This document shows positions 1 through 64,000 of a stretch of 64,000 bases of DNA, one piece after another. The DNA comes from Bacillus sp. KH172YL63 (GTDB taxonomy: Bacteria > Bacillota > Bacilli > Bacillales > Bacillaceae_B). A model generated the notes under the pieces. That model did not search any database. It had not been told where the DNA came from and saw only the letters and a list, made by a program, of their open reading frames with translations. The DNA lies in contig NZ_AP022842.1 in the NCBI RefSeq assembly GCF_011398925.1, forward strand, positions 1,166,001 through 1,230,000, read 5' to 3'. Position numbers and translations under genes: made by a program. Every line of letters begins with the position of its first letter. The stretch's first letter is position 1.

Positions 1-374
1 TTTATGAATGCCACTGTCATCAGCGTGGACGGAACCGCAAGTCCGAGAAAATGAGGCAGCATGATCCGTTTCACAGTCAACAGTGGAAATCTCTCGGTTT
101 GCCGGTAGGCTGATAGGAGGATAGCGAGCTCAGGTGCACCGTCCTGCTTATAAACCTGCTTGATCGGGTCAATATGCCTTTGGTACACAAAGAATTCACA
201 ACCGAACATCGTAAGGATCGAGAGAAAGAGAATGAGCCCCATGGCAAGGAACTCAGACTGCTTAAGGGAAAGCGTTTGGAAAATAAACACAGATCCGACG
301 CCGAAGACTGCGATAAAGCTGCCCAACAAGTAATGTTTGATGATGGTGCGCTGGAATTGCTGGAATCTATTCAA
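1..374 (-). CDS. Membrane protein, N-terminal part only (possibly adenylate/guanylate cyclase)
   Basis: The reading frame is open from a TTG at 374 to the window edge, so only about 124 N-terminal residues are visible. An ATTGGAGGAT ribosome site lies 7 bases upstream of the TTG, which favours it over the ATG at 395. The visible protein starts MNRFQQFQRTIIKHYLLGS and has two hydrophobic segments (about residues 13-32 and 39-62), a charged linker and the beginning of a third hydrophobic stretch. This resembles, from memory, the membrane N-terminus of Bacillus class III nucleotide cyclase proteins, but the catalytic domain would lie outside the window. Coding status is likely; the function is a guess. 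Confidence 0.6.
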   Translation of the reverse strand, partial: MNRFQQFQRTIIKHYLLGSFIAVFGVGSVFIFQTLSLKQSEFLAMGLILFLSILTMFGCEFFVYQRHIDPIKQVYKQDGAPELAILLSAYRQTERFPLLTVKRIMLPHFLGLAVPSTLMTVAFI

Positions 375-605
375 GGATGAATCCTCCAATATCATGTACA
401 TTTAGTAGATTCATTATATAGGAAAATGCTGGTGAGTAACATGATCGTTTCAAAGCTTGACTGGTGGAAGCCGATTTTTTTATGCAGGGATTTAGTAAAT
501 ATTGTCGTTTACACAGGAGAAAGCGCTATATTTGTAGAATGATTGATTGGGGGTATTCACCGTTTTCCGGTGATGACTTGAGATATAGACAAAGGAGGAA
601 CAGGG

Positions 606-1349
606 ATGAGACTAGATGGAAAAGTCGCGTTGATAACCGGGGCTGCCAATGGCATCGGATATGCGGCTGCGGAAATGTTTGTAAAGGAAGGGTGCTCTAT
701 TGCACTTGTGGACTTTGATCGGGAAGCAGGGGAAGAAAGGGTGCGGAGCCTGGATGAACTTGCACAGGGGAGAGCAGCCTTTTTTCAGGGGAATGTGGCC
801 GACCGGGCGTCTGTTGATTCTTTTATGAATGACGTGAAAGAACATTTCGGCAGAATTGATATCTTGATCAATAATGCAGGGATCACGAGGGACGGAATGC
901 TACATAAGCTTTCGCCGGAAGATTTTCAGAAAGTGATGGACGTGAATGTGACGGGGGTGTTCAATTGTACCCAGGCGGTGCTTCCACACTTGATTCAACA
1001 GGGGAAAGGGAAAATCATCAATACCTCTTCGGTCAGCGGGATCCACGGAAATGTCGGGCAGACGAATTATGCCGCAAGCAAAGCGGCGGTAGTGGGCATG
1101 ACAAAAACATGGGCAAAGGAATTGGGCCGCAAGGGGATCAATGTCAACGCAGTCGCCCCTGGTTTTATCGAAACGGGCATGGTGGCAGACATACCTGAAA
1201 AGGTCGTCGCTCAGATGAAAGCGATGATCCCGCTTGGAAGGCTCGGGAAACCGGATGATATTGCAAAAGCATACTTATATTTGGCATCTGATGACAGCGA
1301 CTATGTGAATGGGACTGTTCTTCATGTTGATGGGGCCATCATGATGTAA
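606..1349 (+). CDS. SDR-family 3-oxoacyl-ACP/acetoacetyl-CoA reductase (FabG/PhaB-like)
   Basis: A 247-residue cytoplasmic NAD(P)H-dependent short-chain dehydrogenase. The cofactor motif TGAANGIG sits at residues 11-18, NNAG near residue 90, and the catalytic Ser/Tyr/Lys are seen in SSVSG and YAASK near residues 141-159. Length and the closing VDGAIMM match FabG/PhaB-type ketoreductases. An AAAGGAGG site is 7 bases before the ATG. A thiolase follows within 30 bases, so the two probably form an operon converting acetyl-CoA to acetoacetyl-CoA and then 3-hydroxybutyryl-CoA. No PHB synthase is visible, so a role in polyester supply, fatty-acid turnover or ketone metabolism cannot be separated. 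Confidence 0.85.
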   Translation: MRLDGKVALITGAANGIGYAAAEMFVKEGCSIALVDFDREAGEERVRSLDELAQGRAAFFQGNVADRASVDSFMNDVKEHFGRIDILINNAGITRDGMLHKLSPEDFQKVMDVNVTGVFNCTQAVLPHLIQQGKGKIINTSSVSGIHGNVGQTNYAASKAAVVGMTKTWAKELGRKGINVNAVAPGFIETGMVADIPEKVVAQMKAMIPLGRLGKPDDIAKAYLYLASDDSDYVNGTVLHVDGAIMM

Positions 1350-1375
1350 CTTGAATGGGGAAGGAAAGTGAGAAA

Positions 1376-2551
1376 ATGAGAAATGTAGTGATTACATCGG
1401 CTTTTCGTACGCCTGTGGGTGCTTTTGGAGGCGCTTTCAAAGAGCTGCTGCCGACGGATTTGATCGTACCGGTGATGAAAGAGGCGGCAAGAGACAGTGG
1501 ATTATCGGCAGGGGATATCGATGAGGTGATACTCGGGCACTGCATCCAGCGGACGGACCAGCCGAATACCGCAAGAACTGCCGCATTGCTGGCAGGGTTT
1601 GAAGATACGACGACTGGCTACACGATTCAGCGGCAATGTGCAAGCGGGATGCAGGCCATCATGTCTGCGGCGATGCAGATCCAAATGGGCATGTCGGATA
1701 TTGTCCTTGCAGGCGGCGTGGAGGCAATGAGCTCAAGTCCCTATATCCTGAAGGAGCATCGCTTTGGAAAAAGACTGCAGCACAGTGAAATCAAGGATTC
1801 GGTGTGGGAGGTACTAGAAGACCCGATCCATGGCATCATGATGGGGGAAACGGCGGAGAATCTGGCAGAAACCCACTCGATTTCCCGTGAAGAACAAGAT
1901 GAATACGCCGCCTTGAGCCATCAACGGGCAGTGACTGCGATGGAGAATGGATACTTCGATTCGCAAATCGTGCCCGTGAGTGTAAAGGAACGAAAAGGTG
2001 AAAAAGTGATCGGTCAGGATGAAAGCCCCCGTCCCGGTTTGCAGGTTGAAAAGCTGGAGAAGTTGAAGCCTGCTTTCCGTGATGGAGGATCGGTCACTGC
2101 CGGTAATTCCTCAAGCCTGAATGACGGCGGTGCCGCCCTGATCTTGATGAGTGAAGAAGAAGCTGCAAGACGGGGACTGGAGCCGCTCGGGAGAATCGTC
2201 GGCTACTCGGTTGCAGGCGTCGATCCGAAATTGATGGGGATCGGTCCTGTACCGGCCATTCAAAAAGGGCTGCATACGATTGAAAATTGGTCATTGGATG
2301 AAATAGATTTATTTGAGATCAATGAAGCGTTTGCCGCTCAATATTTGGCCGTGGAAAAAGAGCTCGGTCTCGACCGGGATAAAGTCAATGTCAATGGGAG
2401 CGGCATCAGCATCGGCCATCCGGTCGGATGCACAGGTGCGCGCCTCGTCGTTTCATTGGTGCATGAAATGAAGAGGCGTAAGTTGAAAAAAGGCATCGCG
2501 TCATTATGTGTTGGCGGAGGCATGGGAGCTTCCGGTGTTTTTTGTATGTAG
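1376..2551 (+). CDS. Acetyl-CoA C-acetyltransferase (thiolase)
   Basis: A 391-residue thiolase that condenses two acetyl-CoA or cleaves 3-ketoacyl-CoA. The nucleophilic cysteine is Cys88 in QRQCASGMQA; NEAFAAQ, GHPVGCTGAR and CVGGGMGAS supply the other active-site loops, all intact. The frame is open from 1355, but that ATG has no ribosome site. The ATG at 1376 follows GGAAAGTGAG and gives the usual thiolase N-terminus MRNVVITSAFRTPVG, so it is chosen. It lies just downstream of the SDR reductase gene and is probably cotranscribed. Biosynthetic and degradative thiolases are hard to separate by eye; the short two-gene context slightly favours acetoacetyl-CoA formation. Confidence 0.88.
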   Translation: MRNVVITSAFRTPVGAFGGAFKELLPTDLIVPVMKEAARDSGLSAGDIDEVILGHCIQRTDQPNTARTAALLAGFEDTTTGYTIQRQCASGMQAIMSAAMQIQMGMSDIVLAGGVEAMSSSPYILKEHRFGKRLQHSEIKDSVWEVLEDPIHGIMMGETAENLAETHSISREEQDEYAALSHQRAVTAMENGYFDSQIVPVSVKERKGEKVIGQDESPRPGLQVEKLEKLKPAFRDGGSVTAGNSSSLNDGGAALILMSEEEAARRGLEPLGRIVGYSVAGVDPKLMGIGPVPAIQKGLHTIENWSLDEIDLFEINEAFAAQYLAVEKELGLDRDKVNVNGSGISIGHPVGCTGARLVVSLVHEMKRRKLKKGIASLCVGGGMGASGVFCM

Positions 2552-2717
2552 GCAATATGACTCGGCAGGCTTCATGAAAGTATGCCGAAACATGTGCTGG
2601 GCGTCAATGTGAGTGTGAGGATAGACTCATTTATCTGTTTTTACATAAAATTAACCCTATTATGACAATGGTTGTTGTACGCTAACTATGTAGTCATACT
2701 ATAAGGAGGCGAAGGGT

Positions 2718-3887
2718 TTGAAGTTTATTCACAAAAAGGTCATCAGCATTTTTACGGTTGTTTTTCTTTTTACAATTGCGTGTGGTCAAGTATCTCCGAA
2801 TGAAATGAATGCGGCAGGGAATGGGACATGGAGTTCCCCCTATACAGTCGATCAGGCGATAGCCGATCAAAGCGGGTCGACTTTGTCGGTGGAAGGATAT
2901 GTTGTCGGGCAGCCGACTTCCACGTCGACTGTTGTCACGGGCAACTTCCCGAACGATTATGCATTGGCGCTTGCAGATTCACCTTCAGAATCCAATACGA
3001 ATGATATGGTGTATGTTCAAATTCCATCATCGTTCCGCTCAAGCTTCGGGCTTCAGAGCAATCCGGGATTGATGGGAGAAAAAATCAAGATAACCGGAAG
3101 TTTGACAGCCTATTTCTCTCACCCGGGTGTGAAGTCGACCTCTGCGTTTGAAGCAGTGGAAGATGGAGGGACGGACCCGACCGATCCCACTGATCCCCCG
3201 ACGTACGAAGAATACTATAATGGAGCAGAAGGAAAAACGGGAGAAGTGTTGAAAACGGCATTACATAACATCATTGATGACCATCAAACCCTTTCATACG
3301 ATGCCGTCTGGGATGCGTTGCGCCACACAGACGAAGATCCGAATAATCCGAATAATGTCATTCTATTATATTCAGGCCGTTCCCAATCGAAAACGACCAA
3401 CGGCGGCGGTGTGAACGACTGGAACCGGGAGCACGTATGGGCGAAATCACATGGTGACTTCGGGACGGCCCAGGGACCGGGGACGGACCTTCACCATTTA
3501 AGGCCGACCGATGTGACAGTGAACTCGTCGAGGGGCAATCTCGACTTTGATAACGGAGGCAACCAGCACAGCGAAGCGCCTGGAAACTATTATGACGGCG
3601 ATTCTTGGGAACCGCGTGATGAAGTGAAGGGTGACGTTGCCCGCATGATTTTCTACATGGCTGTGCGGTACGAAGGAGACAGCGGTGAACTCGATCTCGA
3701 AATGAATGATTTTGTCAACAACGGCAGTGCTCCTTATATGGGCAGGATGTCTGTGCTTCTCCAATGGAATGACGAAGATCCTGTGGATGCAACTGAACTC
3801 CGCAGAAATAATATTATCTTTGAACAATATCAAGGAAACCGAAATCCGTTTATCGATCACCCTGAATGGGCGGAAATGATTTGGTAA
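2718..3887 (+). CDS. Secreted endonuclease I family nuclease with N-terminal DUF6359-like domain
   Basis: A 389-residue exported protein. It starts at TTG with AAGGAGG 8 bases upstream. Residues 1-30 form a signal peptide; a Cys in FTIACGQ could be lipidated, but the lipobox is poor. Residues about 35-145 resemble the beta-rich domain often fused to extracellular nucleases (YTVDQAIA ... VEGYVVG). A short D-P-T-rich linker follows at about 152-165. The C-terminal 220 residues are an endonuclease I (EndA/Bsn-type) domain with NREHVWAKSHG, DLHHLRPTD and SSRGNLDFD, which contain the metal and catalytic His/Asn/Arg residues. It probably degrades extracellular DNA or RNA for nutrition. It is monocistronic with its own terminator. 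Confidence 0.88.
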   Translation: MKFIHKKVISIFTVVFLFTIACGQVSPNEMNAAGNGTWSSPYTVDQAIADQSGSTLSVEGYVVGQPTSTSTVVTGNFPNDYALALADSPSESNTNDMVYVQIPSSFRSSFGLQSNPGLMGEKIKITGSLTAYFSHPGVKSTSAFEAVEDGGTDPTDPTDPPTYEEYYNGAEGKTGEVLKTALHNIIDDHQTLSYDAVWDALRHTDEDPNNPNNVILLYSGRSQSKTTNGGGVNDWNREHVWAKSHGDFGTAQGPGTDLHHLRPTDVTVNSSRGNLDFDNGGNQHSEAPGNYYDGDSWEPRDEVKGDVARMIFYMAVRYEGDSGELDLEMNDFVNNGSAPYMGRMSVLLQWNDEDPVDATELRRNNIIFEQYQGNRNPFIDHPEWAEMIW

Positions 3888-3896
3888 GCTTATTTG

Positions 3897-3925
3897 AAGC
3901 CTGGGATCTCCCGGGCTTTTTTTTA
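3897..3925 (+). terminator. Rho-independent terminator after the nuclease gene
   Basis: GCCTGGGA pairs imperfectly with TCCCGGGC around a short loop and runs into eight T residues, 10 bases after the stop codon. Confidence 0.8.
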
Positions 3926-4047
3926 TTTACGTAAGCATGTATCCCGATGCTTGTGTTTCAGAAAAAGGAACAGCCTTGAAACTATTTTCAGCTTATTAAA
4001 GGAAATAAAGGGAAAGGTGCAGAAGTACATATGTCGAGGTGAAAAGG

Positions 4048-4596
4048 ATGAAACGTTTATTAACGGGCACGCGGATCTACCTGTCCGGTTTTATGGAAGA
4101 AGATATATTGCTCATAAGGGAATGGAATCAGAATGAAAAGGTCCAGAGACTGCTGGATGCAGTACCCCACAAACCGAAAACTGTAGAAGAGTTGAAGAAG
4201 TGGATGGGGGATCCGGGAAGCAACGGCTTCCGATTTGCGATCCGCCTGAAGGATAACGGAAGGATGATCGGATTTGCTGAGTTGGATGGCATCCTCTGGA
4301 ATCACCGGGTTGGCGGAATCGCCATTTCAATCGGTGATGAAGAGTCCTGGGGATATGGCTACGGTAAAGAAGCGCTACAGTGCCTGCTGGCGTACGCTTT
4401 CCATGAATTGAATTTACACCGGGTCCAGCTGACGGTCTTCTCATACAATGAAAGGGCAATCTCATTATATGAATCTCTCGGGTTCCAAAAAGAAGGAAGC
4501 TACCGGGAATTTCTGCAAAGGGACGGGAAACGGCATGACATGTTCCTCTACGGGCTGTTGGCGGATGAATGGAAAGAAAGTGTGAAGGAAGGATGA
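4048..4596 (+). CDS. GNAT-family N-acetyltransferase (RimJ/RimL-like)
   Basis: A 182-residue cytoplasmic acetyltransferase transferring acetyl from acetyl-CoA to an amine. The GNAT core includes a beta strand with MIGFAELDGI, the acetyl-CoA loop SWGYGYGKEAL (a Q/RxxGxG/A-type signature), and the C-terminal ISLYESLGFQKEGSYREF motif typical of the RimJ/RimL/SpeG-like group. GAGGTG is 7 bases before the ATG at 4048; the in-frame GTG at 4039 would leave no ribosome site. The substrate is unknown. It has its own short terminator and sits between unrelated genes. Confidence 0.85.
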   Translation: MKRLLTGTRIYLSGFMEEDILLIREWNQNEKVQRLLDAVPHKPKTVEELKKWMGDPGSNGFRFAIRLKDNGRMIGFAELDGILWNHRVGGIAISIGDEESWGYGYGKEALQCLLAYAFHELNLHRVQLTVFSYNERAISLYESLGFQKEGSYREFLQRDGKRHDMFLYGLLADEWKESVKEG

Positions 4597-4614
4597 GCCC
4601 GTCCTTCTTTTTTT
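4588..4614 (+). terminator. Terminator overlapping the end of the GNAT gene
   Basis: GAAGGA and TCCTTC form a small stem around an 8-base loop and are followed by seven T residues. The 5' arm includes the last codons of the acetyltransferase gene. Confidence 0.65.
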
Positions 4615-4727
4615 GATTGGGGATGGATCCGAACAGTTTTTTAACTGGGGTTGAGATCATCGTTTTGGACGGAAAATGACTCATTTCTGAAGACAATGTA
4701 ACCAAAATCATATGAAAGGGGAGCATA

Positions 4728-4915
4728 ATCCGCTCATGATGGGGTGTAAGCGTCCATATCAGTCGTTTGACCCTATCCAAAACCGGTCTCAACTCTTTAT
4801 ATGAGCCGGTTTCAGCCCGTTATGATCCGCTTTTTGAAAATATGAGCGGCTTTCGTCCATATATGAGCGTGAATCCTGAAATATGATCCGCCTTTGAAAT
4901 ATATGATCTCTTTGT
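4728..4915. repeat. Degenerate 20-23-bp tandem repeats, ATATGAKCCG-type
   Basis: The 439-base gap between the GNAT and VOC genes holds at least six head-to-tail copies of a 20-23-base unit beginning ATATGAGC or ATATGATC and continuing with CGSYTTT. The clear copies run from about 4797 to 4915: ATATGAGCCGGTTTC, TTATGATCCGCTTTTTG, ATATGAGCGGCTTTC, ATATGAGCGTGAATC, ATATGATCCGCCTTTG and ATATGATCTCTTTG. More diverged units appear upstream (CATATGAAAGG, CTCATGATGGGG, CATATCAGTCG). No spacers and no coding sense, so this is not a CRISPR array. Function unknown. Confidence 0.65.
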
Positions 4916-5035
4916 CGAAAAATCGTCGCTCCGTTACCTAGCATACCTTTCAGCACGCGACTTCCCATCAGCTCATGACTGATCCCCACCACGTCACCCA
5001 CACCCACATCTTTTATCAAAAAAGGAGGTCCCCCC

Positions 5036-5422
5036 ATGAACATCACAGGCATCAACCACCTAACAATCAACACGAAAAGTTTAGAGAAATCATTGCCCTT
5101 CTACCTCGGGATCCTGAAGGCAGCGCTCATCCACAGGGGGCGGAGTGACGCGTACCTTGAATGGGGACCGGTCTGGATCTGTCTTCAGGAAAAAAGCATC
5201 CCGGGCGCGGACCGGGATGGTGCTGTCGACCATATTGCATTCACGATCGATGAAGATGGCTTCTGGGAAGCTGTTCGGACTTTGAAAGAAAACGAAGTGG
5301 AGCTGATACGGACGCCGGTGAAAAGAGGGAAGGGGTGGAGTGTGATATTTAGAGCCCCTGATCATATCCGGTTCGAACTTCACACGTCCAATCTGAAGGA
5401 GAGAATGGATGTATGGCGCTAG
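5036..5422 (+). CDS. VOC/glyoxalase-fold protein, FosB-like
   Basis: A 128-residue single-module vicinal-oxygen-chelate protein. The likely metal ligands of the FosA/FosB/FosX group are in place: His8 (INHLT), His66 (VDHIAFTI) and Glu114 (IRFELHTSNLKERM). The C-terminal FELHTSNLKERMDVWR closely parallels the FEFHTGTLQDRL ending of FosB bacillithiol-dependent fosfomycin transferases. It differs from FosB in being about 10 residues shorter and in having APDH where FosB has DPDG. It may be a thiol transferase or another VOC enzyme; the substrate is uncertain. AAAGGAGG precedes the ATG. Confidence 0.7.
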   Translation: MNITGINHLTINTKSLEKSLPFYLGILKAALIHRGRSDAYLEWGPVWICLQEKSIPGADRDGAVDHIAFTIDEDGFWEAVRTLKENEVELIRTPVKRGKGWSVIFRAPDHIRFELHTSNLKERMDVWR

Positions 5423-5485
5423 TCTCCTTCCGAGGGAACGGTTGGATCGTCAGGGCTGAAGCAGGAAAGTTTTGATCTTGTGTAC

Positions 5486-5491
5486 TATAAT
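5486..5491 (+). promoter_or_regulatory. Candidate -10 element upstream of addBA
   Basis: A perfect TATAAT lies 68 bases before the addB start. No convincing -35 hexamer is present at 16-18 bp, so only the -10 is marked. Confidence 0.35.
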
Positions 5492-5558
5492 GAACACATA
5501 CAAACAATCATATAACCTCTTGGTTAGAATAGATAAACACTAGAATAGGAGTGGGAGA

Positions 5559-8500
5559 ATGAGTGTGCGATTTATTCTCGGACGCTCCGGTACCGGGAAA
5601 ACCCATCGGATTTTGGATGAGATGAAGCAAAGCTTATTGGCAGAGCCAAATGGACATCCCATCATTTATATTGTACCGGATCAAATGTCCTTTATTTCGG
5701 AATACGAGCTTGTGAACACGCCTGGGATGAACGGGATGATCCGTGGCCAGGTGTTCAGCCTCACGCGCCTTGCATGGAAAATCCTTCAGGAAACTGGCGG
5801 CATGAGCCGGTATCATTTATCGGATGTTGGATTGAATATGATGATCCGGAAGATCATTGACGAAAACAAAGAGGATCTTCATATTTTTACGAAGTCTTCG
5901 GAGAAGCCCGGCTTCATTCACCATGTGGAAGCGATGTTGACTGAATTCAAGCGCTACTGCATCTCACCGGCGGACCTCCACCAGTTCGATGAGAATGGTG
6001 AAAGGGAAGGGTCCAAGGTGCTGAAGGATAAGCTTCATGACCTTGAATTGATTTATGAGAAATTTGAGGAGAAGCTTTCAGGAAAGTACATTGATTCAGA
6101 AGACTATTTTGGCCTGCTTGCTGAAAATGTGAAGAATTCAGCGCTCCTGAAAGAAGCGGAAATATACATAGACGGCTTTTACAGCTTCACGCCACAGGAA
6201 TATCTCATCATCGAACAGCTCATCCTGCACGCAAAAAATGTGACGGTCGCCCTTACAACCGATCCTGAACAGCAGATGGGTGCGATGAACGAATTAAGCT
6301 TATTCCGCATGACGAATGAAACCTATCAAACGCTTAACGACATATGCAGGAGCGGCGGGGTTTCGGTGAAAGAAGAAGTGCTCGTCAAACCGATCCGCTT
6401 CCATCATGAAACGATGCTCCATTTAGAGCGTCACTTTGAAGCGCGTCCAACCGTCGCTTTTGATAAAGGGGAGACGAGGATTGAATTTCTGGAAGCATCC
6501 AACCGGCGGGCCGAAGTGGAAGGGGTCGCCCGTGAGATCAGGAAGCTTGCCAGGGAGGAAGGGTATCGCTATAAAGATATCGCCGTATTGGTGAGGAACA
6601 GCCAGGACTACCGTGACAAAGTCGAGACGGTGTTTCAAGATTATGAGATTCCATTTTTCCTTGATCAAAAGAGGACGATGCTGAATCATCCGCTGATTGA
6701 ACTGATCCGCTCGACACTTGAAATCATGAATACGAACTGGAGATACGAGCCAGTGTTCCGGGCAGTGAAAACAGATCTATTATTCCCTTATCAGAAGAAC
6801 CCGACCGATCTCCGTGAGCAGATGGACAGGCTGGAAAACTATGTGCTGGCCTACGGGATCAAGGGTGATCGCTGGACGAAGAAGGATCGTTGGAAATACC
6901 GCCGCTTCCGGGGACTCGAGCATGTCGATGCCCCGCAGACGGATCAGGAACGGGAAATGGAGCATGAAATCAATGAACTGAGATTATTTATTTCTGCACC
7001 GATCATCCGGCTTGGAAAACGGCTCAAAAAGCAGAGGACAGGAAGAGAATTCTGTGAAACACTCTATCTGTATCTGGAAGAGCTTGATATACCGGCAAAG
7101 CTTGAGCGACTCCGGATCGAGGCAGAGGATAAAGGCGATCTGATTGCTGCAAGGGAGCATGATCAGGCGTGGTCAGCCGTCATGGATTTGCTTGATCAGT
7201 ATGTAGAGATGCTTGGTGACGAGGAAACGACCGTGAAGAAGTTTTCGTCGATCCTTGATGCAGGGATGGAAACGATGCAGTTTTCCCTTGTGCCGCCGGC
7301 TATCGATCAGGTCATGATCGCCGACTTGGAAAAATCAAGGCTCGGGGATATTAAAGCGGCTTTCATCATCGGAGCGAACGACGGTGTGCTTCCTGCGAAG
7401 ATGAATGAAGACGGGGTCCTGTCTGATGAGGACCGTGAATCATTGATCAGTAGGGGATTCAAGATTGCCCCCGGCAACAGGACGAAGCTTCTTGATGAAG
7501 AGTTTGTTGCATATAAAGCTTTTACGACTCCGAGTGAACGCTTATTTATCAGCTATCCGATCGCGAATGAAGAAGGCAAAGCTTTACTTCCTTCCTCTTT
7601 CATTAAAAGGATGAACGAAATGTACCCGGATGCTCATACGAAGCTTCTCATCAATGAACCTTCCGAGCTGCCTGAAGAGGAACAGCTGCATTATGTGTGT
7701 CATCCGAATGTGACGATTTCCCATTTGACGTCACAACTTCAGATGAAGAAAAGGGACTACCCAATATATGATTTCTGGTGGGATGTATATAACTTCTATT
7801 CAACGTCAAACGACTGGAAATGGCATTCACAGCATATTTTATCAAGCCTGTTTTACCAAAATCGTGCCGATCAGCTGTCTGAGGACACGAGCAGGGAACT
7901 GTATGGAGATCATATCCTGGCAAGTGTCTCCCGGATGGAACTGTTCCACAGCTGTCCGTTTTCCCATTTCGCAAGCCACGGGCTGAAGCTGAGGGAGCGG
8001 GATTTCTTTAAGCTGGAAGCACCTGATATCGGCGAAATGTTCCACTCGGCGTTGAAATGGATGTCTGAAGAAGTGGAGCGGCACGGATTGACCTGGGCAT
8101 CGCTTACGAAAGCACAGTGTATCCAGCTTGCGAAAGAAGCGGTCCTGATGCTCGCGCCGAAGCTGCAGCATCAGATTCTCCTAAGCTCGAACCGGCATCA
8201 TTACATTGCCAAAAAGCTTGAACAGATCATCAGCCGGGCGGGCCTGATCCTGAGTGAACATGCAAAGGCAAGCGGCTTTGTCCCGGTCGGGGTGGAGCTT
8301 GGGTTCGGACCCCGTGCGACCCTCCCGCCGTTCCAATTTCAGTTGAGAAACGGGACGAAGATGGAGCTTCAAGGAAGGATCGACCGTGTGGATAAAGCGG
8401 AAGATGAAAACGGGGTATACCTCAGAATCGTCGATTACAAGTCGAGTGCGAGAGATCTGGATATGACGGAAGTATATTATGGATTGGCGCTGCAGATGCT

Positions 8501-9047
8501 GACGTACCTTGATATCGTGCTGACGAATTCCAAGAAGTTTGTCGGGAAGGAAGCGAAGCCTGCAGGGGTACTCTATTTCCATGTTCATAATCCTATGATC
8601 AACAGTAAGAAAATCCTGACGCTTGATCAAATCGAGGAGGAAATCTTTAAGAGCTTCAAGATGAAAGGTATGGTTCTTGGGGACGCCGGGATCGTCCGCT
8701 TGATGGATCAAACGCTGGAGACGGGTAATTCCGATATCATCTCAGCGGGAATTAAGAAGGACGGTTCACTGTCCTCCCGTTCAAAAGCTGCAAGCCATGA
8801 AGATTTTCAATATATGCGCCAGCATGTGCGCAAGCTGTACGAAACATCCGGCAACAGAATCGTTTCAGGGGAGACGGACATTTCTCCTTATAAGCTGAAG
8901 GACCGTACACCTTGTCAATTCTGTTCTTACCGTTCTGTCTGTCAGTTCGATCAATCCCTTGAGGAAAATGACTATAGGGTATTGCCGACAGCGAAGCCGG
9001 AAGATTTATTAGCGAAAGTGAGAGAGGAGGTAGAAACAGATGAGTAA
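5559..9047 (+). CDS. addB: AddB, nuclease-helicase subunit of the AddAB recombination complex
   Basis: A 1162-residue protein, close to the 1166 of B. subtilis AddB. With AddA it processes DNA double-strand ends to a Chi-regulated 3' overhang for RecA loading. The Walker A motif GRSGTGKT is at residues 8-15. The C-terminal RecB-type nuclease core shows GRIDRVDKA and LRIVDYKSSAR. The Fe-S cluster cysteines are the single Cys in LFHSCPF and the C-terminal CQFCSYRSVC group. The stop overlaps the addA start by 8 bases, implying translational coupling. All key motifs are intact. Confidence 0.97.
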   Translation: MSVRFILGRSGTGKTHRILDEMKQSLLAEPNGHPIIYIVPDQMSFISEYELVNTPGMNGMIRGQVFSLTRLAWKILQETGGMSRYHLSDVGLNMMIRKIIDENKEDLHIFTKSSEKPGFIHHVEAMLTEFKRYCISPADLHQFDENGEREGSKVLKDKLHDLELIYEKFEEKLSGKYIDSEDYFGLLAENVKNSALLKEAEIYIDGFYSFTPQEYLIIEQLILHAKNVTVALTTDPEQQMGAMNELSLFRMTNETYQTLNDICRSGGVSVKEEVLVKPIRFHHETMLHLERHFEARPTVAFDKGETRIEFLEASNRRAEVEGVAREIRKLAREEGYRYKDIAVLVRNSQDYRDKVETVFQDYEIPFFLDQKRTMLNHPLIELIRSTLEIMNTNWRYEPVFRAVKTDLLFPYQKNPTDLREQMDRLENYVLAYGIKGDRWTKKDRWKYRRFRGLEHVDAPQTDQEREMEHEINELRLFISAPIIRLGKRLKKQRTGREFCETLYLYLEELDIPAKLERLRIEAEDKGDLIAAREHDQAWSAVMDLLDQYVEMLGDEETTVKKFSSILDAGMETMQFSLVPPAIDQVMIADLEKSRLGDIKAAFIIGANDGVLPAKMNEDGVLSDEDRESLISRGFKIAPGNRTKLLDEEFVAYKAFTTPSERLFISYPIANEEGKALLPSSFIKRMNEMYPDAHTKLLINEPSELPEEEQLHYVCHPNVTISHLTSQLQMKKRDYPIYDFWWDVYNFYSTSNDWKWHSQHILSSLFYQNRADQLSEDTSRELYGDHILASVSRMELFHSCPFSHFASHGLKLRERDFFKLEAPDIGEMFHSALKWMSEEVERHGLTWASLTKAQCIQLAKEAVLMLAPKLQHQILLSSNRHHYIAKKLEQIISRAGLILSEHAKASGFVPVGVELGFGPRATLPPFQFQLRNGTKMELQGRIDRVDKAEDENGVYLRIVDYKSSARDLDMTEVYYGLALQMLTYLDIVLTNSKKFVGKEAKPAGVLYFHVHNPMINSKKILTLDQIEEEIFKSFKMKGMVLGDAGIVRLMDQTLETGNSDIISAGIKKDGSLSSRSKAASHEDFQYMRQHVRKLYETSGNRIVSGETDISPYKLKDRTPCQFCSYRSVCQFDQSLEENDYRVLPTAKPEDLLAKVREEVETDE

Positions 9048-12000
9048 ATATGTTATTCCAGTCAAACCTGACACTATGACGTGGACCGATGACCAATGGA
9101 AAGCGATATGGGCGAAAGGGCAGGATATCCTTGTAGCCGCCGCGGCTGGTTCCGGTAAGACGGCTGTACTCGTGGAAAGGATCATCCAGAAGATCCTGAA
9201 TGAAGAAGACCCGATGGATGTGGATGAACTGCTGGTGGTTACCTTTACGAATGCGTCTGCTGCCGAGATGAGGCACAGGATCGGACAGGCGTTGGAGAAA
9301 GCGATTGATGAAGATCCCCATTCACATCATCTGAGAAAGCAGCTGAGCCTGCTGAACCGGGCGTCGATTTCCACCCTTCACTCCTTTTGTCTCGAAGTGA
9401 TTCGGAAATATTATTATCTCATCGATATCGATCCCGGATTCAGGATCGCCAATGAGACCGAGGGGGACCTGCTCCGGGATGAAGTGCTTGATGACCTGTT
9501 TGAGGAGGAATACGGGAAAGAAGATAATGATGATTTCTTCAGACTCGTCGATACGTTCACGAGCGATCGAAGTGACGGTGCCCTGCAGGATATGATCCGT
9601 AAGCTGTATGATTTCTCCCGCTCCCATCCGAACCCGGATGAGTGGCTGAGAGGTCTTGAGACGATGTATGAAATCGGGGAAGGGTCAGAGATTGATGAGC
9701 TTAACTTCATTCAGCCGTTATTGACGGATATTCAGCTGCAGCTGCACGGTGCGAAGAACCTGTTTCAGCGGGCATATGAATTGACCCGGGTGCCGGGAGG
9801 CCCTGGTCCGAGGGCGGAGAACTTCCTTGATGACCTGGCCCTTGTGGAAAGCCTTGAGGAAAGCAGGCGTGAATCGTGGAGTGCTTTATATGAGAACATC
9901 CAAACCCTTGCATTCACTAAACTGAAACCTTGCAGGGGGGCTGATTTCAATAAAGAAATCGTCGATGAAGCGAAAAAGCTCCGTGATCAGGGAAAGAAAG
10001 CATTGGAAAAGCTGAAGGAAGATTTCTTCTCAAGAAGGCCACAGTCATTCCTGGATGACATGGTGAAGATGAAGGGGGTCATTCACACCCTTGCAGAAGT
10101 GGTTGTCGAATTCGGGAAAAGGTTCAAGCAGGTGAAAGAAGAAAAAGGTCTGGTTGATTTCGCCGATCTGGAGCATTTCTGCCTCGCCATCCTGAAAGAT
10201 CCTGCATCTGAAGAACTGCGTCCGTCAGAAGCTGCGAAGCAGTATAAACAAAAGTTCAAAGAAGTGCTGGTGGATGAATATCAGGATACGAACATGGTTC
10301 AGGAATCGATCCTCCTTCTTATAACAGAAGAAGATGAAGCGATCGGCAACAGGTTCATGGTCGGGGATGTGAAACAGTCCATCTACCGATTCCGATTAGC
10401 GGAACCGAACCTGTTTTTGGGCAAGTATACACGTTTCCTGCCTGAAAGCGGGGAAGCTGGGTTGAAGATCGATCTTTCCCAGAACTTCCGGAGCCGTAAG
10501 GAAGTGTTGGAGGGGACGAACTTTTTATTCAAGCAGATCATGGGCATTTCTGTCGGGGAGATGGAATATAACAAGGAAGCCGAACTTGTCAAAGGGGCAC
10601 CTTATCCGGAAGAGGAGGCGTTTCCAATCGAAGTGGCCCTGATCGATCAGGAGTCAGGTGAAGATGCTTCAAAGGATGAAGAGCTCTCGATCTTTGATGA
10701 AGGGGATATCGAGAAATCTGTCCTTGAAGCCCGTTTTATGGCGAATAAAGTGCGGATGCTGATCGATGGCCGGACACCGATCTATGATGCGAAGACAAAG
10801 ACAGAACGTCCGATTCAGTATCGTGATATCGTCATACTGCTGAGATCAATGCCGTGGGCGGCTGAGATCATGGAAGAATTCAAACGGCAGGGAATCCCGA
10901 TTTATGCAAATTTATCAACCGGTTATTTTGAAGCGACTGAGGTAGCGATCATGCTTTCATTATTGAAGGTGATCGATAATCCGTACCAGGATATTCCTCT
11001 TGCGTCGGTGCTCCGCTCTCCGGTTGTCGGTCTGGATGAACAGGACCTCGCCACTGTAAGGATCCATTCCCGGTCGGGCAGCTATTACGAAGCCGTCAAA
11101 AAATTCGCAAGTGAGAAACCGGCAAATCCGCGGGAAGAAGAAGCGTTCGAGAAGATCAAAGTATTCCTGTATCATTTACAGAACTGGCGGACAAAGGCGC
11201 GACAGGGTTCCGTGACAGAATTGATCTGGCAGCTGTACCGCGATACCCGCTTCTATGATTATGTAGGGGGTATGGCCGGCGGGAAGCAGCGGCAGGCAAA
11301 CCTTCGTGCCCTGTATGACCGTGCACGCCAATACGAAGAAACGTCATTCAGGGGATTATTCCGCTTCCTGCGATTCATTGACCGTATGAGGGAAAGGGGC
11401 GATGACCTCGGGGTGGCAAGAGCCCTCAGCGAACAGGAAGATGTGGTGCGTCTGATGACGATCCATTCGAGTAAAGGCCTGGAGTTTCCGGTCGTATTCG
11501 TCGCCGGGACTTCAAAGCAATTCAACCTGATGGACTTGAATGCTTCGTACCTTCTTGATAAAGATTTCGGTTTGGCTACAAAGTATACCGATCCGGATAA
11601 ACGAATCAGCTATCCGTCGCTGCCTCAACTTGCCTTTAAGCGAAAGAAGCGTATGGAGTCGATTTCTGAAGAAATGCGGGTGCTGTATGTGGCATTGACC
11701 CGGGCAAAGGAGAAATTATACCTGGTCGGAACGGTGAAAAGCCTTGATAAATCCATTGAAAAGTGGCGGGGTGCCCTCGGGCAGACGGAGTGGCTGCTGT
11801 CGGATTATGACCGGGCACAAGCAAGTTCGTATCTGGATTGGATCGGTCCTGCCCTCATGCGCCACCCTCACTGCGGACATCTTGGTGAAGGGGCAGCGTC
11901 CACTGACTCAGGGATCAACGAGGAGATCCTTCTGCATCCTTCGTGCTGGAAAGTCACAGAGATCCACAAGTCTGAACTCATCTTAGAAGAAGATGAGGAG

Positions 12001-12801
12001 CAGAGTGAAGAACTCACGTGGCAGGAGAAAGTGAGAAAAGGATTGGAAGTGGAAAATAGCTCTGAACATAAAAAAGGGGTATTGAACCGCTTATCATGGA
12101 AGTATCCTCATCTCAGGGCAACGAGCCTGCGCTCAAAGCAATCGGTTTCCGAGCTGAAGCGGATGGTGGAGATCCGGGACGAGGCATCCAGCAACGAAAT
12201 ATTGAGACGACACCAAAAACCTGTATACAACAGACCGAAATTCATGCAGTCGAAAGAGTTGTCACCGGCCGAAAAAGGGACTGCCATGCATACAGTCATG
12301 CAGCACATTCCGTTTGCGGGTGGTGTGCCTGCAAGGGAAGATGTTGAAGAGCTGTTATCAGGATTGGTACATAAAGAAATCCTGACGGAAGAACAGCAGA
12401 AGGCCGTTTCCATTGATCATATCGTCGGCTTCTTCCATAGTGAACTTGGTCAACGGATGGTCCATGCCAAAGAGATCCAAAGGGAAATCCCGTTCAGTAT
12501 GAGCGTTCCCCTCAGCGAGATATCAGAGACTGGAGAAGAGGCGCCGGAAGAAACGATCCTCGTTCAAGGGGTCATCGACTGTGTTTTCCGGGATGAAGAA
12601 GGTCTGGTGCTTCTGGACTATAAGACTGATGGGATCCACGACCGTTACAAAGATGGCTTCACGGAAGCGAGGCCGATCCTTGAAGAGAGGTATAAAGTTC
12701 AAATCGAATACTATACACGGGCACTGGAATCCATTTGGAAAGAGCCTGTCTCAGAGAAGTACTTATACTTCTTTGACGGAGGTCATATACTGACCTTGTA
12801 A
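9040..12801 (+). CDS. addA: AddA, helicase-nuclease subunit of AddAB
   Basis: A 1253-residue UvrD/RecB-type superfamily 1 helicase with a C-terminal nuclease domain. Walker A AAAAGSGKT is at about residues 33-41, the helicase motif II region reads LVDEYQDTN, and the SF1 motif MTIHSSKGLEFP follows further on. The nuclease site is seen in GVIDCVF and LLDYKTD near the C-terminus. GGAGG precedes the ATG. In B. subtilis sbcD and sbcC follow addA; here a terminator and hlpB follow directly. Confidence 0.97.
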   Translation: MSKYVIPVKPDTMTWTDDQWKAIWAKGQDILVAAAAGSGKTAVLVERIIQKILNEEDPMDVDELLVVTFTNASAAEMRHRIGQALEKAIDEDPHSHHLRKQLSLLNRASISTLHSFCLEVIRKYYYLIDIDPGFRIANETEGDLLRDEVLDDLFEEEYGKEDNDDFFRLVDTFTSDRSDGALQDMIRKLYDFSRSHPNPDEWLRGLETMYEIGEGSEIDELNFIQPLLTDIQLQLHGAKNLFQRAYELTRVPGGPGPRAENFLDDLALVESLEESRRESWSALYENIQTLAFTKLKPCRGADFNKEIVDEAKKLRDQGKKALEKLKEDFFSRRPQSFLDDMVKMKGVIHTLAEVVVEFGKRFKQVKEEKGLVDFADLEHFCLAILKDPASEELRPSEAAKQYKQKFKEVLVDEYQDTNMVQESILLLITEEDEAIGNRFMVGDVKQSIYRFRLAEPNLFLGKYTRFLPESGEAGLKIDLSQNFRSRKEVLEGTNFLFKQIMGISVGEMEYNKEAELVKGAPYPEEEAFPIEVALIDQESGEDASKDEELSIFDEGDIEKSVLEARFMANKVRMLIDGRTPIYDAKTKTERPIQYRDIVILLRSMPWAAEIMEEFKRQGIPIYANLSTGYFEATEVAIMLSLLKVIDNPYQDIPLASVLRSPVVGLDEQDLATVRIHSRSGSYYEAVKKFASEKPANPREEEAFEKIKVFLYHLQNWRTKARQGSVTELIWQLYRDTRFYDYVGGMAGGKQRQANLRALYDRARQYEETSFRGLFRFLRFIDRMRERGDDLGVARALSEQEDVVRLMTIHSSKGLEFPVVFVAGTSKQFNLMDLNASYLLDKDFGLATKYTDPDKRISYPSLPQLAFKRKKRMESISEEMRVLYVALTRAKEKLYLVGTVKSLDKSIEKWRGALGQTEWLLSDYDRAQASSYLDWIGPALMRHPHCGHLGEGAASTDSGINEEILLHPSCWKVTEIHKSELILEEDEEQSEELTWQEKVRKGLEVENSSEHKKGVLNRLSWKYPHLRATSLRSKQSVSELKRMVEIRDEASSNEILRRHQKPVYNRPKFMQSKELSPAEKGTAMHTVMQHIPFAGGVPAREDVEELLSGLVHKEILTEEQQKAVSIDHIVGFFHSELGQRMVHAKEIQREIPFSMSVPLSEISETGEEAPEETILVQGVIDCVFRDEEGLVLLDYKTDGIHDRYKDGFTEARPILEERYKVQIEYYTRALESIWKEPVSEKYLYFFDGGHILTL

Positions 12802-12813
12802 AAATATAATGGA

Positions 12814-12865
12814 AAACCGGACAATTCGACAACTTCATTGAAGTCGGATCGTCCGGATTTTTTTA
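12814..12865 (+). terminator. Terminator after addA
   Basis: CCGGAC and GTCCGG close a long hairpin with an inner CGAC/GTCG arm, followed by seven T residues. Confidence 0.85.
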
Positions 12866-12984
12866 TGCCGATTGAATTTGGCAATGCTTAAACGGTTGCA
12901 AATTACAGTCATGGGGAAGAAGCGGCATGTGACCTGTTTTTTTCAGTGGAGTGAAGGGAATAGCTATTGTGAGGAGGGGATGCT

Positions 12985-13287
12985 GTGGGGAAAAAGGTAA
13001 AAGGTACGTGTGAGCTGTGCGGCAGGAATGAAGTTGAAACGACGATCCATCATCTTACACCTAAAGAAGAAGGAGGGACTTTCCTCCCGACAGCCCAGCT
13101 GTGCATTCCGTGTCACAAGCAAATCCATTCCCTCTATTCGAACGAGGAATTGGCCGTGAGATTGAATACGGTTTCCGACCTCAGGAGGGATGAAAAAATC
13201 CATGCATTTATCAAATGGATCCGTAAACAGCCCCCGACAAAATTGGTGAGAACAAAAAAAAGTGCCGAGCGGCGGAAGAAAAAGTGA
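12985..13287 (+). CDS. hlpB: HNH-type protein HlpB (YisB)
   Basis: A 100-residue small HNH-fold protein. It has a zinc-type CELCGR...CIPCHK pair and an HHL...H arrangement (TTIHHLTPKEEGG, CHKQIHSLY), with a basic C-terminal tail. The position between addA and the gerP operon matches hlpB/yisB in B. subtilis. The start is GTG at 12985 with GAGGAGGGG 6 bases upstream; the nearby ATG at 12980 is in another frame. A role in double-strand-break repair with AddAB is suggested by context only. Confidence 0.85.
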   Translation: MGKKVKGTCELCGRNEVETTIHHLTPKEEGGTFLPTAQLCIPCHKQIHSLYSNEELAVRLNTVSDLRRDEKIHAFIKWIRKQPPTKLVRTKKSAERRKKK

Positions 13288-13330
13288 CCAATCGGAAATC
13301 ATGTTTGCCCATTCATAACCAACATAGAGA

Positions 13331-13388
13331 AAAATCCGGACGGCTTCGAATTTCAAAAAGAAATTCGAAAGATCGTCCGGATTTTTTC
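13331..13388. terminator. Bidirectional terminator between hlpB and gerPF
   Basis: A long near-perfect hairpin (ATCCGGACG...CTTCGAATTTC / GAAATTCGAAAG...CGTCCGGAT) is flanked by A and T runs, so it can end the plus-strand hlpB and the convergent gerP transcripts. Confidence 0.85.
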
Positions 13389-13448
13389 TTATTAAGACCG
13401 GTTTGTCAGATTGATGATGTGCACCGGTTTCAAAAGGGGGAACATCAT

Positions 13449-13667
13449 CTAATTATTTCCTGTAATTGGTTGATCGATGACGTTGCAGTCGAAGGTCGTA
13501 CTTACACTGAACACATTGTAGCTTAATTGGAATGGACCTGTATTGAATCCACCGGCACCACCGAATGTCTTCGAAGCGTTTTTAGGTGAAATGATGACGG
13601 TGTCCCCAAACTGGATATTCCCTCCACCGACGTTGAGAATCGCAACAGGACCTACTAAAGCGGGCAT
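13449..13667 (-). CDS. gerPF: Spore germination protein GerPF
   Basis: A 72-residue GerPF/GerPA-family protein beginning MPALVGPVAILNVGGG and containing VIISPKNASKTFGGAGGFNTG. Members of the GerP set are needed for germinants to pass the spore coat. The frame is open further upstream, but GAGGA lies 8 bases before the ATG at 13667 and the family starts MPA. It is the last gene of the minus-strand gerPABCDEF operon, 83 bases after gerPE. It is paralogous to gerPA at 15219. Confidence 0.95.
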   Translation of the reverse strand: MPALVGPVAILNVGGGNIQFGDTVIISPKNASKTFGGAGGFNTGPFQLSYNVFSVSTTFDCNVIDQPITGNN

Positions 13668-13750
13668 AATCAACATCCTCTTTTTTATTTGTCTATATTG
13701 GTAGCCTATGTGAAATGTCCGGGAAGGTTCTTGAAGGGATGAATTCAAGA

Positions 13751-14158
13751 TCAATTAGGTTCTTCGATTTCTTCAATCGTTTCCGGTGCTTCACCTTCCT
13801 TATGCTCCAGCTGGCGGATATTTTTCACCCGTGCATCCATATACACATTGCAGGTATTGCCGATATGGATGATGGAAGAAGAGGAGGTGGCGCGAATGAA
13901 CATAGAATTGACTTTGATGGGGCACAGATTGAGCCGGCTGACCTGAATGCCCGGATTAATGGGGGGGAGTTCGAGTGGTTTGGTGAACACATCTGAATCA
14001 AAGGACCCTTCGCTCGTCCGGAAAAATTCTTTCTCCCGTTGAACCGCATATGCCTTTGATTGGGCATAAATATTTTGCGAGTCCCCGATTTGATACACAG
14101 AGCAGAAGGCAAGTGTGATTCCTTCAAGTTTATTGACAATCGAATAACGTTTGAGCAT
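13751..14158 (-). CDS. gerPE: Spore germination protein GerPE
   Basis: A 135-residue protein (MLKRYSIVNKLEGITLAF...) matching the GerPE family in length and position. It lacks a signal peptide, as expected for a coat-associated protein made in the mother cell. It starts 3 bases after the gerPD stop. The acidic C-terminus (ETIEEIEEPN) is variable in the family. Confidence 0.92.
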   Translation of the reverse strand: MLKRYSIVNKLEGITLAFCSVYQIGDSQNIYAQSKAYAVQREKEFFRTSEGSFDSDVFTKPLELPPINPGIQVSRLNLCPIKVNSMFIRATSSSSIIHIGNTCNVYMDARVKNIRQLEHKEGEAPETIEEIEEPN

Positions 14159-14161
14159 GGG

Positions 14162-14341
14162 TCAACCTTTAGGGGTAAGAGGGACGAATGGGCCGATGAT
14201 CAGTGACTCCGGCGGTGTGTCGAATGCGGAGGCGAGCTGGATGATATCGGCATCCCCGACCATTACGAGGGATGAACTCGCCACCCCTGCTATTTCTATG
14301 TTACCGACAGACAATTCACGATTGATCACTTGGAGGTTCAT
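14162..14341 (-). CDS. gerPD: Spore germination protein GerPD
   Basis: A 59-residue protein beginning MNLQVINRELSVG and ending SLIIGPFVPLTPKG, which fits GerPD. It begins inside the 3' end of gerPC, overlapping by 26 bases; its TGGAGG-like site lies within gerPC. Confidence 0.92.
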   Translation of the reverse strand: MNLQVINRELSVGNIEIAGVASSSLVMVGDADIIQLASAFDTPPESLIIGPFVPLTPKG

Positions 14342-14945
14342 TGTTCTTCATTCCTTCCATGTTATCTGGTATTTGTGACATGAATGAGAATAGGGCCGTT
14401 TCGATATCCTTTTTGATTTTAGAAATGATCTTCCGTTCCCATTCTCCTTCATCCTGCTTTCCTTCAATAAAAGGGATGTTCTGTAAATAAAAATCGATCC
14501 GTTGCGGCATTTGATTCAATAGATCCTGTTGGATCATTTCGTAATATTGAGGATCGAGAGAGCGTTGGAACTGCATTTCATTGTCCTGAATCAGGCTCGG
14601 GAGTTCTGAATCGATGAATGCCTTTATTTCAGCGGTGATTCTTTCTTTATAAGGTTTCAGATCTTTGATCGATTTGACGTCCACCTTTTGCTCGACGGCC
14701 AGATCCTCGATGGTTTCTTTTAAACTGTTGGGATTCAATCCTATGTTCAACGTGCCGTCGAGGGATTCTACCTTCAGCTGATCGAATTTGTACTCGATTT
14801 TCTCTACATTGATTTTAGGGGTATCCCTCATGGTTGTTAATTCTTGTGACAGGTCGTTGACTTTTTTTTCGAGGGCGGTGATTTTTGAGTTCAACATTTC
14901 GATATACTGATAGAGTTGTTGGGGGGTCATATAGTAATTATTCAT
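14316..14945 (-). CDS. gerPC: Spore germination protein GerPC
   Basis: A 209-residue protein starting MNNYYMTPQQLYQYIEMLNS. Residues about 10-45 form a predicted coiled coil (NSKITALEKKVNDLSQEL), and a second charged helical region fills the C-terminal half. This is the largest GerP component. AGAGGTGACAGG precedes the ATG. Length and operon position match GerPC. Confidence 0.93.
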   Translation of the reverse strand: MNNYYMTPQQLYQYIEMLNSKITALEKKVNDLSQELTTMRDTPKINVEKIEYKFDQLKVESLDGTLNIGLNPNSLKETIEDLAVEQKVDVKSIKDLKPYKERITAEIKAFIDSELPSLIQDNEMQFQRSLDPQYYEMIQQDLLNQMPQRIDFYLQNIPFIEGKQDEGEWERKIISKIKKDIETALFSFMSQIPDNMEGMKNNEPPSDQS

Positions 14946-14978
14946 CCTGTCACCTCTTTCTGTTGACGCGTTTCTTTC

Positions 14979-15206
14979 TTACTGCGGCGATTGCAAAGGT
15001 ACGAGAGGAGACACAGTGGGAGGTGCCGTCCCATTCCCGTTTTTCTCTGCTTTCGGAGCAGGCTCTGTGTAACCGCCCGTATTATAAAGGAAATCGTTTG
15101 TGGCAATCTGACCGCAAGTTCCAATTTGAAAAATGGAGGAATTGGACATCCCTCCGATTTTGATAAATTGAATCTGTATGGACTGTTGAACATAATAATT
15201 CGTCAT
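14979..15206 (-). CDS. gerPB: Spore germination protein GerPB
   Basis: A 75-residue protein starting MTNYYVQQSIQIQFIKIGG with SIFQIGTCGQI, the GerPB signature, and a Pro-rich C-terminus (PAPKAEKNG...PPTVSPLVP). It is second in the gerP operon, 12 bases after gerPA. Confidence 0.94.
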   Translation of the reverse strand: MTNYYVQQSIQIQFIKIGGMSNSSIFQIGTCGQIATNDFLYNTGGYTEPAPKAEKNGNGTAPPTVSPLVPLQSPQ

Positions 15207-15218
15207 TTCGCATCACAC

Positions 15219-15440
15219 TCATAGGTTGAAGTTTATTCCTTGATCCATGCCGTCGTCATCAACGGTATAGGTCAGGGAGCTTTCATTGTAGACGGAAATC
15301 CCTTTACCGGTTATGAACGATCCTGCCCCGGCGAAGGTCTTGGCTGTAGAAATGGGACTGATATTGAAGACGTCCCCTATATGAAAGACGCCGCTCGAAC
15401 CGACGCTTACGACTTGTGCTATTCCTACGATTGCGGGCAT
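15219..15440 (-). CDS. gerPA: Spore germination protein GerPA
   Basis: A 73-residue protein starting MPAIVGIAQVVSVGSSG and containing FNISPISTAKTFAGAGSF. It is the first gene of the operon and lies directly behind the sigma-K-type promoter. It shares the fold and the SKTF/AKTF-GAG motif with GerPF. Confidence 0.95.
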   Translation of the reverse strand: MPAIVGIAQVVSVGSSGVFHIGDVFNISPISTAKTFAGAGSFITGKGISVYNESSLTYTVDDDGMDQGINFNL

Positions 15441-15476
15441 TGCGACTCACACCTTTAAGACAAAGTTAATTATTGT

Positions 15477-15503
15477 TATTCTATGTGAGAAGAATGAATA
15501 GGT
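15477..15503 (-). promoter_or_regulatory. Sigma-K-type promoter of the gerP operon
   Basis: On the minus strand AC is followed after 16 bases by CATAGAATA, which fits the sigma-K consensus AC-N16/17-CATANNNTA. The inferred start is about 30 bases before gerPA. This agrees with gerP being a late mother-cell operon in B. subtilis. Confidence 0.75.
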
Positions 15504-15567
15504 GATAATCGCCTATTTTTCCATTTGGGGTTAGAATGGAATTAACACTATTTTCGGAGGAACAAAT

Positions 15568-16749
15568 ATGAATACCATTTCGCCAGTGCAACAGTCAGAA
15601 CGAATTGTAAGTCTTGATGTCATTAGGGGATTCTCACTGCTTGGGATTTTCATTATCAATATGATCTCTTTTCATTCCCCATTTCTTTATCTGGACCCGT
15701 ATACATGGTGGAAAACACCTGAAGATGCCGCTCTGTATCCGTGGATCGATGTATTCGTGCAAGCGAGCTTTTATCCATTGTTTGCCATGATGTTTGGATA
15801 TGGACTGGGCATTCAGCAGCAGCGGGCAGGAGGAGCTTCGTTTTATCGATTCGGGGTTCGAAGACTCCTCATACTCCTGGGGATCGGCTGCATCCATGCT
15901 TTTCTTATATGGTCAGGTGATATCCTGATCAATTATGCGGTTTTCGGATTGATCCTTCTCGCTTTCATGAAGCTTTCCGGCAAGGTGTTGATGTGGGCCG
16001 GAGCGATGTTATTTCTTCTTCCGCAATTGTTTTTCAGTATATTACTAGTATTAATGACATTTACAGATCCGACTGGTGTTACAAACTATACGGACATCGG
16101 CGCACTTCAGGACTCGGTTTCGGCCTATGCTTCAGGCAGCTTCGCCGATATTATGGATCAGCGCTTTGAAGATTGGTACGCTGTCAATTCACCGGGCAAT
16201 CTCATTTTCCTTATGCTTTCGATCCTGCCGATGATGATGATCGGGGCAGGAGCCAGTAAAATGCAGCTTTTGGAAAAGGTGCGCTCACATAAAACAACTT
16301 GGATCGTGATTGGTTTCGCTACCCTGGCAGCAGGGATCATCATCAAGTCACTTCCGCTGTTCATCGAAGCAAACTTTGCTTATGCCTATATCCAGGATTT
16401 TTTCGGAGGTCCGTTCTTATCAGTATCTTATGCAATAATCCTTTCATTATTATTGTTGAGTGAAAAAATCATGAGATGGAGCAAGCCGATTGCCTCTGTC
16501 GGGAGAATGTCCCTGACAAATTATTTACTCCAATCGGTCATAGGCACCTTGATCTTTTATTCATATGGTTTGGGGATGTACGGGGAGGTCACCTTGACGA
16601 CCGGAACGATGCTTGCCCTAGGGATTTATGTGATCCAGGTGATCCTTTCTGAAATCTGGCTGTCCAAGTTTCAGTATGGTCCGGTTGAAAAAGTATGGCG
16701 TCTATTAAGCTATGGAAATAAGGCTGTGACAAGGAAAGTGGAGAATTAA
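15568..16749 (+). CDS. DUF418/YeiB-family membrane protein
   Basis: A 393-residue polytopic membrane protein with about ten hydrophobic segments. The N-terminal RIVSLDVIRGFSLLGIFIINM and the C-terminal GRMSLTNYLLQSVIG are hallmarks of the YeiB/DUF418 family, related in fold to acyltransferase-like membrane proteins. No biochemical role is established. TTCGGAGG precedes the ATG. It is divergent from gerP and replaces what in B. subtilis is the yisI region before yisK. Confidence 0.85.
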   Translation: MNTISPVQQSERIVSLDVIRGFSLLGIFIINMISFHSPFLYLDPYTWWKTPEDAALYPWIDVFVQASFYPLFAMMFGYGLGIQQQRAGGASFYRFGVRRLLILLGIGCIHAFLIWSGDILINYAVFGLILLAFMKLSGKVLMWAGAMLFLLPQLFFSILLVLMTFTDPTGVTNYTDIGALQDSVSAYASGSFADIMDQRFEDWYAVNSPGNLIFLMLSILPMMMIGAGASKMQLLEKVRSHKTTWIVIGFATLAAGIIIKSLPLFIEANFAYAYIQDFFGGPFLSVSYAIILSLLLLSEKIMRWSKPIASVGRMSLTNYLLQSVIGTLIFYSYGLGMYGEVTLTTGTMLALGIYVIQVILSEIWLSKFQYGPVEKVWRLLSYGNKAVTRKVEN

Positions 16750-16773
16750 ATACAGGCAAAGGGGATGGGGAAG

Positions 16774-17643
16774 ATGAAATTTGTGAGCTTTCAGATAGGG
16801 GAACGGCAATCGTATGGAGTGGAACGGGAAGGACGGATCCTTGACCTTGCAGGTGTCGAAGGCGTGCCTCTGGACATCCTTGAAGGAATCGGTCAGGGGG
16901 AACATTTTCTGCACGCAGTTTCACGTGTGCTTGAGCAGAAGGAAGATCGACTCGACACATACACATTTAATGAAGTGACATGGCTCCCCCCGATTCCAAA
17001 GGTGAAACGGAATATCATGTGCGTAGGGAAGAATTATCGGGACCACGCCGTTGAAATGGGCGGGGAAGACGACATCCCGAAACATATCATGATCTTCACG
17101 AAAGCGACGGGTACAGTCACCGGGCATGGAGGGACGGTCCTTCATCATCAGCATTTGACGGAAGAACTGGATTATGAAGGAGAGCTTGCGGTCATCATCG
17201 GGAAAAGGGGTATCGGGATTACCCGGGAAGAAGCGATGGATCATGTATTCGGCTATACGATTGTAAATGATATCACAGCCCGCGACCTCCAGAAGCGGCA
17301 TGGTCAATTCTTCATCGGTAAAAGCCTCGATACAACATGCCCGATGGGACCATTTCTGGTGACAAAGGATGAAGTGGCGGACCCTCACGACCTATCCATT
17401 ACCACGAAAGTGAATGGGGAAATCCGCCAAGCGTCCAATACCGGTCAGATGCTCTTCAGAATCCCTGAAATCATCGAGACCCTGTCAGCCGGGATGACCC
17501 TTGAACCCGGGGATATCATCGCGACCGGAACGCCTTCAGGGGTCGGCAAGGGATTCAAGCCTCCCCGCTTCCTGAAAAAGGGTGATAAAGTTGAAGTCGA
17601 AATCCCGCCCCTTGGAATTTTGACAAATCAGTTACAGGCTTAG
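16774..17643 (+). CDS. yisK: YisK, FAH-family hydrolase/decarboxylase
   Basis: A 289-residue fumarylacetoacetate-hydrolase-fold enzyme. CVGKNYRDHAVEMG, ELDYEGELAVIIGKRG and NDITARDLQKRH carry the acidic metal ligands and catalytic residues of the FAH family; GTPSGVGKGFKPP closes the site. B. subtilis YisK is reported to decarboxylate oxaloacetate. The ATG at 16774 is chosen because AAAGGGG is 9 bases upstream; an earlier in-frame ATG at 16765 abuts that site. It follows the DUF418 gene by 24 bases and may be cotranscribed. Confidence 0.9.
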   Translation: MKFVSFQIGERQSYGVEREGRILDLAGVEGVPLDILEGIGQGEHFLHAVSRVLEQKEDRLDTYTFNEVTWLPPIPKVKRNIMCVGKNYRDHAVEMGGEDDIPKHIMIFTKATGTVTGHGGTVLHHQHLTEELDYEGELAVIIGKRGIGITREEAMDHVFGYTIVNDITARDLQKRHGQFFIGKSLDTTCPMGPFLVTKDEVADPHDLSITTKVNGEIRQASNTGQMLFRIPEIIETLSAGMTLEPGDIIATGTPSGVGKGFKPPRFLKKGDKVEVEIPPLGILTNQLQA

Positions 17644-17715
17644 TTTAAATTTCTGTTGTCACCGAGACTGTGATACTATTATGAGCGTATACTATTTACC
17701 TGTAGGAGGTTCAAT

Positions 17716-18087
17716 ATGTTTGATACAACACATGCCCATATTACTACCTGGGTTGTTGCCCTCATTCTTTTCTTTGTAGCGGTTGGTTTGCATAACGCAG
17801 GAAAGAACAAAGGCATGAAAATTGTACATATGACTTTGAGATTATTCTATTTGTTGATTATTTTGACAGGTGCCCTTCTATTCTGGAAGCACCAGGGAAT
17901 TGATCCTGGCCTGTATGGCATCAAAGGATTGGTTGGAATCTGGGTGATCGGGATGTTTGAAATGGTCCTTGTCCGTCTGCAAAAAGGAAAGGATACGAAG
18001 GTATTCTGGATGCTGTTGATCCTGTCGTTCGTGATCGTCTTATTCTTAGGATTACGTTTACCGTTGGGCTTTCACCCATTTGCTTAA
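17716..18087 (+). CDS. yisL: YisL-family membrane protein (DUF1516)
   Basis: A 123-residue protein with four hydrophobic helices (about residues 10-26, 37-55, 68-86 and 97-116), starting MFDTTHAHITTWVVALILF. Length, topology and place after yisK match YisL. Function unknown. TAGGAGG lies 8 bases before the ATG, and a terminator follows 6 bases after the stop. Confidence 0.9.
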   Translation: MFDTTHAHITTWVVALILFFVAVGLHNAGKNKGMKIVHMTLRLFYLLIILTGALLFWKHQGIDPGLYGIKGLVGIWVIGMFEMVLVRLQKGKDTKVFWMLLILSFVIVLFLGLRLPLGFHPFA

Positions 18088-18093
18088 TCAATG

Positions 18094-18125
18094 AAAAAAG
18101 CCGGCTCACCTGAGTCGGCTTTTTA
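18094..18125 (+). terminator. Terminator after yisL
   Basis: AGCCGGCTCA and TGAGTCGGCT form a tight hairpin with A run before and T run after. Confidence 0.9.
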
Positions 18126-18186
18126 TTTATGCTGTTTTTGGAGAGGATTAACTTATATCATGTGCTTTTGCTCAGCCATCATCTTT

Positions 18187-18551
18187 TTAAAAGGCTCTTT
18201 TCGTATAGATTGTTGTATTATTAGACATTAATGTGAGCATCTTCGGTAATTTGAGACTGTGGAATAAATTTTAGTATCGATGAATCAAGGGCATTGTATT
18301 TGAATGACGTTGATCACAACTATTCAGAAGATGAATAAGCAGTTAATCCAGTGGATTTTTGGTTTTTATCTTCGATGGTTGATTGGAGCGGAAGATGCTC
18401 GACTCCTGCGGGAAACGCTGGAAAGGTGAGACCCCGCAGGCGAAGCCGAGGAGGCTCATCGCCAGCCCCGCGGAAAGCGAGCATCTGGAGCGGAAATCAA
18501 CCGCACCTCGCTTGTTTATAAGCCACAATGTTTACGAAAACAGCCTTTTAA
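18187..18551. mobile_element. MITE-like element, copy 1 (non-autonomous, about 357 bp)
   Basis: The element runs from AAGGCT at 18191 to AGCCTT at 18547. Its ends are inverted repeats: the left end AAGGCTCTTTTCGTA matches the reverse complement of the right end at 14 of 15 positions, and similarity continues with gaps for another 10 bases. TTAA flanks both ends (18187-18190 and 18548-18551) and looks like a 4-bp target duplication. No transposase frame is present. A GC-rich structured core lies at about 18377-18502. A second copy of nearly the same length is at 24959-25318. The remainder of the 649-base gap shows no gene. Confidence 0.75.
18377..18502. repeat. Structured core repeat, copy 1 (nested stems)
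   Basis: Three nested complementary pairs are visible: GGTTGATT (18377-18384) with AATCAACC (18495-18502), AGATGCTCG (18393-18401) with CGAGCATCT (18478-18486), and CCTGCGGG (18405-18412) with CCCGCAGG (18433-18440). The conserved block GGTGAGACCCCGC and GAGGAGGCTCA is shared with the other copies. It could be a structured RNA or a DNA cruciform. Short ORFs across it are not credible proteins. Confidence 0.7.
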
Positions 18552-18736
18552 ATAGACTGTTTTCTTTAAGGGCCATAAGTACATCACTTCCAAAGGCAGC
18601 GGTTTCAAAATATCCTGGGCATGTCAATGATATTTGTCACCTTTTTGAACTTTCTTCCATTTAGGATAAATGAATATCCATATCTGTCGAATTGTGGTAT
18701 TTTGATAGAAACGATGTCTTTCAAGTAGGTGTGAAA

Positions 18737-21643
18737 ATGGTCAAGTCCTTTCAACATATTTACCGTAATGAGCAATCTTTACGTCGATTTATCATAGAAA
18801 ATGAAATAGCCCACTATCCTACCCTTTTGATTCAGGCTTTTGTCGGCAGTTCCCCGAAAGAAGCCATACAGTCACTGCAGGATCAAATCACCCGGTTGTT
18901 GCCTCATGCTACCCTCATCGGATGCAGTTCAAACGGTCAAGTGAAAGAAGGGGTGGTCGTATCAGGGACCGTCCTGACATTCACCGTGTTTGAGAAGACT
19001 GTCATCAAGTCGCTCCTTCAAGAAAAATCCTTCCCGGGCAGGCAGATGGGCAGACAGCTTTATGAAACAATAGGCCAAGCCGACACAAAAGCCTTCATTA
19101 CGTTTGCCAGCCACTTACATCTTCAGGTACAGGAATATCTCGATGGTGCATCGGAAAATGGAGAGGGTATCGTCATTGTCGGGGGTGTCACATCTGACCT
19201 TCCCGATGTGAGGCCGACATTTGTATTCAATAATCATGACATTTCAAGGGAGGGATTCGTCTCCGTATCACTGTCAGGTGAGAATTTGCGCGTTCATTCA
19301 AAGTCCATCGAAGAATGGCAGGAAATCGGGTCAACCTTTCATATTACGAAGGCCGGTGGGAATGTCATTAAGGAGATAAACGGTATGCCCCCGCTTCATC
19401 TCCTGGAAAAGTATTTAGGGAAGCGGTTTGTCAGGGATCTCCCGGATTCCTCGATCGAGTTTCCTTTTCTCCGTCAGGCGGAAGGTGAAAAGGTGGCAAT
19501 CTATATTATGAACGTAGGGAATGACGGAGGGTTGGAGTGCAGCAGGGAAGTGGCAGTGGGTGATAAGATCTCGTTCGGGTTCGTCAGCACCCTGCAGTTG
19601 ATCCAATCTACCACCAGGCTCCTGACTCAATTGGCGCGCAGCCCTGTGGAAAGTCATTTCGTCTATAACTGTGTAGCAAAGAAAAAGTATATCAGGGATA
19701 TGACGAATCAGGAGCTTTTTTACCTTAACAGGGTGTCGCCTGTGAGCGGCTTTTTCTCTTTCGGTGAATTCGGATCCTACAACGATAAGCCGGTACTGAT
19801 GGCACATTCCTTAACGTATCTTGGGTTATCAGAAGGTGTTCGTGAACCGATCAGGGAAATGAAAATTGACTTTACCTTGACCCCTGAAGCGAATGCAATG
19901 ATGTCATTGACGAATCTAATCAACACAGCCGAAAAGGACATTCAGGAATTGACTCAAAATATCCAGGTATCTGAGGAATATTACCGGTCACTTTTTGATA
20001 ACAATACCGACTTTGTATACAGTACAGATTTAAAAGGAAGATTCACATCCATCAATCCATCCTTTATGAAGACATTCGGATTTGCGGAGGAAGATGTGCT
20101 GGGAAAATCGGCCCTTCATTTCATCAATCAAGAAGATATACAACGGGTGAGGAGGCATTTTTACCTGGCAATGGACGGAAGGGCTCAATATTATGACCTT
20201 CCCTTCACTTCTGCAAATGGAGAAGTGAACAATTTCCAAATCAAGAATGTCCCGATAACCGTTGATGGGAAGTGCGTGGGAATCTTCGGGATTGGCAGAG
20301 ATGTAACGAAAGAGAGGCAGTATGAAAAGAAAATCACCCAGCTCGCCTTTTATGATGGTGAAACAGATCTTCCGAACAAAATGAAGTTCAGGGAAATCCT
20401 TGATGAAAAAATCAGAAGCGGGAAAAAGAACCAGGAACTTGCCCTATTGTTTCTAGATATGGACCGGTTCAAGATGATCAATGACACCCTTGGTCACGCT
20501 GCAGGAGACCTGGTCATTAAAGAACTGTCCGACAGGATCAAATCCATCCTGCCACCGGGTGCTGTACTGGGGCGTTTCAGCGGTGACGAATTTACGGTCT
20601 TGCTCACAAGGGACGTAACCGAGTCTGCCATCTCACATGTGACTCAATCGATTTTGAAAGCGATCGAAGCCCCATTCACCCATGAATACAAAGAATTTTA
20701 TATTACTGTCAGCATCGGTGTGGGCATTTATCCGAGGGACGGGGAAGCCTCGGCGGACCTTTTGAAAAATGCCGACTCCGCCCTCCATTGGGCGAAGGCA
20801 CAAGGTGGGAATACGACCGTTTACTTCTCCAGGGATATGAAGGAAGAAATCACCCGGAAAGTAGAGATGGAAGCAGAACTCCGCAGGGCGATTGAACGGG
20901 ATGAGCTGTTTATCGCCTATCAGCCGATCATTGATATCCCATGCGAAACACTCATTGGCTGTGAAGCATTGCTGAGATGGCAACATCCGTCATGGGGAAT
21001 GATTTCCCCGGCGGAATTCATTCCGCTCGCTGAAAAGACGGGTCTCATTTATGAAATCGGTAAATGGGTTCTGGTCGAATCGTGCAGGCAGCTGATGAAA
21101 TGGAATATGGAGCACGGAGCGAGCTTTTATATGTCTGTCAATGTATCGGCGCAACAGTTCCAGCACCCGACCTTCCTGAATGATGTAAAAGAAGCGCTGG
21201 AAATTTCCGGGCTCCCTCCTGAACAACTATGCTTGGAATTGACAGAAACGATCATGCTTCACGATTCATCCCATACGATCGCCGTCATGCAGTCGCTTGC
21301 CAATCTCGGCGTGAAGCTTGCCCTGGATGATTTCGGAACCGGCTATTCATCACTGAGCTATCTGAAGGATCTTCCTCTTCACATCTTAAAGATCGACCGC
21401 TCCTTTGTGCAGAATATGAGCGACCACAGCCCTGATGTAGCCATCGTTCAATCGATTGCCACCATGGGGAAGGGGTTGAAGATGAAGGTCGTGGCTGAAG
21501 GTGTGGAAACCCAGGAACAATTGGATCTGCTCAAGCAGCTTGGCTGTGACTGCGCGCAAGGGTTCCTTATCGAAAGGCCCATGCCGTGGGAGGATATGGA
21601 TGCTTTTCTGAAGGCGTCAAGCCTTGTGACAGCCCGGGAGTAA
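18737..21643 (+). CDS. FIST-PAS-GGDEF-EAL signalling protein (c-di-GMP turnover)
   Basis: A 968-residue cytoplasmic sensor. Residues about 25-215 form a FIST N domain and 215-375 a FIST C domain, which are thought to bind small ligands such as amino acids. About 410-530 is a PAS domain (YYRSLFDNNTDFVYSTDLKG). A GGDEF domain (about 545-700) has the active-site variant SGDEF and no RxxD inhibitory site before it. The EAL domain (about 720-960) keeps EALLRW, DDFGTGYSS and EGVET, so phosphodiesterase activity is likely. The ATG at 18737 follows AGGTGTG; the earlier in-frame ATG at 18692 has no site. No transmembrane segment is seen. It has no equivalent at this place in B. subtilis. Confidence 0.93.
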   Translation: MVKSFQHIYRNEQSLRRFIIENEIAHYPTLLIQAFVGSSPKEAIQSLQDQITRLLPHATLIGCSSNGQVKEGVVVSGTVLTFTVFEKTVIKSLLQEKSFPGRQMGRQLYETIGQADTKAFITFASHLHLQVQEYLDGASENGEGIVIVGGVTSDLPDVRPTFVFNNHDISREGFVSVSLSGENLRVHSKSIEEWQEIGSTFHITKAGGNVIKEINGMPPLHLLEKYLGKRFVRDLPDSSIEFPFLRQAEGEKVAIYIMNVGNDGGLECSREVAVGDKISFGFVSTLQLIQSTTRLLTQLARSPVESHFVYNCVAKKKYIRDMTNQELFYLNRVSPVSGFFSFGEFGSYNDKPVLMAHSLTYLGLSEGVREPIREMKIDFTLTPEANAMMSLTNLINTAEKDIQELTQNIQVSEEYYRSLFDNNTDFVYSTDLKGRFTSINPSFMKTFGFAEEDVLGKSALHFINQEDIQRVRRHFYLAMDGRAQYYDLPFTSANGEVNNFQIKNVPITVDGKCVGIFGIGRDVTKERQYEKKITQLAFYDGETDLPNKMKFREILDEKIRSGKKNQELALLFLDMDRFKMINDTLGHAAGDLVIKELSDRIKSILPPGAVLGRFSGDEFTVLLTRDVTESAISHVTQSILKAIEAPFTHEYKEFYITVSIGVGIYPRDGEASADLLKNADSALHWAKAQGGNTTVYFSRDMKEEITRKVEMEAELRRAIERDELFIAYQPIIDIPCETLIGCEALLRWQHPSWGMISPAEFIPLAEKTGLIYEIGKWVLVESCRQLMKWNMEHGASFYMSVNVSAQQFQHPTFLNDVKEALEISGLPPEQLCLELTETIMLHDSSHTIAVMQSLANLGVKLALDDFGTGYSSLSYLKDLPLHILKIDRSFVQNMSDHSPDVAIVQSIATMGKGLKMKVVAEGVETQEQLDLLKQLGCDCAQGFLIERPMPWEDMDAFLKASSLVTARE

Positions 21644-21716
21644 TGATAAGAAACAAGTGCAGATGGCCGTAAGTAAACACAAAGGGATTGGGACAAAACG
21701 GTGTTCGTCAATAGAA

Positions 21717-21763
21717 AATCCGAACGAGTGATTTATCATAAATCTACTTCGTTCGGATTTTTT
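21717..21763 (+). terminator. Terminator after the GGDEF-EAL gene
   Basis: AATCCGAACGAAGT-type arms (AATCCGAACGAGT / ACTTCGTTCGGATT) with a T tail. The same arm sequence recurs in the fabF terminator at about 60698. Confidence 0.85.
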
Positions 21764-21802
21764 GTGCTGTCACTTCTTATATGTATTGAGCAGGTTCCAG
21801 CT

Positions 21803-21926
21803 GTTGATTGGAGTGCAGGGCGGAGACTCCTACGGGAAAAGTGGGGTAGGTGAGACCCCGCTGCAGATAGCGCCGAGGAGGCTCACCGCCGCCCGAGGAA
21901 AGCGAAGCCTTGCACGGAAAATTATT
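21803..21926. repeat. Structured core repeat, copy 2 (core only, covarying stem)
   Basis: This copy shares TTGATTGGAG, GACTCCT.CGGGAA, GGTGAGACCCCGC and CGAGGAGGCTCACCGCC with the two larger copies, but lacks the element ends. Its closing stem GTGCAGGGC (21813-21821) pairs over 9 bases, one of them G-U, with GCCTTGCAC (21907-21915). The bases differ completely from the AGATGCTCG helix of copies 1 and 3, so pairing, not sequence, is kept. The rest of the 576-base gap (21644-22219) holds two terminator hairpins and nothing else recognisable. Confidence 0.7.
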
Positions 21927-22052
21927 ATGTGAATGTGGCTGTTATTACCAGCGATTTTCCTGTGATCGAATATCTCGGTTCTCATTCACTTATTTATCCT
22001 TGATCTCTCTGTGAATAGCAGAAAATGGGATCTTGCATAATAAGTTAAATAA

Positions 22053-22110
22053 CACCCCGAACAGCTACTTTGGATGAATCATTCCCAATCGGCTGTTCGG
22101 GGTGCTATTT
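22053..22110 (-). terminator. Terminator after the DUF2777 gene
   Basis: CACCCCGAACAGC (22053-22065) and GCTGTTCGGGGTG (22092-22104) form a 13-bp perfect stem. It lies about 110 bases beyond the minus-strand DUF2777 stop and has T-rich sequence on both sides, so direction is uncertain. Confidence 0.6.
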
Positions 22111-22219
22111 GATATATTGCTTGATTGTTATGAGGTAAGAATAGGTTGGTAAATGAACAAAACAGCCATTGAATTTAACATGCTATAGGGATGATGACTG
22201 CTTTTGCCCGTAAGGTTGC

Positions 22220-22783
22220 CTACATATTAAAGCTTTCGATCACGATCCGCCTGCCTGTACTCAGTGTGAATTCAAAACGGTCCCGTTTCTTTTTGTAATA
22301 AGTGAAGTGATGCTGAACAGCACATACTTCCACACCGTTATCAAAGGTGATGAAGTTCACACCCTCTTTGATTTTTTGATGTCCGAGGAAAACGAGGTGA
22401 TTGTGGCAGAAGATGCTGTCATAGATTGAATAGCCAAGATTATTTAAGGCGGTTGTGAACTGATGAAAGGCGTCATCAGAAATCTCTTCCAATAAATTCT
22501 CCAATGAATACAATATATTCTTCTTTATCTGGATCCGGTCACCATTCTCGATTCTTATTCGCTCATATGGGGTGACAAGGATGCCATCTTCTAAAAGGAC
22601 ACCTGTCATCCATTCACCATCTCTATATACTTTCAATTCGTGATTGAGGTAAAATTCGAGCTCAGACTCTTCCTCGGCATCGATTTCGAAGAAAAACCAC
22701 GTATCTTCTTCAAAAAGAGCTGTGCCCTCGGAATAGGACCTTTTTTGGGATTTTAAAATGTTTGAACGAAAGATGTTGCTCAA
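22220..22783 (-). CDS. DUF2777 protein, YisN-like
   Basis: A 187-residue soluble acidic protein (MSNIFRSNILKSQKRSYSEGTALFEEDTWFFFEIDAEEESELE...). It has a beta-rich N-terminal part and a conserved C-terminal QHHFTYYKKKRDRFEFTLSTG stretch. It lies divergently from asnO, as yisN does in B. subtilis, and the family is recognised as DUF2777. Function unknown. AAGGAGGG lies upstream of the ATG. Confidence 0.7.
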   Translation of the reverse strand: MSNIFRSNILKSQKRSYSEGTALFEEDTWFFFEIDAEEESELEFYLNHELKVYRDGEWMTGVLLEDGILVTPYERIRIENGDRIQIKKNILYSLENLLEEISDDAFHQFTTALNNLGYSIYDSIFCHNHLVFLGHQKIKEGVNFITFDNGVEVCAVQHHFTYYKKKRDRFEFTLSTGRRIVIESFNM

Positions 22784-22940
22784 GTGAATATCCCTCCTTA
22801 ACTACATTTCTTGTCATAATTATCATATTTCATTCATGTAAAGTTTGATTGAGACAATTAACTATTTCGAGGGCTTTGCATAAAATAATTTATGTGTCCG
22901 TGAGCCCAGAGCGTTTGACTAGAAAGTGAGGATGATCATC

Positions 22941-24788
22941 ATGTGTGGAATTACTGGTTGGATTCATTATCAACAAGATTTGACGAATCAAAAAGAAGTG
23001 GTAGAAAAGATGGCAGAAACCCTTTCTAAAAGAGGGCCAGACGAAACGAATGTATGGCTGAATCAGCATGTAGCATTCGGTCATAAGCGCTTGATCGTGG
23101 TAGACCCGGCAGGTGGAAGGCAGCCGATGAGCAAGAGTCATAGAGGCCATCTGTTCACGATCTGCTATAACGGTGAACTTTATAATACGGAAGACTTGAG
23201 AAAAGTACTTATTTCTAAGGGATATACTTTCAGCGGACATTCTGATACGGAAGTCCTCCTTACCTCTTACATTGAGTGGAGGGAGGAATGCGTCGATCAC
23301 TTGAACGGGATTTTTGCCTTTGCGGTCTGGGACGAAGAAATGGAACACGTTTTCATCGGCAGGGACCGAATGGGGGTGAAGCCTTTATTTTTTGTGGAAA
23401 AAGATGGAGGGATCCTGTTCGGTTCGGAGATAAAGGCGCTGCTTGCCCATCCTGATGTCCATCCTCAGGTGGACCACCGTGGACTGGCGGAAATACTCGG
23501 GCTCGGGCCGTCCCGCACGCCTGGTAATGGCGTGTTCAAAGGAGTAAAAGAGCTGCGTCCCGCCCACGCCATGCGCTTTTCGAAGAATGGACTGGATATT
23601 TGGAGATATTGGAATGTGAAGAGTGAAAAGCATACAGATTCATTTGACGAAACAGTGGCCAAAGTCCGTTTCTTACTGACAGATGCGATTAAAAGGCAGC
23701 TTGTTTCGGATGTTCCATTATGTACCTTCTTATCAGGGGGACTTGATTCCAGTGCGATTACAGCGGTGGCGGCGAACACTTTCAAGGAAGAGGGCAAGGG
23801 AAATCTTCATACGTATTCCATTGATTATGAAGAGAATGACCAGTATTTCAAAGCGAATGACTTCCAGCCCAATTCAGATGCACCGTGGATCGAGAAGATG
23901 ACGGCGGAATTTGATACGGTGCATCACCGGTCTGTCATCAGTCAGCAGGAATTAAAGGACCACCTGATAGAAGCGGTGCATGTACGGGACCTGCCGGGAA
24001 TGGCCGACGTTGATTCATCACTCCTGTGGTTCTGCCGAGAAATCAAACAAGACTTCACTGTAGGATTATCAGGAGAGTGCGCTGATGAAATATTTGGCGG
24101 ATATCCCTGGTTCCACCGTCCTGAAGATTTCAACCGCAGGGGATTTCCATGGATGAGATCGACGGATGAACGTCAGGGTCTCTTGAAGGACGAATGGAGC
24201 AGGAAATTGAATCTGGAAGAGTATGTACTGGAGCAATATGACCGGACGGTGGCCGAAACGCCGTTATTAGAAGGGGAGGATGAAACAGAAGCGAAGAGAA
24301 GACAATTGTTCTATTTGAATTTACTCTGGTTCATGACGACCTTATTAGACCGTAAAGACCGGATGAGTATGGGGGCAAGCCTGGAGGTGCGGGTTCCCTT
24401 TGCAGATCATAGACTTGTAGAATACGTGTGGAACATCCCGTGGGAGATGAAGATGCATGATGGCAGGGAAAAGGGGATCCTCAGGAAGGCGCTTGAAGGC
24501 ATTCTTCCCCATGAAGTCCTTTATCGAAAGAAAAGCCCCTACCCGAAAACGCATCACCCTGCTTATACGAAAATGGTCGGTGACTGGTTGAATGAGATAT
24601 TGGAAGATAAATCAAGTATTCTGTATGAATTGTTCAATGAAGAGAAATTGAAGGAAATTGTTGCGACAGGCGGTTCTGCCTTTAAAGTACCGTGGTATGG
24701 CCAGTTGATGACCGGTCCGCAGCTCCTTGCCCACCTCGGTCAGATCCACATCTGGTTCAAGGATTATCAAATCGAAATCGTAGAATAG
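22941..24788 (+). CDS. asnO: Glutamine-hydrolysing asparagine synthetase AsnO
   Basis: A 615-residue class II amidotransferase making asparagine from aspartate, ATP and glutamine ammonia. The start must be the ATG at 22941, which puts the catalytic cysteine at residue 2 (MCGITGW); upstream in-frame starts would bury it. The glutaminase domain includes YNGELYN; the synthetase domain has the ATP-binding SGGLDSSA and GLSGECADEIFGG motifs and LDRKDRMSMGASLEVRVPF. B. subtilis AsnO (614 residues) is the sporulation-linked paralogue and sits at the same place. GTGAGG lies 9 bases upstream. Confidence 0.94.
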   Translation: MCGITGWIHYQQDLTNQKEVVEKMAETLSKRGPDETNVWLNQHVAFGHKRLIVVDPAGGRQPMSKSHRGHLFTICYNGELYNTEDLRKVLISKGYTFSGHSDTEVLLTSYIEWREECVDHLNGIFAFAVWDEEMEHVFIGRDRMGVKPLFFVEKDGGILFGSEIKALLAHPDVHPQVDHRGLAEILGLGPSRTPGNGVFKGVKELRPAHAMRFSKNGLDIWRYWNVKSEKHTDSFDETVAKVRFLLTDAIKRQLVSDVPLCTFLSGGLDSSAITAVAANTFKEEGKGNLHTYSIDYEENDQYFKANDFQPNSDAPWIEKMTAEFDTVHHRSVISQQELKDHLIEAVHVRDLPGMADVDSSLLWFCREIKQDFTVGLSGECADEIFGGYPWFHRPEDFNRRGFPWMRSTDERQGLLKDEWSRKLNLEEYVLEQYDRTVAETPLLEGEDETEAKRRQLFYLNLLWFMTTLLDRKDRMSMGASLEVRVPFADHRLVEYVWNIPWEMKMHDGREKGILRKALEGILPHEVLYRKKSPYPKTHHPAYTKMVGDWLNEILEDKSSILYELFNEEKLKEIVATGGSAFKVPWYGQLMTGPQLLAHLGQIHIWFKDYQIEIVE

Positions 24789-24795
24789 TAAACAG

Positions 24796-24836
24796 ATGGT
24801 GAGCTTCCTTCGAAAGGGAAGCTTGCCATTTTTTGT
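24796..24836 (+). terminator. Terminator after asnO
   Basis: TGGTGAGCTTCC and GGAAGCTTGCCA pair around TTCGAAAG and end in six T residues. Confidence 0.85.
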
Positions 24837-24954
24837 TGCCGGACTTCCGTTATTTGGCAGTACCAGGGGATTTGTAAGAATGAAAGAATGTAAACCGCCA
24901 TAAATTTGTATAGAACATGTCCAGATGCTTTGGTGGAAAATCAAAGAGGGCTTT

Positions 24955-25322
24955 TATCAAGGCTCTTTTCGGATTGATGGTTGTTATTAATAGAGGTTAA
25001 TGTGAGCATCTTCGCTCATTTGAGACTGTGAAATGAAAAATGTCACAGCAATGAATCAAGGGCAGTTTACTTGAATGACGTTGATCATTACTATTCGGGA
25101 GATGAATAAGCAGTTAATTCGGGAGCTTTTGGTTTTTATCTTCGATGGTTGATTGGAGCGGAAGATGCTCGACTCCTGCGGGAACTGATGGACAGGTGAG
25201 ACCCCGCAGGACAAAGTCCGAGGAGGCTCACCGCAATCCCCGCGGAAAGCGAGCATCTCTCGCTGCAATCAACCGCATCTTGCTTGTTTAAAAGCCACGA
25301 TGTTAACGAAACAGCCTTTATC
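24955..25322. mobile_element. MITE-like element, copy 2 (about 360 bp)
   Basis: It extends from AAGGCT at 24959 to AGCCTT at 25318. The left end AAGGCTCTTTTCGG and the reverse complement of the right end (AAGGCTGTTTCG) form imperfect inverted repeats. TATC flanks both sides (24955-24958 and 25319-25322), a different 4-bp duplication from the TTAA of copy 1. Interior similarity to copy 1 is high along the whole length, including GTGAGCATCTTCG near the left end and TGACGTTGATCA, GATGAATAAGCAGTTAAT and TTGGTTTTTATCTTCGAT before the core. It fills most of the 676-base gap between asnO and the carotenoid operon. No protein is encoded. Confidence 0.75.
25147..25274. repeat. Structured core repeat, copy 3 (inside MITE-like copy 2)
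   Basis: The same three stems as copy 1 are kept: GGTTGATT (25147-25154) with AATCAACC (25267-25274), AGATGCTCG with CGAGCATCT, and CCTGCGGG with CCCGCAGG. The loops between the stems differ from copy 1 (GAACTGATGGACA against GAAACGCTGGAAA). Confidence 0.7.
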
Positions 25323-25421
25323 AAAGACAAGATGAAAATACATCACGTGTACAGACAAGCTGGCATAATCGAAAAAACAGTTTGCTGCATTTTAAAGTGG
25401 AAAGGTATTGTATAACTATTG

Positions 25422-25456
25422 TATAATAATTGTACATATATATAATCTGTAGGAGG
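25422..25456 (+). promoter_or_regulatory. AT-rich promoter candidate and ribosome site of the carotenoid operon
   Basis: A TATAAT (25422-25427) lies 38 bases before the first desaturase start, without a clear -35. An alternative TTGTAT-16-TATAAT (25419-25446) would leave almost no leader. TAGGAGG at 25450-25456 is the ribosome site. Confidence 0.35.
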
Positions 25457-25464
25457 TTAAGATC

Positions 25465-26985
25465 ATGGCCAAAAAAATCATCGTCATCGGGGCGGGGCCT
25501 GGAGGGTTGGCGGCTGCAATGCTTCTAGCGGGAAAAGGATACAGTGTGGACGTATATGAGAAGCAAACTTTTGTCGGCGGCAGGAATGGGTCTGTTACGA
25601 TGGATGGTTATACGTTTGATATCGGCCCGACATTCTTCGGGATGCCTGAAATTGCAGAAGAACTCTTTGCAGAATCAGGGAGGAACCTCCATGACTACGT
25701 CGATTTACACGAGCTTTCCCTTATGTATGAATTGGTCTTTCCCGATAAACGAGTCAAGATGTACAGGGACCGGGAGCGGCTGTCGAAGGAAATTGAAAAC
25801 CATTTTCCGGGGAACGCCCGGGGCTACAGCCGATTCATGAATGATACACGCAGAAAGATGGAGGCGCTGAAGCCGATCCTCCAAAGCCCGATGGACCGAT
25901 ATTATCAATATATCAGCTGGAAGGTGCTACGGGCACTGCCGCAGCTTTCGTTGGGGAAATCGCTATACGACGTGTTGAGTGAATATTTTACAGATCATGA
26001 ATTGAAGCTTGCGTTTACATTTCAATCCAAGTATTTAGGCATGTCCCCCTGGGAGTGTCCCGGAGCCTTCTCCATCCTGTCTTTCATGGAGCATGAATAT
26101 GGCATATTCCATCCGGTTGGCGGATTGAATCAGCTTTCCAAGGCAATGGCGAAGGTAGTCACCGAGCATGGCGGGAGAATCCACCTTGGCAGGGGAGTCA
26201 AAAAGCTGTGGATCGAACAAAAGGCGGTAAAAGGGATCATCACCGAGGATGGTGAAGAGTTAGAAGCGGATGAGGTCATTATTAACGGAGACTTTGCCCA
26301 TGTGATGAGTCATCTTGTGGATGACGGTGTGCTGCGGAAATACAGTAAAGAAAAGCTGAAGAAGAAGAAATATTCATGCTCGACATTTATGATTTATCTC
26401 GGCATCGATAAACAGTATGATATTCCCCACCACAGCATCGTGTTTGCTGAAGATTACAAGCAGAACGTCGAGGAAATCACAAAAACCTATCGCCTTTCGG
26501 AAGACCCATCCATCTATATACAGAATGCTTCGGTGACAGATGCAACTCTTGCACCGCCTGGACACTCCACATTGTATATACTGGCGCCGGTGCCGAATAA
26601 CGTGAGTGGTATCGATTGGGAGAAGAATGAGCAGGCTTTTCGGGACCTTGTGTTGGATATCGTTGAAGAAAAAGCCGGTTTGAAGGACGTAAGAAAATAT
26701 ATCCAAGTTGAAAAGATCATCTCTCCGAAAACGTGGGAGTCAGACTTCAATATATACGAAGGGGCGACTTTCAACCTCGGACACCAGCTCACACAAATGA
26801 TGGCACTGCGCCCCCATAATAAATTCGAAGAGCTTGATCACTGCTGGCTGGTCGGCGGAGGGACCCATCCGGGAAGCGGTCTGCCGACAATTCTGGAATC
26901 GGCAAGGATCACAACGACTATGCTTATGAGGGAAGATCCGGCTTTATCAAGGGCAGATGAGCAGGCGATGGAGGGGGCATTATGA
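25465..26985 (+). CDS. Phytoene/diapophytoene desaturase-like carotenoid enzyme (CrtI/CrtN family), first copy
   Basis: A 506-residue FAD-dependent desaturase. The dinucleotide-binding motif VIGAGPGGLAAAMLLAGKG is at the N-terminus, followed by VYEKQTFVGGR; the C-terminal FAD-contact motif is VGGGTHPGSGLPTILES. It probably introduces double bases or oxidises ends of a C30 (diapo) or C40 carotene precursor; the C30 route is more usual in Bacillaceae. It is the first gene of a three-gene operon; its stop overlaps the next start by 4 bases (ATGA). Which step each of the two desaturase-like enzymes performs cannot be told from sequence alone. Confidence 0.88.
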   Translation: MAKKIIVIGAGPGGLAAAMLLAGKGYSVDVYEKQTFVGGRNGSVTMDGYTFDIGPTFFGMPEIAEELFAESGRNLHDYVDLHELSLMYELVFPDKRVKMYRDRERLSKEIENHFPGNARGYSRFMNDTRRKMEALKPILQSPMDRYYQYISWKVLRALPQLSLGKSLYDVLSEYFTDHELKLAFTFQSKYLGMSPWECPGAFSILSFMEHEYGIFHPVGGLNQLSKAMAKVVTEHGGRIHLGRGVKKLWIEQKAVKGIITEDGEELEADEVIINGDFAHVMSHLVDDGVLRKYSKEKLKKKKYSCSTFMIYLGIDKQYDIPHHSIVFAEDYKQNVEEITKTYRLSEDPSIYIQNASVTDATLAPPGHSTLYILAPVPNNVSGIDWEKNEQAFRDLVLDIVEEKAGLKDVRKYIQVEKIISPKTWESDFNIYEGATFNLGHQLTQMMALRPHNKFEELDHCWLVGGGTHPGSGLPTILESARITTTMLMREDPALSRADEQAMEGAL

Positions 26986-28487
26986 AGACGGCAGTGATCG
27001 GATCGGGTATCGGCGGGTTAATATCCGCCTTGCTGGTGGCGAAAGATGGTCATGATGTCACGGTATATGAGAAGGAGTCTTCCATCGGGGGACGGCTCGC
27101 CTTTATCCAGGAGGGTGAGTACAAAATAGACAAAGGTCCAACGATTGTCCTTCTTCCTGACATGCTTCTTTCCATCCTGAAGGAGTCGGGAGTCAACACA
27201 GATGAAATCGATTTCGTCAGATGTGACCCGCTCTATGATGTTCATTTTGCAGATGGTCAGGTTTACCGGAAATTCGCAGACCTGGATAAACAGTATGAGG
27301 AAATCAAGCGGGAATTTCCAGGGGATGAAAATGGCTTCCTCTCCTTCATGAAAGACATGGAAGAGCGGTTCACTATTGGAAAACCGCAATTCCTGGAGAG
27401 TTCTTTTTCTAAACCGGGTGATTATCTGAACACGGGCACCATCGGTTCACTGCTTAAATTGAAAGCGTATCGGAATGTTATGGGAAACTTGAATCACTAT
27501 TTTAACCATGAAAAGCTAAGAACTGCATACGGTCTGCAAACCCTCTATATCGGTGGGGACCCGTACACAACCCCGGCCATATACAGCTTGGTGTCTTTCA
27601 GTGAACATCAACATGGGATCTACTACATAAAAGGAGGATACGCGAGCCTGCTCGATCACGTAAAATCGGCCTGTGACCGGGTCGGGATCACCATCAAGAC
27701 TTCCACACCCGTCAATGAAATCGAAACAGATGGAGACACAGCCACGGGTCTTGTGATGGGGGGCGGAAGAAGGGAAGCGGTTGATGCGGTCATCGTCAAT
27801 GGAGACTTTCCCCTTGCTTCCCGGTTATTGAAGAAGGAAACCCCGAAGCGATATAAACCCTCTTCCGGATGCGTCCTGTTGTATATGGGGGTAGACGGAC
27901 GGTTCGATGAGATGGAAATGCATCAATTCTTTTTGAGTGAAGACTTTTCAAGGAATATGGAGGCCATCTTTAAGCACGGGGAAATTCCCGGGGATCCATC
28001 ATTCTATGTTTTTAACCCTTCGAAAGTGGATGGGACGCTTGCTCCTGAAGGGAAGAGTGTACTGTATGTCCTCATTCCGGTCCCGGCGACAGATAAAGTG
28101 GACTGGGAATCGGCTTCAGAATACCTTTCCAGACAAGTATTGGATACAATGGAAAAAAGGGGATTTCGTTCTCTCGCAGAAAGGATTGAATGGATGAAGG
28201 TCCGGACGCCGCTTACAGCCATGCAAGATGGATTATATGCAGGTGGAAGCTTCGGTATCGCCCCGAGCCTTGGACAATCGGGACCCTTCAGGCCCCAGGT
28301 CCAGCCTTTTAAAGAAAGGAATATCTTTGCGGTGGGGGCATCGATCCATCCTGGTGGGGGTGTGCCGATAGTCATGCAAGGGGCAAAGCTTGTCAGGGAA
28401 GCTTTTAGATCATATTGCAATACCCAATCAGAGAGGAAGGATGTGTCTTTACATGAACATGATTTCGGAAGCGTACAATCACTGTGA
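26982..28487 (+). CDS. Carotenoid desaturase/oxidase-like enzyme (CrtI/CrtN family), second copy
   Basis: A 501-residue paralogue of the preceding enzyme. VIGSGIGGLISALLVAKDG and VYEKESSIGGRLA bind FAD, and VGASIHPGGGVPIVMQGAK is the matching C-terminal motif. It is coupled to the first gene by ATGA and overlaps the following synthase gene by 35 bases. Paired CrtN-type genes in Bacillaceae often divide desaturation and terminal oxidation between them. Confidence 0.88.
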   Translation: MKTAVIGSGIGGLISALLVAKDGHDVTVYEKESSIGGRLAFIQEGEYKIDKGPTIVLLPDMLLSILKESGVNTDEIDFVRCDPLYDVHFADGQVYRKFADLDKQYEEIKREFPGDENGFLSFMKDMEERFTIGKPQFLESSFSKPGDYLNTGTIGSLLKLKAYRNVMGNLNHYFNHEKLRTAYGLQTLYIGGDPYTTPAIYSLVSFSEHQHGIYYIKGGYASLLDHVKSACDRVGITIKTSTPVNEIETDGDTATGLVMGGGRREAVDAVIVNGDFPLASRLLKKETPKRYKPSSGCVLLYMGVDGRFDEMEMHQFFLSEDFSRNMEAIFKHGEIPGDPSFYVFNPSKVDGTLAPEGKSVLYVLIPVPATDKVDWESASEYLSRQVLDTMEKRGFRSLAERIEWMKVRTPLTAMQDGLYAGGSFGIAPSLGQSGPFRPQVQPFKERNIFAVGASIHPGGGVPIVMQGAKLVREAFRSYCNTQSERKDVSLHEHDFGSVQSL

Positions 28488-29286
28488 TCAAATCATTCGA
28501 CAACATTCAAAAACCTTCTATAAGGCATTTTCCCTTTTGCCTAAGAAACAAAGAAGAGCTGTCTGGGCTGTCTACGCATTTTGCCGAAGAGTGGATGATA
28601 TTGTGGATGAAGGCATGAACCCGGTCGATGAACTGAGCCGGTTCGAAAAAGAGTTTGAATGCTTTCTGACTGGATTGTATCCTGACGAGCCGATGTGGAT
28701 TGCACTTGATGATGTGTTTCGCCATTACACAATGGACGTTGAAGCATTTCGGGACATGATAAAAGGGCAGAGAATGGACCTTTCCGGGAGAACTTATGTC
28801 AAGATAGAAGACATACTCGACTATTCGTATCATGTTGCGAGTACAGTAGGTTTGATGTTGCTGCCCATCCTTGCACCCGGGAAGGAGTCAGCCCTCCGTG
28901 AAGATGGGATCTATCTTGGGTACGCCATGCAGATTACGAATATATTAAGGGATGTAGGGGAGGACCTGGAAAGGGGCAGATTATATATCCCTCAGGACTT
29001 GCTGGTAAAATATGAATATACCGTCGCAGACTTAAAACAGCATCGTAATAACGAAGCCTTTCAATCATTATGGGAGGAAATGGCCCAAATCGCGGAAGAT
29101 TTCTATGAGAAAGCATTCCGTTCGATGCACCTCTATCCCATGCATTCGAGAACGCCTGTAAAAGGAGCGGCTTTATTATACCGGGCCATCCTCGGTGAAG
29201 TGAGGAATCAAGACTACAATGTATTCTCCAAAAAACACAATGTCTCACGGTCAGTCAAAGAGAAAATCCTGTCGGCCATATCATAA
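28453..29286 (+). CDS. Squalene/phytoene synthase family protein (CrtM-like; yisP locus)
   Basis: A 277-residue head-to-head prenyl synthase joining two farnesyl (C30) or geranylgeranyl diphosphates. The first Asp-rich motif is RRVDDIVDE (Asp48, Asp49, Asp52) and the second is RDVGEDLERGRLYIP. Both are intact, which argues for real condensing activity. The place between asnO and the yisQ-like gene is that of yisP in B. subtilis, where the product acts as a phosphatase and no desaturases accompany it. The start is uncertain: the ATG at 28453 lies 12 bases after GAGGAAGG, while 28441 abuts it. It overlaps the upstream desaturase gene. Confidence 0.88.
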   Translation: MNMISEAYNHCDQIIRQHSKTFYKAFSLLPKKQRRAVWAVYAFCRRVDDIVDEGMNPVDELSRFEKEFECFLTGLYPDEPMWIALDDVFRHYTMDVEAFRDMIKGQRMDLSGRTYVKIEDILDYSYHVASTVGLMLLPILAPGKESALREDGIYLGYAMQITNILRDVGEDLERGRLYIPQDLLVKYEYTVADLKQHRNNEAFQSLWEEMAQIAEDFYEKAFRSMHLYPMHSRTPVKGAALLYRAILGEVRNQDYNVFSKKHNVSRSVKEKILSAIS

Positions 29287-29288
29287 AT

Positions 29289-29338
29289 AAGCTCATATGG
29301 AAGCACGCTTTGATGCTTTCCATATGAGCTTATGTTTT
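29289..29338. terminator. Terminator after the carotenoid operon (possibly bidirectional with amtB)
   Basis: AAGCTCATATGGAA-GCA and TGC-TTTCCATATGAGCTT form a long stem, followed on the plus strand by TATGTTTT. It sits between convergent genes. Confidence 0.8.
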
Positions 29339-29362
29339 GAGGTTTTTAAAAAAGCTCACTGT

Positions 29363-30751
29363 TTATATGGTATTACGCTGATTCACCGGTTCACTCATTT
29401 TTCCCGTTCCGATTGAATTCAATCGCTGCACCAAATCTGTACCGAATGGAGAAGAGGATGAAACATTTGATTCTAACACAGTGTCTTTTAACTCATATGC
29501 ATTTGAACCATGCTCTGTAAAATCAAGTCCGGAGAGTTCTTCTTCACGTGAAACACGGATGCTTGAAACCCGGGTCACGATATACAGGAATCCGCCTACG
29601 GTGACCGAAGTCCAAGCGATGACAGCCAGGACACCGATCGTCTGGGTCATAAGTAAAGAAGCACCGCCTCCGTAGAATAATCCGTTTGAAACATCGAACA
29701 GGCCGACAGCAATCGTACCCCAGACTCCGCAAATGCCATGAACGGCAATGGCGCCTACCGGGTCGTCGACTTTAAGCTTGGAATCGATGAAAGTAACAGC
29801 TTCGACAAGGATCACTCCGGCGGTAAGACCGATGATAAGAGAGCCGGTAAGAGATACGTTGGCACAACCGGCCGTGATGCCCACCAGTCCGCCGAGAGCA
29901 CCATTCAGTGTAAGAGAAGGATCGATCCGCTTGAATCGGAAGAGTGTGTAGAAAGCTGATGATAGTATGGCAGCTGATGCTGAGAATAAAGTTGTTGTTA
30001 TGACGTGGGGAACAAGGGTCGGGTCTGCGGCAAGGCTGCTTCCGCCATTGAATCCGAACCATCCGAACCAAAGGATGAAAACACCAAGGGCGCCAATCGG
30101 GATGTTATGACCCGGGATGACATTTGTGTTCCCTTTCGAGTACTTTCCGATACGGGCACCGAGGAAGATTACAGTCATGAATGCACCGGCTGCACCTGTT
30201 AAATGGACGACGGTGGAGCCTGCGAAATCAACGAATCCAAGTTCTGACAGCCAACCGCCTCCCCATACCCAGTGTCCGACAATGGGATAAATGATTCCTG
30301 TCATGGCGACCGTCAACAAGATATAGCTACCCAATTTCATCCGTTCAGCAACGGCCCCTGAAATGATGGTGGCGCATGTTGCAGCGAAGACTGACTGAAA
30401 GAGGAAGAAACCGATATCTTCACGGCCGGAAAGGAAGAAACCGTCTAAGCCGATAAGTCCCCCTGATGAGCTCCCGAACATGAATGCAAAGCCGATGAGG
30501 AAATACAGGACGGAAGCGATTGCCACGGTCAAGAAGTTCTTCATCAGAATATTCAGTGAATTTTTCGCTCGGGTAAATCCTGTTTCAACCATTGCGAACC
30601 CAGCGTGCATAAAGAATACGAGGACAGCAGCGATCATGACCCATAAAGAGTCGATGGAAGCCTGAACCGATTCAGCGGTTGGAGCAGCGGCGAAAGCGGT
30701 GGTACCCGAGAACAATGACAAAGCCAACAAAGCAGAAATTTTTTTAATCAA
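29363..30751 (-). CDS. amtB: Ammonium transporter AmtB (NrgA)
   Basis: A 462-residue membrane channel for ammonium. A cleavable signal peptide (MIKKISALLALSLFSGTTAFA) precedes eleven hydrophobic segments. Family motifs include FMHAGFAMVETGFTR, VFAATCATIISGAVAER, GWFGFNGGSS and HGICGVWGTIAVGLF with the pore histidines. The start is TTG at 30751 with TTGGAGGG 7 bases upstream; the upstream ATG at 30787 would disrupt the signal peptide. It lies 53 bases after glnK and is probably cotranscribed from the TnrA-type promoter. Confidence 0.95.
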   Translation of the reverse strand: MIKKISALLALSLFSGTTAFAAAPTAESVQASIDSLWVMIAAVLVFFMHAGFAMVETGFTRAKNSLNILMKNFLTVAIASVLYFLIGFAFMFGSSSGGLIGLDGFFLSGREDIGFFLFQSVFAATCATIISGAVAERMKLGSYILLTVAMTGIIYPIVGHWVWGGGWLSELGFVDFAGSTVVHLTGAAGAFMTVIFLGARIGKYSKGNTNVIPGHNIPIGALGVFILWFGWFGFNGGSSLAADPTLVPHVITTTLFSASAAILSSAFYTLFRFKRIDPSLTLNGALGGLVGITAGCANVSLTGSLIIGLTAGVILVEAVTFIDSKLKVDDPVGAIAVHGICGVWGTIAVGLFDVSNGLFYGGGASLLMTQTIGVLAVIAWTSVTVGGFLYIVTRVSSIRVSREEELSGLDFTEHGSNAYELKDTVLESNVSSSSPFGTDLVQRLNSIGTGKMSEPVNQRNTI

Positions 30752-30804
30752 GTAAATCCCTCCAATAATTTGATTGATCAAGATCATGTAATGATGAATG
30801 CTGC

Positions 30805-31146
30805 TTATAGAACTGCTTCTTTTCCCCGTTCACCTGTCCGGATCCTGATGACTTCCTCAACAGGATAGATGAAAATCTTGCCGTCCCCGACGGTCTCGGT
30901 GCTGCAGTGCTCGACGATAAGATCAATGATATCCTCCACCTGACTGTCGTCTACTATCATTTCAACCTTCACACGGGGGACGAGCTGAAGTTCAAATTTG
31001 TTCCCTCTGAATATACCTTGCTTTCCTTTTTGTTTTCCGCACCCGGCTGCCTCTGATACGGTCAGCCCGCTGAATCCCCGCATACATAATGCTTCCCGTA
31101 AAGATAGAAATGCTTCTGCGCGGATGATGGCCTCCACTTTTTTCAT
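30805..31146 (-). CDS. glnK: Nitrogen regulatory PII protein GlnK (NrgB)
   Basis: A 113-residue PII signal protein binding ATP/ADP and 2-oxoglutarate and gating AmtB. GDGKIFIYPVEEVIRIRTGERG is the PII C-terminal signature (split here as GDGKIFIYPVEEV and IRIRTGERG). The T-loop position 51, a uridylylated Tyr in enteric bacteria, is Phe (NKFELQLVP), so control by GlnD-type modification is not expected. It is upstream of amtB, whereas in B. subtilis nrgA precedes nrgB. AGGAGG is 7 bases before the ATG. Confidence 0.95.
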   Translation of the reverse strand: MKKVEAIIRAEAFLSLREALCMRGFSGLTVSEAAGCGKQKGKQGIFRGNKFELQLVPRVKVEMIVDDSQVEDIIDLIVEHCSTETVGDGKIFIYPVEEVIRIRTGERGKEAVL

Positions 31147-31224
31147 TATGATTCCTCCTTATTTTCATTTATTATTCCTTTTCTTCGATGTTAGGTTTTG
31201 TGACATGAGTGAGTTATAGTATTT

Positions 31225-31253
31225 ATCATATTCAGAAAATAACAAAAGTTCAA
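31225..31253 (-). promoter_or_regulatory. Sigma-A promoter of glnK-amtB
   Basis: On the minus strand TTGAAC is followed after 17 bases by TATGAT, giving a start near 31218 and a leader of about 70 bases. Confidence 0.65.
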
Positions 31254-31266
31254 GTGTTAATTTACT

Positions 31267-31282
31267 ATGTAAGCGTTTTAAT
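31267..31282. promoter_or_regulatory. cre-like site (CcpA) upstream of glnK
   Basis: ATGTAAGCGTTTTAAT matches the cre consensus WTGNAARCGNWWWCAW at all but one position (A for C). It lies about 56 bases before the inferred start, between the TnrA box and the -35. Confidence 0.45.
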
Positions 31283-31298
31283 GTAAAAAAATATAACA
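31282..31298. promoter_or_regulatory. TnrA/GlnR box upstream of glnK
   Basis: TGTAA-N7-TAACA matches the TGTNAN7TNACA consensus exactly. Its centre is about 72 bases upstream of the inferred start, further than the usual -49; a TGTTA half-site at 31255 lies closer. The 327-base gap between glnK and the MATE gene contains this control region and the MATE terminator, no gene. Confidence 0.7.
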
Positions 31299-31421
31299 TG
31301 AAGTGATTGTTTGCGCTTTCAAGACGAAGTTTTGGATGGAAAAGAGGGGATGATTGATCTTCCGTGTGGGTAAACCGAGCAGGACAGGATCAACACGTTC
31401 CGTCGTAGAACAGTGAGCAGT

Positions 31422-31460
31422 AAAAAACCGAACGACATGTTTTACAATGATCGTCCGGTT
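31422..31460 (-). terminator. Terminator after the MATE gene
   Basis: On the minus strand AACCGGACGA and TCGTTCGGTT pair and lead into six T residues, just beyond the MATE stop codon. Confidence 0.8.
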
Positions 31461-31473
31461 ATGATGCGGATGT

Positions 31474-32844
31474 TTATGAAGAGAGGTCCGTCCCCTGGTT
31501 TTGCTCAGTCTCGCTGAAACGTCGATGAATCCAGATTTTTGATTTCCAGCGCCGGAGCATGATGAGGCCCCTCAGCCATTCGTCTGCTATGAAGGAAATC
31601 CAGATGCCTATCAGGCCGAGTCCGAACCAGATGCCAAGAATATAGGATAAGCTGACGCTTACGCCCCACATAGAGAGGATCCCCATATATACAGGGAATT
31701 TTACATCTCCGGTTGCCCTGAGTGCATTGATGACGACGAGATTGAAGCTTCTGCCCGGTTCAAGGATGATGGTCAGGTAAATAAGGGTTTTCCCCAGGGA
31801 AATGATGTCTTCATTGCTTGTAAAGATGCGAAGGAGCGGTTCTGCCGCCAGGGAAAAGATTCCGGCCATCATGAGGGAGATCACGATGGCGATTTTCAAG
31901 CTTTTTAAACATCTTTCATAGGCGCTGTCGAATTCCTTCGCACCGATCATATGACCGATGATGATCTGGGTACCCTGACTGATGGCGACGCTGAATAAGA
32001 ATATAAACATCATCAGATTCTGGGCATACACCTTCGTTGTCAATGCGTGGGTCCCGAGACTTGCGATGAAATAGGTAATGACCATTTGCGAACCGTTATA
32101 CGACAGATGCTCTCCAGCAGAAGGGACCCCGATCCTCAGTAAATTTCTCACATGAACAACAGGGGTGCGGAACAATTTTTTGACGGGGAGTGCCGATGGA
32201 ATCCGTTTCCTCAATACGATAATGCTGACGATGAATCCAATCAGTCTGGAAGCGATCGTTGATATCGCGACCCCTTCCACACCCAATACCGGTATTCCGA
32301 AAGGGCCGAAAATAAACAAGTAGTTACCGATTACGTTCAATACATTCATCCCGATGGTGATATACATCGCGTCCTTGGTATATCCATAGCTGCGCATGAC
32401 AGAACCGGCCGTCATGATCAAGGCTTGTATAAAGGCGAACCCTCCGACAATCATTAAATAGGATGAAGCTTCCTCGAGAAGGGCAGCGGGAAGATCCATC
32501 GACAGGAGGATCGGTTCGCTGAAGAACACCAAAGCGATGCTCAAAAGAAGACCGAAGACAAGATTCACTGCAATGGAAATGAGGGAAACTTCGCCTGCGA
32601 GATGATGTTCCTTTGCCCCGAGATGCTGGGCGACGAGAATGGCTGTCCCTGTCGCGATGAACCCGAACATGACAAGGATCAACGACAGGATTTGATTTGC
32701 CACCCCGACGGCGGCAACAGAATCATCCGAATATTGACTTAACATCAACGTATCGGCGTTCCCCATCAGCATATGAAGTAATATCTCTATGAAAATAGGC
32801 CAGGTTAAAGCGAAGAGGGTCATATTATTATTAAGTTTGCTCAT
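31474..32844 (-). CDS. MATE-family efflux transporter (YisQ-like)
   Basis: A 456-residue membrane antiporter with twelve hydrophobic segments, exporting drugs or metabolites in exchange for Na+ or H+. Typical MATE features include TWPIFIEILLHMLMGNADTLMLSQYSD at the start and GVPSAGEHLSYNGSQMVITYF in the second half (quoted in part). AAAGGAGAATAACG precedes the ATG at 32844; the upstream open frame has no site. The position after the yisP-type gene matches yisQ of B. subtilis, with amtB-glnK inserted between. Confidence 0.9.
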   Translation of the reverse strand: MSKLNNNMTLFALTWPIFIEILLHMLMGNADTLMLSQYSDDSVAAVGVANQILSLILVMFGFIATGTAILVAQHLGAKEHHLAGEVSLISIAVNLVFGLLLSIALVFFSEPILLSMDLPAALLEEASSYLMIVGGFAFIQALIMTAGSVMRSYGYTKDAMYITIGMNVLNVIGNYLFIFGPFGIPVLGVEGVAISTIASRLIGFIVSIIVLRKRIPSALPVKKLFRTPVVHVRNLLRIGVPSAGEHLSYNGSQMVITYFIASLGTHALTTKVYAQNLMMFIFLFSVAISQGTQIIIGHMIGAKEFDSAYERCLKSLKIAIVISLMMAGIFSLAAEPLLRIFTSNEDIISLGKTLIYLTIILEPGRSFNLVVINALRATGDVKFPVYMGILSMWGVSVSLSYILGIWFGLGLIGIWISFIADEWLRGLIMLRRWKSKIWIHRRFSETEQNQGTDLSS

Positions 32845-32905
32845 CGTTATTCTCCTTTGTTTGGTCAAGGATATGCACATGGCCCTTTTCAGATAGAATA
32901 GAGAA

Positions 32906-32936
32906 GGGGCTAACCGTGATGGGTTAGCCCCGTTTG

Positions 32937-32938
<2 letters not shown>
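32906..32938. terminator. Hairpin between the neopullulanase and MATE genes
   Basis: GGGGCTAACC and GGTTAGCCCC form a perfect 10-bp stem right after the minus-strand neopullulanase stop; T-rich tracts on both sides make it a likely terminator. Confidence 0.7.
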
Positions 32939-34715
<1,777 letters not shown>

Positions 34716-34728
34716 TCATTTCAATTAA

Positions 34729-34757
34729 AGCGTATGCCAAACTGATAGGCTTGTCAA
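34729..34757 (-). promoter_or_regulatory. Promoter of the neopullulanase gene
   Basis: On the minus strand a perfect TTGACA is followed after 17 bases by TACGCT. It ends 32 bases before the ATG. A weak cre-like AAGAAAGCGTTTTATT (13 of 16 positions) lies just upstream at 34774-34789. Confidence 0.6.
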
Positions 34758-34826
34758 TAAAACGAACAGAAAGAAGAAAGCGTTTTATTATGGGGCGTAT
34801 TGCAATAATTTTTTTTCAAAAAAGTA

Positions 34827-34854
34827 TTGTCAAAAGAAAGATAGTTTGTATAAT
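34827..34854 (+). promoter_or_regulatory. Sigma-A promoter of malEFG
   Basis: TTGTCA-16-TATAAT, 135 bases before malE, leaving a long leader that contains the operators described next. Confidence 0.7.
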
Positions 34855-34864
34855 TAGAAGTAGG

Positions 34865-34940
34865 TTGTGCAATCGTTTTCACAATAAATGTAAGCGGTAT
34901 CTTAGGGGTTTTTTTCACAATGTGTGCAAACGTTTGTTCA
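34865..34940. promoter_or_regulatory. cre and MalR-like operators in the malE leader
   Basis: Three LacI-family-type sites follow the promoter. TTGTGCAATCGTTTTCACAA (34865-34884) has TTGTG/CACAA ends. ATGTAAGCGGTATCTT (34888-34903) matches the cre consensus but for one base. TGCAAACGTTTGT contains the perfect palindrome CAAACGTTTG (34927-34936), expected for MalR. Downstream placement fits roadblock repression by CcpA and MalR. Confidence 0.6.
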
Positions 34941-34988
34941 GTCTGACAAATGGTTCTATAGTTTCTACCATACTTAGGAGGGGTCAAG

Positions 34989-36269
34989 ATGAAGAAAGCG
35001 TTATCGTTACTGATGGTAATCATGCTTGTATTGGGGGCACTCGCAGCATGCGGTCCGAATCGTGAGGAAGGATCGAAAAGCAGCGACAGTGGAGAGAAAA
35101 AAGCTGACGATGCAAACAAACCTGAAAAGCTGGTTGTCTGGGAAGATGAAAAGAAATCCGGATGGCTTGATGAAGTAGGTGCCAAATTCGAAGAAGAAAC
35201 CGGCATCAAAGTTGAAGTAAAAGAAGTGGAAATGGCTTCTAAAATGAGAGAACAATTACGTCTTGACGGTCCTGCAGGAACAGGTCCTGACGTTTTAACA
35301 TTACCACATGACCAAATCGGTGAACTTGCGATTGCAGGTCACATTGCGGCATTGGAAATTGACGGGGAGATCGAAAAGCGCTTTACCGAATCTTCCATGA
35401 CGGCAGAAAGCTATGACGGTAAATTATACGGTCTTCCGAAGTCTTCTGAAACACCTGTATTCGTTTATAACAAAGCATTAATGGAAGAAGCACCAAAAAC
35501 GATGGATGAAGTCCACACATTCGCGAAAGATTTCACAAAAGACGGAAACTACGGTTTCTTGGCACTGTGGGATAACTTCTACTTCGCGCATGCGCCTATC
35601 GGTGGATTTGGCGGATATGTTTTCGCTGAAAACGACGGTGCATTGGATGCGAAAGATCTTGGCTTAAACAATGACGGTGCTGTAAAAGGTACTGAATATA
35701 TCCAACAGTGGTACACAGAAGGATTATTCCCTAAAGGAATTGTAGGGGAAAATGGCGGATCTGCAATGGACGGTCTTTTCAATGAAGGAAAAGCTGCTTC
35801 AGTGATGAACGGACCATGGTCTTTCCAAGGTTATAAAGATGCCGGGATCGACATTGGTATTTCTGCTTTACCAAAGCTGCCAAATGGAGAACCTATGAAA
35901 ACGTTCATGGGTGTGAAAGGATGGCACGTGTCCGGCTACTCTAAAAATCAAGAGTGGGCTCAGAAGTTCATCGAATTCATCACGCAAGATGAGTATGCGA
36001 AACTGCGCTTCGAACAAACTCAGGAAGTTCCGACAAACCAAGGTTTGATCGACGATCCTGCGATTGCTGACAATGAAGGTGCAAAAGCGGTTGCCGAGCA
36101 ATCTCAATATGCGGTTCCAATGCCGAATATCCCTGAAATGGGAGAAGTATGGGGACCAATGGCTGACTCACTTCAAACAGTTGTGACAGGCAAGCAAAAA
36201 CCGAAGGCTGCACTTGATGCGGCAGTGAAACAAATCGAACAAAACATCGAAGCGAATCACTCCAACTAA
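34989..36269 (+). CDS. malE: Maltodextrin ABC transporter, substrate-binding lipoprotein
   Basis: A 426-residue lipoprotein: signal peptide with lipobox LAAC (Cys about residue 21), a charged linker, then a type 1 carbohydrate-binding protein fold. KLVVWEDEKKSGWLDEV opens the mature domain. It delivers maltodextrins to MalFG and corresponds to MdxE of B. subtilis. TAGGAGGGG precedes the ATG. A hairpin after the gene could make malE the more abundant segment of the transcript. Confidence 0.93.
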   Translation: MKKALSLLMVIMLVLGALAACGPNREEGSKSSDSGEKKADDANKPEKLVVWEDEKKSGWLDEVGAKFEEETGIKVEVKEVEMASKMREQLRLDGPAGTGPDVLTLPHDQIGELAIAGHIAALEIDGEIEKRFTESSMTAESYDGKLYGLPKSSETPVFVYNKALMEEAPKTMDEVHTFAKDFTKDGNYGFLALWDNFYFAHAPIGGFGGYVFAENDGALDAKDLGLNNDGAVKGTEYIQQWYTEGLFPKGIVGENGGSAMDGLFNEGKAASVMNGPWSFQGYKDAGIDIGISALPKLPNGEPMKTFMGVKGWHVSGYSKNQEWAQKFIEFITQDEYAKLRFEQTQEVPTNQGLIDDPAIADNEGAKAVAEQSQYAVPMPNIPEMGEVWGPMADSLQTVVTGKQKPKAALDAAVKQIEQNIEANHSN

Positions 36270-36277
36270 TGAATAAA

Positions 36278-36322
36278 CATAGCGGTACCTTCTCATACTC
36301 TTGAGAGGTACTGCTATCCTTT
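36278..36322 (+). terminator. Intercistronic hairpin between malE and malF
   Basis: ATAGCGGTACCT...CTCA and TGAGAGGTACTGCTAT pair, followed by a short T run. It may be a partial terminator or RNA-stabilising stem setting malE above malFG. Further weak hairpins follow before malF. Confidence 0.55.
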
Positions 36323-36421
36323 TAAAGGCCCATTCAAGGGCTTTTTAAGGAAAGTGTCACTTCTTTTCTTAAAAAGCTCTTGAAGCTTTATAAAACGTGA
36401 ACGTAGAAAGGGGAATATAGG

Positions 36422-37708
36422 ATGGAACAACGATCCTATCAAACAAAACATAGAAAAACAGCCCTGGCCCTTTCCCTGATCCCTGGTTTAGGTCAGATGT
36501 ATCATAGACAGTTTATGAAGGGCGGTTTCTTCCTGATCATGACAGCCGCTTTCATCCTCGTCTTCAGAGATTTGATCGGTCATGGTTTATGGGGAATTAC
36601 AACTCTCGGGACCGACGTCTCTTACGGAGATCACTCCATTTTCTTAATGGTATATGGAATCCTTGCCATCATTGTATCCATATTCGGTATCGGTTTTTAT
36701 TTATTTAATTTACGGGACGCCTATAAAAACGGTGAAAAGAGAGACAGAGGGGAGACCCTAAACACAGTCCGTGAGCAGTATAGAAATCTGGTGGACAACG
36801 GTTTTCCATATCTCATCATGTCCCCGGGATTTTTGTTACTCGTATTCGTTGTCATCTTCCCGATCATCTTCGTTGTATTGCTTGCTTTCACAAACTACGA
36901 TCTCTATCACTCACCGCCTGCGAAGCTTGTCGACTGGGTAGGGATCCAAAACTTTGTTGATATCTTTAAGATTGATATTTGGAGAGAAACATTCATCACC
37001 GTCCTAGCTTGGACACTTGTCTGGACATTTGGTGCAACGACCCTGCAGGTGGCACTCGGTGTAGGTCTTGCCATCCTGGTCAATCAAAAAGATTTAAAAG
37101 GGAAAGCCCTTATCCGTACAGTATTCATCCTGCCTTGGGCGATTCCGGCCTTCGTTTCCATCCTTGTATTTGCCGGGATGTTCAATGAGTCATTTGGAAC
37201 GATCAACCGTGACATTCTTAGTTTCTTCGGAATAGGGGAAATCCCCTGGATGACAGAGCCGTTCTTTACGCGGATCGCACTCATCGGCATTCAGGCGTGG
37301 TTGGGCTTCCCGTTCATCTTTGCGATGACGACAGGTGTCCTTCAATCCATCCCGGATGAGCTCTATGAAGCGGCAACGGTCGACGGGGCGTCTGCTATCC
37401 AGAAATTCAAGAACATCACGCTGCCGCTTGTTCTATTTGCAACGGCACCGATCATCATCACCCAATATACGTTTAACTTCAATAACTTCAACGTTATTTA
37501 CTTGTTCAACGGAGGCGGACCTGCTTTGACTGGTCAAAATGCCGGTGGAACCGACATCCTGATTTCATGGATCTACAGTTTGACGATGACATCCGCTCAG
37601 TACTCGAAAGCTGCAGCCATCACTTTATTATTGTCGGTCATCGTCATCACAGTCGCTATCTGGCAGTTCAAGAGAACGAAATCATTCCAAGAAGAGGATA
37701 TGATGTAA
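36422..37708 (+). CDS. malF: Maltodextrin ABC transporter permease MalF (MdxF)
   Basis: A 428-residue permease with eight hydrophobic segments. The binding-protein-dependent transport EAA loop reads YEAATVDGASAIQKF. The N-terminal LALSLIPGLGQMYHRQF segment is typical of Gram-positive MalF/MdxF proteins. GAAAGGGG precedes the ATG; malG follows after one base. No ATPase gene lies in the locus, so a shared MsmX-type ATPase elsewhere is expected. Confidence 0.93.
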   Translation: MEQRSYQTKHRKTALALSLIPGLGQMYHRQFMKGGFFLIMTAAFILVFRDLIGHGLWGITTLGTDVSYGDHSIFLMVYGILAIIVSIFGIGFYLFNLRDAYKNGEKRDRGETLNTVREQYRNLVDNGFPYLIMSPGFLLLVFVVIFPIIFVVLLAFTNYDLYHSPPAKLVDWVGIQNFVDIFKIDIWRETFITVLAWTLVWTFGATTLQVALGVGLAILVNQKDLKGKALIRTVFILPWAIPAFVSILVFAGMFNESFGTINRDILSFFGIGEIPWMTEPFFTRIALIGIQAWLGFPFIFAMTTGVLQSIPDELYEAATVDGASAIQKFKNITLPLVLFATAPIIITQYTFNFNNFNVIYLFNGGGPALTGQNAGGTDILISWIYSLTMTSAQYSKAAAITLLLSVIVITVAIWQFKRTKSFQEEDMM

Positions 37709-37709
37709 T

Positions 37710-38552
37710 ATGAATATGAAGAGACAGAAACTCATACGTTTGACACTTTCATACGCAGCGATCGGAATCATGTTTGCAATCATCCTTTATCCGGTTGCAT
37801 GGATCATCGGTTCTTCATTCAATCCGGGCCAAAGTCTTTCAGGTTCTTCGATCATCCCGAAGAATGCAACACTTGCCCATTATAAAGAACTATTCAATAT
37901 GGAAGAAAGCAACTATCTGTTGTGGTACTGGAATTCGATTAAAGTCAGCTTATCAACGATGGCGCTGACAGTATTAATCGTCAGTTTGACCGCGTATTCA
38001 TTTTCCCGCTATCGCTTTACCGGCCGGAAAAATGGCTTGATGACATTCCTGATTCTACAAATGATCCCTAACTTTGCAGCATTGATCGCCATATTCGTAT
38101 TGGCATTGCTGACTGGATTATTGGATACGCACATCGGCTTGATTCTCGTATATGTGGGCGGTCAGATTCCGATGAATACATGGTTGATGAAAGGTTATTT
38201 GGATACCATTCCGAAAGAGCTGGATGAATCGGCGAAGATGGATGGTGCCGGGCATATGCGGATCTTCTTCCAGATCGTCATGCCGCTTGCAAAACCAATC
38301 ATTGCGGTGGTTGCACTGTTTTCATTCATTGCACCATTTGCAGACTTCATCATCGCAAGTATCCTGTTACGGTCAGAAAAGATGTATACATTACCGGTTG
38401 CCCTTTATGATATGGTGGCAAAGCAGTTCGGGGCGGAATTTACAACCTTCGCAGCCGGATCTGTGCTTATTGCCGTACCAATTGCCCTATTATTCCTGTT
38501 CTTCCAGAAATACTTCGTTTCAGGATTGACGGCAGGGGGTACAAAAGGATAA
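37710..38552 (+). CDS. malG: Maltodextrin ABC transporter permease MalG (MdxG)
   Basis: A 280-residue permease with six hydrophobic segments and the EAA-type loop LDESAKMDGAGHMRIFFQI. It pairs with MalF in the membrane. It follows malF directly, with a GAGGA site inside the malF end. Confidence 0.93.
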   Translation: MNMKRQKLIRLTLSYAAIGIMFAIILYPVAWIIGSSFNPGQSLSGSSIIPKNATLAHYKELFNMEESNYLLWYWNSIKVSLSTMALTVLIVSLTAYSFSRYRFTGRKNGLMTFLILQMIPNFAALIAIFVLALLTGLLDTHIGLILVYVGGQIPMNTWLMKGYLDTIPKELDESAKMDGAGHMRIFFQIVMPLAKPIIAVVALFSFIAPFADFIIASILLRSEKMYTLPVALYDMVAKQFGAEFTTFAAGSVLIAVPIALLFLFFQKYFVSGLTAGGTKG

Positions 38553-38590
38553 TCTTATAGGCGTTACTAACAGTTTGAGGAGGAGCGGAG

Positions 38591-40126
38591 ATGAAAAGAA
38601 GAGTATTATCTCTCATTTTAGTCCCGTTTCTTCTTTTTTACGCCCTTCCGGTAGGTGCAGTTGAAAAAGAAGAACGCAAGTGGCAGGATGAGACCATTTA
38701 TTTTCTGATGGTCGATCGCTTTCATAATGGGGATACGAGCAACGATAAGCATATCGATACAAAGGACCCGAAAGCATATCAGGGTGGAGATTTTCAAGGT
38801 GTGATCGATAAATTGGACTATATCAAGGATATGGGATTCACTGCGATCTGGCTGACCCCGGTCTTTGAGAATCAGCCGATGGGGTATCACGGTTATTGGA
38901 TCACCGACTTTTACAAACCTGAAGAACACTTCGGGTCGATGGAAACGTTCAAGAAGCTTGTGGAAGAAGCCCATAAGCGAGATATCAAAGTGGTTTTGGA
39001 TTTCGTGGTGAACCATGTCGGACCTGAGCATCCATGGGTAACCGATCCTGCAAAGGCAGATTGGTTCCATGAGAAGCAGCCAATGAATTTTGATAATGAA
39101 GAAAGTCTTCAAAATGCCTGGCTATACGACCTGCCTGATCTCAACACAGAAAATCCGGAAGTAAAGAGCTACCTGTTCGATGTGGCAAAATGGTGGATCA
39201 CTGAAACCGATGTGGACGGATATCGCCTTGACACGGTCAGGCATGTGCCGAAGGAGTTCTGGACCGAATTCAGTAAAGAGGTAAAATCGGTGAAAGACGA
39301 TTTCTACCTGCTCGGAGAAGTGTTTGACCGTGATCCTGAAAAGATTGCAGCTTATAATGGTGCAGGAATTGACGGGTTCGTGAATGTCCCGCAGGCAGAA
39401 GAACTGCGGACTGTTTTTCAAAAGCCTGACACGTCGATGGACCGTCTTTTTAACTTTTGGAAATATAACGAAACATTTTATGGACAACCTGAACTGATGG
39501 GTACATTCATTGATAATCATGACATGGAACGATTTACGAGATTACTTGTTCAAGAGAAGCTGTTCCCGGGAACAAGGTGGAAGCTGGCACTGACGTATAT
39601 GTATGCGACGCCTGGCATCCCGATTGTTTACTACGGATCGGAAATTGCCGTTGACGGAGGGGATGATCCTGATAACCGCCGTTTCATGAACTTCAGGGCA
39701 GATGAGGAACTGATCGATTACATCAGCCGTATAGGTGAGCTCCGGCAAGAATACCCGGCCCTTACAAGAGGGGATATCGAGCCGCTCTATGAAAAAGATG
39801 GAATGGGACTATTCAAGCGTACATATAAAGATCAGACCATCGTGGTAGCCATTAATAATACGAGTGAAACACAAACTGTTCAACTGACGAAAAAAGAATT
39901 AGACGAAAACAAAGAGTTGAAGGGTCTGATCGGTGATGCCCTTGTCAGGAGTGATAAGGAAGGCAACTATCAGCTTGTGCTTGACCGGGAAGAAGCAGAA
40001 ATGTATCTGCTTAAGGAAAAAAGCGGTCTGAACTATCCTTATTTAATTGCTCTTGGTATTATGTATCTCCTTTTCCTTTCGTTTTTGTATATTGTTTGGA
40101 AACGGGGAAAAGCCAGGAAGGAATAA
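38591..40126 (+). CDS. Membrane-anchored extracellular alpha-amylase (GH13)
   Basis: A 511-residue exported amylase. Signal peptide MKRRVLSLILVPFLLFYALPVGA; GH13 barrel with catalytic Asp in GYRLDTVRH, Glu in LLGEVF and Asp in IDNHDMERF; a C-terminal beta domain; then a single membrane helix (YLIALGIMYLLFLSFLYIVW) and a basic KRGKARKE tail. The enzyme is therefore expected to face outward, tethered at its C-terminus, releasing maltodextrins beside the MalEFG transporter. It lies 39 bases after malG, probably in the same operon; AGGAGG precedes the ATG. Confidence 0.92.
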   Translation: MKRRVLSLILVPFLLFYALPVGAVEKEERKWQDETIYFLMVDRFHNGDTSNDKHIDTKDPKAYQGGDFQGVIDKLDYIKDMGFTAIWLTPVFENQPMGYHGYWITDFYKPEEHFGSMETFKKLVEEAHKRDIKVVLDFVVNHVGPEHPWVTDPAKADWFHEKQPMNFDNEESLQNAWLYDLPDLNTENPEVKSYLFDVAKWWITETDVDGYRLDTVRHVPKEFWTEFSKEVKSVKDDFYLLGEVFDRDPEKIAAYNGAGIDGFVNVPQAEELRTVFQKPDTSMDRLFNFWKYNETFYGQPELMGTFIDNHDMERFTRLLVQEKLFPGTRWKLALTYMYATPGIPIVYYGSEIAVDGGDDPDNRRFMNFRADEELIDYISRIGELRQEYPALTRGDIEPLYEKDGMGLFKRTYKDQTIVVAINNTSETQTVQLTKKELDENKELKGLIGDALVRSDKEGNYQLVLDREEAEMYLLKEKSGLNYPYLIALGIMYLLFLSFLYIVWKRGKARKE

Positions 40127-40167
40127 ACGGCAGGCCGGCTTCGGCACTGCTGTTTTCTTGAAATGAA

Positions 40168-40183
40168 ATGGAAGCGTTTTAAT
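40168..40183. promoter_or_regulatory. cre-like site upstream of malR
   Basis: ATGGAAGCGTTTTAAT matches the cre consensus except A for C at position 14, the same deviation as in the site before glnK. It precedes malR by 52 bases. Confidence 0.5.
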
Positions 40184-40234
40184 GATTATATATAGGAAAA
40201 GGGAGACTTTTCCGTTAGAGGGGAGGCGGAATAG

Positions 40235-41257
40235 ATGGCTGTCACGATAAAAGATGTAGCGAAGCTTGCAAACGTAGCACCATCAACCGTTTCAAGGGTC
40301 ATTGCCAATAACCCGAGAATCAGCGAAAAAACGAAGCAAAAAGTAAGGGAAGCGATGGACAGGCTTGGGTATCACCCCAACTTTATTGCCAGAAGCCTTG
40401 CCAATCAATCCACCCAGGTGCTCGGACTCGTATTGCCCGGTTCTGCGAGCACCTTCTCACAAAATCCATTCTTTCCAACCGTATTGAGGGGTTTAAGCGA
40501 AGGGGCGCATGAAAAGCAGTATGCCCTTCAGATGTCCACAGGGCAATCTGAGGAAGAAATCTTTGACGGTGTCGTTCAAATGGTACAGGGGGGAAGGGTA
40601 GACGGAATCATCCTTCTGTACTCAAAAGTTGAAGACAAGGTAATGAACTACTTGAGGGAACGGAAATTTCCATTCGTTGTCATCGGAAAGCCGTACAAAT
40701 ATTGTGAAGAAATCACCCATGTGGATAATGATAACTTCCGTGCGACAAAGGAAGTAACAGATTACCTTCTTGGCCTTGGCCACGAAGGGATCGGTTTCAT
40801 CGGTGGTGACCTGGATCTTGTGGTGACCGTTGAGCGTCTGATGGGATACGAAAAGTCTTTGGAAGATGCCGGTATTAAGATGAAGGATGAATACATCATC
40901 CACGAGGAATTCCTCCGTGAAGGGGGACAGGAAGCGATCAATGAGCTCATGCAACTGAATGAACCACCGTCAGCCCTGGTCGTAGCGGATGACTTAATGG
41001 CGCTTGGCGTGCTTAATACGCTCGATGAAATGGGAAAACGGGTACCTGATGACATCTCTGTTGTCAGCTTCAACAACGTCCTGCTCGCTGAAATGTCACG
41101 GCCTCCACTGACGTCGGTGGACATCAACATCTTCAGCCTTGGCAATGAGGCTGCAAAGAGCCTGATTCAAAAGATTGAAAATCCGAAAGAGCCGATCAAG
41201 AGGATCATCGTCCCTCATGAACTGGTGACGAGACATTCGTGCAGTGAGAGAAAGTGA
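40235..41257 (+). CDS. malR: LacI-family maltose operon regulator MalR
   Basis: A 340-residue repressor. The helix-turn-helix is TIKDVAKLANVAPSTVSRVIA at the N-terminus (given here in the family form), with the hinge helix RSLANQST, followed by a periplasmic-binding-protein-like effector domain. Adjacent maltodextrin genes and the CAAACGTTTG palindrome before malE make MalR-type control likely. DegA of B. subtilis, a LacI member near this map position, is an alternative but its neighbours differ. GAGGGGAGGCGG precedes the ATG. Confidence 0.85.
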   Translation: MAVTIKDVAKLANVAPSTVSRVIANNPRISEKTKQKVREAMDRLGYHPNFIARSLANQSTQVLGLVLPGSASTFSQNPFFPTVLRGLSEGAHEKQYALQMSTGQSEEEIFDGVVQMVQGGRVDGIILLYSKVEDKVMNYLRERKFPFVVIGKPYKYCEEITHVDNDNFRATKEVTDYLLGLGHEGIGFIGGDLDLVVTVERLMGYEKSLEDAGIKMKDEYIIHEEFLREGGQEAINELMQLNEPPSALVVADDLMALGVLNTLDEMGKRVPDDISVVSFNNVLLAEMSRPPLTSVDINIFSLGNEAAKSLIQKIENPKEPIKRIIVPHELVTRHSCSERK

Positions 41258-41260
41258 ATG

Positions 41261-41297
41261 AAAAAGACCTGAACCATTTTGGTTCAGGTCTCTTTTT
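41261..41297. terminator. Bidirectional terminator between malR and the SDR gene
   Basis: AGACCTGAACC and GGTTCAGGTCT pair around ATTTT with A and T runs outside, between convergent genes. Confidence 0.88.
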
Positions 41298-42165
41298 ATC
41301 CATTGATGACAGTGCCTCCGTTAATGTGGATCATCTGTCCTGATACATAGCTTGAGTCATCACTTGCGAGATACACATAGGCAGGTCCCAATTCATATGG
41401 CTGTCCGGCCCTGCCGAGTGGCGTGTTAGCACCGAACTCAGAAACCTTTCCTGAACTGAATGTAGACGGGATCAGCGGTGTCCATATCGGACCGGGTGCA
41501 ACCCCGTTAACCCTGATGCCCTTCGATGCGATATTTTCCGCCAGTGAGCGTGTGAAGCTGACAATGGCACCCTTTGTAGATGAATAGTCAATCAGGTCTT
41601 TATTTCCTTTATAGGCTGTGATGGAAGCTGTATTGATGATGGACGCCCCTTTTTTTAGATGTGGAAGAGCGGCTTTCGTCAAATAAAACATGGAGAAGAC
41701 ATTTGTTCTGAACGTTCGCTCAAGCTGTTCGTCACTGATATCCTCCAAACCTTCCTGCGGGTGTTGTTCGGCGGCGTTGTTGACAAGGATATCGAGCTTG
41801 CCGAACTCTGATAGTGTTTTATTCAGGATGTCCTTGCAGAATGTCGAGCTGCCGATGTCCCCAGGCAGTAAGAGGCATCTGACACCTTCTGCTTCCACAA
41901 GTTCCTTCGTTTTATTCGCGTCCTCGTGCTCGTCGAGATACGAGATTGCTACATGGGCACCTTCCCTGGCGAAGTACCAGGCAGCAGAACGACCGATCCC
42001 GCTGTCGCCTCCTGTAATGAGCGCCACTTTACCGTCTAACTTCCCGCTCCCTTTGTAGTTTTGGTCTGTATGGATGGGCTGGGGATTCATTTCATCGACC
42101 GTACCCGGCTGGTGATCCTGATGCTGTGGTGGAAACGTTTGTTTTTGTCCTTGCTGATCTGACAA
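41296..42165 (-). CDS. SDR-family oxidoreductase, general-stress type (YhxC/YdaD-like)
   Basis: A 289-residue short-chain dehydrogenase with the long polar N-terminal extension (QKQTFPPQHQDHQPG) typical of the YdaD/YhdF/YhxC group. TGGDSGIG binds the cofactor, NNAA follows, and YSSTK holds the catalytic Tyr/Lys. The start is TTG at 42165 with AAAGGAG upstream; the in-frame ATG at 42231 lacks a site. A sigma-B-like promoter precedes it, consistent with stress induction. Substrate unknown. Confidence 0.88.
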   Translation of the reverse strand: MSDQQGQKQTFPPQHQDHQPGTVDEMNPQPIHTDQNYKGSGKLDGKVALITGGDSGIGRSAAWYFAREGAHVAISYLDEHEDANKTKELVEAEGVRCLLLPGDIGSSTFCKDILNKTLSEFGKLDILVNNAAEQHPQEGLEDISDEQLERTFRTNVFSMFYLTKAALPHLKKGASIINTASITAYKGNKDLIDYSSTKGAIVSFTRSLAENIASKGIRVNGVAPGPIWTPLIPSTFSSGKVSEFGANTPLGRAGQPYELGPAYVYLASDDSSYVSGQMIHINGGTVING

Positions 42166-42209
42166 CGAAAACACTCCTTTATATAGGTTTGATGATCCTT
42201 GAATAGTGT

Positions 42210-42234
42210 TTACCCGTAAAAATGTTTTCATAAC
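42210..42234 (-). promoter_or_regulatory. Sigma-B-like promoter of the SDR gene
   Basis: On the minus strand GTTATG is followed after 13 bases by GGGTAA, near the sigma-B consensus GTTTAA-N12/15-GGGTAT, 45 bases before the TTG start. Confidence 0.55.
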
Positions 42235-42269
42235 GTATTTTTTCCAGTTTTTTGATGAGGGCGGTACCT

Positions 42270-43619
42270 TTACTTATTTAACATGGAGGCACCCTTATAC
42301 CCGATCATATTCAACAACCCTTTCGGTGAAGAGAAGGGAGGGGCGTAGCATGTTTCAATTTCCTGCAGATCTGCGATCGTCAATTTTCCGCGAATCGCAG
42401 TGGCAAGTATATCAATCTGTTTATCAACACCTTCACCGCCTACTGCATTCCCGCCAAAGATCTTTCCTGTTTCCGGACAGAAATGGACCCGGATGTACAC
42501 CTCTTTCGCACCAGGGTAGTAGCCGGCGTGGGACTTCCCTTTATGGACGGCGGTTTGGTAGGCATACCCCTTATCCCGTAATGCTTTCTCCCCCAATCCC
42601 GTTGATGCGATGGCGAGGTCGAATACTTTGGCGATTGCCGTGCCGAGCATCCCTTTAAAGGGGACCGGGTCTCCTGTCAGGTGTCTTGAGATGATGTAAG
42701 CCTGTCGATGGGCAGGCCAGGCAAGGGGCACCTGCTTTGGTGATCCGTCAATAAAATCAATCGATTCTGCTACATCGCCCACTGCGTATATCGTTGGATC
42801 ATCGGTCTGCATGTAGGGATTACACATCACGCCTCCTGACTCCCCAATGGACAGCCCTGCATCCTCGGCTAATTGACTGCGGGGCTTTACGCCTACCGAG
42901 AGAAGGATGAAATCGGATTGAACATGTTCTCCGCTATCAAGGATCAACGTCCCGTCAGGCAGCACTTCCTTCAATCCGTCATTCGCCCGCACACTCACAC
43001 CCTGCTCGATGATATGATCCTGAAGGATTTCTGCGGTGTCTTTGTCGACGATGCTGATTACATGTTCTGAGCGCTCAATGATCCTCACCTTCATCCCTAA
43101 ATGGGTGAAGTTCTCAGCCATCTCCACCCCGATGAATCCACCTCCGATGATCGTACAAGACCGGGGCTTTGACGATTCTACATACTGCTTAATCCTGTCC
43201 ATATCCTCCACTGTCCTCAGGTGGAAGGAAGGGATGTGATCAAGGCCCGGTATGTCAGGTTGAAATGGAGAGGCACCGGTCGCCAGCACAAGGTAATCAT
43301 ATGTTTCTTCATAGTCCTTGTTGCAGGTGTGGTCCCTTATCGATAATGTCTTTTCACTCCGGTGGATTTTCAGTGCTTCATGCTCCATTCTCACATCGAT
43401 ATTCTTTTTACTATGTAATGTTTCAGGCGTGGCTGCAAACAGACTATCCCGATCTTTGATTACATCACCTAGATAGTAAGGCATTCCGCATGCCCCGTAT
43501 GACAGGTAAGAAGTTTTTTCGAGAAGGATGATGTCTAACTCGTTATCCAGCTTCCTGATTTGTGAAGCGGTGGTGGCACCACCACCGACAGCTCCTATAA
43601 TAATGACCTTTTTCTTCAT
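42270..43619 (-). CDS. cdr: CoA-disulfide reductase (pyridine nucleotide-disulfide oxidoreductase)
   Basis: A 449-residue FAD flavoprotein. IIIGAVGGGATTASQIR binds FAD; Cys44 in SYGACGMPYYLG is the single redox cysteine of the CoADR/NADH oxidase group; IIGGGFIGVEMAENF binds NAD(P)H; YAVGDVAES is the second FAD motif. It reduces CoA disulfide, supporting thiol balance. NADH oxidase or persulfide reductase are alternatives in the same family. No rhodanese domain is fused. GGAGGGATGAC precedes the ATG. Confidence 0.85.
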   Translation of the reverse strand: MKKKVIIIGAVGGGATTASQIRKLDNELDIILLEKTSYLSYGACGMPYYLGDVIKDRDSLFAATPETLHSKKNIDVRMEHEALKIHRSEKTLSIRDHTCNKDYEETYDYLVLATGASPFQPDIPGLDHIPSFHLRTVEDMDRIKQYVESSKPRSCTIIGGGFIGVEMAENFTHLGMKVRIIERSEHVISIVDKDTAEILQDHIIEQGVSVRANDGLKEVLPDGTLILDSGEHVQSDFILLSVGVKPRSQLAEDAGLSIGESGGVMCNPYMQTDDPTIYAVGDVAESIDFIDGSPKQVPLAWPAHRQAYIISRHLTGDPVPFKGMLGTAIAKVFDLAIASTGLGEKALRDKGYAYQTAVHKGKSHAGYYPGAKEVYIRVHFCPETGKIFGGNAVGGEGVDKQIDILATAIRGKLTIADLQEIETCYAPPFSSPKGLLNMIGYKGASMLNK

Positions 43620-43641
43620 GTCATCCCTCCTAAAAATAAAA

Positions 43642-43680
43642 GAAGTCTAATGGGTTTATTGTACCCATTAGACTTCTTGG
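43642..43680 (-). terminator. Terminator after yajQ
   Basis: AAGAAGTCTAATGGGT and ACCCATTAGACTTCTT form a perfect 16-bp stem, with TTTTATTTTT on the minus strand. Confidence 0.88.
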
Positions 43681-43691
43681 AAAAACCGTAT

Positions 43692-44183
43692 TTAACGGAA
43701 GTTTACGTATTGTACATCAATGGAAAGATCTGCTTCACGGACAGCCGCAATGATTTTTTGAAGATCATCTTTACTTTTTCCGGTGACGCGGACCTGGTCA
43801 TCCTGCACCTGGCTCTTTACCTTTACGCCGGAATTTTTGATGATTGTGTTGATTTTCTTCGCGTTATCCTTGTCGATCCCCTGTACGAGCTTCGCACGCT
43901 GACGGACGGTACCGCCGGATGCCCCTTCCAACTTGCTGTAATCAAGATTTTTCACTGGGACATTACGCTTGATCAGTTTGCTGAGAAGCACATCCTTCAG
44001 CTGGTTCATCTTGAATTCATCATCAGATACGAGAACGATTTCCTCCCCATCCAATTTAATATCACTCTTGCTTCCCTTGAAATCATAGCGTGTTTGAATT
44101 TCTTTCAATGCGATCTGGATTGCATTGCTCACTTCAGACATATCCACTTTCGACACAATGTCAAATGAACTTTCTTTTGCCAT
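43692..44183 (-). CDS. yajQ: YajQ-family nucleotide-binding protein
   Basis: A 163-residue soluble protein ([22 protein letters not shown]..., ending VQYVNFR) with two ferredoxin-like halves. The family binds nucleotides; a Xanthomonas member binds c-di-GMP, which is of note given the GGDEF-EAL protein in this window. The open frame extends far upstream into repeats, but GGAGGGG lies 8 bases before the ATG at 44183 and the family starts there. Confidence 0.94.
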
Positions 44184-44358
44184 ATGTAACCCCTCCAAAA
44201 CATTTTCTCTATCCATTATAGACAAGCAAGGGGGAGACATACAACTTGCAGGGGTGGGATAGAGGTGTTTTTTTGCGTGAGGAGTTGGAGTGGTGATTCG
44301 AGAGAGCGCTACGATGGTTGGGGATAGTGGGGGAGGGTGATAATAGGGTGTCGTAGAG

Positions 44359-44505
44359 AAGTTGATAATATATGAGGTGAAGTCGATAATAAAATCGGAA
44401 AGTCGATAATATCCAGGTAGAAGTCGATAATAAAATCGGGAAGTCGATAATATCCAGGCCAAAGTCGATAATAAAACCGCCAAGCCGATAACATCCAGGC
44501 CGCAG
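44359..44505. repeat. Alternating 20-21-bp tandem repeat (AAGTCGATAATA)
   Basis: Seven consecutive 20-21-base units start AAGTCGATAATA (with small changes) and end in one of two tails, AAATCGGG or TCCAGGCC. The tails alternate, so the real period is 41 bases, about three times. It lies in the 505-base gap upstream of yajQ. A frame through it on the minus strand encodes only FYYRL/IIDF-type repeats and is not believed. The remaining sequence of the gap (44184-44340, 44510-44635) is G-rich then C-rich without a recognisable gene. Confidence 0.8.
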
Positions 44506-44637
44506 CTCCTTAAAAAAATCCAAAAACTCACTCAAAATCGCTAATCAGCCCTCTGAAACAGACAAAATGCCACTCATATCAGCCGCACCGGGCACCTTCC
44601 CGGCTCACGGCAGCATATAACCGGCCGGCATCCATAA

Positions 44638-44674
44638 AAAAGCACCAGTTCACGAACGAACTGGTGCTTCTTAA
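44638..44674 (-). terminator. Terminator after the DUF3941 gene
   Basis: On the minus strand AAGCACCAGTTCG and CGAACTGGTGCTT pair, followed by six T residues. Confidence 0.85.
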
Positions 44675-44688
44675 GTGAATTGGCCGGC

Positions 44689-44820
44689 CTATAAATGGTC
44701 GGTCTTTTTTGAGAATTGGTTCTTCCCGGCTTTTCGGTTCACTTCTTTGATTTTATTCTTTTCCTGACGCAGGGCGTTGTTGTCCCTAGCTTTCTTTTCG
44801 TTGTCAGATGTATGTGGCAT
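44689..44820 (-). CDS. Small protein, DUF3941-like
   Basis: A 43-residue, very hydrophilic protein: MPHTSDNEKKARDNNALRQEK, then NKIKEVNRKAGKNQFSKKTDHL. AAAGGGAG lies 7 bases before the ATG and a terminator follows the stop. The N-terminal HTSDN(E/D)KKARDNNA and the ending YSKKTDHL/FSKKTDHL match my memory of the Bacillus DUF3941 family. Function unknown. Confidence 0.75.
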   Translation of the reverse strand: MPHTSDNEKKARDNNALRQEKNKIKEVNRKAGKNQFSKKTDHL

Positions 44821-44877
44821 GGTGTGACTCCCTTTCCATTTAGGATTCCCCCTTAGTATGGATAAGTGGGAGGAAGT

Positions 44878-45735
44878 TTATGAGTGGTCGTTTTGGAAAA
44901 AGATAGCTAATGTACCTGTTCCTGTATGAGATCCGACCGCACACCCAATAATACTGATGTATACGTCTTTAGGTGAGAATTTTTCCTGGATGAGTGCCTT
45001 CATTTCAAGGGCCAGCTCTTCGTCGTCACCATGACTGATGGCGATGACCTGGTTCGAAAGATCTTTACCCCGTTCTTCCATTAGATCGAGTATCCGTTTG
45101 AGGAGCTTTTTCTTCCCGCGGATTTTTTCAATCGGGACAAGTTGGCCATCTTCTACATGAAGGAGAGGTTTGATGTTCAACAGTCCGCCCAGGAACGCTG
45201 AAGCTTTCGATACCCTGCCGCCTTTTGCAAGATATTCAAGGTCCTCGACTGTGAATAAATGCTCCATATGAATGGCGTTGAAACGGGAGGCCTCGATGAT
45301 TTCCTCTTTCATTTTGCCTTGTTCAAGCAGTTCCGCCGCTTTCATGACGACGAGCCCATATCCGAGGGATGCACATTTAGAATCGAGAATGGTCAGGTCA
45401 AGGTCCGGATATTCTTCCTTGACTTGATCGCGAATCATGACAGCTGTTTGATATGTACCTGATAATTGGGAAGAAAATGCGATATAAATGCCTGATTGTT
45501 TTGTTTCTGCCAGCTCTGTGAACTTATTTAAGAAAAGTTCCGGTGAAACTTGGGAGGTTTTGGGCATGTGCCCTTCCCTGATTTTGTTGAATACGGATTT
45601 CGGCTCGATGTTGATCAAGTCCTCGTAGTCTTGACCGTCTATATGTACTTTAAGCGGTAAAAGCTCTATGTTGTGTTCGGTGTAATAGGCAGCCGGAAGG
45701 TCGCTTGCGCTATCTGCAAATAATTTTACTGTCAT
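44878..45735 (-). CDS. yitS: DegV-family fatty-acid-binding protein YitS
   Basis: A 285-residue protein of the DegV (FakB-like) family, which carries a fatty acid for phosphorylation by FakA. KLFADSASDLP opens the protein; KTSQVSPE and GHTGTG-type C-terminal GSHTGTGTLAIFF are family signatures. The ATG at 45735 has AAAGG 9 bases upstream; the one at 45744 abuts it. It lies divergently from yitT, as in B. subtilis. Confidence 0.9.
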   Translation of the reverse strand: MTVKLFADSASDLPAAYYTEHNIELLPLKVHIDGQDYEDLINIEPKSVFNKIREGHMPKTSQVSPELFLNKFTELAETKQSGIYIAFSSQLSGTYQTAVMIRDQVKEEYPDLDLTILDSKCASLGYGLVVMKAAELLEQGKMKEEIIEASRFNAIHMEHLFTVEDLEYLAKGGRVSKASAFLGGLLNIKPLLHVEDGQLVPIEKIRGKKKLLKRILDLMEERGKDLSNQVIAISHGDDEELALEMKALIQEKFSPKDVYISIIGCAVGSHTGTGTLAIFFQNDHS

Positions 45736-45903
45736 TCCTATCATCCTTTGACTTTTCTTTATAGTTTCAGTCTAGCGATTTTCATTGAAAATAACAATGT
45801 GTTGAGCGTTAAATTATGATAAAAAAGATGAATAACCCTGAGAGTTTAGATAAGATGAATAGTGGAACATAGAAAAGGACAACAAGATTGAGGAGGTATG
45901 TGT

Positions 45904-46758
45904 ATGTCAAGAGATCATGTACAGTTGGAGGCAAAGAAGTTCATCGTGGTGTTGGTCGGGTCTTTATTAGGCGCCGTTGCCATGAATTTCTTCCTGATTC
46001 CTGCGAATGTTTATGCGAGTGGATTCACGGGACTTGCCCAGCTGTTATCAAGTATTTTAAAGGAATTTGCACCATTTAATATTTCAACGGGTATTTTATT
46101 ATTCATATTGAATATTCCTGTCACGATATTGGGTTGGCTCAAAGTAGGCCGGTCCTTTACCGTGTATAGCTTCATTTCAGTGTTTTTGACTTCCTTTTTC
46201 CTGGAAGTGATTCCAATCATCCAACTATCCCCGGATATTCTGCTGAATGCAGTATTTGGCGGTGTCATAGCCGCTGTAGGGGTCGGTATCACCTTGAAAT
46301 GGGGGGCTTCAACAGGCGGGATGGACATTATTGCGATGATTCTTTCACGGATGAAGGATAAGCCGGTGGGTTCATATTTCTTCCTGATGAATGCGGGCAT
46401 CATCATTTCTGCCGGATTCCTTTATGGATGGGAAAAAGCCCTGTATACGTTGGTGACACTGTATGCTTCCACCCGGGTCATCGATGCGATCCATACACGA
46501 CATGAAAAGCTGACGGCCATGATTGTCACAAAGAAATCGGATGAGTTAAGGGAAGCGATCCATTCCAAGCTTGTGAGGGGGATTACGACCCTGCCTGCAA
46601 AAGGGGCTTTCTCCGGTGAAGACAAGGAGATGTTGATCATTGTCATTTCACGTTATGAGCTGTATGAGCTTGAGCATACGATCAAAGATGTGGATCCTAA
46701 TGCCTTTACGAATATCGTTCAAACAACCGGTATATTTGGTTTCTTCAGAAAAGATTAG
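45904..46758 (+). CDS. yitT: YitT-family membrane protein
   Basis: A 284-residue protein with five or six N-terminal membrane helices and a C-terminal DUF2179 domain (EMLIIVISRYELYELEHTIKDVDPNAF). The motifs FLIPANVYASGFTGLAQ and GASTGGMDIIA are typical. The function of the family is not established. AGGAGG is 7 bases before the ATG at 45904. Confidence 0.93.
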   Translation: MSRDHVQLEAKKFIVVLVGSLLGAVAMNFFLIPANVYASGFTGLAQLLSSILKEFAPFNISTGILLFILNIPVTILGWLKVGRSFTVYSFISVFLTSFFLEVIPIIQLSPDILLNAVFGGVIAAVGVGITLKWGASTGGMDIIAMILSRMKDKPVGSYFFLMNAGIIISAGFLYGWEKALYTLVTLYASTRVIDAIHTRHEKLTAMIVTKKSDELREAIHSKLVRGITTLPAKGAFSGEDKEMLIIVISRYELYELEHTIKDVDPNAFTNIVQTTGIFGFFRKD

Positions 46759-46812
46759 TTTGCTGAATTTGACAGATACTAACGATGAACCTATATAGAA
46801 AGGGGCATCATC

Positions 46813-47553
46813 TTGAAGGCAGCAATGTATCTAGTCATCAGCTTTTTCCTGTTATTGAGTTTGCCGCTGACTGTGGAAGCAGGGAGCGACCGTTTGGATT
46901 TCTCTGTCCAGCCGTTTCCAGGAGAGGAAGGAGTCAAGATTTCCCTTAGGCTTCATAATGAAAGTGACCATGAAAAGACACTCACATTCCAAACGAGCCA
47001 GGCATTTGATTATTATATTAAGAACGACCAGGGAAATGTGGTCTATCAATATAGCCGTGATAAATCATTTCTGCAGGCACTTCAGTCCCTCCGTCTGAAA
47101 AGGGGCGAAGAAAAGGTTTGGACAGAAAAGTGGGATTACATTCAGAATGGTCACCGCGTTCCTACAGGCCGATATACGATTGAAGCCCTTCTGCTTGGAG
47201 AAGATTTAAGCGGATTTGACCATCCTTTAAGGGCAGTCGGTTCATTTAATGTGCCGGTTGAGAACGGGAGCTTCAGGTCAGTGGGCGTGAAGGAAATCAA
47301 GGGAAGGTTTGTTGTAACGGGAAAGGCCAGGGTGGCGGATGGGAGCTTTTATTACTCCGTTGAAGATGGACATGAAGTCCTCTTGAAAGAATCGCTTATG
47401 AAGGTGAATAAAGAAGCTCCGTACTGGACCGGTTTTTCCATCGTGCTTCCTGAATTGAAGGGTAGTGGGGAGAGGATGTTCCTGCACTTATACGAACGGG
47501 ATGACGGGGACGGGAAAGTAGTGAATCTTTATGTGGTCCCGATAACAAAATGA
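46813..47553 (+). CDS. Secreted BsuPI-domain protein with second Gmad2-like domain (ipi locus)
   Basis: A 246-residue exported protein. A signal peptide (KAAMYLVISFFLLLSLPLTVEA) is followed by a BsuPI proteinase-inhibitor domain (about 25-125): SLRLHNESD, LTFQTSQAFDYYI, and YQYSRDKSFLQAL with the GE...W ending. The C-terminal 100 residues (VKEIKGRFVVTGKARVADGSFYY) resemble the Gmad2 immunoglobulin-like domain. B. subtilis Ipi at this place is intracellular and about half this length. The start is TTG at 46813 with AAAGGGG upstream. Confidence 0.75.
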   Translation: MKAAMYLVISFFLLLSLPLTVEAGSDRLDFSVQPFPGEEGVKISLRLHNESDHEKTLTFQTSQAFDYYIKNDQGNVVYQYSRDKSFLQALQSLRLKRGEEKVWTEKWDYIQNGHRVPTGRYTIEALLLGEDLSGFDHPLRAVGSFNVPVENGSFRSVGVKEIKGRFVVTGKARVADGSFYYSVEDGHEVLLKESLMKVNKEAPYWTGFSIVLPELKGSGERMFLHLYERDDGDGKVVNLYVVPITK

Positions 47554-47587
47554 ACAGGGTTGTCCGAAACCGGACAACCCTGTTTTT
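47554..47587. terminator. Terminator between the BsuPI and DUF3813 genes
   Basis: ACAGGGTTGTCCG and CGGACAACCCTGT form a 13-bp perfect stem with T run on the plus strand; convergent genes flank it. Confidence 0.9.
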
Positions 47588-47598
47588 CATTCATTCAA

Positions 47599-47790
47599 TC
47601 AAGAAAGAGTGTTTAACTCATCCTGCAGCACGCGAAGCTGCTTCTGTTCCTCTACATTGGAGTTGGCGTAAGCAGATGACAAAGCATTCTTTGCTTTATC
47701 AATAGACATTTGAACGTTTTCACCGCTGCTGCAAGCTTGTTTGGCTGAAGATACGGCGCTGCGGGCTTGCTGGAATAATGGATTGCTCAT
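47599..47790 (-). CDS. DUF3813 small protein
   Basis: A 63-residue helical protein: MSNPLFQQARSAVSSAKQA, then a Lys/Ala/Ser-rich helix. It matches my memory of DUF3813 (YizC-type). Its ATG overlaps the stop of the upstream 48-residue gene (TAATG), indicating coupled translation. Function unknown. Confidence 0.8.
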   Translation of the reverse strand: MSNPLFQQARSAVSSAKQACSSGENVQMSIDKAKNALSSAYANSNVEEQKQLRVLQDELNTLS

Positions 47791-47936
47791 TATTCCATCC
47801 CTCCTGTACCTTCATGGGAAGCAAGTTTTTTTGCTTCAGCTTCAGCATAGGTCAAATGGTAAGGAATGCGTTCATCATGTTTTGATACAGCAATTTTACC
47901 TTGTTGTACAAATCGTTTAGATTTATTTCTACCCAT
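47790..47936 (-). CDS. Hypothetical 48-residue protein
   Basis: A short basic protein starting MGRNKSKRFVQQGKIAVSK and ending SHEGTGGME. AAAAGGGGTGG precedes the ATG at 47936 and the stop overlaps the DUF3813 start by one base, which supports real translation. Not recognised; no domain seen. Confidence 0.7.
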   Translation of the reverse strand: MGRNKSKRFVQQGKIAVSKHDERIPYHLTYAEAEAKKLASHEGTGGME

Positions 47937-48044
47937 CACGACCACCCCTTTTGCGAGTTGGAACGCTTCATGCGTTCTTTGTTAGTATGGCTGCAAATGG
48001 AGATTTTACAGGAAGAACATATACCCATCTCTTCCACATGAGAA

Positions 48045-48860
48045 TCAAAGGTTGAATCTGTTTTGCAGATAGCGGCCGATCCCGTCTTCTTCGTTGGACA
48101 GGGTCACTTCGTTGGCAATGTCTTTCAACGGGTCGATGGCATTGCCCATTGCGACACCGGTACCTGCATATTCAAGCATTTCAAGGTCGTTGTCTTCATC
48201 CCCGAAGGCAATGATCCGTTCTTGAGGGATATTAAGTGATGAAGCGACTCTTTCAATGCCGACCGCTTTATTGAGACCGGTCTTTACAATTTCGATAATA
48301 TGCCACGGTGCAGCCCATCTCCGGTGATCAATCAGTTCTGCATGCACTTCATCGAGATGTGCACGGATTTCCGCCACATCTTCCTCTTCTGCATGAATGA
48401 GCATGGATGTTGGATGATCGGTCAGGTAATGTCGGATATCGCCTGTTGATATCGCAGGGTTCCCCATCATGAACACATCGATGATCCTTTCATCATGATA
48501 ATGCATGTACACATCATCCATCACTTCAGCCACGATATTCCGGAACTTAAAATTATTGCATGCTTCGATGATTTGTTTGGCCACCTTCACATCCATCGGT
48601 TCGTGAAACATCCCCCAGGACTCATCTGCAGGATGATGGACGAATGCCCCGTTAAAATTGACGATCGGAGTCGTCAATTGCAGCTGTTGATAATACAGTT
48701 CACTGGCCCGGTATGGCCTGCCGGTCGCGATCATGACTTCATGGCCATTTAAGCGGGCTTTCTTTAATATATCATGTGTTTTGGTCGAGATTTTCTTCTC
48801 ATCAGTCAGCAGTGTCCCGTCTAGATCCAAAACGATTAAATGTTTCTCTTGTGAGTTCAT
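48045..48860 (-). CDS. yitU: Cof-type HAD hydrolase YitU
   Basis: A 271-residue HAD phosphatase acting on small phosphometabolites such as sugar phosphates or flavin precursors. Motif I is VLDLDGTLL, motif II ATGRP, and motifs III-IV are KAVGIERVA and GDEDNDLEML. B. subtilis YitU is one of the flavin-related phosphatases. The start at 48860 follows a GGGGATT site. The gene is convergent with the DUF3813 pair and divergent from yitV. Confidence 0.9.
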   Translation of the reverse strand: MNSQEKHLIVLDLDGTLLTDEKKISTKTHDILKKARLNGHEVMIATGRPYRASELYYQQLQLTTPIVNFNGAFVHHPADESWGMFHEPMDVKVAKQIIEACNNFKFRNIVAEVMDDVYMHYHDERIIDVFMMGNPAISTGDIRHYLTDHPTSMLIHAEEEDVAEIRAHLDEVHAELIDHRRWAAPWHIIEIVKTGLNKAVGIERVASSLNIPQERIIAFGDEDNDLEMLEYAGTGVAMGNAIDPLKDIANEVTLSNEEDGIGRYLQNRFNL

Positions 48861-49037
48861 AGTGTAAATCCCCAATCTGAATGTTATGAGAGTAATATCA
48901 GTTTAGCGTGACTGCATGAAGGTTGTCTACCGTCTGCTCTTACATTTATAGGAATGTATCCGGCACCGTGCGAAATATTATACATGCTCCCAAATCTAGG
49001 ATATCATATGAAGAAGATCAGGAAGGAGAGAGCAGAT

Positions 49038-49811
49038 ATGATCACTGTTGAAAAATCAACCGTCCAAAGCATTCCATTCCTACATATAGTGAAAAAAGAA
49101 ATTGGTGAAGAACAGGCTCCCCTTTGCTTTTTCATACATGGGTTCACCAGTGCGAAAGAACATAATCTGCACTACGCCTACTACCTGGCCGAGAAGGGCT
49201 TCCGGGTGATCCTGCCCGATGCACTGGAGCACGGGGAACGCTCAACGGGTAAATCTGAGCAGCAATTAGGTGAAGTGTTCTGGAAGATTGTCATCAATAC
49301 GATTCATGAATTAGGCGTACTGAAAGAGCATTTCGAAGAAGAAGGCTTGATCTTACCAGACCGGATCGGTGTTGCAGGCACGTCCATGGGTGGGATTGTC
49401 ACGCTGGGTGCACTGACTCAATATGAATGGATATCATCTGCCGTTTCATTGATGGGAAATCCAGCTTATGTGAAATTTGCAGAAACCCAGATCGGTCAGG
49501 TGGAAGCACTTGGTTACGATCTTCCGTTCAGCAAGGAAGAAATTCAAGGCATTTTAAATGAACTGTCTCATTACGACCTGAGTCTTCAACCAGAGAAACT
49601 TGGAGGGAGACCGCTCATGTTCTGGCACGGGAAAAGGGATAAAGTCGTCCCGTTCAATCTGACCCGTGAATTTTATGACAGCATTGTGCCGGTCTATGAA
49701 GGGCAGGAAGATCACCTTCTCTTTATAGAAGATGAAAAAGCCGACCACAAGGTGACGAGGGAAGGCGTGTTGAGGCTGGTTGAATGGTTTGAAAAGCACA
49801 TCTCAGCCTGA
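49038..49811 (+). CDS. yitV: Alpha/beta-hydrolase esterase YitV
   Basis: A 257-residue hydrolase. FFIHGFTSAKEH is the oxyanion segment, GTSMGG the nucleophile elbow, HGKRDKVVP holds the acid and DHKVTRE the histidine. AAGGAGAG lies 7-12 bases before the ATG at 49038; the open frame upstream is not used. Place and length agree with YitV. The natural ester substrate is unknown. Confidence 0.9.
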   Translation: MITVEKSTVQSIPFLHIVKKEIGEEQAPLCFFIHGFTSAKEHNLHYAYYLAEKGFRVILPDALEHGERSTGKSEQQLGEVFWKIVINTIHELGVLKEHFEEEGLILPDRIGVAGTSMGGIVTLGALTQYEWISSAVSLMGNPAYVKFAETQIGQVEALGYDLPFSKEEIQGILNELSHYDLSLQPEKLGGRPLMFWHGKRDKVVPFNLTREFYDSIVPVYEGQEDHLLFIEDEKADHKVTREGVLRLVEWFEKHISA

Positions 49812-49896
49812 CTTTTTTGTACTATACCCGTTTATTTGTTAAGATGAAGGGTGAATAAAGAGTAGGATAACGTAATTAGAATAAAGGAGTGATACC

Positions 49897-50205
49897 ATGG
49901 ATCAAGATTTAAAGGATAATTTGATGGGTGCGTTAGAGCAGGTTGTCGACCCTGAATTAGGTATAGATATTGTGAATTTAGGACTGGTGTATGACGTTGA
50001 TCTAGACGAAGAGGGACAGGCGAAGGTTACGATGACGCTTACGTCGATGGGATGCCCGCTAGCAGGTACAATCGTCGATCAGGTGAAGACCGCTTTGGGT
50101 GAAATCCCAGAAGTCAAAGAAACAGAAGTGGATATCGTCTGGAATCCACCATGGAGCAAAGACAATATGTCCCGCTATGCGAAGATTGCCCTCGGCATCA
50201 GATAA
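49897..50205 (+). CDS. yitW: DUF59/MIP18-family Fe-S assembly protein YitW
   Basis: A 102-residue protein (SufT/PaaD-like). VVDPELGIDIVNLGLVYDV and TSMGCPLAGTI with its conserved Cys identify the family, linked to Fe-S cluster maturation. AAAGGAGTG precedes the ATG, and a terminator follows. Confidence 0.93.
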   Translation: MDQDLKDNLMGALEQVVDPELGIDIVNLGLVYDVDLDEEGQAKVTMTLTSMGCPLAGTIVDQVKTALGEIPEVKETEVDIVWNPPWSKDNMSRYAKIALGIR

Positions 50206-50221
50206 TAGCGGTGAATAATGA

Positions 50222-50260
50222 AAGATCCCCCTGGGCGATGTGCCCCGGGGGATCTTTTTA
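50222..50260. terminator. Bidirectional terminator between yitW and fnr
   Basis: AAAGATCCCCC(T)GGG and CCC(C)GGGGGATCTTT form a GC-rich stem with A and T runs outside. Confidence 0.9.
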
Positions 50261-50278
50261 GTCAGGATCGGTTACTCA

Positions 50279-50971
50279 TCAATCGATCCGGCAAATCGAA
50301 ACCGGACAATTCTCACAATCGATGGCTTCTTTCAGGTAGTCCAGATCCATAATCGTCAAATAACCTTTTTCCCAGATCAGAACGTTCTCTTTCTTTAACT
50401 CACTCAATAACCGGTTCACCACTTCCCTCGAAGTCCCGCAGAAGTTAGCCAATTCCTGATTTGTCAGTGGCAGGTCGAGAAGGATTCCTTTATCGACGGT
50501 TTTGCCATAGCTGTTTGTCATGCGGATGAGGGTAGAGTACAGGGCTCCCTTTTTTCCATGGAGGATGAGGTCGCGGAATTTCGTCTGGTTCTGCTGATTC
50601 TGGAGCTGGATCCATTTCATCCACTGAATGGTCAGCGAATTGTCATGGGAAAGGGCCTCTTCGAAACTTTCTCTCGGCAGCACATAGATTTCCCCGTCTT
50701 CCACGATTTTTCCGCTGAGCATATAATGTGCTTCCTGGCTGAACAGGGTCAGCTCACCAATAACATCATCGCATGAACAAATCCGCAGGGAGAGTTCCCT
50801 GCCATCCGGAATCACCTTACTGATTTGTACCCGTCCTCTTTTAATCAGGTACACCTCTTGTGCAGGGTTGCCTTCTTGAAACAAAAAGTGTCCTTTTTCA
50901 ACCGGTTTCAATAAGCCGTTCTCGGTAAATAATTGTTTTATCTCGAAAGGGACTTTTGTGGTTTCACTCAT
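50279..50971 (-). CDS. fnr: Anaerobic regulator Fnr
   Basis: A 230-residue Crp/Fnr regulator. A cyclic-nucleotide-like N-terminal fold (GRELSLRICSCDDVIGELTLF) leads to a helix-turn-helix LTNQELANFCGTSREVVNRLL. The C-terminal C-X2-C-X4-C (Cys219, Cys222, Cys227) and the Asp of FRDLILHGKKG reproduce the ligands of the [4Fe-4S] cluster in B. subtilis Fnr, so oxygen sensing is likely. No narK lies beside it, unlike in B. subtilis. Confidence 0.9.
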   Translation of the reverse strand: MSETTKVPFEIKQLFTENGLLKPVEKGHFLFQEGNPAQEVYLIKRGRVQISKVIPDGRELSLRICSCDDVIGELTLFSQEAHYMLSGKIVEDGEIYVLPRESFEEALSHDNSLTIQWMKWIQLQNQQNQTKFRDLILHGKKGALYSTLIRMTNSYGKTVDKGILLDLPLTNQELANFCGTSREVVNRLLSELKKENVLIWEKGYLTIMDLDYLKEAIDCENCPVSICRID

Positions 50972-51044
50972 GAGATCACATCATTTCCATCAAAATGTAT
51001 GATTTATCCAAGTGTAACGTATTTTCCTGCAGGATTGAAGGTTT

Positions 51045-51854
51045 CTATGCAAAAATCAGGACAGCGGCACCTGCAATTCCACAATAGATCGCAAAGTACT
51101 TCAAGTTTCCTTTAGCCATGATATTCATGAACCACTTCAAAGAGAAGTAAGAAGCGACAAGTGACGATAGGAAAGCGACAGTGTAAGGTAGCGCCCGTGA
51201 AGCCAAATCCGGATCATCCATCAGGTCGCTGATTCCAAATACCATGACCCCTACGCTGACTGGGATGTAGAGGAGAAAGGAGAAACGGAGTGCCGTTTCC
51301 GCCTTCATTCCGCTCGCCATGGCAGCTACGATCGTTGCACCGGACCGGGAAATACCCGGGATGAGGGCTACCGCCTGGGCAAGGCCGATGATAATCGCGT
51401 CTTTCACATTCAAATCTCCGTCATTCTTTCTGCCTCGGAGATTTCGGATCATCCAGAGGGCGATACCCGTGATGATCAGCGTGATACCAACCGTAACGAC
51501 TTTCGTCAAATGCTTCTCAATCACATCGCCGAACAACACGCCAATCACCCCGGCAGGGATCGTACCGATGATTAAGTATAAAATGAAATGAAAATCACGT
51601 TTCGTTTCAGGTGTTTTATGTTTAAAGTAACCCAAACCGTTCACGATCAGACGAAGGATGTCTTCCCGGTATATGATGAGGACAGCAAGCAGTGAAGCCG
51701 TATTGACGAGCATTTCAAATGTCAATGTTGCATCATCGATTCCGAGGAAATGCTGGGCAAGCAGCAAGTGTCCACTTGATGAGATCGGAATCGGCTCAGT
51801 AAAGCCTTGAAAAATCCCTAAAAATAAATATTTCATTATCAGATAAAAATCCAT
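51045..51854 (-). CDS. uppP: Undecaprenyl-diphosphatase UppP (BacA)
   Basis: A 269-residue membrane enzyme dephosphorylating undecaprenyl diphosphate for envelope carrier recycling. [16 protein letters not shown] and [10 protein letters not shown] are the two active-site motifs; the first has EPIP where the usual form is E-(F/W)-L-P, as in some Bacillus paralogues. Seven to eight hydrophobic segments. GGAGGAAACACA precedes the ATG. Confidence 0.93.
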
Positions 51855-52047
51855 TGTGTTTCCTCCAAGCGTTTTTTCTCCACATTTTTTAATTTAACAC
51901 CATAAAGGGAAAGACTGTAAAGCCTTTTTCAAAATGTTAACCGAACCGTAACGTGTTTATCATCTTTATCCTTCATCTGGCATGCATGAAAGCTTGCTGT
52001 TGTAGAAAAATAGGAGAGAAGCACAGCTTCAACAAGGAGGGGTGACA

Positions 52048-52227
52048 ATGGGACAATCGCGACAATTCAGGGCGGGAGACAAGGCGCCGAATAACGGAGA
52101 ATACATCGAAATCGGTGAAACCGGGAGCATGGTGAAAAACCCGCAGAAACTCCGGATGAAAGCAGGGGACCGGTTCCCGGAGAACGCCAATCACAACCGT
52201 CTATGGACATATGCAAGAAAGCCATAA
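52048..52227 (+). CDS. yjzC: YjzC-family small protein
   Basis: A 59-residue protein starting MGQSRQFRAGDKAPNNGEY and ending RLWTYARKP, matching YjzC. AAGGAGG precedes the ATG at 52048 by 7 bases. Function unknown. The place before yjzD and the yja genes agrees with B. subtilis, with clpB between. Confidence 0.9.
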   Translation: MGQSRQFRAGDKAPNNGEYIEIGETGSMVKNPQKLRMKAGDRFPENANHNRLWTYARKP

Positions 52228-52237
52228 CAGTCATGGC

Positions 52238-52295
52238 GCAAGGCTCCGGAACTGACAATGTTCTTGTCAATTACCGGAGCCTTGTTTCTTTTCCT
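52238..52295 (+). terminator. Terminator after yjzC
   Basis: AAGGCTCCGG...TGACAA and TTGTCA...CCGGAGCCTT pair, then TGTTTCTTTT. The clpB promoter region begins directly behind it. Confidence 0.85.
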
Positions 52296-52311
52296 TTTCC
52301 AAAGAAAGGGA

Positions 52312-52343
52312 TATAATGAATATAAAGGTCAATAAAGGTCAAT
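52312..52343 (+). promoter_or_regulatory. clpB promoter -10 and CtsR operator
   Basis: TATAAT (52312-52317) is followed by GGTCAAT-AAA-GGTCAAT (52327-52343), a direct heptad repeat with 3-base spacing that fits the CtsR operator RGTCAAA-NAN-RGTCAAA apart from T at the last position of each heptad. It sits on or just after the transcription start, where CtsR would block initiation. Confidence 0.75.
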
Positions 52344-52359
52344 GTACGAGGTGAAAGCA

Positions 52360-54951
52360 ATGGATTTTGACAAAATGACACACAGCATACAGGAAGGCCT
52401 GGTTTCTGCAGGTGAAATCGCAAAAGGAAAACTACATACGGACATATCGACTTTTCATCTGTGGAAAGCGCTCCTCAGCAAAGAAGACAGCCTGCTACGA
52501 ACGATTTATGATCGGACAGGGATCGACGGGCAGGACGTGATTGAGTGGACAGAAGCGAGGCTGAATGAAAAACCTGCAGTCGAAGGAACAGGCATCCAAT
52601 ATGGGCAGTTCTTCTCCCGGGATGTTCACCAGCTGCTGCAGGACAGTGAGCAATTGAAAACCAAGTGGGGAGATGACTACATCTCGATCGAACATCTGGC
52701 AGTCTCCTTATGGAAACAAAAGGATAACAGAATCAACACATACTTATCCAATCTGGGTGTGACAGAAAGGATCATCCTCGGCATCATTGAAGAAATTAGA
52801 GGAGGGAATAAGGTGACGACACAAAATCCTGAAGTGAAATATGAAGCACTGAAGAAATATGGGAGAGACCTGGTTGCCGACGTCAAAGCTGGAAGGATCG
52901 ACCCTGTCATCGGGAGAGACAGCGAGATACGTCATGTAATCAGGATCCTTTCCAGAAAAACGAAAAACAATCCTGTCTTGATCGGTGAGCCTGGCGTGGG
53001 GAAAACGGCGATCGTTGAAGGACTTGCACAGCGGATCGTCAGAAAAGATGTCCCGGAAGGATTGAAGGATAAAACCATCTTCGAACTGGATATGAGCTCA
53101 TTGGTCGCAGGGGCCAAGTTCAGGGGTGAATTTGAAGAGCGCTTAAAGGCGGTATTACAAGAGGTGAAGAAAAGTGAAGGACGGATCCTTCTGTTCATCG
53201 ACGAGCTTCATACAATTGTAGGGGCTGGTAAAACAGAAGGGGCGATGGACGCCGGCAATATCCTCAAACCGATGCTTGCAAGAGGGGAGCTTCACTGTAT
53301 CGGGGCGACGACCTTGAATGAATACCGGAAGTATATTGAAAAGGACCCGGCACTTGAAAGGCGCTTTCAACAGGTGCTCGTCAAGGAACCGGATGTGGAG
53401 GACACGATTTCCATCTTGAGGGGGCTGAAGGAACGATTTGAAATCCATCACGGTGTGAATATCCATGACCGGGCAATCGTGGCATCTGCCAGATTGTCTG
53501 TCCGGTATATTTCTGACCGGTTCCTTCCGGATAAAGCGATCGATTTGATTGATGAAGCGTGTGCCACGATCCGCACAGAAATCGACTCCATGCCGTCGGA
53601 GCTTGATGAAGTGACCCGTAAAGTGATGCAGCTCGAGATTGAAGAGGCCGCGCTGAACAAGGAAAAGGATCCGGCAAGCCTCGAGCGGCTCGAGCGTATC
53701 CGTGAAGACTTAAGCAATCTGAAGGAAAAGGCAAATGAAATGAAGCTGAGGTGGCAACGGGAGAAAGAAAGTATCTCCGTTGTACAGGAAAAGCGTGAAG
53801 AGCTGGAAAAGCTGCGGAGGACGCTTGAAGAAGCAGAAAGCAATTATGACCTCAACAAAGCAGCCGAGCTGAGGCACGGACGTATCCCGGCGATGGAAAA
53901 AGAGCTTGAGGCACTGGAGCGGGACATGATGAAAGAAGAGGAAGGCCGCCTCCTCCGTGAAGAAGTGACCGAAGAAGAAGTTGCCGATATTGTTGCCAGA
54001 TGGACCGGTATTCCTGTCACGAAGCTTGTTGAGGGAGAGAGGGAGAAGTTATTGAAGCTTGACTCTATCCTCCATGAAAGGGTAATCGGCCAGGATGAAG
54101 CCGTTCAATTGGTAAGCGATGCGGTGATCCGTGCAAGGGCAGGAATCAAGGATCCAAACAGGCCGATCGGGTCATTCATTTTCCTTGGTCCGACCGGCGT
54201 CGGGAAAACGGAGCTCGCAAAAACTCTCGCACAAACGCTGTTTGACAGTGAAGAGCAGATGATACGGATCGATATGTCTGAGTATATGGAGAAGCATGCT
54301 GTATCCCGATTGATCGGTGCACCTCCTGGATATGTTGGATATGAAGAAGGCGGTCAGCTTACAGAGGCTATCAGACGGAAGCCTTATTCAGTCATCTTAT
54401 TGGATGAAATTGAAAAGGCCCATCCGGAAGTCTTCAATATCCTTCTACAGATGCTTGATGACGGACGGATAACCGACTCCCAGGGAAGAACGATAGATTG
54501 TAAAAACACTGTGATTATCATGACCTCCAATATTGGATCGGCTTATTTACTAGAGCGGAATAAAGGAGAAGAAGAGATTGATGATGAAACGAAGAATCTT
54601 GTCATGGGGCAGCTCCGCTCATCGTTTCGTCCCGAGTTTCTCAACCGGGTCGATGATATCATCTTATTCAAGCCCTTAAGCATCGGAAATATTAAAGGGA
54701 TCATTGATAAGCTTATCGACGATTTACAAAGCCGGTTAGAAGAGCAGCAGATCAGCTTATCACTGACGGAAGCCGCCAAAGCGTTCATTGCTCAATCGGC
54801 GTATGATCCAGTCTACGGTGCCAGACCGTTAAAAAGGTACCTTCAAAAGGAGATTGAAACGAAACTGGCGAGGGAATTGATCAAAGGGGGCGTCATGCCA
54901 GGTCAGACCTTCACCATCGATGGAGGAAAAGACGGGTTGATATTCAAGTGA
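52360..54951 (+). CDS. clpB: ATP-dependent chaperone ClpB
   Basis: An 863-residue Hsp100 disaggregase. The N-terminal Clp domain (about 1-145) is followed by AAA-1 with Walker A GEPGVGKT and [10 protein letters not shown], a long coiled-coil middle domain (about 405-525) that identifies ClpB rather than ClpC/ClpE, then AAA-2 with GPTGVGKT and [12 protein letters not shown]. There is no ClpP-binding LGF/IGF loop that I can see. The ATG at 52360 has GAGGTG 6 bases upstream; an earlier ATG at 52342 overlaps the CtsR box. B. subtilis lacks ClpB. Confidence 0.95.
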
Positions 54952-54979
54952 CGGAATCCCGGTAATCCACATGAAAGCA

Positions 54980-55014
54980 TAAAAAAAAGCAGCCGCATCA
55001 GGCTGCTTTTTTAA
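54980..55014. terminator. Bidirectional terminator between clpB and yjzD
   Basis: AAAAAAGCAGCC and GGCTGCTTTTTT pair around GCATCA between convergent genes. Confidence 0.92.
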
Positions 55015-55193
55015 TGTTTCTCAACCGGCTCGTTTGGAAGAACAAGCGTGATCAGGAACACCAATACTGTTACACAAACAGAAATGATCAATCCAGTTAC
55101 GAAATGGAATTCGATTCCGTTCATTGAACTAACAACGTATGTCAACATTTCACTCAGAGCAAAAGCCCAGAAAAACATCCAGAAAAATCTCAT
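55011..55193 (-). CDS. yjzD: YjzD-family small membrane protein
   Basis: A 60-residue protein with two membrane helices: MRFFWMFFWAFALSEMLTYVV and the segment from TGLIISVCVTVLVFLITLVLP (quoted in part). GAGGTG precedes the ATG at 55193 by 8 bases. Matches YjzD in place and size. Function unknown. Confidence 0.88.
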   Translation of the reverse strand: MRFFWMFFWAFALSEMLTYVVSSMNGIEFHFVTGLIISVCVTVLVFLITLVLPNEPVEKH

Positions 55194-55461
55194 GCGAATG
55201 CACCTCATTCCTATGTAATCAACTAACTTCTTAGCAGTTTGTAACCATTTCAATCTTTTTCATTTTACCACAGGACTTTTAATTAATAAATGGCGAATAT
55301 GTGAAATGTAACCCTTATCATTCCTCCCCTGCCCATGGATAAAAGTAGGGGTAACATCCATTTATTCGCAAATATCAGCGCCTGGTTGGGCGTTCTCCCT
55401 TACCAAAGTTGTACCTTTACATAAACTATAATGACTTATTATGTAAAAAGGAGAAATCAAA

Positions 55462-56205
55462 ATGTATCAGCGATTGTTTCAATTAGAGCAAGAGTGGTGC
55501 ATGATTCATTATCCTGAACGTCCAAATGGTTTCGCTGTCCTGATCATCGGGGATGCCAATCATTATGTGGATGAGAAAAGCAGCTTTTGGGTTCAGCATG
55601 AGGCACGCTATAAATGGATTCAGGACCTGACAAACAAAGGATATATTGTGTATTATAGCAATCTTTACGGGGCGAATTGGGGGAGTAATCAGGCCGTGAA
55701 GCTCGCAAAGCGGCTGTATCAGCACGTGAAGCGGAATGAAATCATCAACGGCAAGATTCATATCCTTGCAGAAGGCATGGGGGCGCTTGTGCTCAAAAAT
55801 TTGTACCCGAAAATGGAAGATGATATAAGAAGTGCCGTATTATTTTCCCCTTGTGTATCCGTATATGATCATCTGGAGCAAGAAAGGGAACAAAAATTTT
55901 TTTATAAAAAGATGATAAAAGAACTTTCACTCACCCTGGATGTGATGGAGGAAGAGTGTGAAACGCTTATTTCCCGGCAATCCCTTGACTATGAAGTGTT
56001 CAAGACCATTTCGATTCCTTTGTATATTGTTCAGCCGACAACTCTAAATCGTTATAAAAATCAATTCACTCTCATAAAAGATATATATACGGAGCGTTTG
56101 GAAAAAGGAAAACCGACCGATTTATTCTTTGTCCTCCCTGAAAAACGCGTCTCTCTTGGAGGGAAGTTTGCTTCATACTTTTCCCTGCATGAGAAGGAGT
56201 TATAA
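55462..56205 (+). CDS. yjaU: YjaU-like alpha/beta-hydrolase-fold protein
   Basis: A 247-residue protein with the outline of an alpha/beta hydrolase (VLIIGDANHYVDEKSSFW ... KIHILAEGMGALVLKNLYP ... YIVQPTTLNRYKNQF). At the nucleophile elbow, where GxSxG is expected, it reads AEGMGA, so the catalytic Ser is absent. It may be a non-catalytic relative. Its place before yjaV, med and comZ identifies it as YjaU. AAAAGGAG precedes the ATG, with TATAAT about 30 bases upstream. Confidence 0.8.
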   Translation: MYQRLFQLEQEWCMIHYPERPNGFAVLIIGDANHYVDEKSSFWVQHEARYKWIQDLTNKGYIVYYSNLYGANWGSNQAVKLAKRLYQHVKRNEIINGKIHILAEGMGALVLKNLYPKMEDDIRSAVLFSPCVSVYDHLEQEREQKFFYKKMIKELSLTLDVMEEECETLISRQSLDYEVFKTISIPLYIVQPTTLNRYKNQFTLIKDIYTERLEKGKPTDLFFVLPEKRVSLGGKFASYFSLHEKEL

Positions 56206-56227
56206 CTAACAAATTGGAGTGATTGAT

Positions 56228-56938
56228 TTGAATCATGCATTCGTGTTTGCTGCACAACAGTTTTTAGGATTTGAACTGTGCGATGCACTGTTGGAAAAAG
56301 GATGTACAGTGACTGCTGTAGATGAAGACATGGAAGTGAAGGATAAATGGCTCGAAATCGGAAGGAATGCAAACCTTCAATACATTCCGTATGAGAAATG
56401 GGATAAGGATCTGCTTGAAGACTGTTTTGTATTCCTTCCATATTATGATCAGATGAGGGAAGGCACGGTGGAATATTTACAAGAAGTGGATGCCATGGTT
56501 TCAAAACTTGAACAACCTCCCCAAGTAATCAGGATCTATCAGAACGGAACGCGGAATCACAGAAAGGATGGGGCAGCATTTTATATCCCGACACTGTACG
56601 GCGTTCATCAGCCCCGGGACTTTTTATTTGCTCAACTTCTTCAAGGCGGGCAAGAGGGGAAGGGGTATGCTGATGACCCAAGTGGAGCCATTTATGTGAA
56701 AGATGCGGCAAGGACAATCGTTTCCCATTCATCAAGAAGTGAATCCTTCACGCTGAAGCCACTTTCTCCCGACAGCTGGAATGAAGCATTGTCCTACGTC
56801 ACTGACAAAGCGGTCAATCCAGTCCGCAAGGGGAGAGAATCAGTCGGGCAAGAGATCATCGTGAAGCCGTCCAAGCCCCATCAGTACATCATCGAAAATC
56901 AAATAAAAGGGATCCGTCTCCATGAAATTCAGGAATGA
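56228..56938 (+). CDS. yjaV: YjaV-like protein, Rossmann-type fold
   Basis: A 236-residue protein whose N-terminus (NHAFVFAAQQFLGFELCDALLEKG) resembles the first beta-alpha-beta of NAD-dependent epimerases, but the glycine motif is degenerate. GAIYVKDAARTIVSHS near residue 160 resembles the epimerase family's V.D.A pattern. GGAG lies 9 bases before a TTG at 56228, preferred to the GTG at 56219. It follows yjaU closely. Function unknown. Confidence 0.78.
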   Translation: MNHAFVFAAQQFLGFELCDALLEKGCTVTAVDEDMEVKDKWLEIGRNANLQYIPYEKWDKDLLEDCFVFLPYYDQMREGTVEYLQEVDAMVSKLEQPPQVIRIYQNGTRNHRKDGAAFYIPTLYGVHQPRDFLFAQLLQGGQEGKGYADDPSGAIYVKDAARTIVSHSSRSESFTLKPLSPDSWNEALSYVTDKAVNPVRKGRESVGQEIIVKPSKPHQYIIENQIKGIRLHEIQE

Positions 56939-57049
56939 GAAATATTTCTCTTTTCACAGTATGGGGATGGAGGTAAAATAGAGATGATGTAATAATTTTC
57001 TATTGTACTTTTTATAATGGCTGCACGGTCTGTAAAGGAGTTGCTGCAC

Positions 57050-58018
57050 ATGAAAAAGCAATTATACACAATATTATTGACAATCATCATGCTTGTCCTC
57101 GGTGGTTGTTCCTCTGGGAATGGCGCGCATATAGAGAAAGTAGGTTTACTTGTTCCCGAAACAATAAATGACGGTGTATGGGGAACAAAAGGGTATAAAG
57201 GATTATTGAAAATTCAATCGGATTATCATGCAGACGTGTTTTATAAAGAGAGTATGAAGAGTGATACATCAATCAAACAAGCAGTAAAAGAATATGAAGG
57301 CGAAGGAGTGGAATTGCTCTTTGGTCACGGAAGCGAGTACGCCAGTGTGTTCAATGAGCTGTCCGGTGAATACAAAGATATCCACTTTGTCAGCTTCAAC
57401 GGCAGTGCAACAGAGAAGAACACAACAAGCTTGCAATTCAAAGGGTACGCCATGGGATTCTTCGGTGGGATGACTGCCGCCAAACAGTCCCCTGCACATC
57501 ATATCGGTGTCATAGCGGCATTTGACTGGCAGCCTGAGGTTCAAGGTTTCATCGACGGGGCAAAGTATCAAGACAGTGATACCAAACTGACCGTGAAGTA
57601 TACGAATCACTGGGATGATCAAGAAATCGCCCTGACCTCACTGGATGCCATGATGACTGACGGCGTGGATGTTGTGTATCCTGCAGGTGACGGCTATAAT
57701 GTAGCTGTAATTGAAAAGCTGAAGGAAAAAGGGCTTTATGCCATTGGATATGTATCCGATCAATCAGACCTTGGGGAATCGACGGTGCTGACGAGTACAG
57801 TACAACATGCAGACAAGTTGTACGGGGTAGTGGCTGAACGGTTTGCGAATGGTGAATTGGATTCGGGTAATTTGGAATTCGATTTCGAAGACGGTGTCAT
57901 ATCAATGGGTAAATATAGTCCTCTCGTTCCTGAGGAATTTCAATCTCAAATGAAGCAACATGTCAAGCACTACATCGAAACAGGAAAATTACCGAATGGA
58001 AAGGAATCGAAGCAATGA
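57050..58018 (+). CDS. med: Med, BMP-family lipoprotein
   Basis: A 322-residue surface lipoprotein: lipobox LGGC after a 20-residue signal, then a BMP/PnrA-type binding fold (KVGLLVPETINDGVWGTKG, FGHGSEY, GFFGGMTA). In B. subtilis Med positively affects comK expression. AAAGGAG precedes the ATG at 57050. The stop overlaps comZ by 4 bases (ATGA). Confidence 0.92.
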   Translation: MKKQLYTILLTIIMLVLGGCSSGNGAHIEKVGLLVPETINDGVWGTKGYKGLLKIQSDYHADVFYKESMKSDTSIKQAVKEYEGEGVELLFGHGSEYASVFNELSGEYKDIHFVSFNGSATEKNTTSLQFKGYAMGFFGGMTAAKQSPAHHIGVIAAFDWQPEVQGFIDGAKYQDSDTKLTVKYTNHWDDQEIALTSLDAMMTDGVDVVYPAGDGYNVAVIEKLKEKGLYAIGYVSDQSDLGESTVLTSTVQHADKLYGVVAERFANGELDSGNLEFDFEDGVISMGKYSPLVPEEFQSQMKQHVKHYIETGKLPNGKESKQ

Positions 58019-58203
58019 ATCAGGACAAAACAATGGAATTTATGCAAATCGCAATGAAGTATTTCCCTCAAGCGAAAGAGCAGCTTGATCAAACAGGAGT
58101 GGAGTTCACTCCCGACATGCTGCAGCCTTTTATGACGCTTTTCACACAAGTTATGGGTGAAGCGTATGAATTAGGGAAACGGGATGCATTACATAAAGAA
58201 TAA
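58015..58203 (+). CDS. comZ: ComZ, competence-related protein
   Basis: A 62-residue soluble protein (MNQDKTMEFMQIAMKYFPQ...ELGKRDALHKE). It matches ComZ, which in B. subtilis negatively affects comG expression. It is translationally coupled to med and followed by a terminator. Confidence 0.92.
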   Translation: MNQDKTMEFMQIAMKYFPQAKEQLDQTGVEFTPDMLQPFMTLFTQVMGEAYELGKRDALHKE

Positions 58204-58210
58204 GGGAAGA

Positions 58211-58245
58211 AAAACGGTCCATTGATGATAATGGACCGTTTTTTT
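58211..58245 (+). terminator. Terminator after med-comZ
   Basis: AAAACGGTCCAT and ATGGACCGTTTT pair around TGATGATA and end in a seven-T run. Confidence 0.92.
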
Positions 58246-58334
58246 GTGCTCGTATAAGTAATTCCTGAAAGGTTGCAGAGATCGCCTTCAAAAACATATT
58301 CGACCTAATGAAATCGCGTATCAGTAAAAAATAA

Positions 58335-58363
58335 TTGCAGAAAGCATGAATCTTCGATAAAAT
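58335..58363 (+). promoter_or_regulatory. Sigma-A promoter of fabH-fabF
   Basis: TTGCAG-17-TAAAAT, with a start predicted near 58370, inside the FapR box. Confidence 0.65.
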
Positions 58364-58379
58364 TAGTACCAAGTCATAA
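58363..58379. promoter_or_regulatory. FapR operator of fabH-fabF
   Basis: TTAGTACCAAGTCATAA differs at two positions from the FapR consensus TTAGTACCTAGTCTTAA. It overlaps the end of the -10 and the transcription start, as expected for a repressor relieved by malonyl-CoA. Confidence 0.85.
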
Positions 58380-58435
58380 TAATTGATAATAAACCTAAAT
58401 ACTTAAAAATATAAACGAAAGTAGGGAATGCCAAT

Positions 58436-59368
58436 ATGAATACAGGTATTATTGGAATTGGACGTTATCTTCCTGAGACGATCTTAACAAACGCTGACCT
58501 TGAGAAAATGGTAGACACAACGGATGATTGGATTCGTACAAGAACAGGCATCGAAGAGCGACGGATAGCAAATAATGAAATAAATACCTCTGATATGGCA
58601 TTTGAAGCGGCCAAAAAGGCAATCTCTGATGCAGGGATCACAGCTGAAGATATTGATCTCATCATGGTCGCGACGGTCACACCTGATTATCCATTCCCAT
58701 CTGTCGCCTGCCTGCTGCAAGAGCGCCTGGGGGCGAAGAAAGCAGCTGCGATGGATCTTAGCGCTGCATGTGCAGGCTTCATGTATGGTATGGTAACAGC
58801 GAAGCAGTTTATTGATAACGGGGCATATAAGCATGTACTTGTTGTCGGCGTAGAGAAACTATCGAAAATTACAGATTGGGAAGACCGCAACACAGCCGTG
58901 TTATTCGGAGACGCAGCAGGGGCTGCCGTACTTGGGCCGGTTCCGGATGGTAAAGGAATTCTTGCATTTGAACTTGGATCTGACGGTTCTGGGGCAAAAC
59001 ATCTTTATCAAGAGGAAAAGCTCGTGATGAACGGACGGGAAGTATTTAAATTTGCTGTGCGTCAAATGGGTGAATCGAGTATCAACGTGATTGAAAAAGC
59101 AGGACTCAGTAAAGAAGATGTAGATTTCCTGATTCCACACCAGGCGAACATTCGCATCATGGAGGCAGCAAGACAGCGCTTAGAGCTGCCGGTGGAGAAG
59201 ATGTCCAAAACAGTCAATAAATACGGGAACACATCAGCGGCTTCGATCCCTGTTTCACTTGTAGAGGATCTCGAGGCTGGAAGAGTGAAAGAAAATGACG
59301 TAGTGGTCATGGTAGGCTTCGGTGGCGGATTAACATGGGGCGCCATCATCATGCGTTGGGGTAAATAG
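58436..59368 (+). CDS. fabH: 3-oxoacyl-ACP synthase III FabH
   Basis: A 310-residue condensing enzyme starting fatty-acid synthesis from acyl-CoA and malonyl-ACP; in Bacillus it selects branched primers. The triad is Cys in [11 protein letters not shown], His in HQANIRIME and Asn in [10 protein letters not shown]. The ribosome site is weak (TAGGGA). fabF follows after 48 bases; both lie behind the FapR site. Confidence 0.96.
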
Positions 59369-59416
59369 ACCGGAATAACTCTCATAAACAACTTGCAGAT
59401 AAAGGAGATGGATTGA

Positions 59417-60664
59417 ATGAATAAGAAACGCGTAGTGGTAACAGGCTTAGGAAGTGTGACGCCTTTAGGAAACGATGTTGAATCGACATGGAAAAACATT
59501 AGAGCGGGAAAGACCGGTGTAGGCCCGTTAACAAGGTTGAATGCCGATGAGTATCCAGCGAAAGTGGCGGCGGAATTAAAGGATTTCAATATTGAGGACT
59601 TCGGGGTAGAGCGTAAAGAAGCGAGAAAAATGGACCGCTTCACCCATTACGCCATTGCCGCATCCTTAATGGCCGTAAAAGATTCAAAGCTTGATATCAC
59701 GGATGAAAATGCCCACCGTATCGGTGTTTGGATCGGATCAGGTATCGGAGGCATGGAGACATTTGAACAGCAATATGAAACGTTCCAAAAACGCGGATAC
59801 CGTCGTGTGAGTCCTTTCTTCGTTCCGATGATCATACCTGATATGGCAACTGGACAGGTGTCCATCATGCTCGGTGCAAAAGGTTTCAACTCTTGTACTG
59901 TTACGGCTTGTGCAACAGGGACGAACTCGATCGGTGATGCTTTCAAGGTCATTCAACGGGGAGATGCCGATGTGATGATTTCTGGAGGGGCAGAGGCGCC
60001 GATCACGAAGATGAGTGTGGCAGGATTCTGCGCCAATACAGCCCTGTCAACGAACCCGGATCCGGAGAAGGCATCAAGACCGTTTGATGCAGACCGTGAC
60101 GGCTTTGTCATGGGAGAAGGAGCGGGGATCGTCGTGCTTGAAGAACTTGAGCACGCACTGAAACGCGGTGCACCGATTTATGCGGAAATCGTCGGATACG
60201 GTTGTACAGGAGATGCCCACCATATCACGGCTCCTGCACCAGCAGGGGAAGGCGGGGCGAGAGCGATGAAGATGGCCCTTGAAGACGGTGGAATTTCTCC
60301 GGAAGAAATGGATTACATCAATGCACACGGCACAAGCACGCCGTACAACGATAAATATGAAACAATGGCTGTGAAAGAAGTGTTCGGTGAGCATGCCTAT
60401 AAATTAGCGATGAGCTCAACGAAATCCATGACCGGACATCTGCTTGGCGCTGCAGGCGGAGTGGAAGCGATCTTCACGGTGCTGGCTATGAAAGACAGCG
60501 TGTTGCCGCCTACAATTAATATCGATACACCAGACCCTGAATGTGACCTTGACTACGTGGCAAACCAGGCAAGGGAACAAGAAGTGAATGTGGCGATGAG
60601 TAATTCATTAGGCTTCGGCGGCCATAATGCAACCATCGTATTTAAAAAGTATAGTGATTCATAA
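59417..60664 (+). CDS. fabF: 3-oxoacyl-ACP synthase II FabF
   Basis: A 415-residue elongation condensing enzyme. Active-site Cys is in [10 protein letters not shown], the two His in [11 protein letters not shown] and [12 protein letters not shown], and [10 protein letters not shown] closes the site. AAAGGAG precedes the ATG. In B. subtilis it is the target of thiolactomycin/cerulenin and has the same place after fabHA. Confidence 0.96.
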
Positions 60665-60696
60665 ATAAAATCAGAGGCCGAGAAAGGTTTCTGCCA

Positions 60697-60740
60697 AAAA
60701 ATCCGAACGAGTGTCCAACTCGTTCGGATTTTTCTTTTGG
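60697..60740 (+). terminator. Terminator after fabF
   Basis: AAATCCGAACGAGT and ACTCGTTCGGATTT pair around GTCCA with a T tail. Its arms are nearly the same as those of the terminator at 21717. Confidence 0.9.
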
Positions 60741-60849
60741 GAAACCCTTTCGTCCGATCTCTCTCCTTTGATCGTGCCCATCTTTTTTCAAGTTGTGAAC
60801 CTTCCATTCCTTTCATATATATATTAAAAAGCTGAAAAGAGGGATGAGG

Positions 60850-61617
60850 GTGGCCGTTGCACCTACAGATCATTGGTTGGAGAATGGGATCGACAAGCCA
60901 TTGGAGCTTCTGAAGAAAACGATAAACGGGAAAGACGACCAGCAATCATTTTATCAATATTTAATGAAGCACGGAATGTACAGGTCTTCAAGACACGCCG
61001 AAGATATTTATGAAAAAATGAAAGAAATGAAACTGTGGGAACGTTTTTCATTATATGAAAAGAAGTACAAGCGGAAGTGGAATGGACCAAGCGTCCCGAT
61101 ATATTTATTCCCTGTTCAGGAAAGAAGGGGGATGTTTCAGTCCTCCATGAAGAAATCAGGGGTGTGCTTCAAGGATGAGATATTCTTTTTCCTGACAGAA
61201 CAGGAAGATCCGAAAGAGTACGAAGCACTGTTTGTTCATGAGTATCATCATTGTGTGAGGATGAAACGGTTGAACAAAAAAGACAGTCAGTACACATTGC
61301 TCGATTCCATCATCTTTGAAGGCCTGGCTGAATATGCAGTCAAAGAGTACTGTGGAGAAAATTATATGGCACCCTGGACGAAAGCATATTCCGAAGACGA
61401 AATGACAGAGTATCATAAGAAATGGATTCAACCGAATTTAGAAGTAAAGCGAAGGGATCCACTTCATGATCAATTGCTTCTTGGGCAAAAAGGGTACCCG
61501 AAAATGCTTGGCTATGCTGCAGGGATGCGGCTCGTCGAAAAATCCTTATTAAAAGAGAAAGTCCCGACATTGCGACTGATAGATAAACCATCTGCCTCAT
61601 TTCTGTCGGAGAAGTAA
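60850..61617 (+). CDS. yjaZ: YjaZ-like DUF2268 putative Zn protease
   Basis: A 255-residue soluble protein with the metalloprotease motif HEYHH (HExxH) in LFVHEYHHCVRM and a downstream Glu in FEGLAEYAV as probable third ligand; this is the DUF2268 arrangement. The GTG at 60850, 6 bases after GAGGG, is chosen; the ATG at 60844 abuts the site. In B. subtilis the app oligopeptide operon follows yjaZ; here only a small membrane protein lies before yjbA. Confidence 0.85.
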   Translation: MAVAPTDHWLENGIDKPLELLKKTINGKDDQQSFYQYLMKHGMYRSSRHAEDIYEKMKEMKLWERFSLYEKKYKRKWNGPSVPIYLFPVQERRGMFQSSMKKSGVCFKDEIFFFLTEQEDPKEYEALFVHEYHHCVRMKRLNKKDSQYTLLDSIIFEGLAEYAVKEYCGENYMAPWTKAYSEDEMTEYHKKWIQPNLEVKRRDPLHDQLLLGQKGYPKMLGYAAGMRLVEKSLLKEKVPTLRLIDKPSASFLSEK

Positions 61618-61725
61618 GCGGTAAGAAACGGACAAATTCACCGTCATAACTCTAAACCCCGTTCATAGACTATAGTAAGCATGGACGAGCTGCAATCACT
61701 CAGTCCAGGGATAGAGGCGGGGCAT

Positions 61726-61947
61726 ATGGTGGTACAATTATTCGGATTGTTCATAGGATTTGGACTGGCCGTTTCCGGAGGTGTAAGCTTGATTATGTAT
61801 TTAAATCTGCTTACGACCGGTATGTCTTTTTTTGAATACTTCCACTTCGTATCCACCAGGGTCGAATGCTATCTATTTCCTATTGGACTCTTCATCATTA
61901 CGCTGTCTATCTATATTCCCCGGAGAAAAAATCATCCCTGTCCATAA
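61726..61947 (+). CDS. Hypothetical small membrane protein
   Basis: A 73-residue protein with two membrane helices (about 3-24 and 45-66) joined by a loop with FFEYFHFVSTRVEC. AGAGGCGGGG lies 6 bases before the ATG at 61726; an in-frame ATG at 61681 has no site. Not recognised. The absence of an obvious terminator before yjbA allows co-transcription. Confidence 0.65.
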   Translation: MVVQLFGLFIGFGLAVSGGVSLIMYLNLLTTGMSFFEYFHFVSTRVECYLFPIGLFIITLSIYIPRRKNHPCP

Positions 61948-62030
61948 AACCCGTGAAAATAGGAATAAATTTACACCATTTCGCCCATACTGATTGACAA
62001 ATAAGATTGAAGCAAAGCGAGGGGTCAATC

Positions 62031-62780
62031 ATGTTATATCTTCATGATGTATGGGTAAATTGGTTCGAAGGCGAAGAAAATGGCTACAATGTCTGTCATT
62101 TTCACGAGTGGAGAAAAGAGGACGTAATTGAACTGCTTGATCAGGTGCCTCTTATGAAGGTGGATAGTGAACTGTTTCATTACATCGAGAATGATTTATC
62201 AGAGTTACCTCAACAACTTCTTAACAATGTTTATCAAAAAGCATATTTGCGTAAAAACCATGAACGAATTCAGCTTGATTACTGCTTCATCGTGACGGAT
62301 GGGACCGGCATATTAGCGGTCGATACGATTGGTTACACCGTTCCGATTCGAAAAAGCAGGCTCATACCGAGACAAGAACAGCTCGTGTATGAAATGGTGG
62401 AAAGTCATGAAACAACTTCGTACTTGATTCATTCGGAAGTGAAGCAGGAAGATTCATATCATATCCTGTCGCCGAGTCCCTATATGATGAGTGGGTTGAC
62501 GAGGAAAGAAAGGCAGTTGAAGCAGCTGTTATTCATGGCGCTCGATCAGCTTCACAGTTCGAACAATACGGCAGAGATTAGATATTGGTATACAGAGTGG
62601 GCGCCGCAGAGATACAGGACGATACAGGAGATGGACTTCGAAGAAATCTGGCAGATGTTATATGAAGAAATGCAGTACGGCTGGTCTGAAAAACACTTGA
62701 CGCTATGCGAGAATTTAATTAAGGGACAGCCCTTCTTTGAGAAGCTGTGGGAAGTGGAGAACCGCCCTAAAGTGAATTAA
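62031..62780 (+). CDS. yjbA: YjbA-family protein (DUF3603)
   Basis: A 249-residue soluble protein starting [19 protein letters not shown] and containing [27 protein letters not shown] is 7 bases before the ATG at 62031. Family and place before trpS match YjbA. Function unknown. Confidence 0.88.
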
Positions 62781-62782
62781 TG

Positions 62783-62822
62783 AAAAACCCCCTGACCGAT
62801 GAACGGGTGAGGGGGTTTTTGC
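62783..62822 (+). terminator. Terminator after yjbA
   Basis: AAACCCCCTGACC and GGTGAGGGGGTTT pair around GATGAACG, then a T run. Confidence 0.88.
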
Positions 62823-62896
62823 TTGAAAAAAGAAGGTGCCGGGTCATAACTGGTAGTCCTGTCCATTCCCTTGTTTAAACGTGGATTCTGAATGAA

Positions 62897-62958
62897 TCAA
62901 AAAACCGAATGGATTCAATCTTCATTAAAGAAGGTCGAATCATTCGGTTTTTCCGTTA
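62897..62958 (-). terminator. Terminator after trpS
   Basis: On the minus strand AAAAACCGAATGATTC and GAATCCATTCGGTTTTTT form a long, slightly bulged stem ending in T residues. Confidence 0.8.
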
Positions 62959-62982
62959 GCTTGAGAATGTTAGTCTCAGCTT

Positions 62983-63984
<1,002 letters not shown>

Positions 63985-64000
63985 TTATCCTCCTAATAAT

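Follow-up and report, generated by a model that had tools for sequence, protein, structure and literature searches.

A tsr24-related structured-RNA module as the probable cargo of short mobile elements in Bacillus sp. KH172YL63 and other Bacillaceae

Introduction

The bcr1-type repeats of the Bacillus cereus group are intergenic, folded and mobile. The elements studied here can be likened to them by description alone, that is, as intergenic folded mobile repeats in Bacillus. A closer comparison can be made with the MITEs of the IS1595 family. The elements that we call A-type resemble these MITEs in their ends, in their 8-bp target duplications and in the presence of an apparently intact IS1595 partner in the same genome, but they differ in carrying a conserved structured RNA-like core, and related cores also occur in backbones with other flanks (the B type, and the copies of Halobacillus and Psychrobacillus). 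Another related system is tsr24 (Rfam RF02577), a small RNA of Staphylococcus aureus that reportedly came originally from a transcriptome study of this organism.

The nearest parallel is provided by the BOX, RUP and SPRITE repeats of pneumococcus, which are interspersed, have proliferated, are strongly folded and were judged to be parasitic, some BOX copies being expressed (PMC3049150). They are largely restricted to pneumococcus and S. mitis, and the abstract mentions no link to a single-locus RNA gene (PMC3049150). REP/RAYT palindromes are characterized by a GTAG- or CGTC-type tag and a REP-associated transposase. A length of 20-40 bp is given for REPs (PMC3733652), and the core described here is several times longer. 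A search of the titles and opening abstract lines of papers readable without subscription found none on the present repeats.

We analyzed a stretch of 64,000 nucleotides of Bacillus sp. KH172YL63 (positions 1,166,001-1,230,000 of a 4.25 Mb contig), which we call the window. It contains three copies of a GC-rich element, and a sequence-only reading had drawn attention to the second of them, at 21803..21926. Judging from sequence comparisons, we think, with a probability of about 0.7, that this element is a structured RNA, kin to tsr24, that has been amplified by DNA transposition as the cargo of MITEs.

Results and discussion

The structured core of the reported copy occupies 21803..21926 of the + strand. 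Its 5' arm GTGCAGGGC (21813-21821) and its 3' arm GCCTTGCAC (21907-21915) are complementary at nine positions, with eight Watson-Crick pairs and one G.U pair, and the helix is formed in the MFE fold. The 9-bp helix described in the sequence-only reading is therefore real. The same reading regarded the copy as core-only, but this description has to be replaced. That is, the copy is a right-truncated member of a longer subfamily, B, and its left arm is still there. The truncated B-type element, consisting of the left arm and the structured core, extends over 21685..21926 (+). Its left flank, from about 21685, is common to other B copies (e.g., L006, L008 and L010), and it has lost the right flank and arm as well as the 3' strand of the outermost stem. 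In the left arm, a terminator-like hairpin TCCGAACGA..TCGTTCGGA followed by a T-run was recognized by eye at 21717..21763 (+), and most of the 11 B copies compared have the same arrangement. The gene upstream of this copy (18692-21643) encodes a 983-residue FIST-PAS-GGDEF-EAL protein.

The arms of the reported copy had also been said to consist of wholly different bases from those of copies 1 and 3. The sequences indeed differ, but the registers differ too: in alignment rows L008 and L017, the B-type arms begin about 5 positions outside AGATGCTCG, and homology between the A and B arms is limited to the AG(A/G)(T/C) portion. The neighbouring blocks, which had been described as unchanged, gave a mixed result. 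GGTGAGACCCCGC is exact in all three copies, but GAGGAGGCTCACCGC is exact only in copies 2 and 3, with one difference in copy 1 (CATCGC). As for the covariation proposed from this comparison, little can be proved with three copies that belong to two subfamilies, but relatives gathered in an alignment of 48 sequences carry the case, as described below.

The fold z-score of the reported copy was -1.84 (10 of 200 shuffles folded as well), and its - strand gave a slightly better value of -2.23. The z-scores of copies 1 and 3 were -7.05 and -8.98, respectively. A covariance model, R1, was built from 48 seed sequences, none of which came from the window. In a search of the window, R1 detected the reported copy with 76.2 bits (E 2.3e-19). 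We conclude that the reported copy is a decayed, truncated insertion.

Alignment A1 consists of 48 cores from named genomes and from the own genome. Its seeds were found, among the matches listed (120 loci), with a pattern for the central part of the core, which means that the lack of variation there is partly by construction. Of the 139 cores that were extracted, filtering by length and 90% identity left 51, and three of these (L066, L116 and L134) were excluded for scrambled or shifted ends. A1 forms a rod-like structure of 45 pairs, in which 89.8% of the cells pair (83.4% after shuffling). As many as 31 of the 45 pairs have changed on both sides, compared with a mean of 13.2 in shuffled alignments and 11-16 in slid controls, and the covariation score was 0.186 (shuffled 0.084; slid at most 0.047). 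None of 500 shuffles, a control that is not phylogeny-aware, reached any of the five measures.

A second alignment, A2, consists of 32 very divergent matches aligned to the R1 model. Its covariation score was 0.649 (shuffled 0.159; slid at most 0.099), 91.4% of the cells were paired (shuffled 61.1%), and 397 cells had changed doubly (shuffled 123); for each of these values, 0 of 500 shuffles did as well. Two measures were weaker, namely 37 pairs against 32.5 (reached in 4 of 500 shuffles) and 108 types against 97.8 (1 of 500). By these shuffle-based comparisons, both alignments show the covariation beyond chance that is expected of a member of the structured non-coding RNAs. The sequence-only reading had taken structure kept over sequence as a sign of a functional RNA or of a hairpin recognized by an enzyme. 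The fold is indeed conserved well beyond the window, but the function as RNA is something that we infer.

The divergent relatives are informative about which parts are kept. In A2, GACTCCT, GGAAAGC, GACCC and G..G..GGC are retained at 90% or more, and most stem columns vary. That is, nearly all stems are altered in these relatives, and the GACTCCT/GGAAAGC and GACCC/GGC motifs persist. In a few rows of A1 (L045, L064, L115 and L145), the ACUC/AAAG internal loop is replaced by pairable sequence. Between the outer stems lies a covarying helix of two pairs, with a GGA/GGA internal loop on either side. Pairing of CCTGCGGG with CCCGCAGG in a pseudoknot, considered by eye, was dropped because the 5' strand covaries with the CCCRCGG arm on the 3' side (pairs 33-110 and 34-109).

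The tsr24 model matched locus L221 with 96.1 bits, over the R1 match, and the same motifs can be recognized in the alignment. tsr24 resembles our element in having GGCGAGACUCCUGAGGGA..AGACC..CCCUAGGAAAGCG in the same fold and in being multi-copy in genus g34, probably Staphylococcus (genome G221: 79 matches at E up to 10, of which 50 are above the cut-off). The hit of tsr24 in genome G164, at model positions 129-204, also lies within an R1 match. In the reverse direction, R1 matches four further loci brought in by tsr24 with 25.6 to 43.1 bits; L242, L244 and L253 are above the tsr24 cut-off, and L245 is below it. Alignment A4 (128 matches) includes wrong-strand matches, and no count was taken from it. 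Across 398 genomes of the class, 27 had tsr24 matches at E 1e-5 and 15 had matches above the cut-off, compared with 0 of 14 controls. In a more lenient run, with E values of up to 10 accepted, matches were also obtained in 4 of 14 control genomes, none above the cut-off.

tsr24 differs from the present element in its length of 238 nt and in its flanks. No tsr24 match at E 1e-5 was obtained for the own genome in the class-wide search, which was the stricter one. Among the matches listed in the own genome, the two best, both of which are B copies, reached 27.7 and 22.3 bits (E 5e-4 and 0.013), and the gathering cut-off is 50. Judged by the threshold that Rfam sets, the window copies are not tsr24. 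When known Rfam families were considered for the window, none reached its gathering cut-off. The two families nevertheless share the internal-loop motifs and the stem order, and their models hit each other reciprocally, as members of one superfamily should. These likenesses make a good case that the window copies are homologues of the tsr24 core.

A single-locus form of the element was found in genus g64. One very divergent member is present at a single syntenic place in 10 of 10 genomes examined; these were drawn from the 12 genomes of the genus that had hits in the class-wide R1 search, so that the count is not a measure of absence in the genus. The locus sits between the gene for a ribonucleotide reductase beta subunit and the gene for an RNA-binding regulator of the GSP13/CvfD type (both flanking genes read as ORFs in 2 genomes, both flanks aligned in 5, and the 5' flank seen in all 10). 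A promoter-like box, consisting of TTGCTT (9 genomes) or TTGATT (1 genome), 17 variable nucleotides and TACGCT, stands directly before the GGACAGG/hairpin. In 9 of the 10 genomes, the closing helix is succeeded by a T-run. The locus looks like a transcription unit, which we call putative, and the GSP13/CvfD-type regulator is a candidate partner of the RNA. Some g64 genomes have further copies elsewhere. In L222, the S1-domain regulator gene downstream of the syntenic RNA lies at 847-1239. This conserved locus offers a clean place to test the role of the RNA.

We then considered what carries the core. Two main subfamilies are present in the own genome, A with AGATGCTCG/CGAGCATCT and B with GTGCAAGGC/GCCTTGCAC, and a few copies have other arms. 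Elements of both subfamilies enclose one module of about 125 nt. Copy 1, a 353-bp A-type MITE with IS1595-type terminal inverted repeats, was delimited by sequence comparison at 18193..18545 (+). It is bordered by the target-site duplication TTTTAAAA on the left (18185..18192) and TTTTAAAT on the right (18546-18553; 7/8 identical), and its structured core lies at 18378..18501 (+; R1 136.9 bits). Copy 3, also an A-type MITE, is 356 bp long (24961..25316, +; right end read by eye). Its target-site duplication TTTATCAA at 24953..24960 is repeated at 25317-25324 (8/8, by eye), and its core is at 25148..25273 (+; R1 129.5 bits).

The A elements have terminal inverted repeats of 28-30 bp that start with GGCTSTTTTCG. 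The terminal-repeat pattern, with up to 3 mismatches allowed, had 59 matches in the own genome and 0 for the control. The signal of target duplication peaked at a length of 8, where 355 of 456 positions agreed (shuffled maximum 244); 18 of the 57 rows were perfect and 32 of the 57 agreed at 7/8 or better. Lengths of 6, 7, 9, 10 and 11 exceeded their shuffled maxima only slightly, and a length of 5 did not. In reading these values, it should be noted that L161 was entered on both strands and L160 once, which accounts for 3 of the 18 perfect rows, that a few long rows span compound elements, and that copy 3 was entered as 4/8 with its end one base off.

The same genome also contains an autonomous partner, L160. 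It is an apparently intact IS of 1521 bp with A-type ends and with TTCTATTT on both sides as an 8-bp duplication. Its transposase belongs to the IS1595 family (NF033547, 204.8 bits with a cut-off of 75; PF12762, 59.6 bits with a cut-off of 27), and it also encodes a 72-residue ORF whose zinc-finger match is below the cut-off (39.9 of 45 bits). Since the ends and the 8-bp target duplications of copies 1 and 3 match those of this IS, we assign both copies to the IS1595-type MITEs, a carrier that the sequence-only reading had overlooked. On sequence grounds, the A elements are very likely moved by the IS1595 transposase. A relative of 813 bp, at 839-1651 of L161, has IS1595-type ends and perfect 8-bp duplications; by eye, its passenger is one lipoprotein-like reading frame, and no transposase was seen in it.

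We compared these insertions with homologous loci in related genomes. R1 found no core at any of 6 loci homologous to the neighbourhood of the reported copy (one of them, L259, ends shortly after the gene), nor at any of 8 loci homologous to the neighbourhood of copy 3, and the same search detected both copies at the own-genome loci. These loci are 14 of the 19 related-genome loci; the weaker ones (L261, L262, L273, L274 and L275) and a second match in the own genome (L263) were left out. Since the homologous sites are without the element, the insertions of the reported copy and of copy 3 look recent or lineage-specific.

The B elements have AGGTTGGGACAAAA-like ends, unlike the A ends, and no clear target duplication was recognized in them by eye. 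The reported copy, with such ends, no clear duplication and its right end missing, does not qualify as an IS1595-type MITE. In Neobacillus, Peribacillus, Gottfriedia and Alkalihalobacillus, the copies are bounded by their own IS1595-like ends, and for individual ones such as L085 an 8-bp duplication was recognized by eye. The copies of Halobacillus and Psychrobacillus have different flanks. Because flanks and ends differ in this way between the B, Halobacillus, Psychrobacillus and IS1595-like carriers, one core sits in several backbones. The core may be an independently mobile unit.

The 8-base blocks that flank the core do not behave as a target duplication. When GGAGCGGA is written as X and CTCGCTGC as Y, the 48 matched cores of the own genome comprise 42 XX, 3 XY, 1 YX, 1 YY and 1 X?. 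The replacement of GGAGCGGA by CTCGCTGC on one or both arms was seen in copy 3 (its 3' block, 25259-25266), L038, L180, L189 and L192, and the CTCGCTGC block was found in another species too (L060). Coreless hairpins of the form GTTGATT-CTCGCTGC-AATCAAC, in which CTCGCTGC is the loop, are present in L173, L175 and L200.

The element is widely distributed. The strict core-middle pattern had 49 exact matches in the own genome and 0 for the reversed control, and R1 had at least 88 matches there (150 of 809 candidates scored). All 13 genomes of the genus, the own genome included, were positive with R1, each with at least 17 to at least 122 matches, and in the same search 18 of 21 genomes were positive. 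In the class, at least 76 of 299 genomes were positive at E 1e-6 when 11 candidates were scored for each genome. The statement of the sequence-only reading that similar GC-rich elements are common in Bacillaceae was right. R2, a model made from the divergent set and applied with strict filters (8 candidates scored per genome), detected at least 4 of 398 genomes of the phylum, own included, all four of them in the class of the window genome, and it added no new lineage among these 398. R1-type cores were also found in 15 of 72,556 plasmid records, in Bacillaceae and Paenibacillus. Spread by sequenced phages was ruled out, because the core of copy 1 had no match in 50,697 phage records.

These observations can be brought together in our main reading as follows. 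The core would be a structured-RNA module of about 125 nt that represents, in one superfamily with the Staphylococcus sRNA tsr24, the branch of the Bacillaceae, and it would travel as the cargo of short non-autonomous DNA transposons. The A carriers would be moved by the IS1595 transposase, and the B carrier, to which the reported copy belongs, has different ends and possibly a different mover. Transcription may occur by read-through from neighbour genes or from an own promoter, the latter being suggested by the g64 locus. The transcript is predicted to fold into a rod, in agreement with the covariation, with variable stems around two conserved motifs, namely the 4x4 internal loop (ACUC/AAAG) and the bulged GACCC/GGC helix. 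The probable role of these motifs is to bind a protein or to dock mutually across the bulge. Selection would maintain the fold and the stems would drift, and the reported copy would be one truncated insertion in decay.

This reading connects GC-rich repeats that occur in dozens of genomes, of Bacillaceae and their relatives, with a single Rfam sRNA family, and it provides these repeats with an alignment, a fold and a candidate mover. Provided that the RNA is expressed and functional, about 100 copies of one regulatory or parasitic RNA are present in many genomes. As a tentative extension, the element might be a bacterial counterpart of SINEs, in which a tsr24-like RNA, with a fixed single-locus form near an RNA-binding regulator gene in one genus, has been captured repeatedly by different MITE backbones and has reached up to about 120 copies per genome in Bacilli because the RNA aids persistence, for example via a host RNA-binding protein such as GSP13/CvfD.

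A different explanation is that the core is part of a plain MITE or a REP-like DNA hairpin. That is, it would matter only as a cruciform or single-strand hairpin, the RNA would have no function, and the arms would owe their lasting complementarity to template switching or to a hairpin-reading enzyme. The core is in fact extremely palindromic and both strands fold, with the - strand of the reported copy slightly ahead in z-score. Palindromic MITEs can preserve the complementarity of their arms by hairpin-templated repair without selection on RNA, and the swaps of GGAGCGGA to CTCGCTGC on either arm resemble hairpin-templated events. In addition, IS1182-type ends (TTTTTCAGTGGCC or close to it) lie in the apical loop of the core in L006 (3369) and L168 (794), which were flagged by script (2 of 16 rows), and in L225 (1691, minus strand), which was found by eye. 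It is as if IS1182 targets extruded hairpin loops, and this position of its ends hints that the DNA also forms a hairpin. However, several features speak against this explanation. The unpaired motifs are strongly conserved across very different stems. With one fixed U.G column excluded, G.U exceeds A.C on the core strand, by 41 to 28 in A1 and by 47 to 16 in A2, and the free energy of the + strand is the lower one in both copies tested (-51.3 vs -46.7 and -70.1 vs -62.2). Taken comprehensively, the kinship with an Rfam sRNA family, the excess of G.U over A.C on one strand and the promoter-like box before the single-locus form favour an RNA, and we consider it unlikely that the core serves as DNA alone.

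The copies might instead have a cis role at gene 3' ends, where they would be tolerated or co-opted and would affect mRNA stability in the form of folded 3' UTRs or attenuators. By crude ORF calls, 57 of 61 rows lie outside ORFs, and the upstream gene is co-directional in 38 of the 57 copies with a called upstream ORF. Terminator-like hairpins, recognized by eye, precede all three window cores. However, this orientation bias is modest, and in copies 1 and 3 a terminator-like hairpin stands between the gene and the element, which would limit read-through. Moreover, the two window positions that were checked are empty in related genomes. We regard a role as a 3'-end element as quite improbable. 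Accidental pairing in a chance GC-rich repeat, to which the near-chance fold of the reported copy alone might point, is practically ruled out by the family-level covariation and the genome-wide copies.

Some further observations were made on individual loci. L006, mentioned above for its IS1182-type end, carries broken IS1182 transposase frames, and L225 belongs to another genus. In plasmids of Bacillus subtilis and Paenibacillus urinalis (L240 and L241), the core follows gnd in a zwf-gnd-pgi region, and that of the P. urinalis plasmid is near a recombinase and a Tn3-family transposase. Finally, the core of L166 harbours another GC-rich hairpin element, CGTTCAGCCCCGACAAG..GACCTCGAGGGGCTAG, nested within it at about 716-839; a similar one is present in L068, from another species, and the cores of L198, L199 and L203 are longer by a similar amount.
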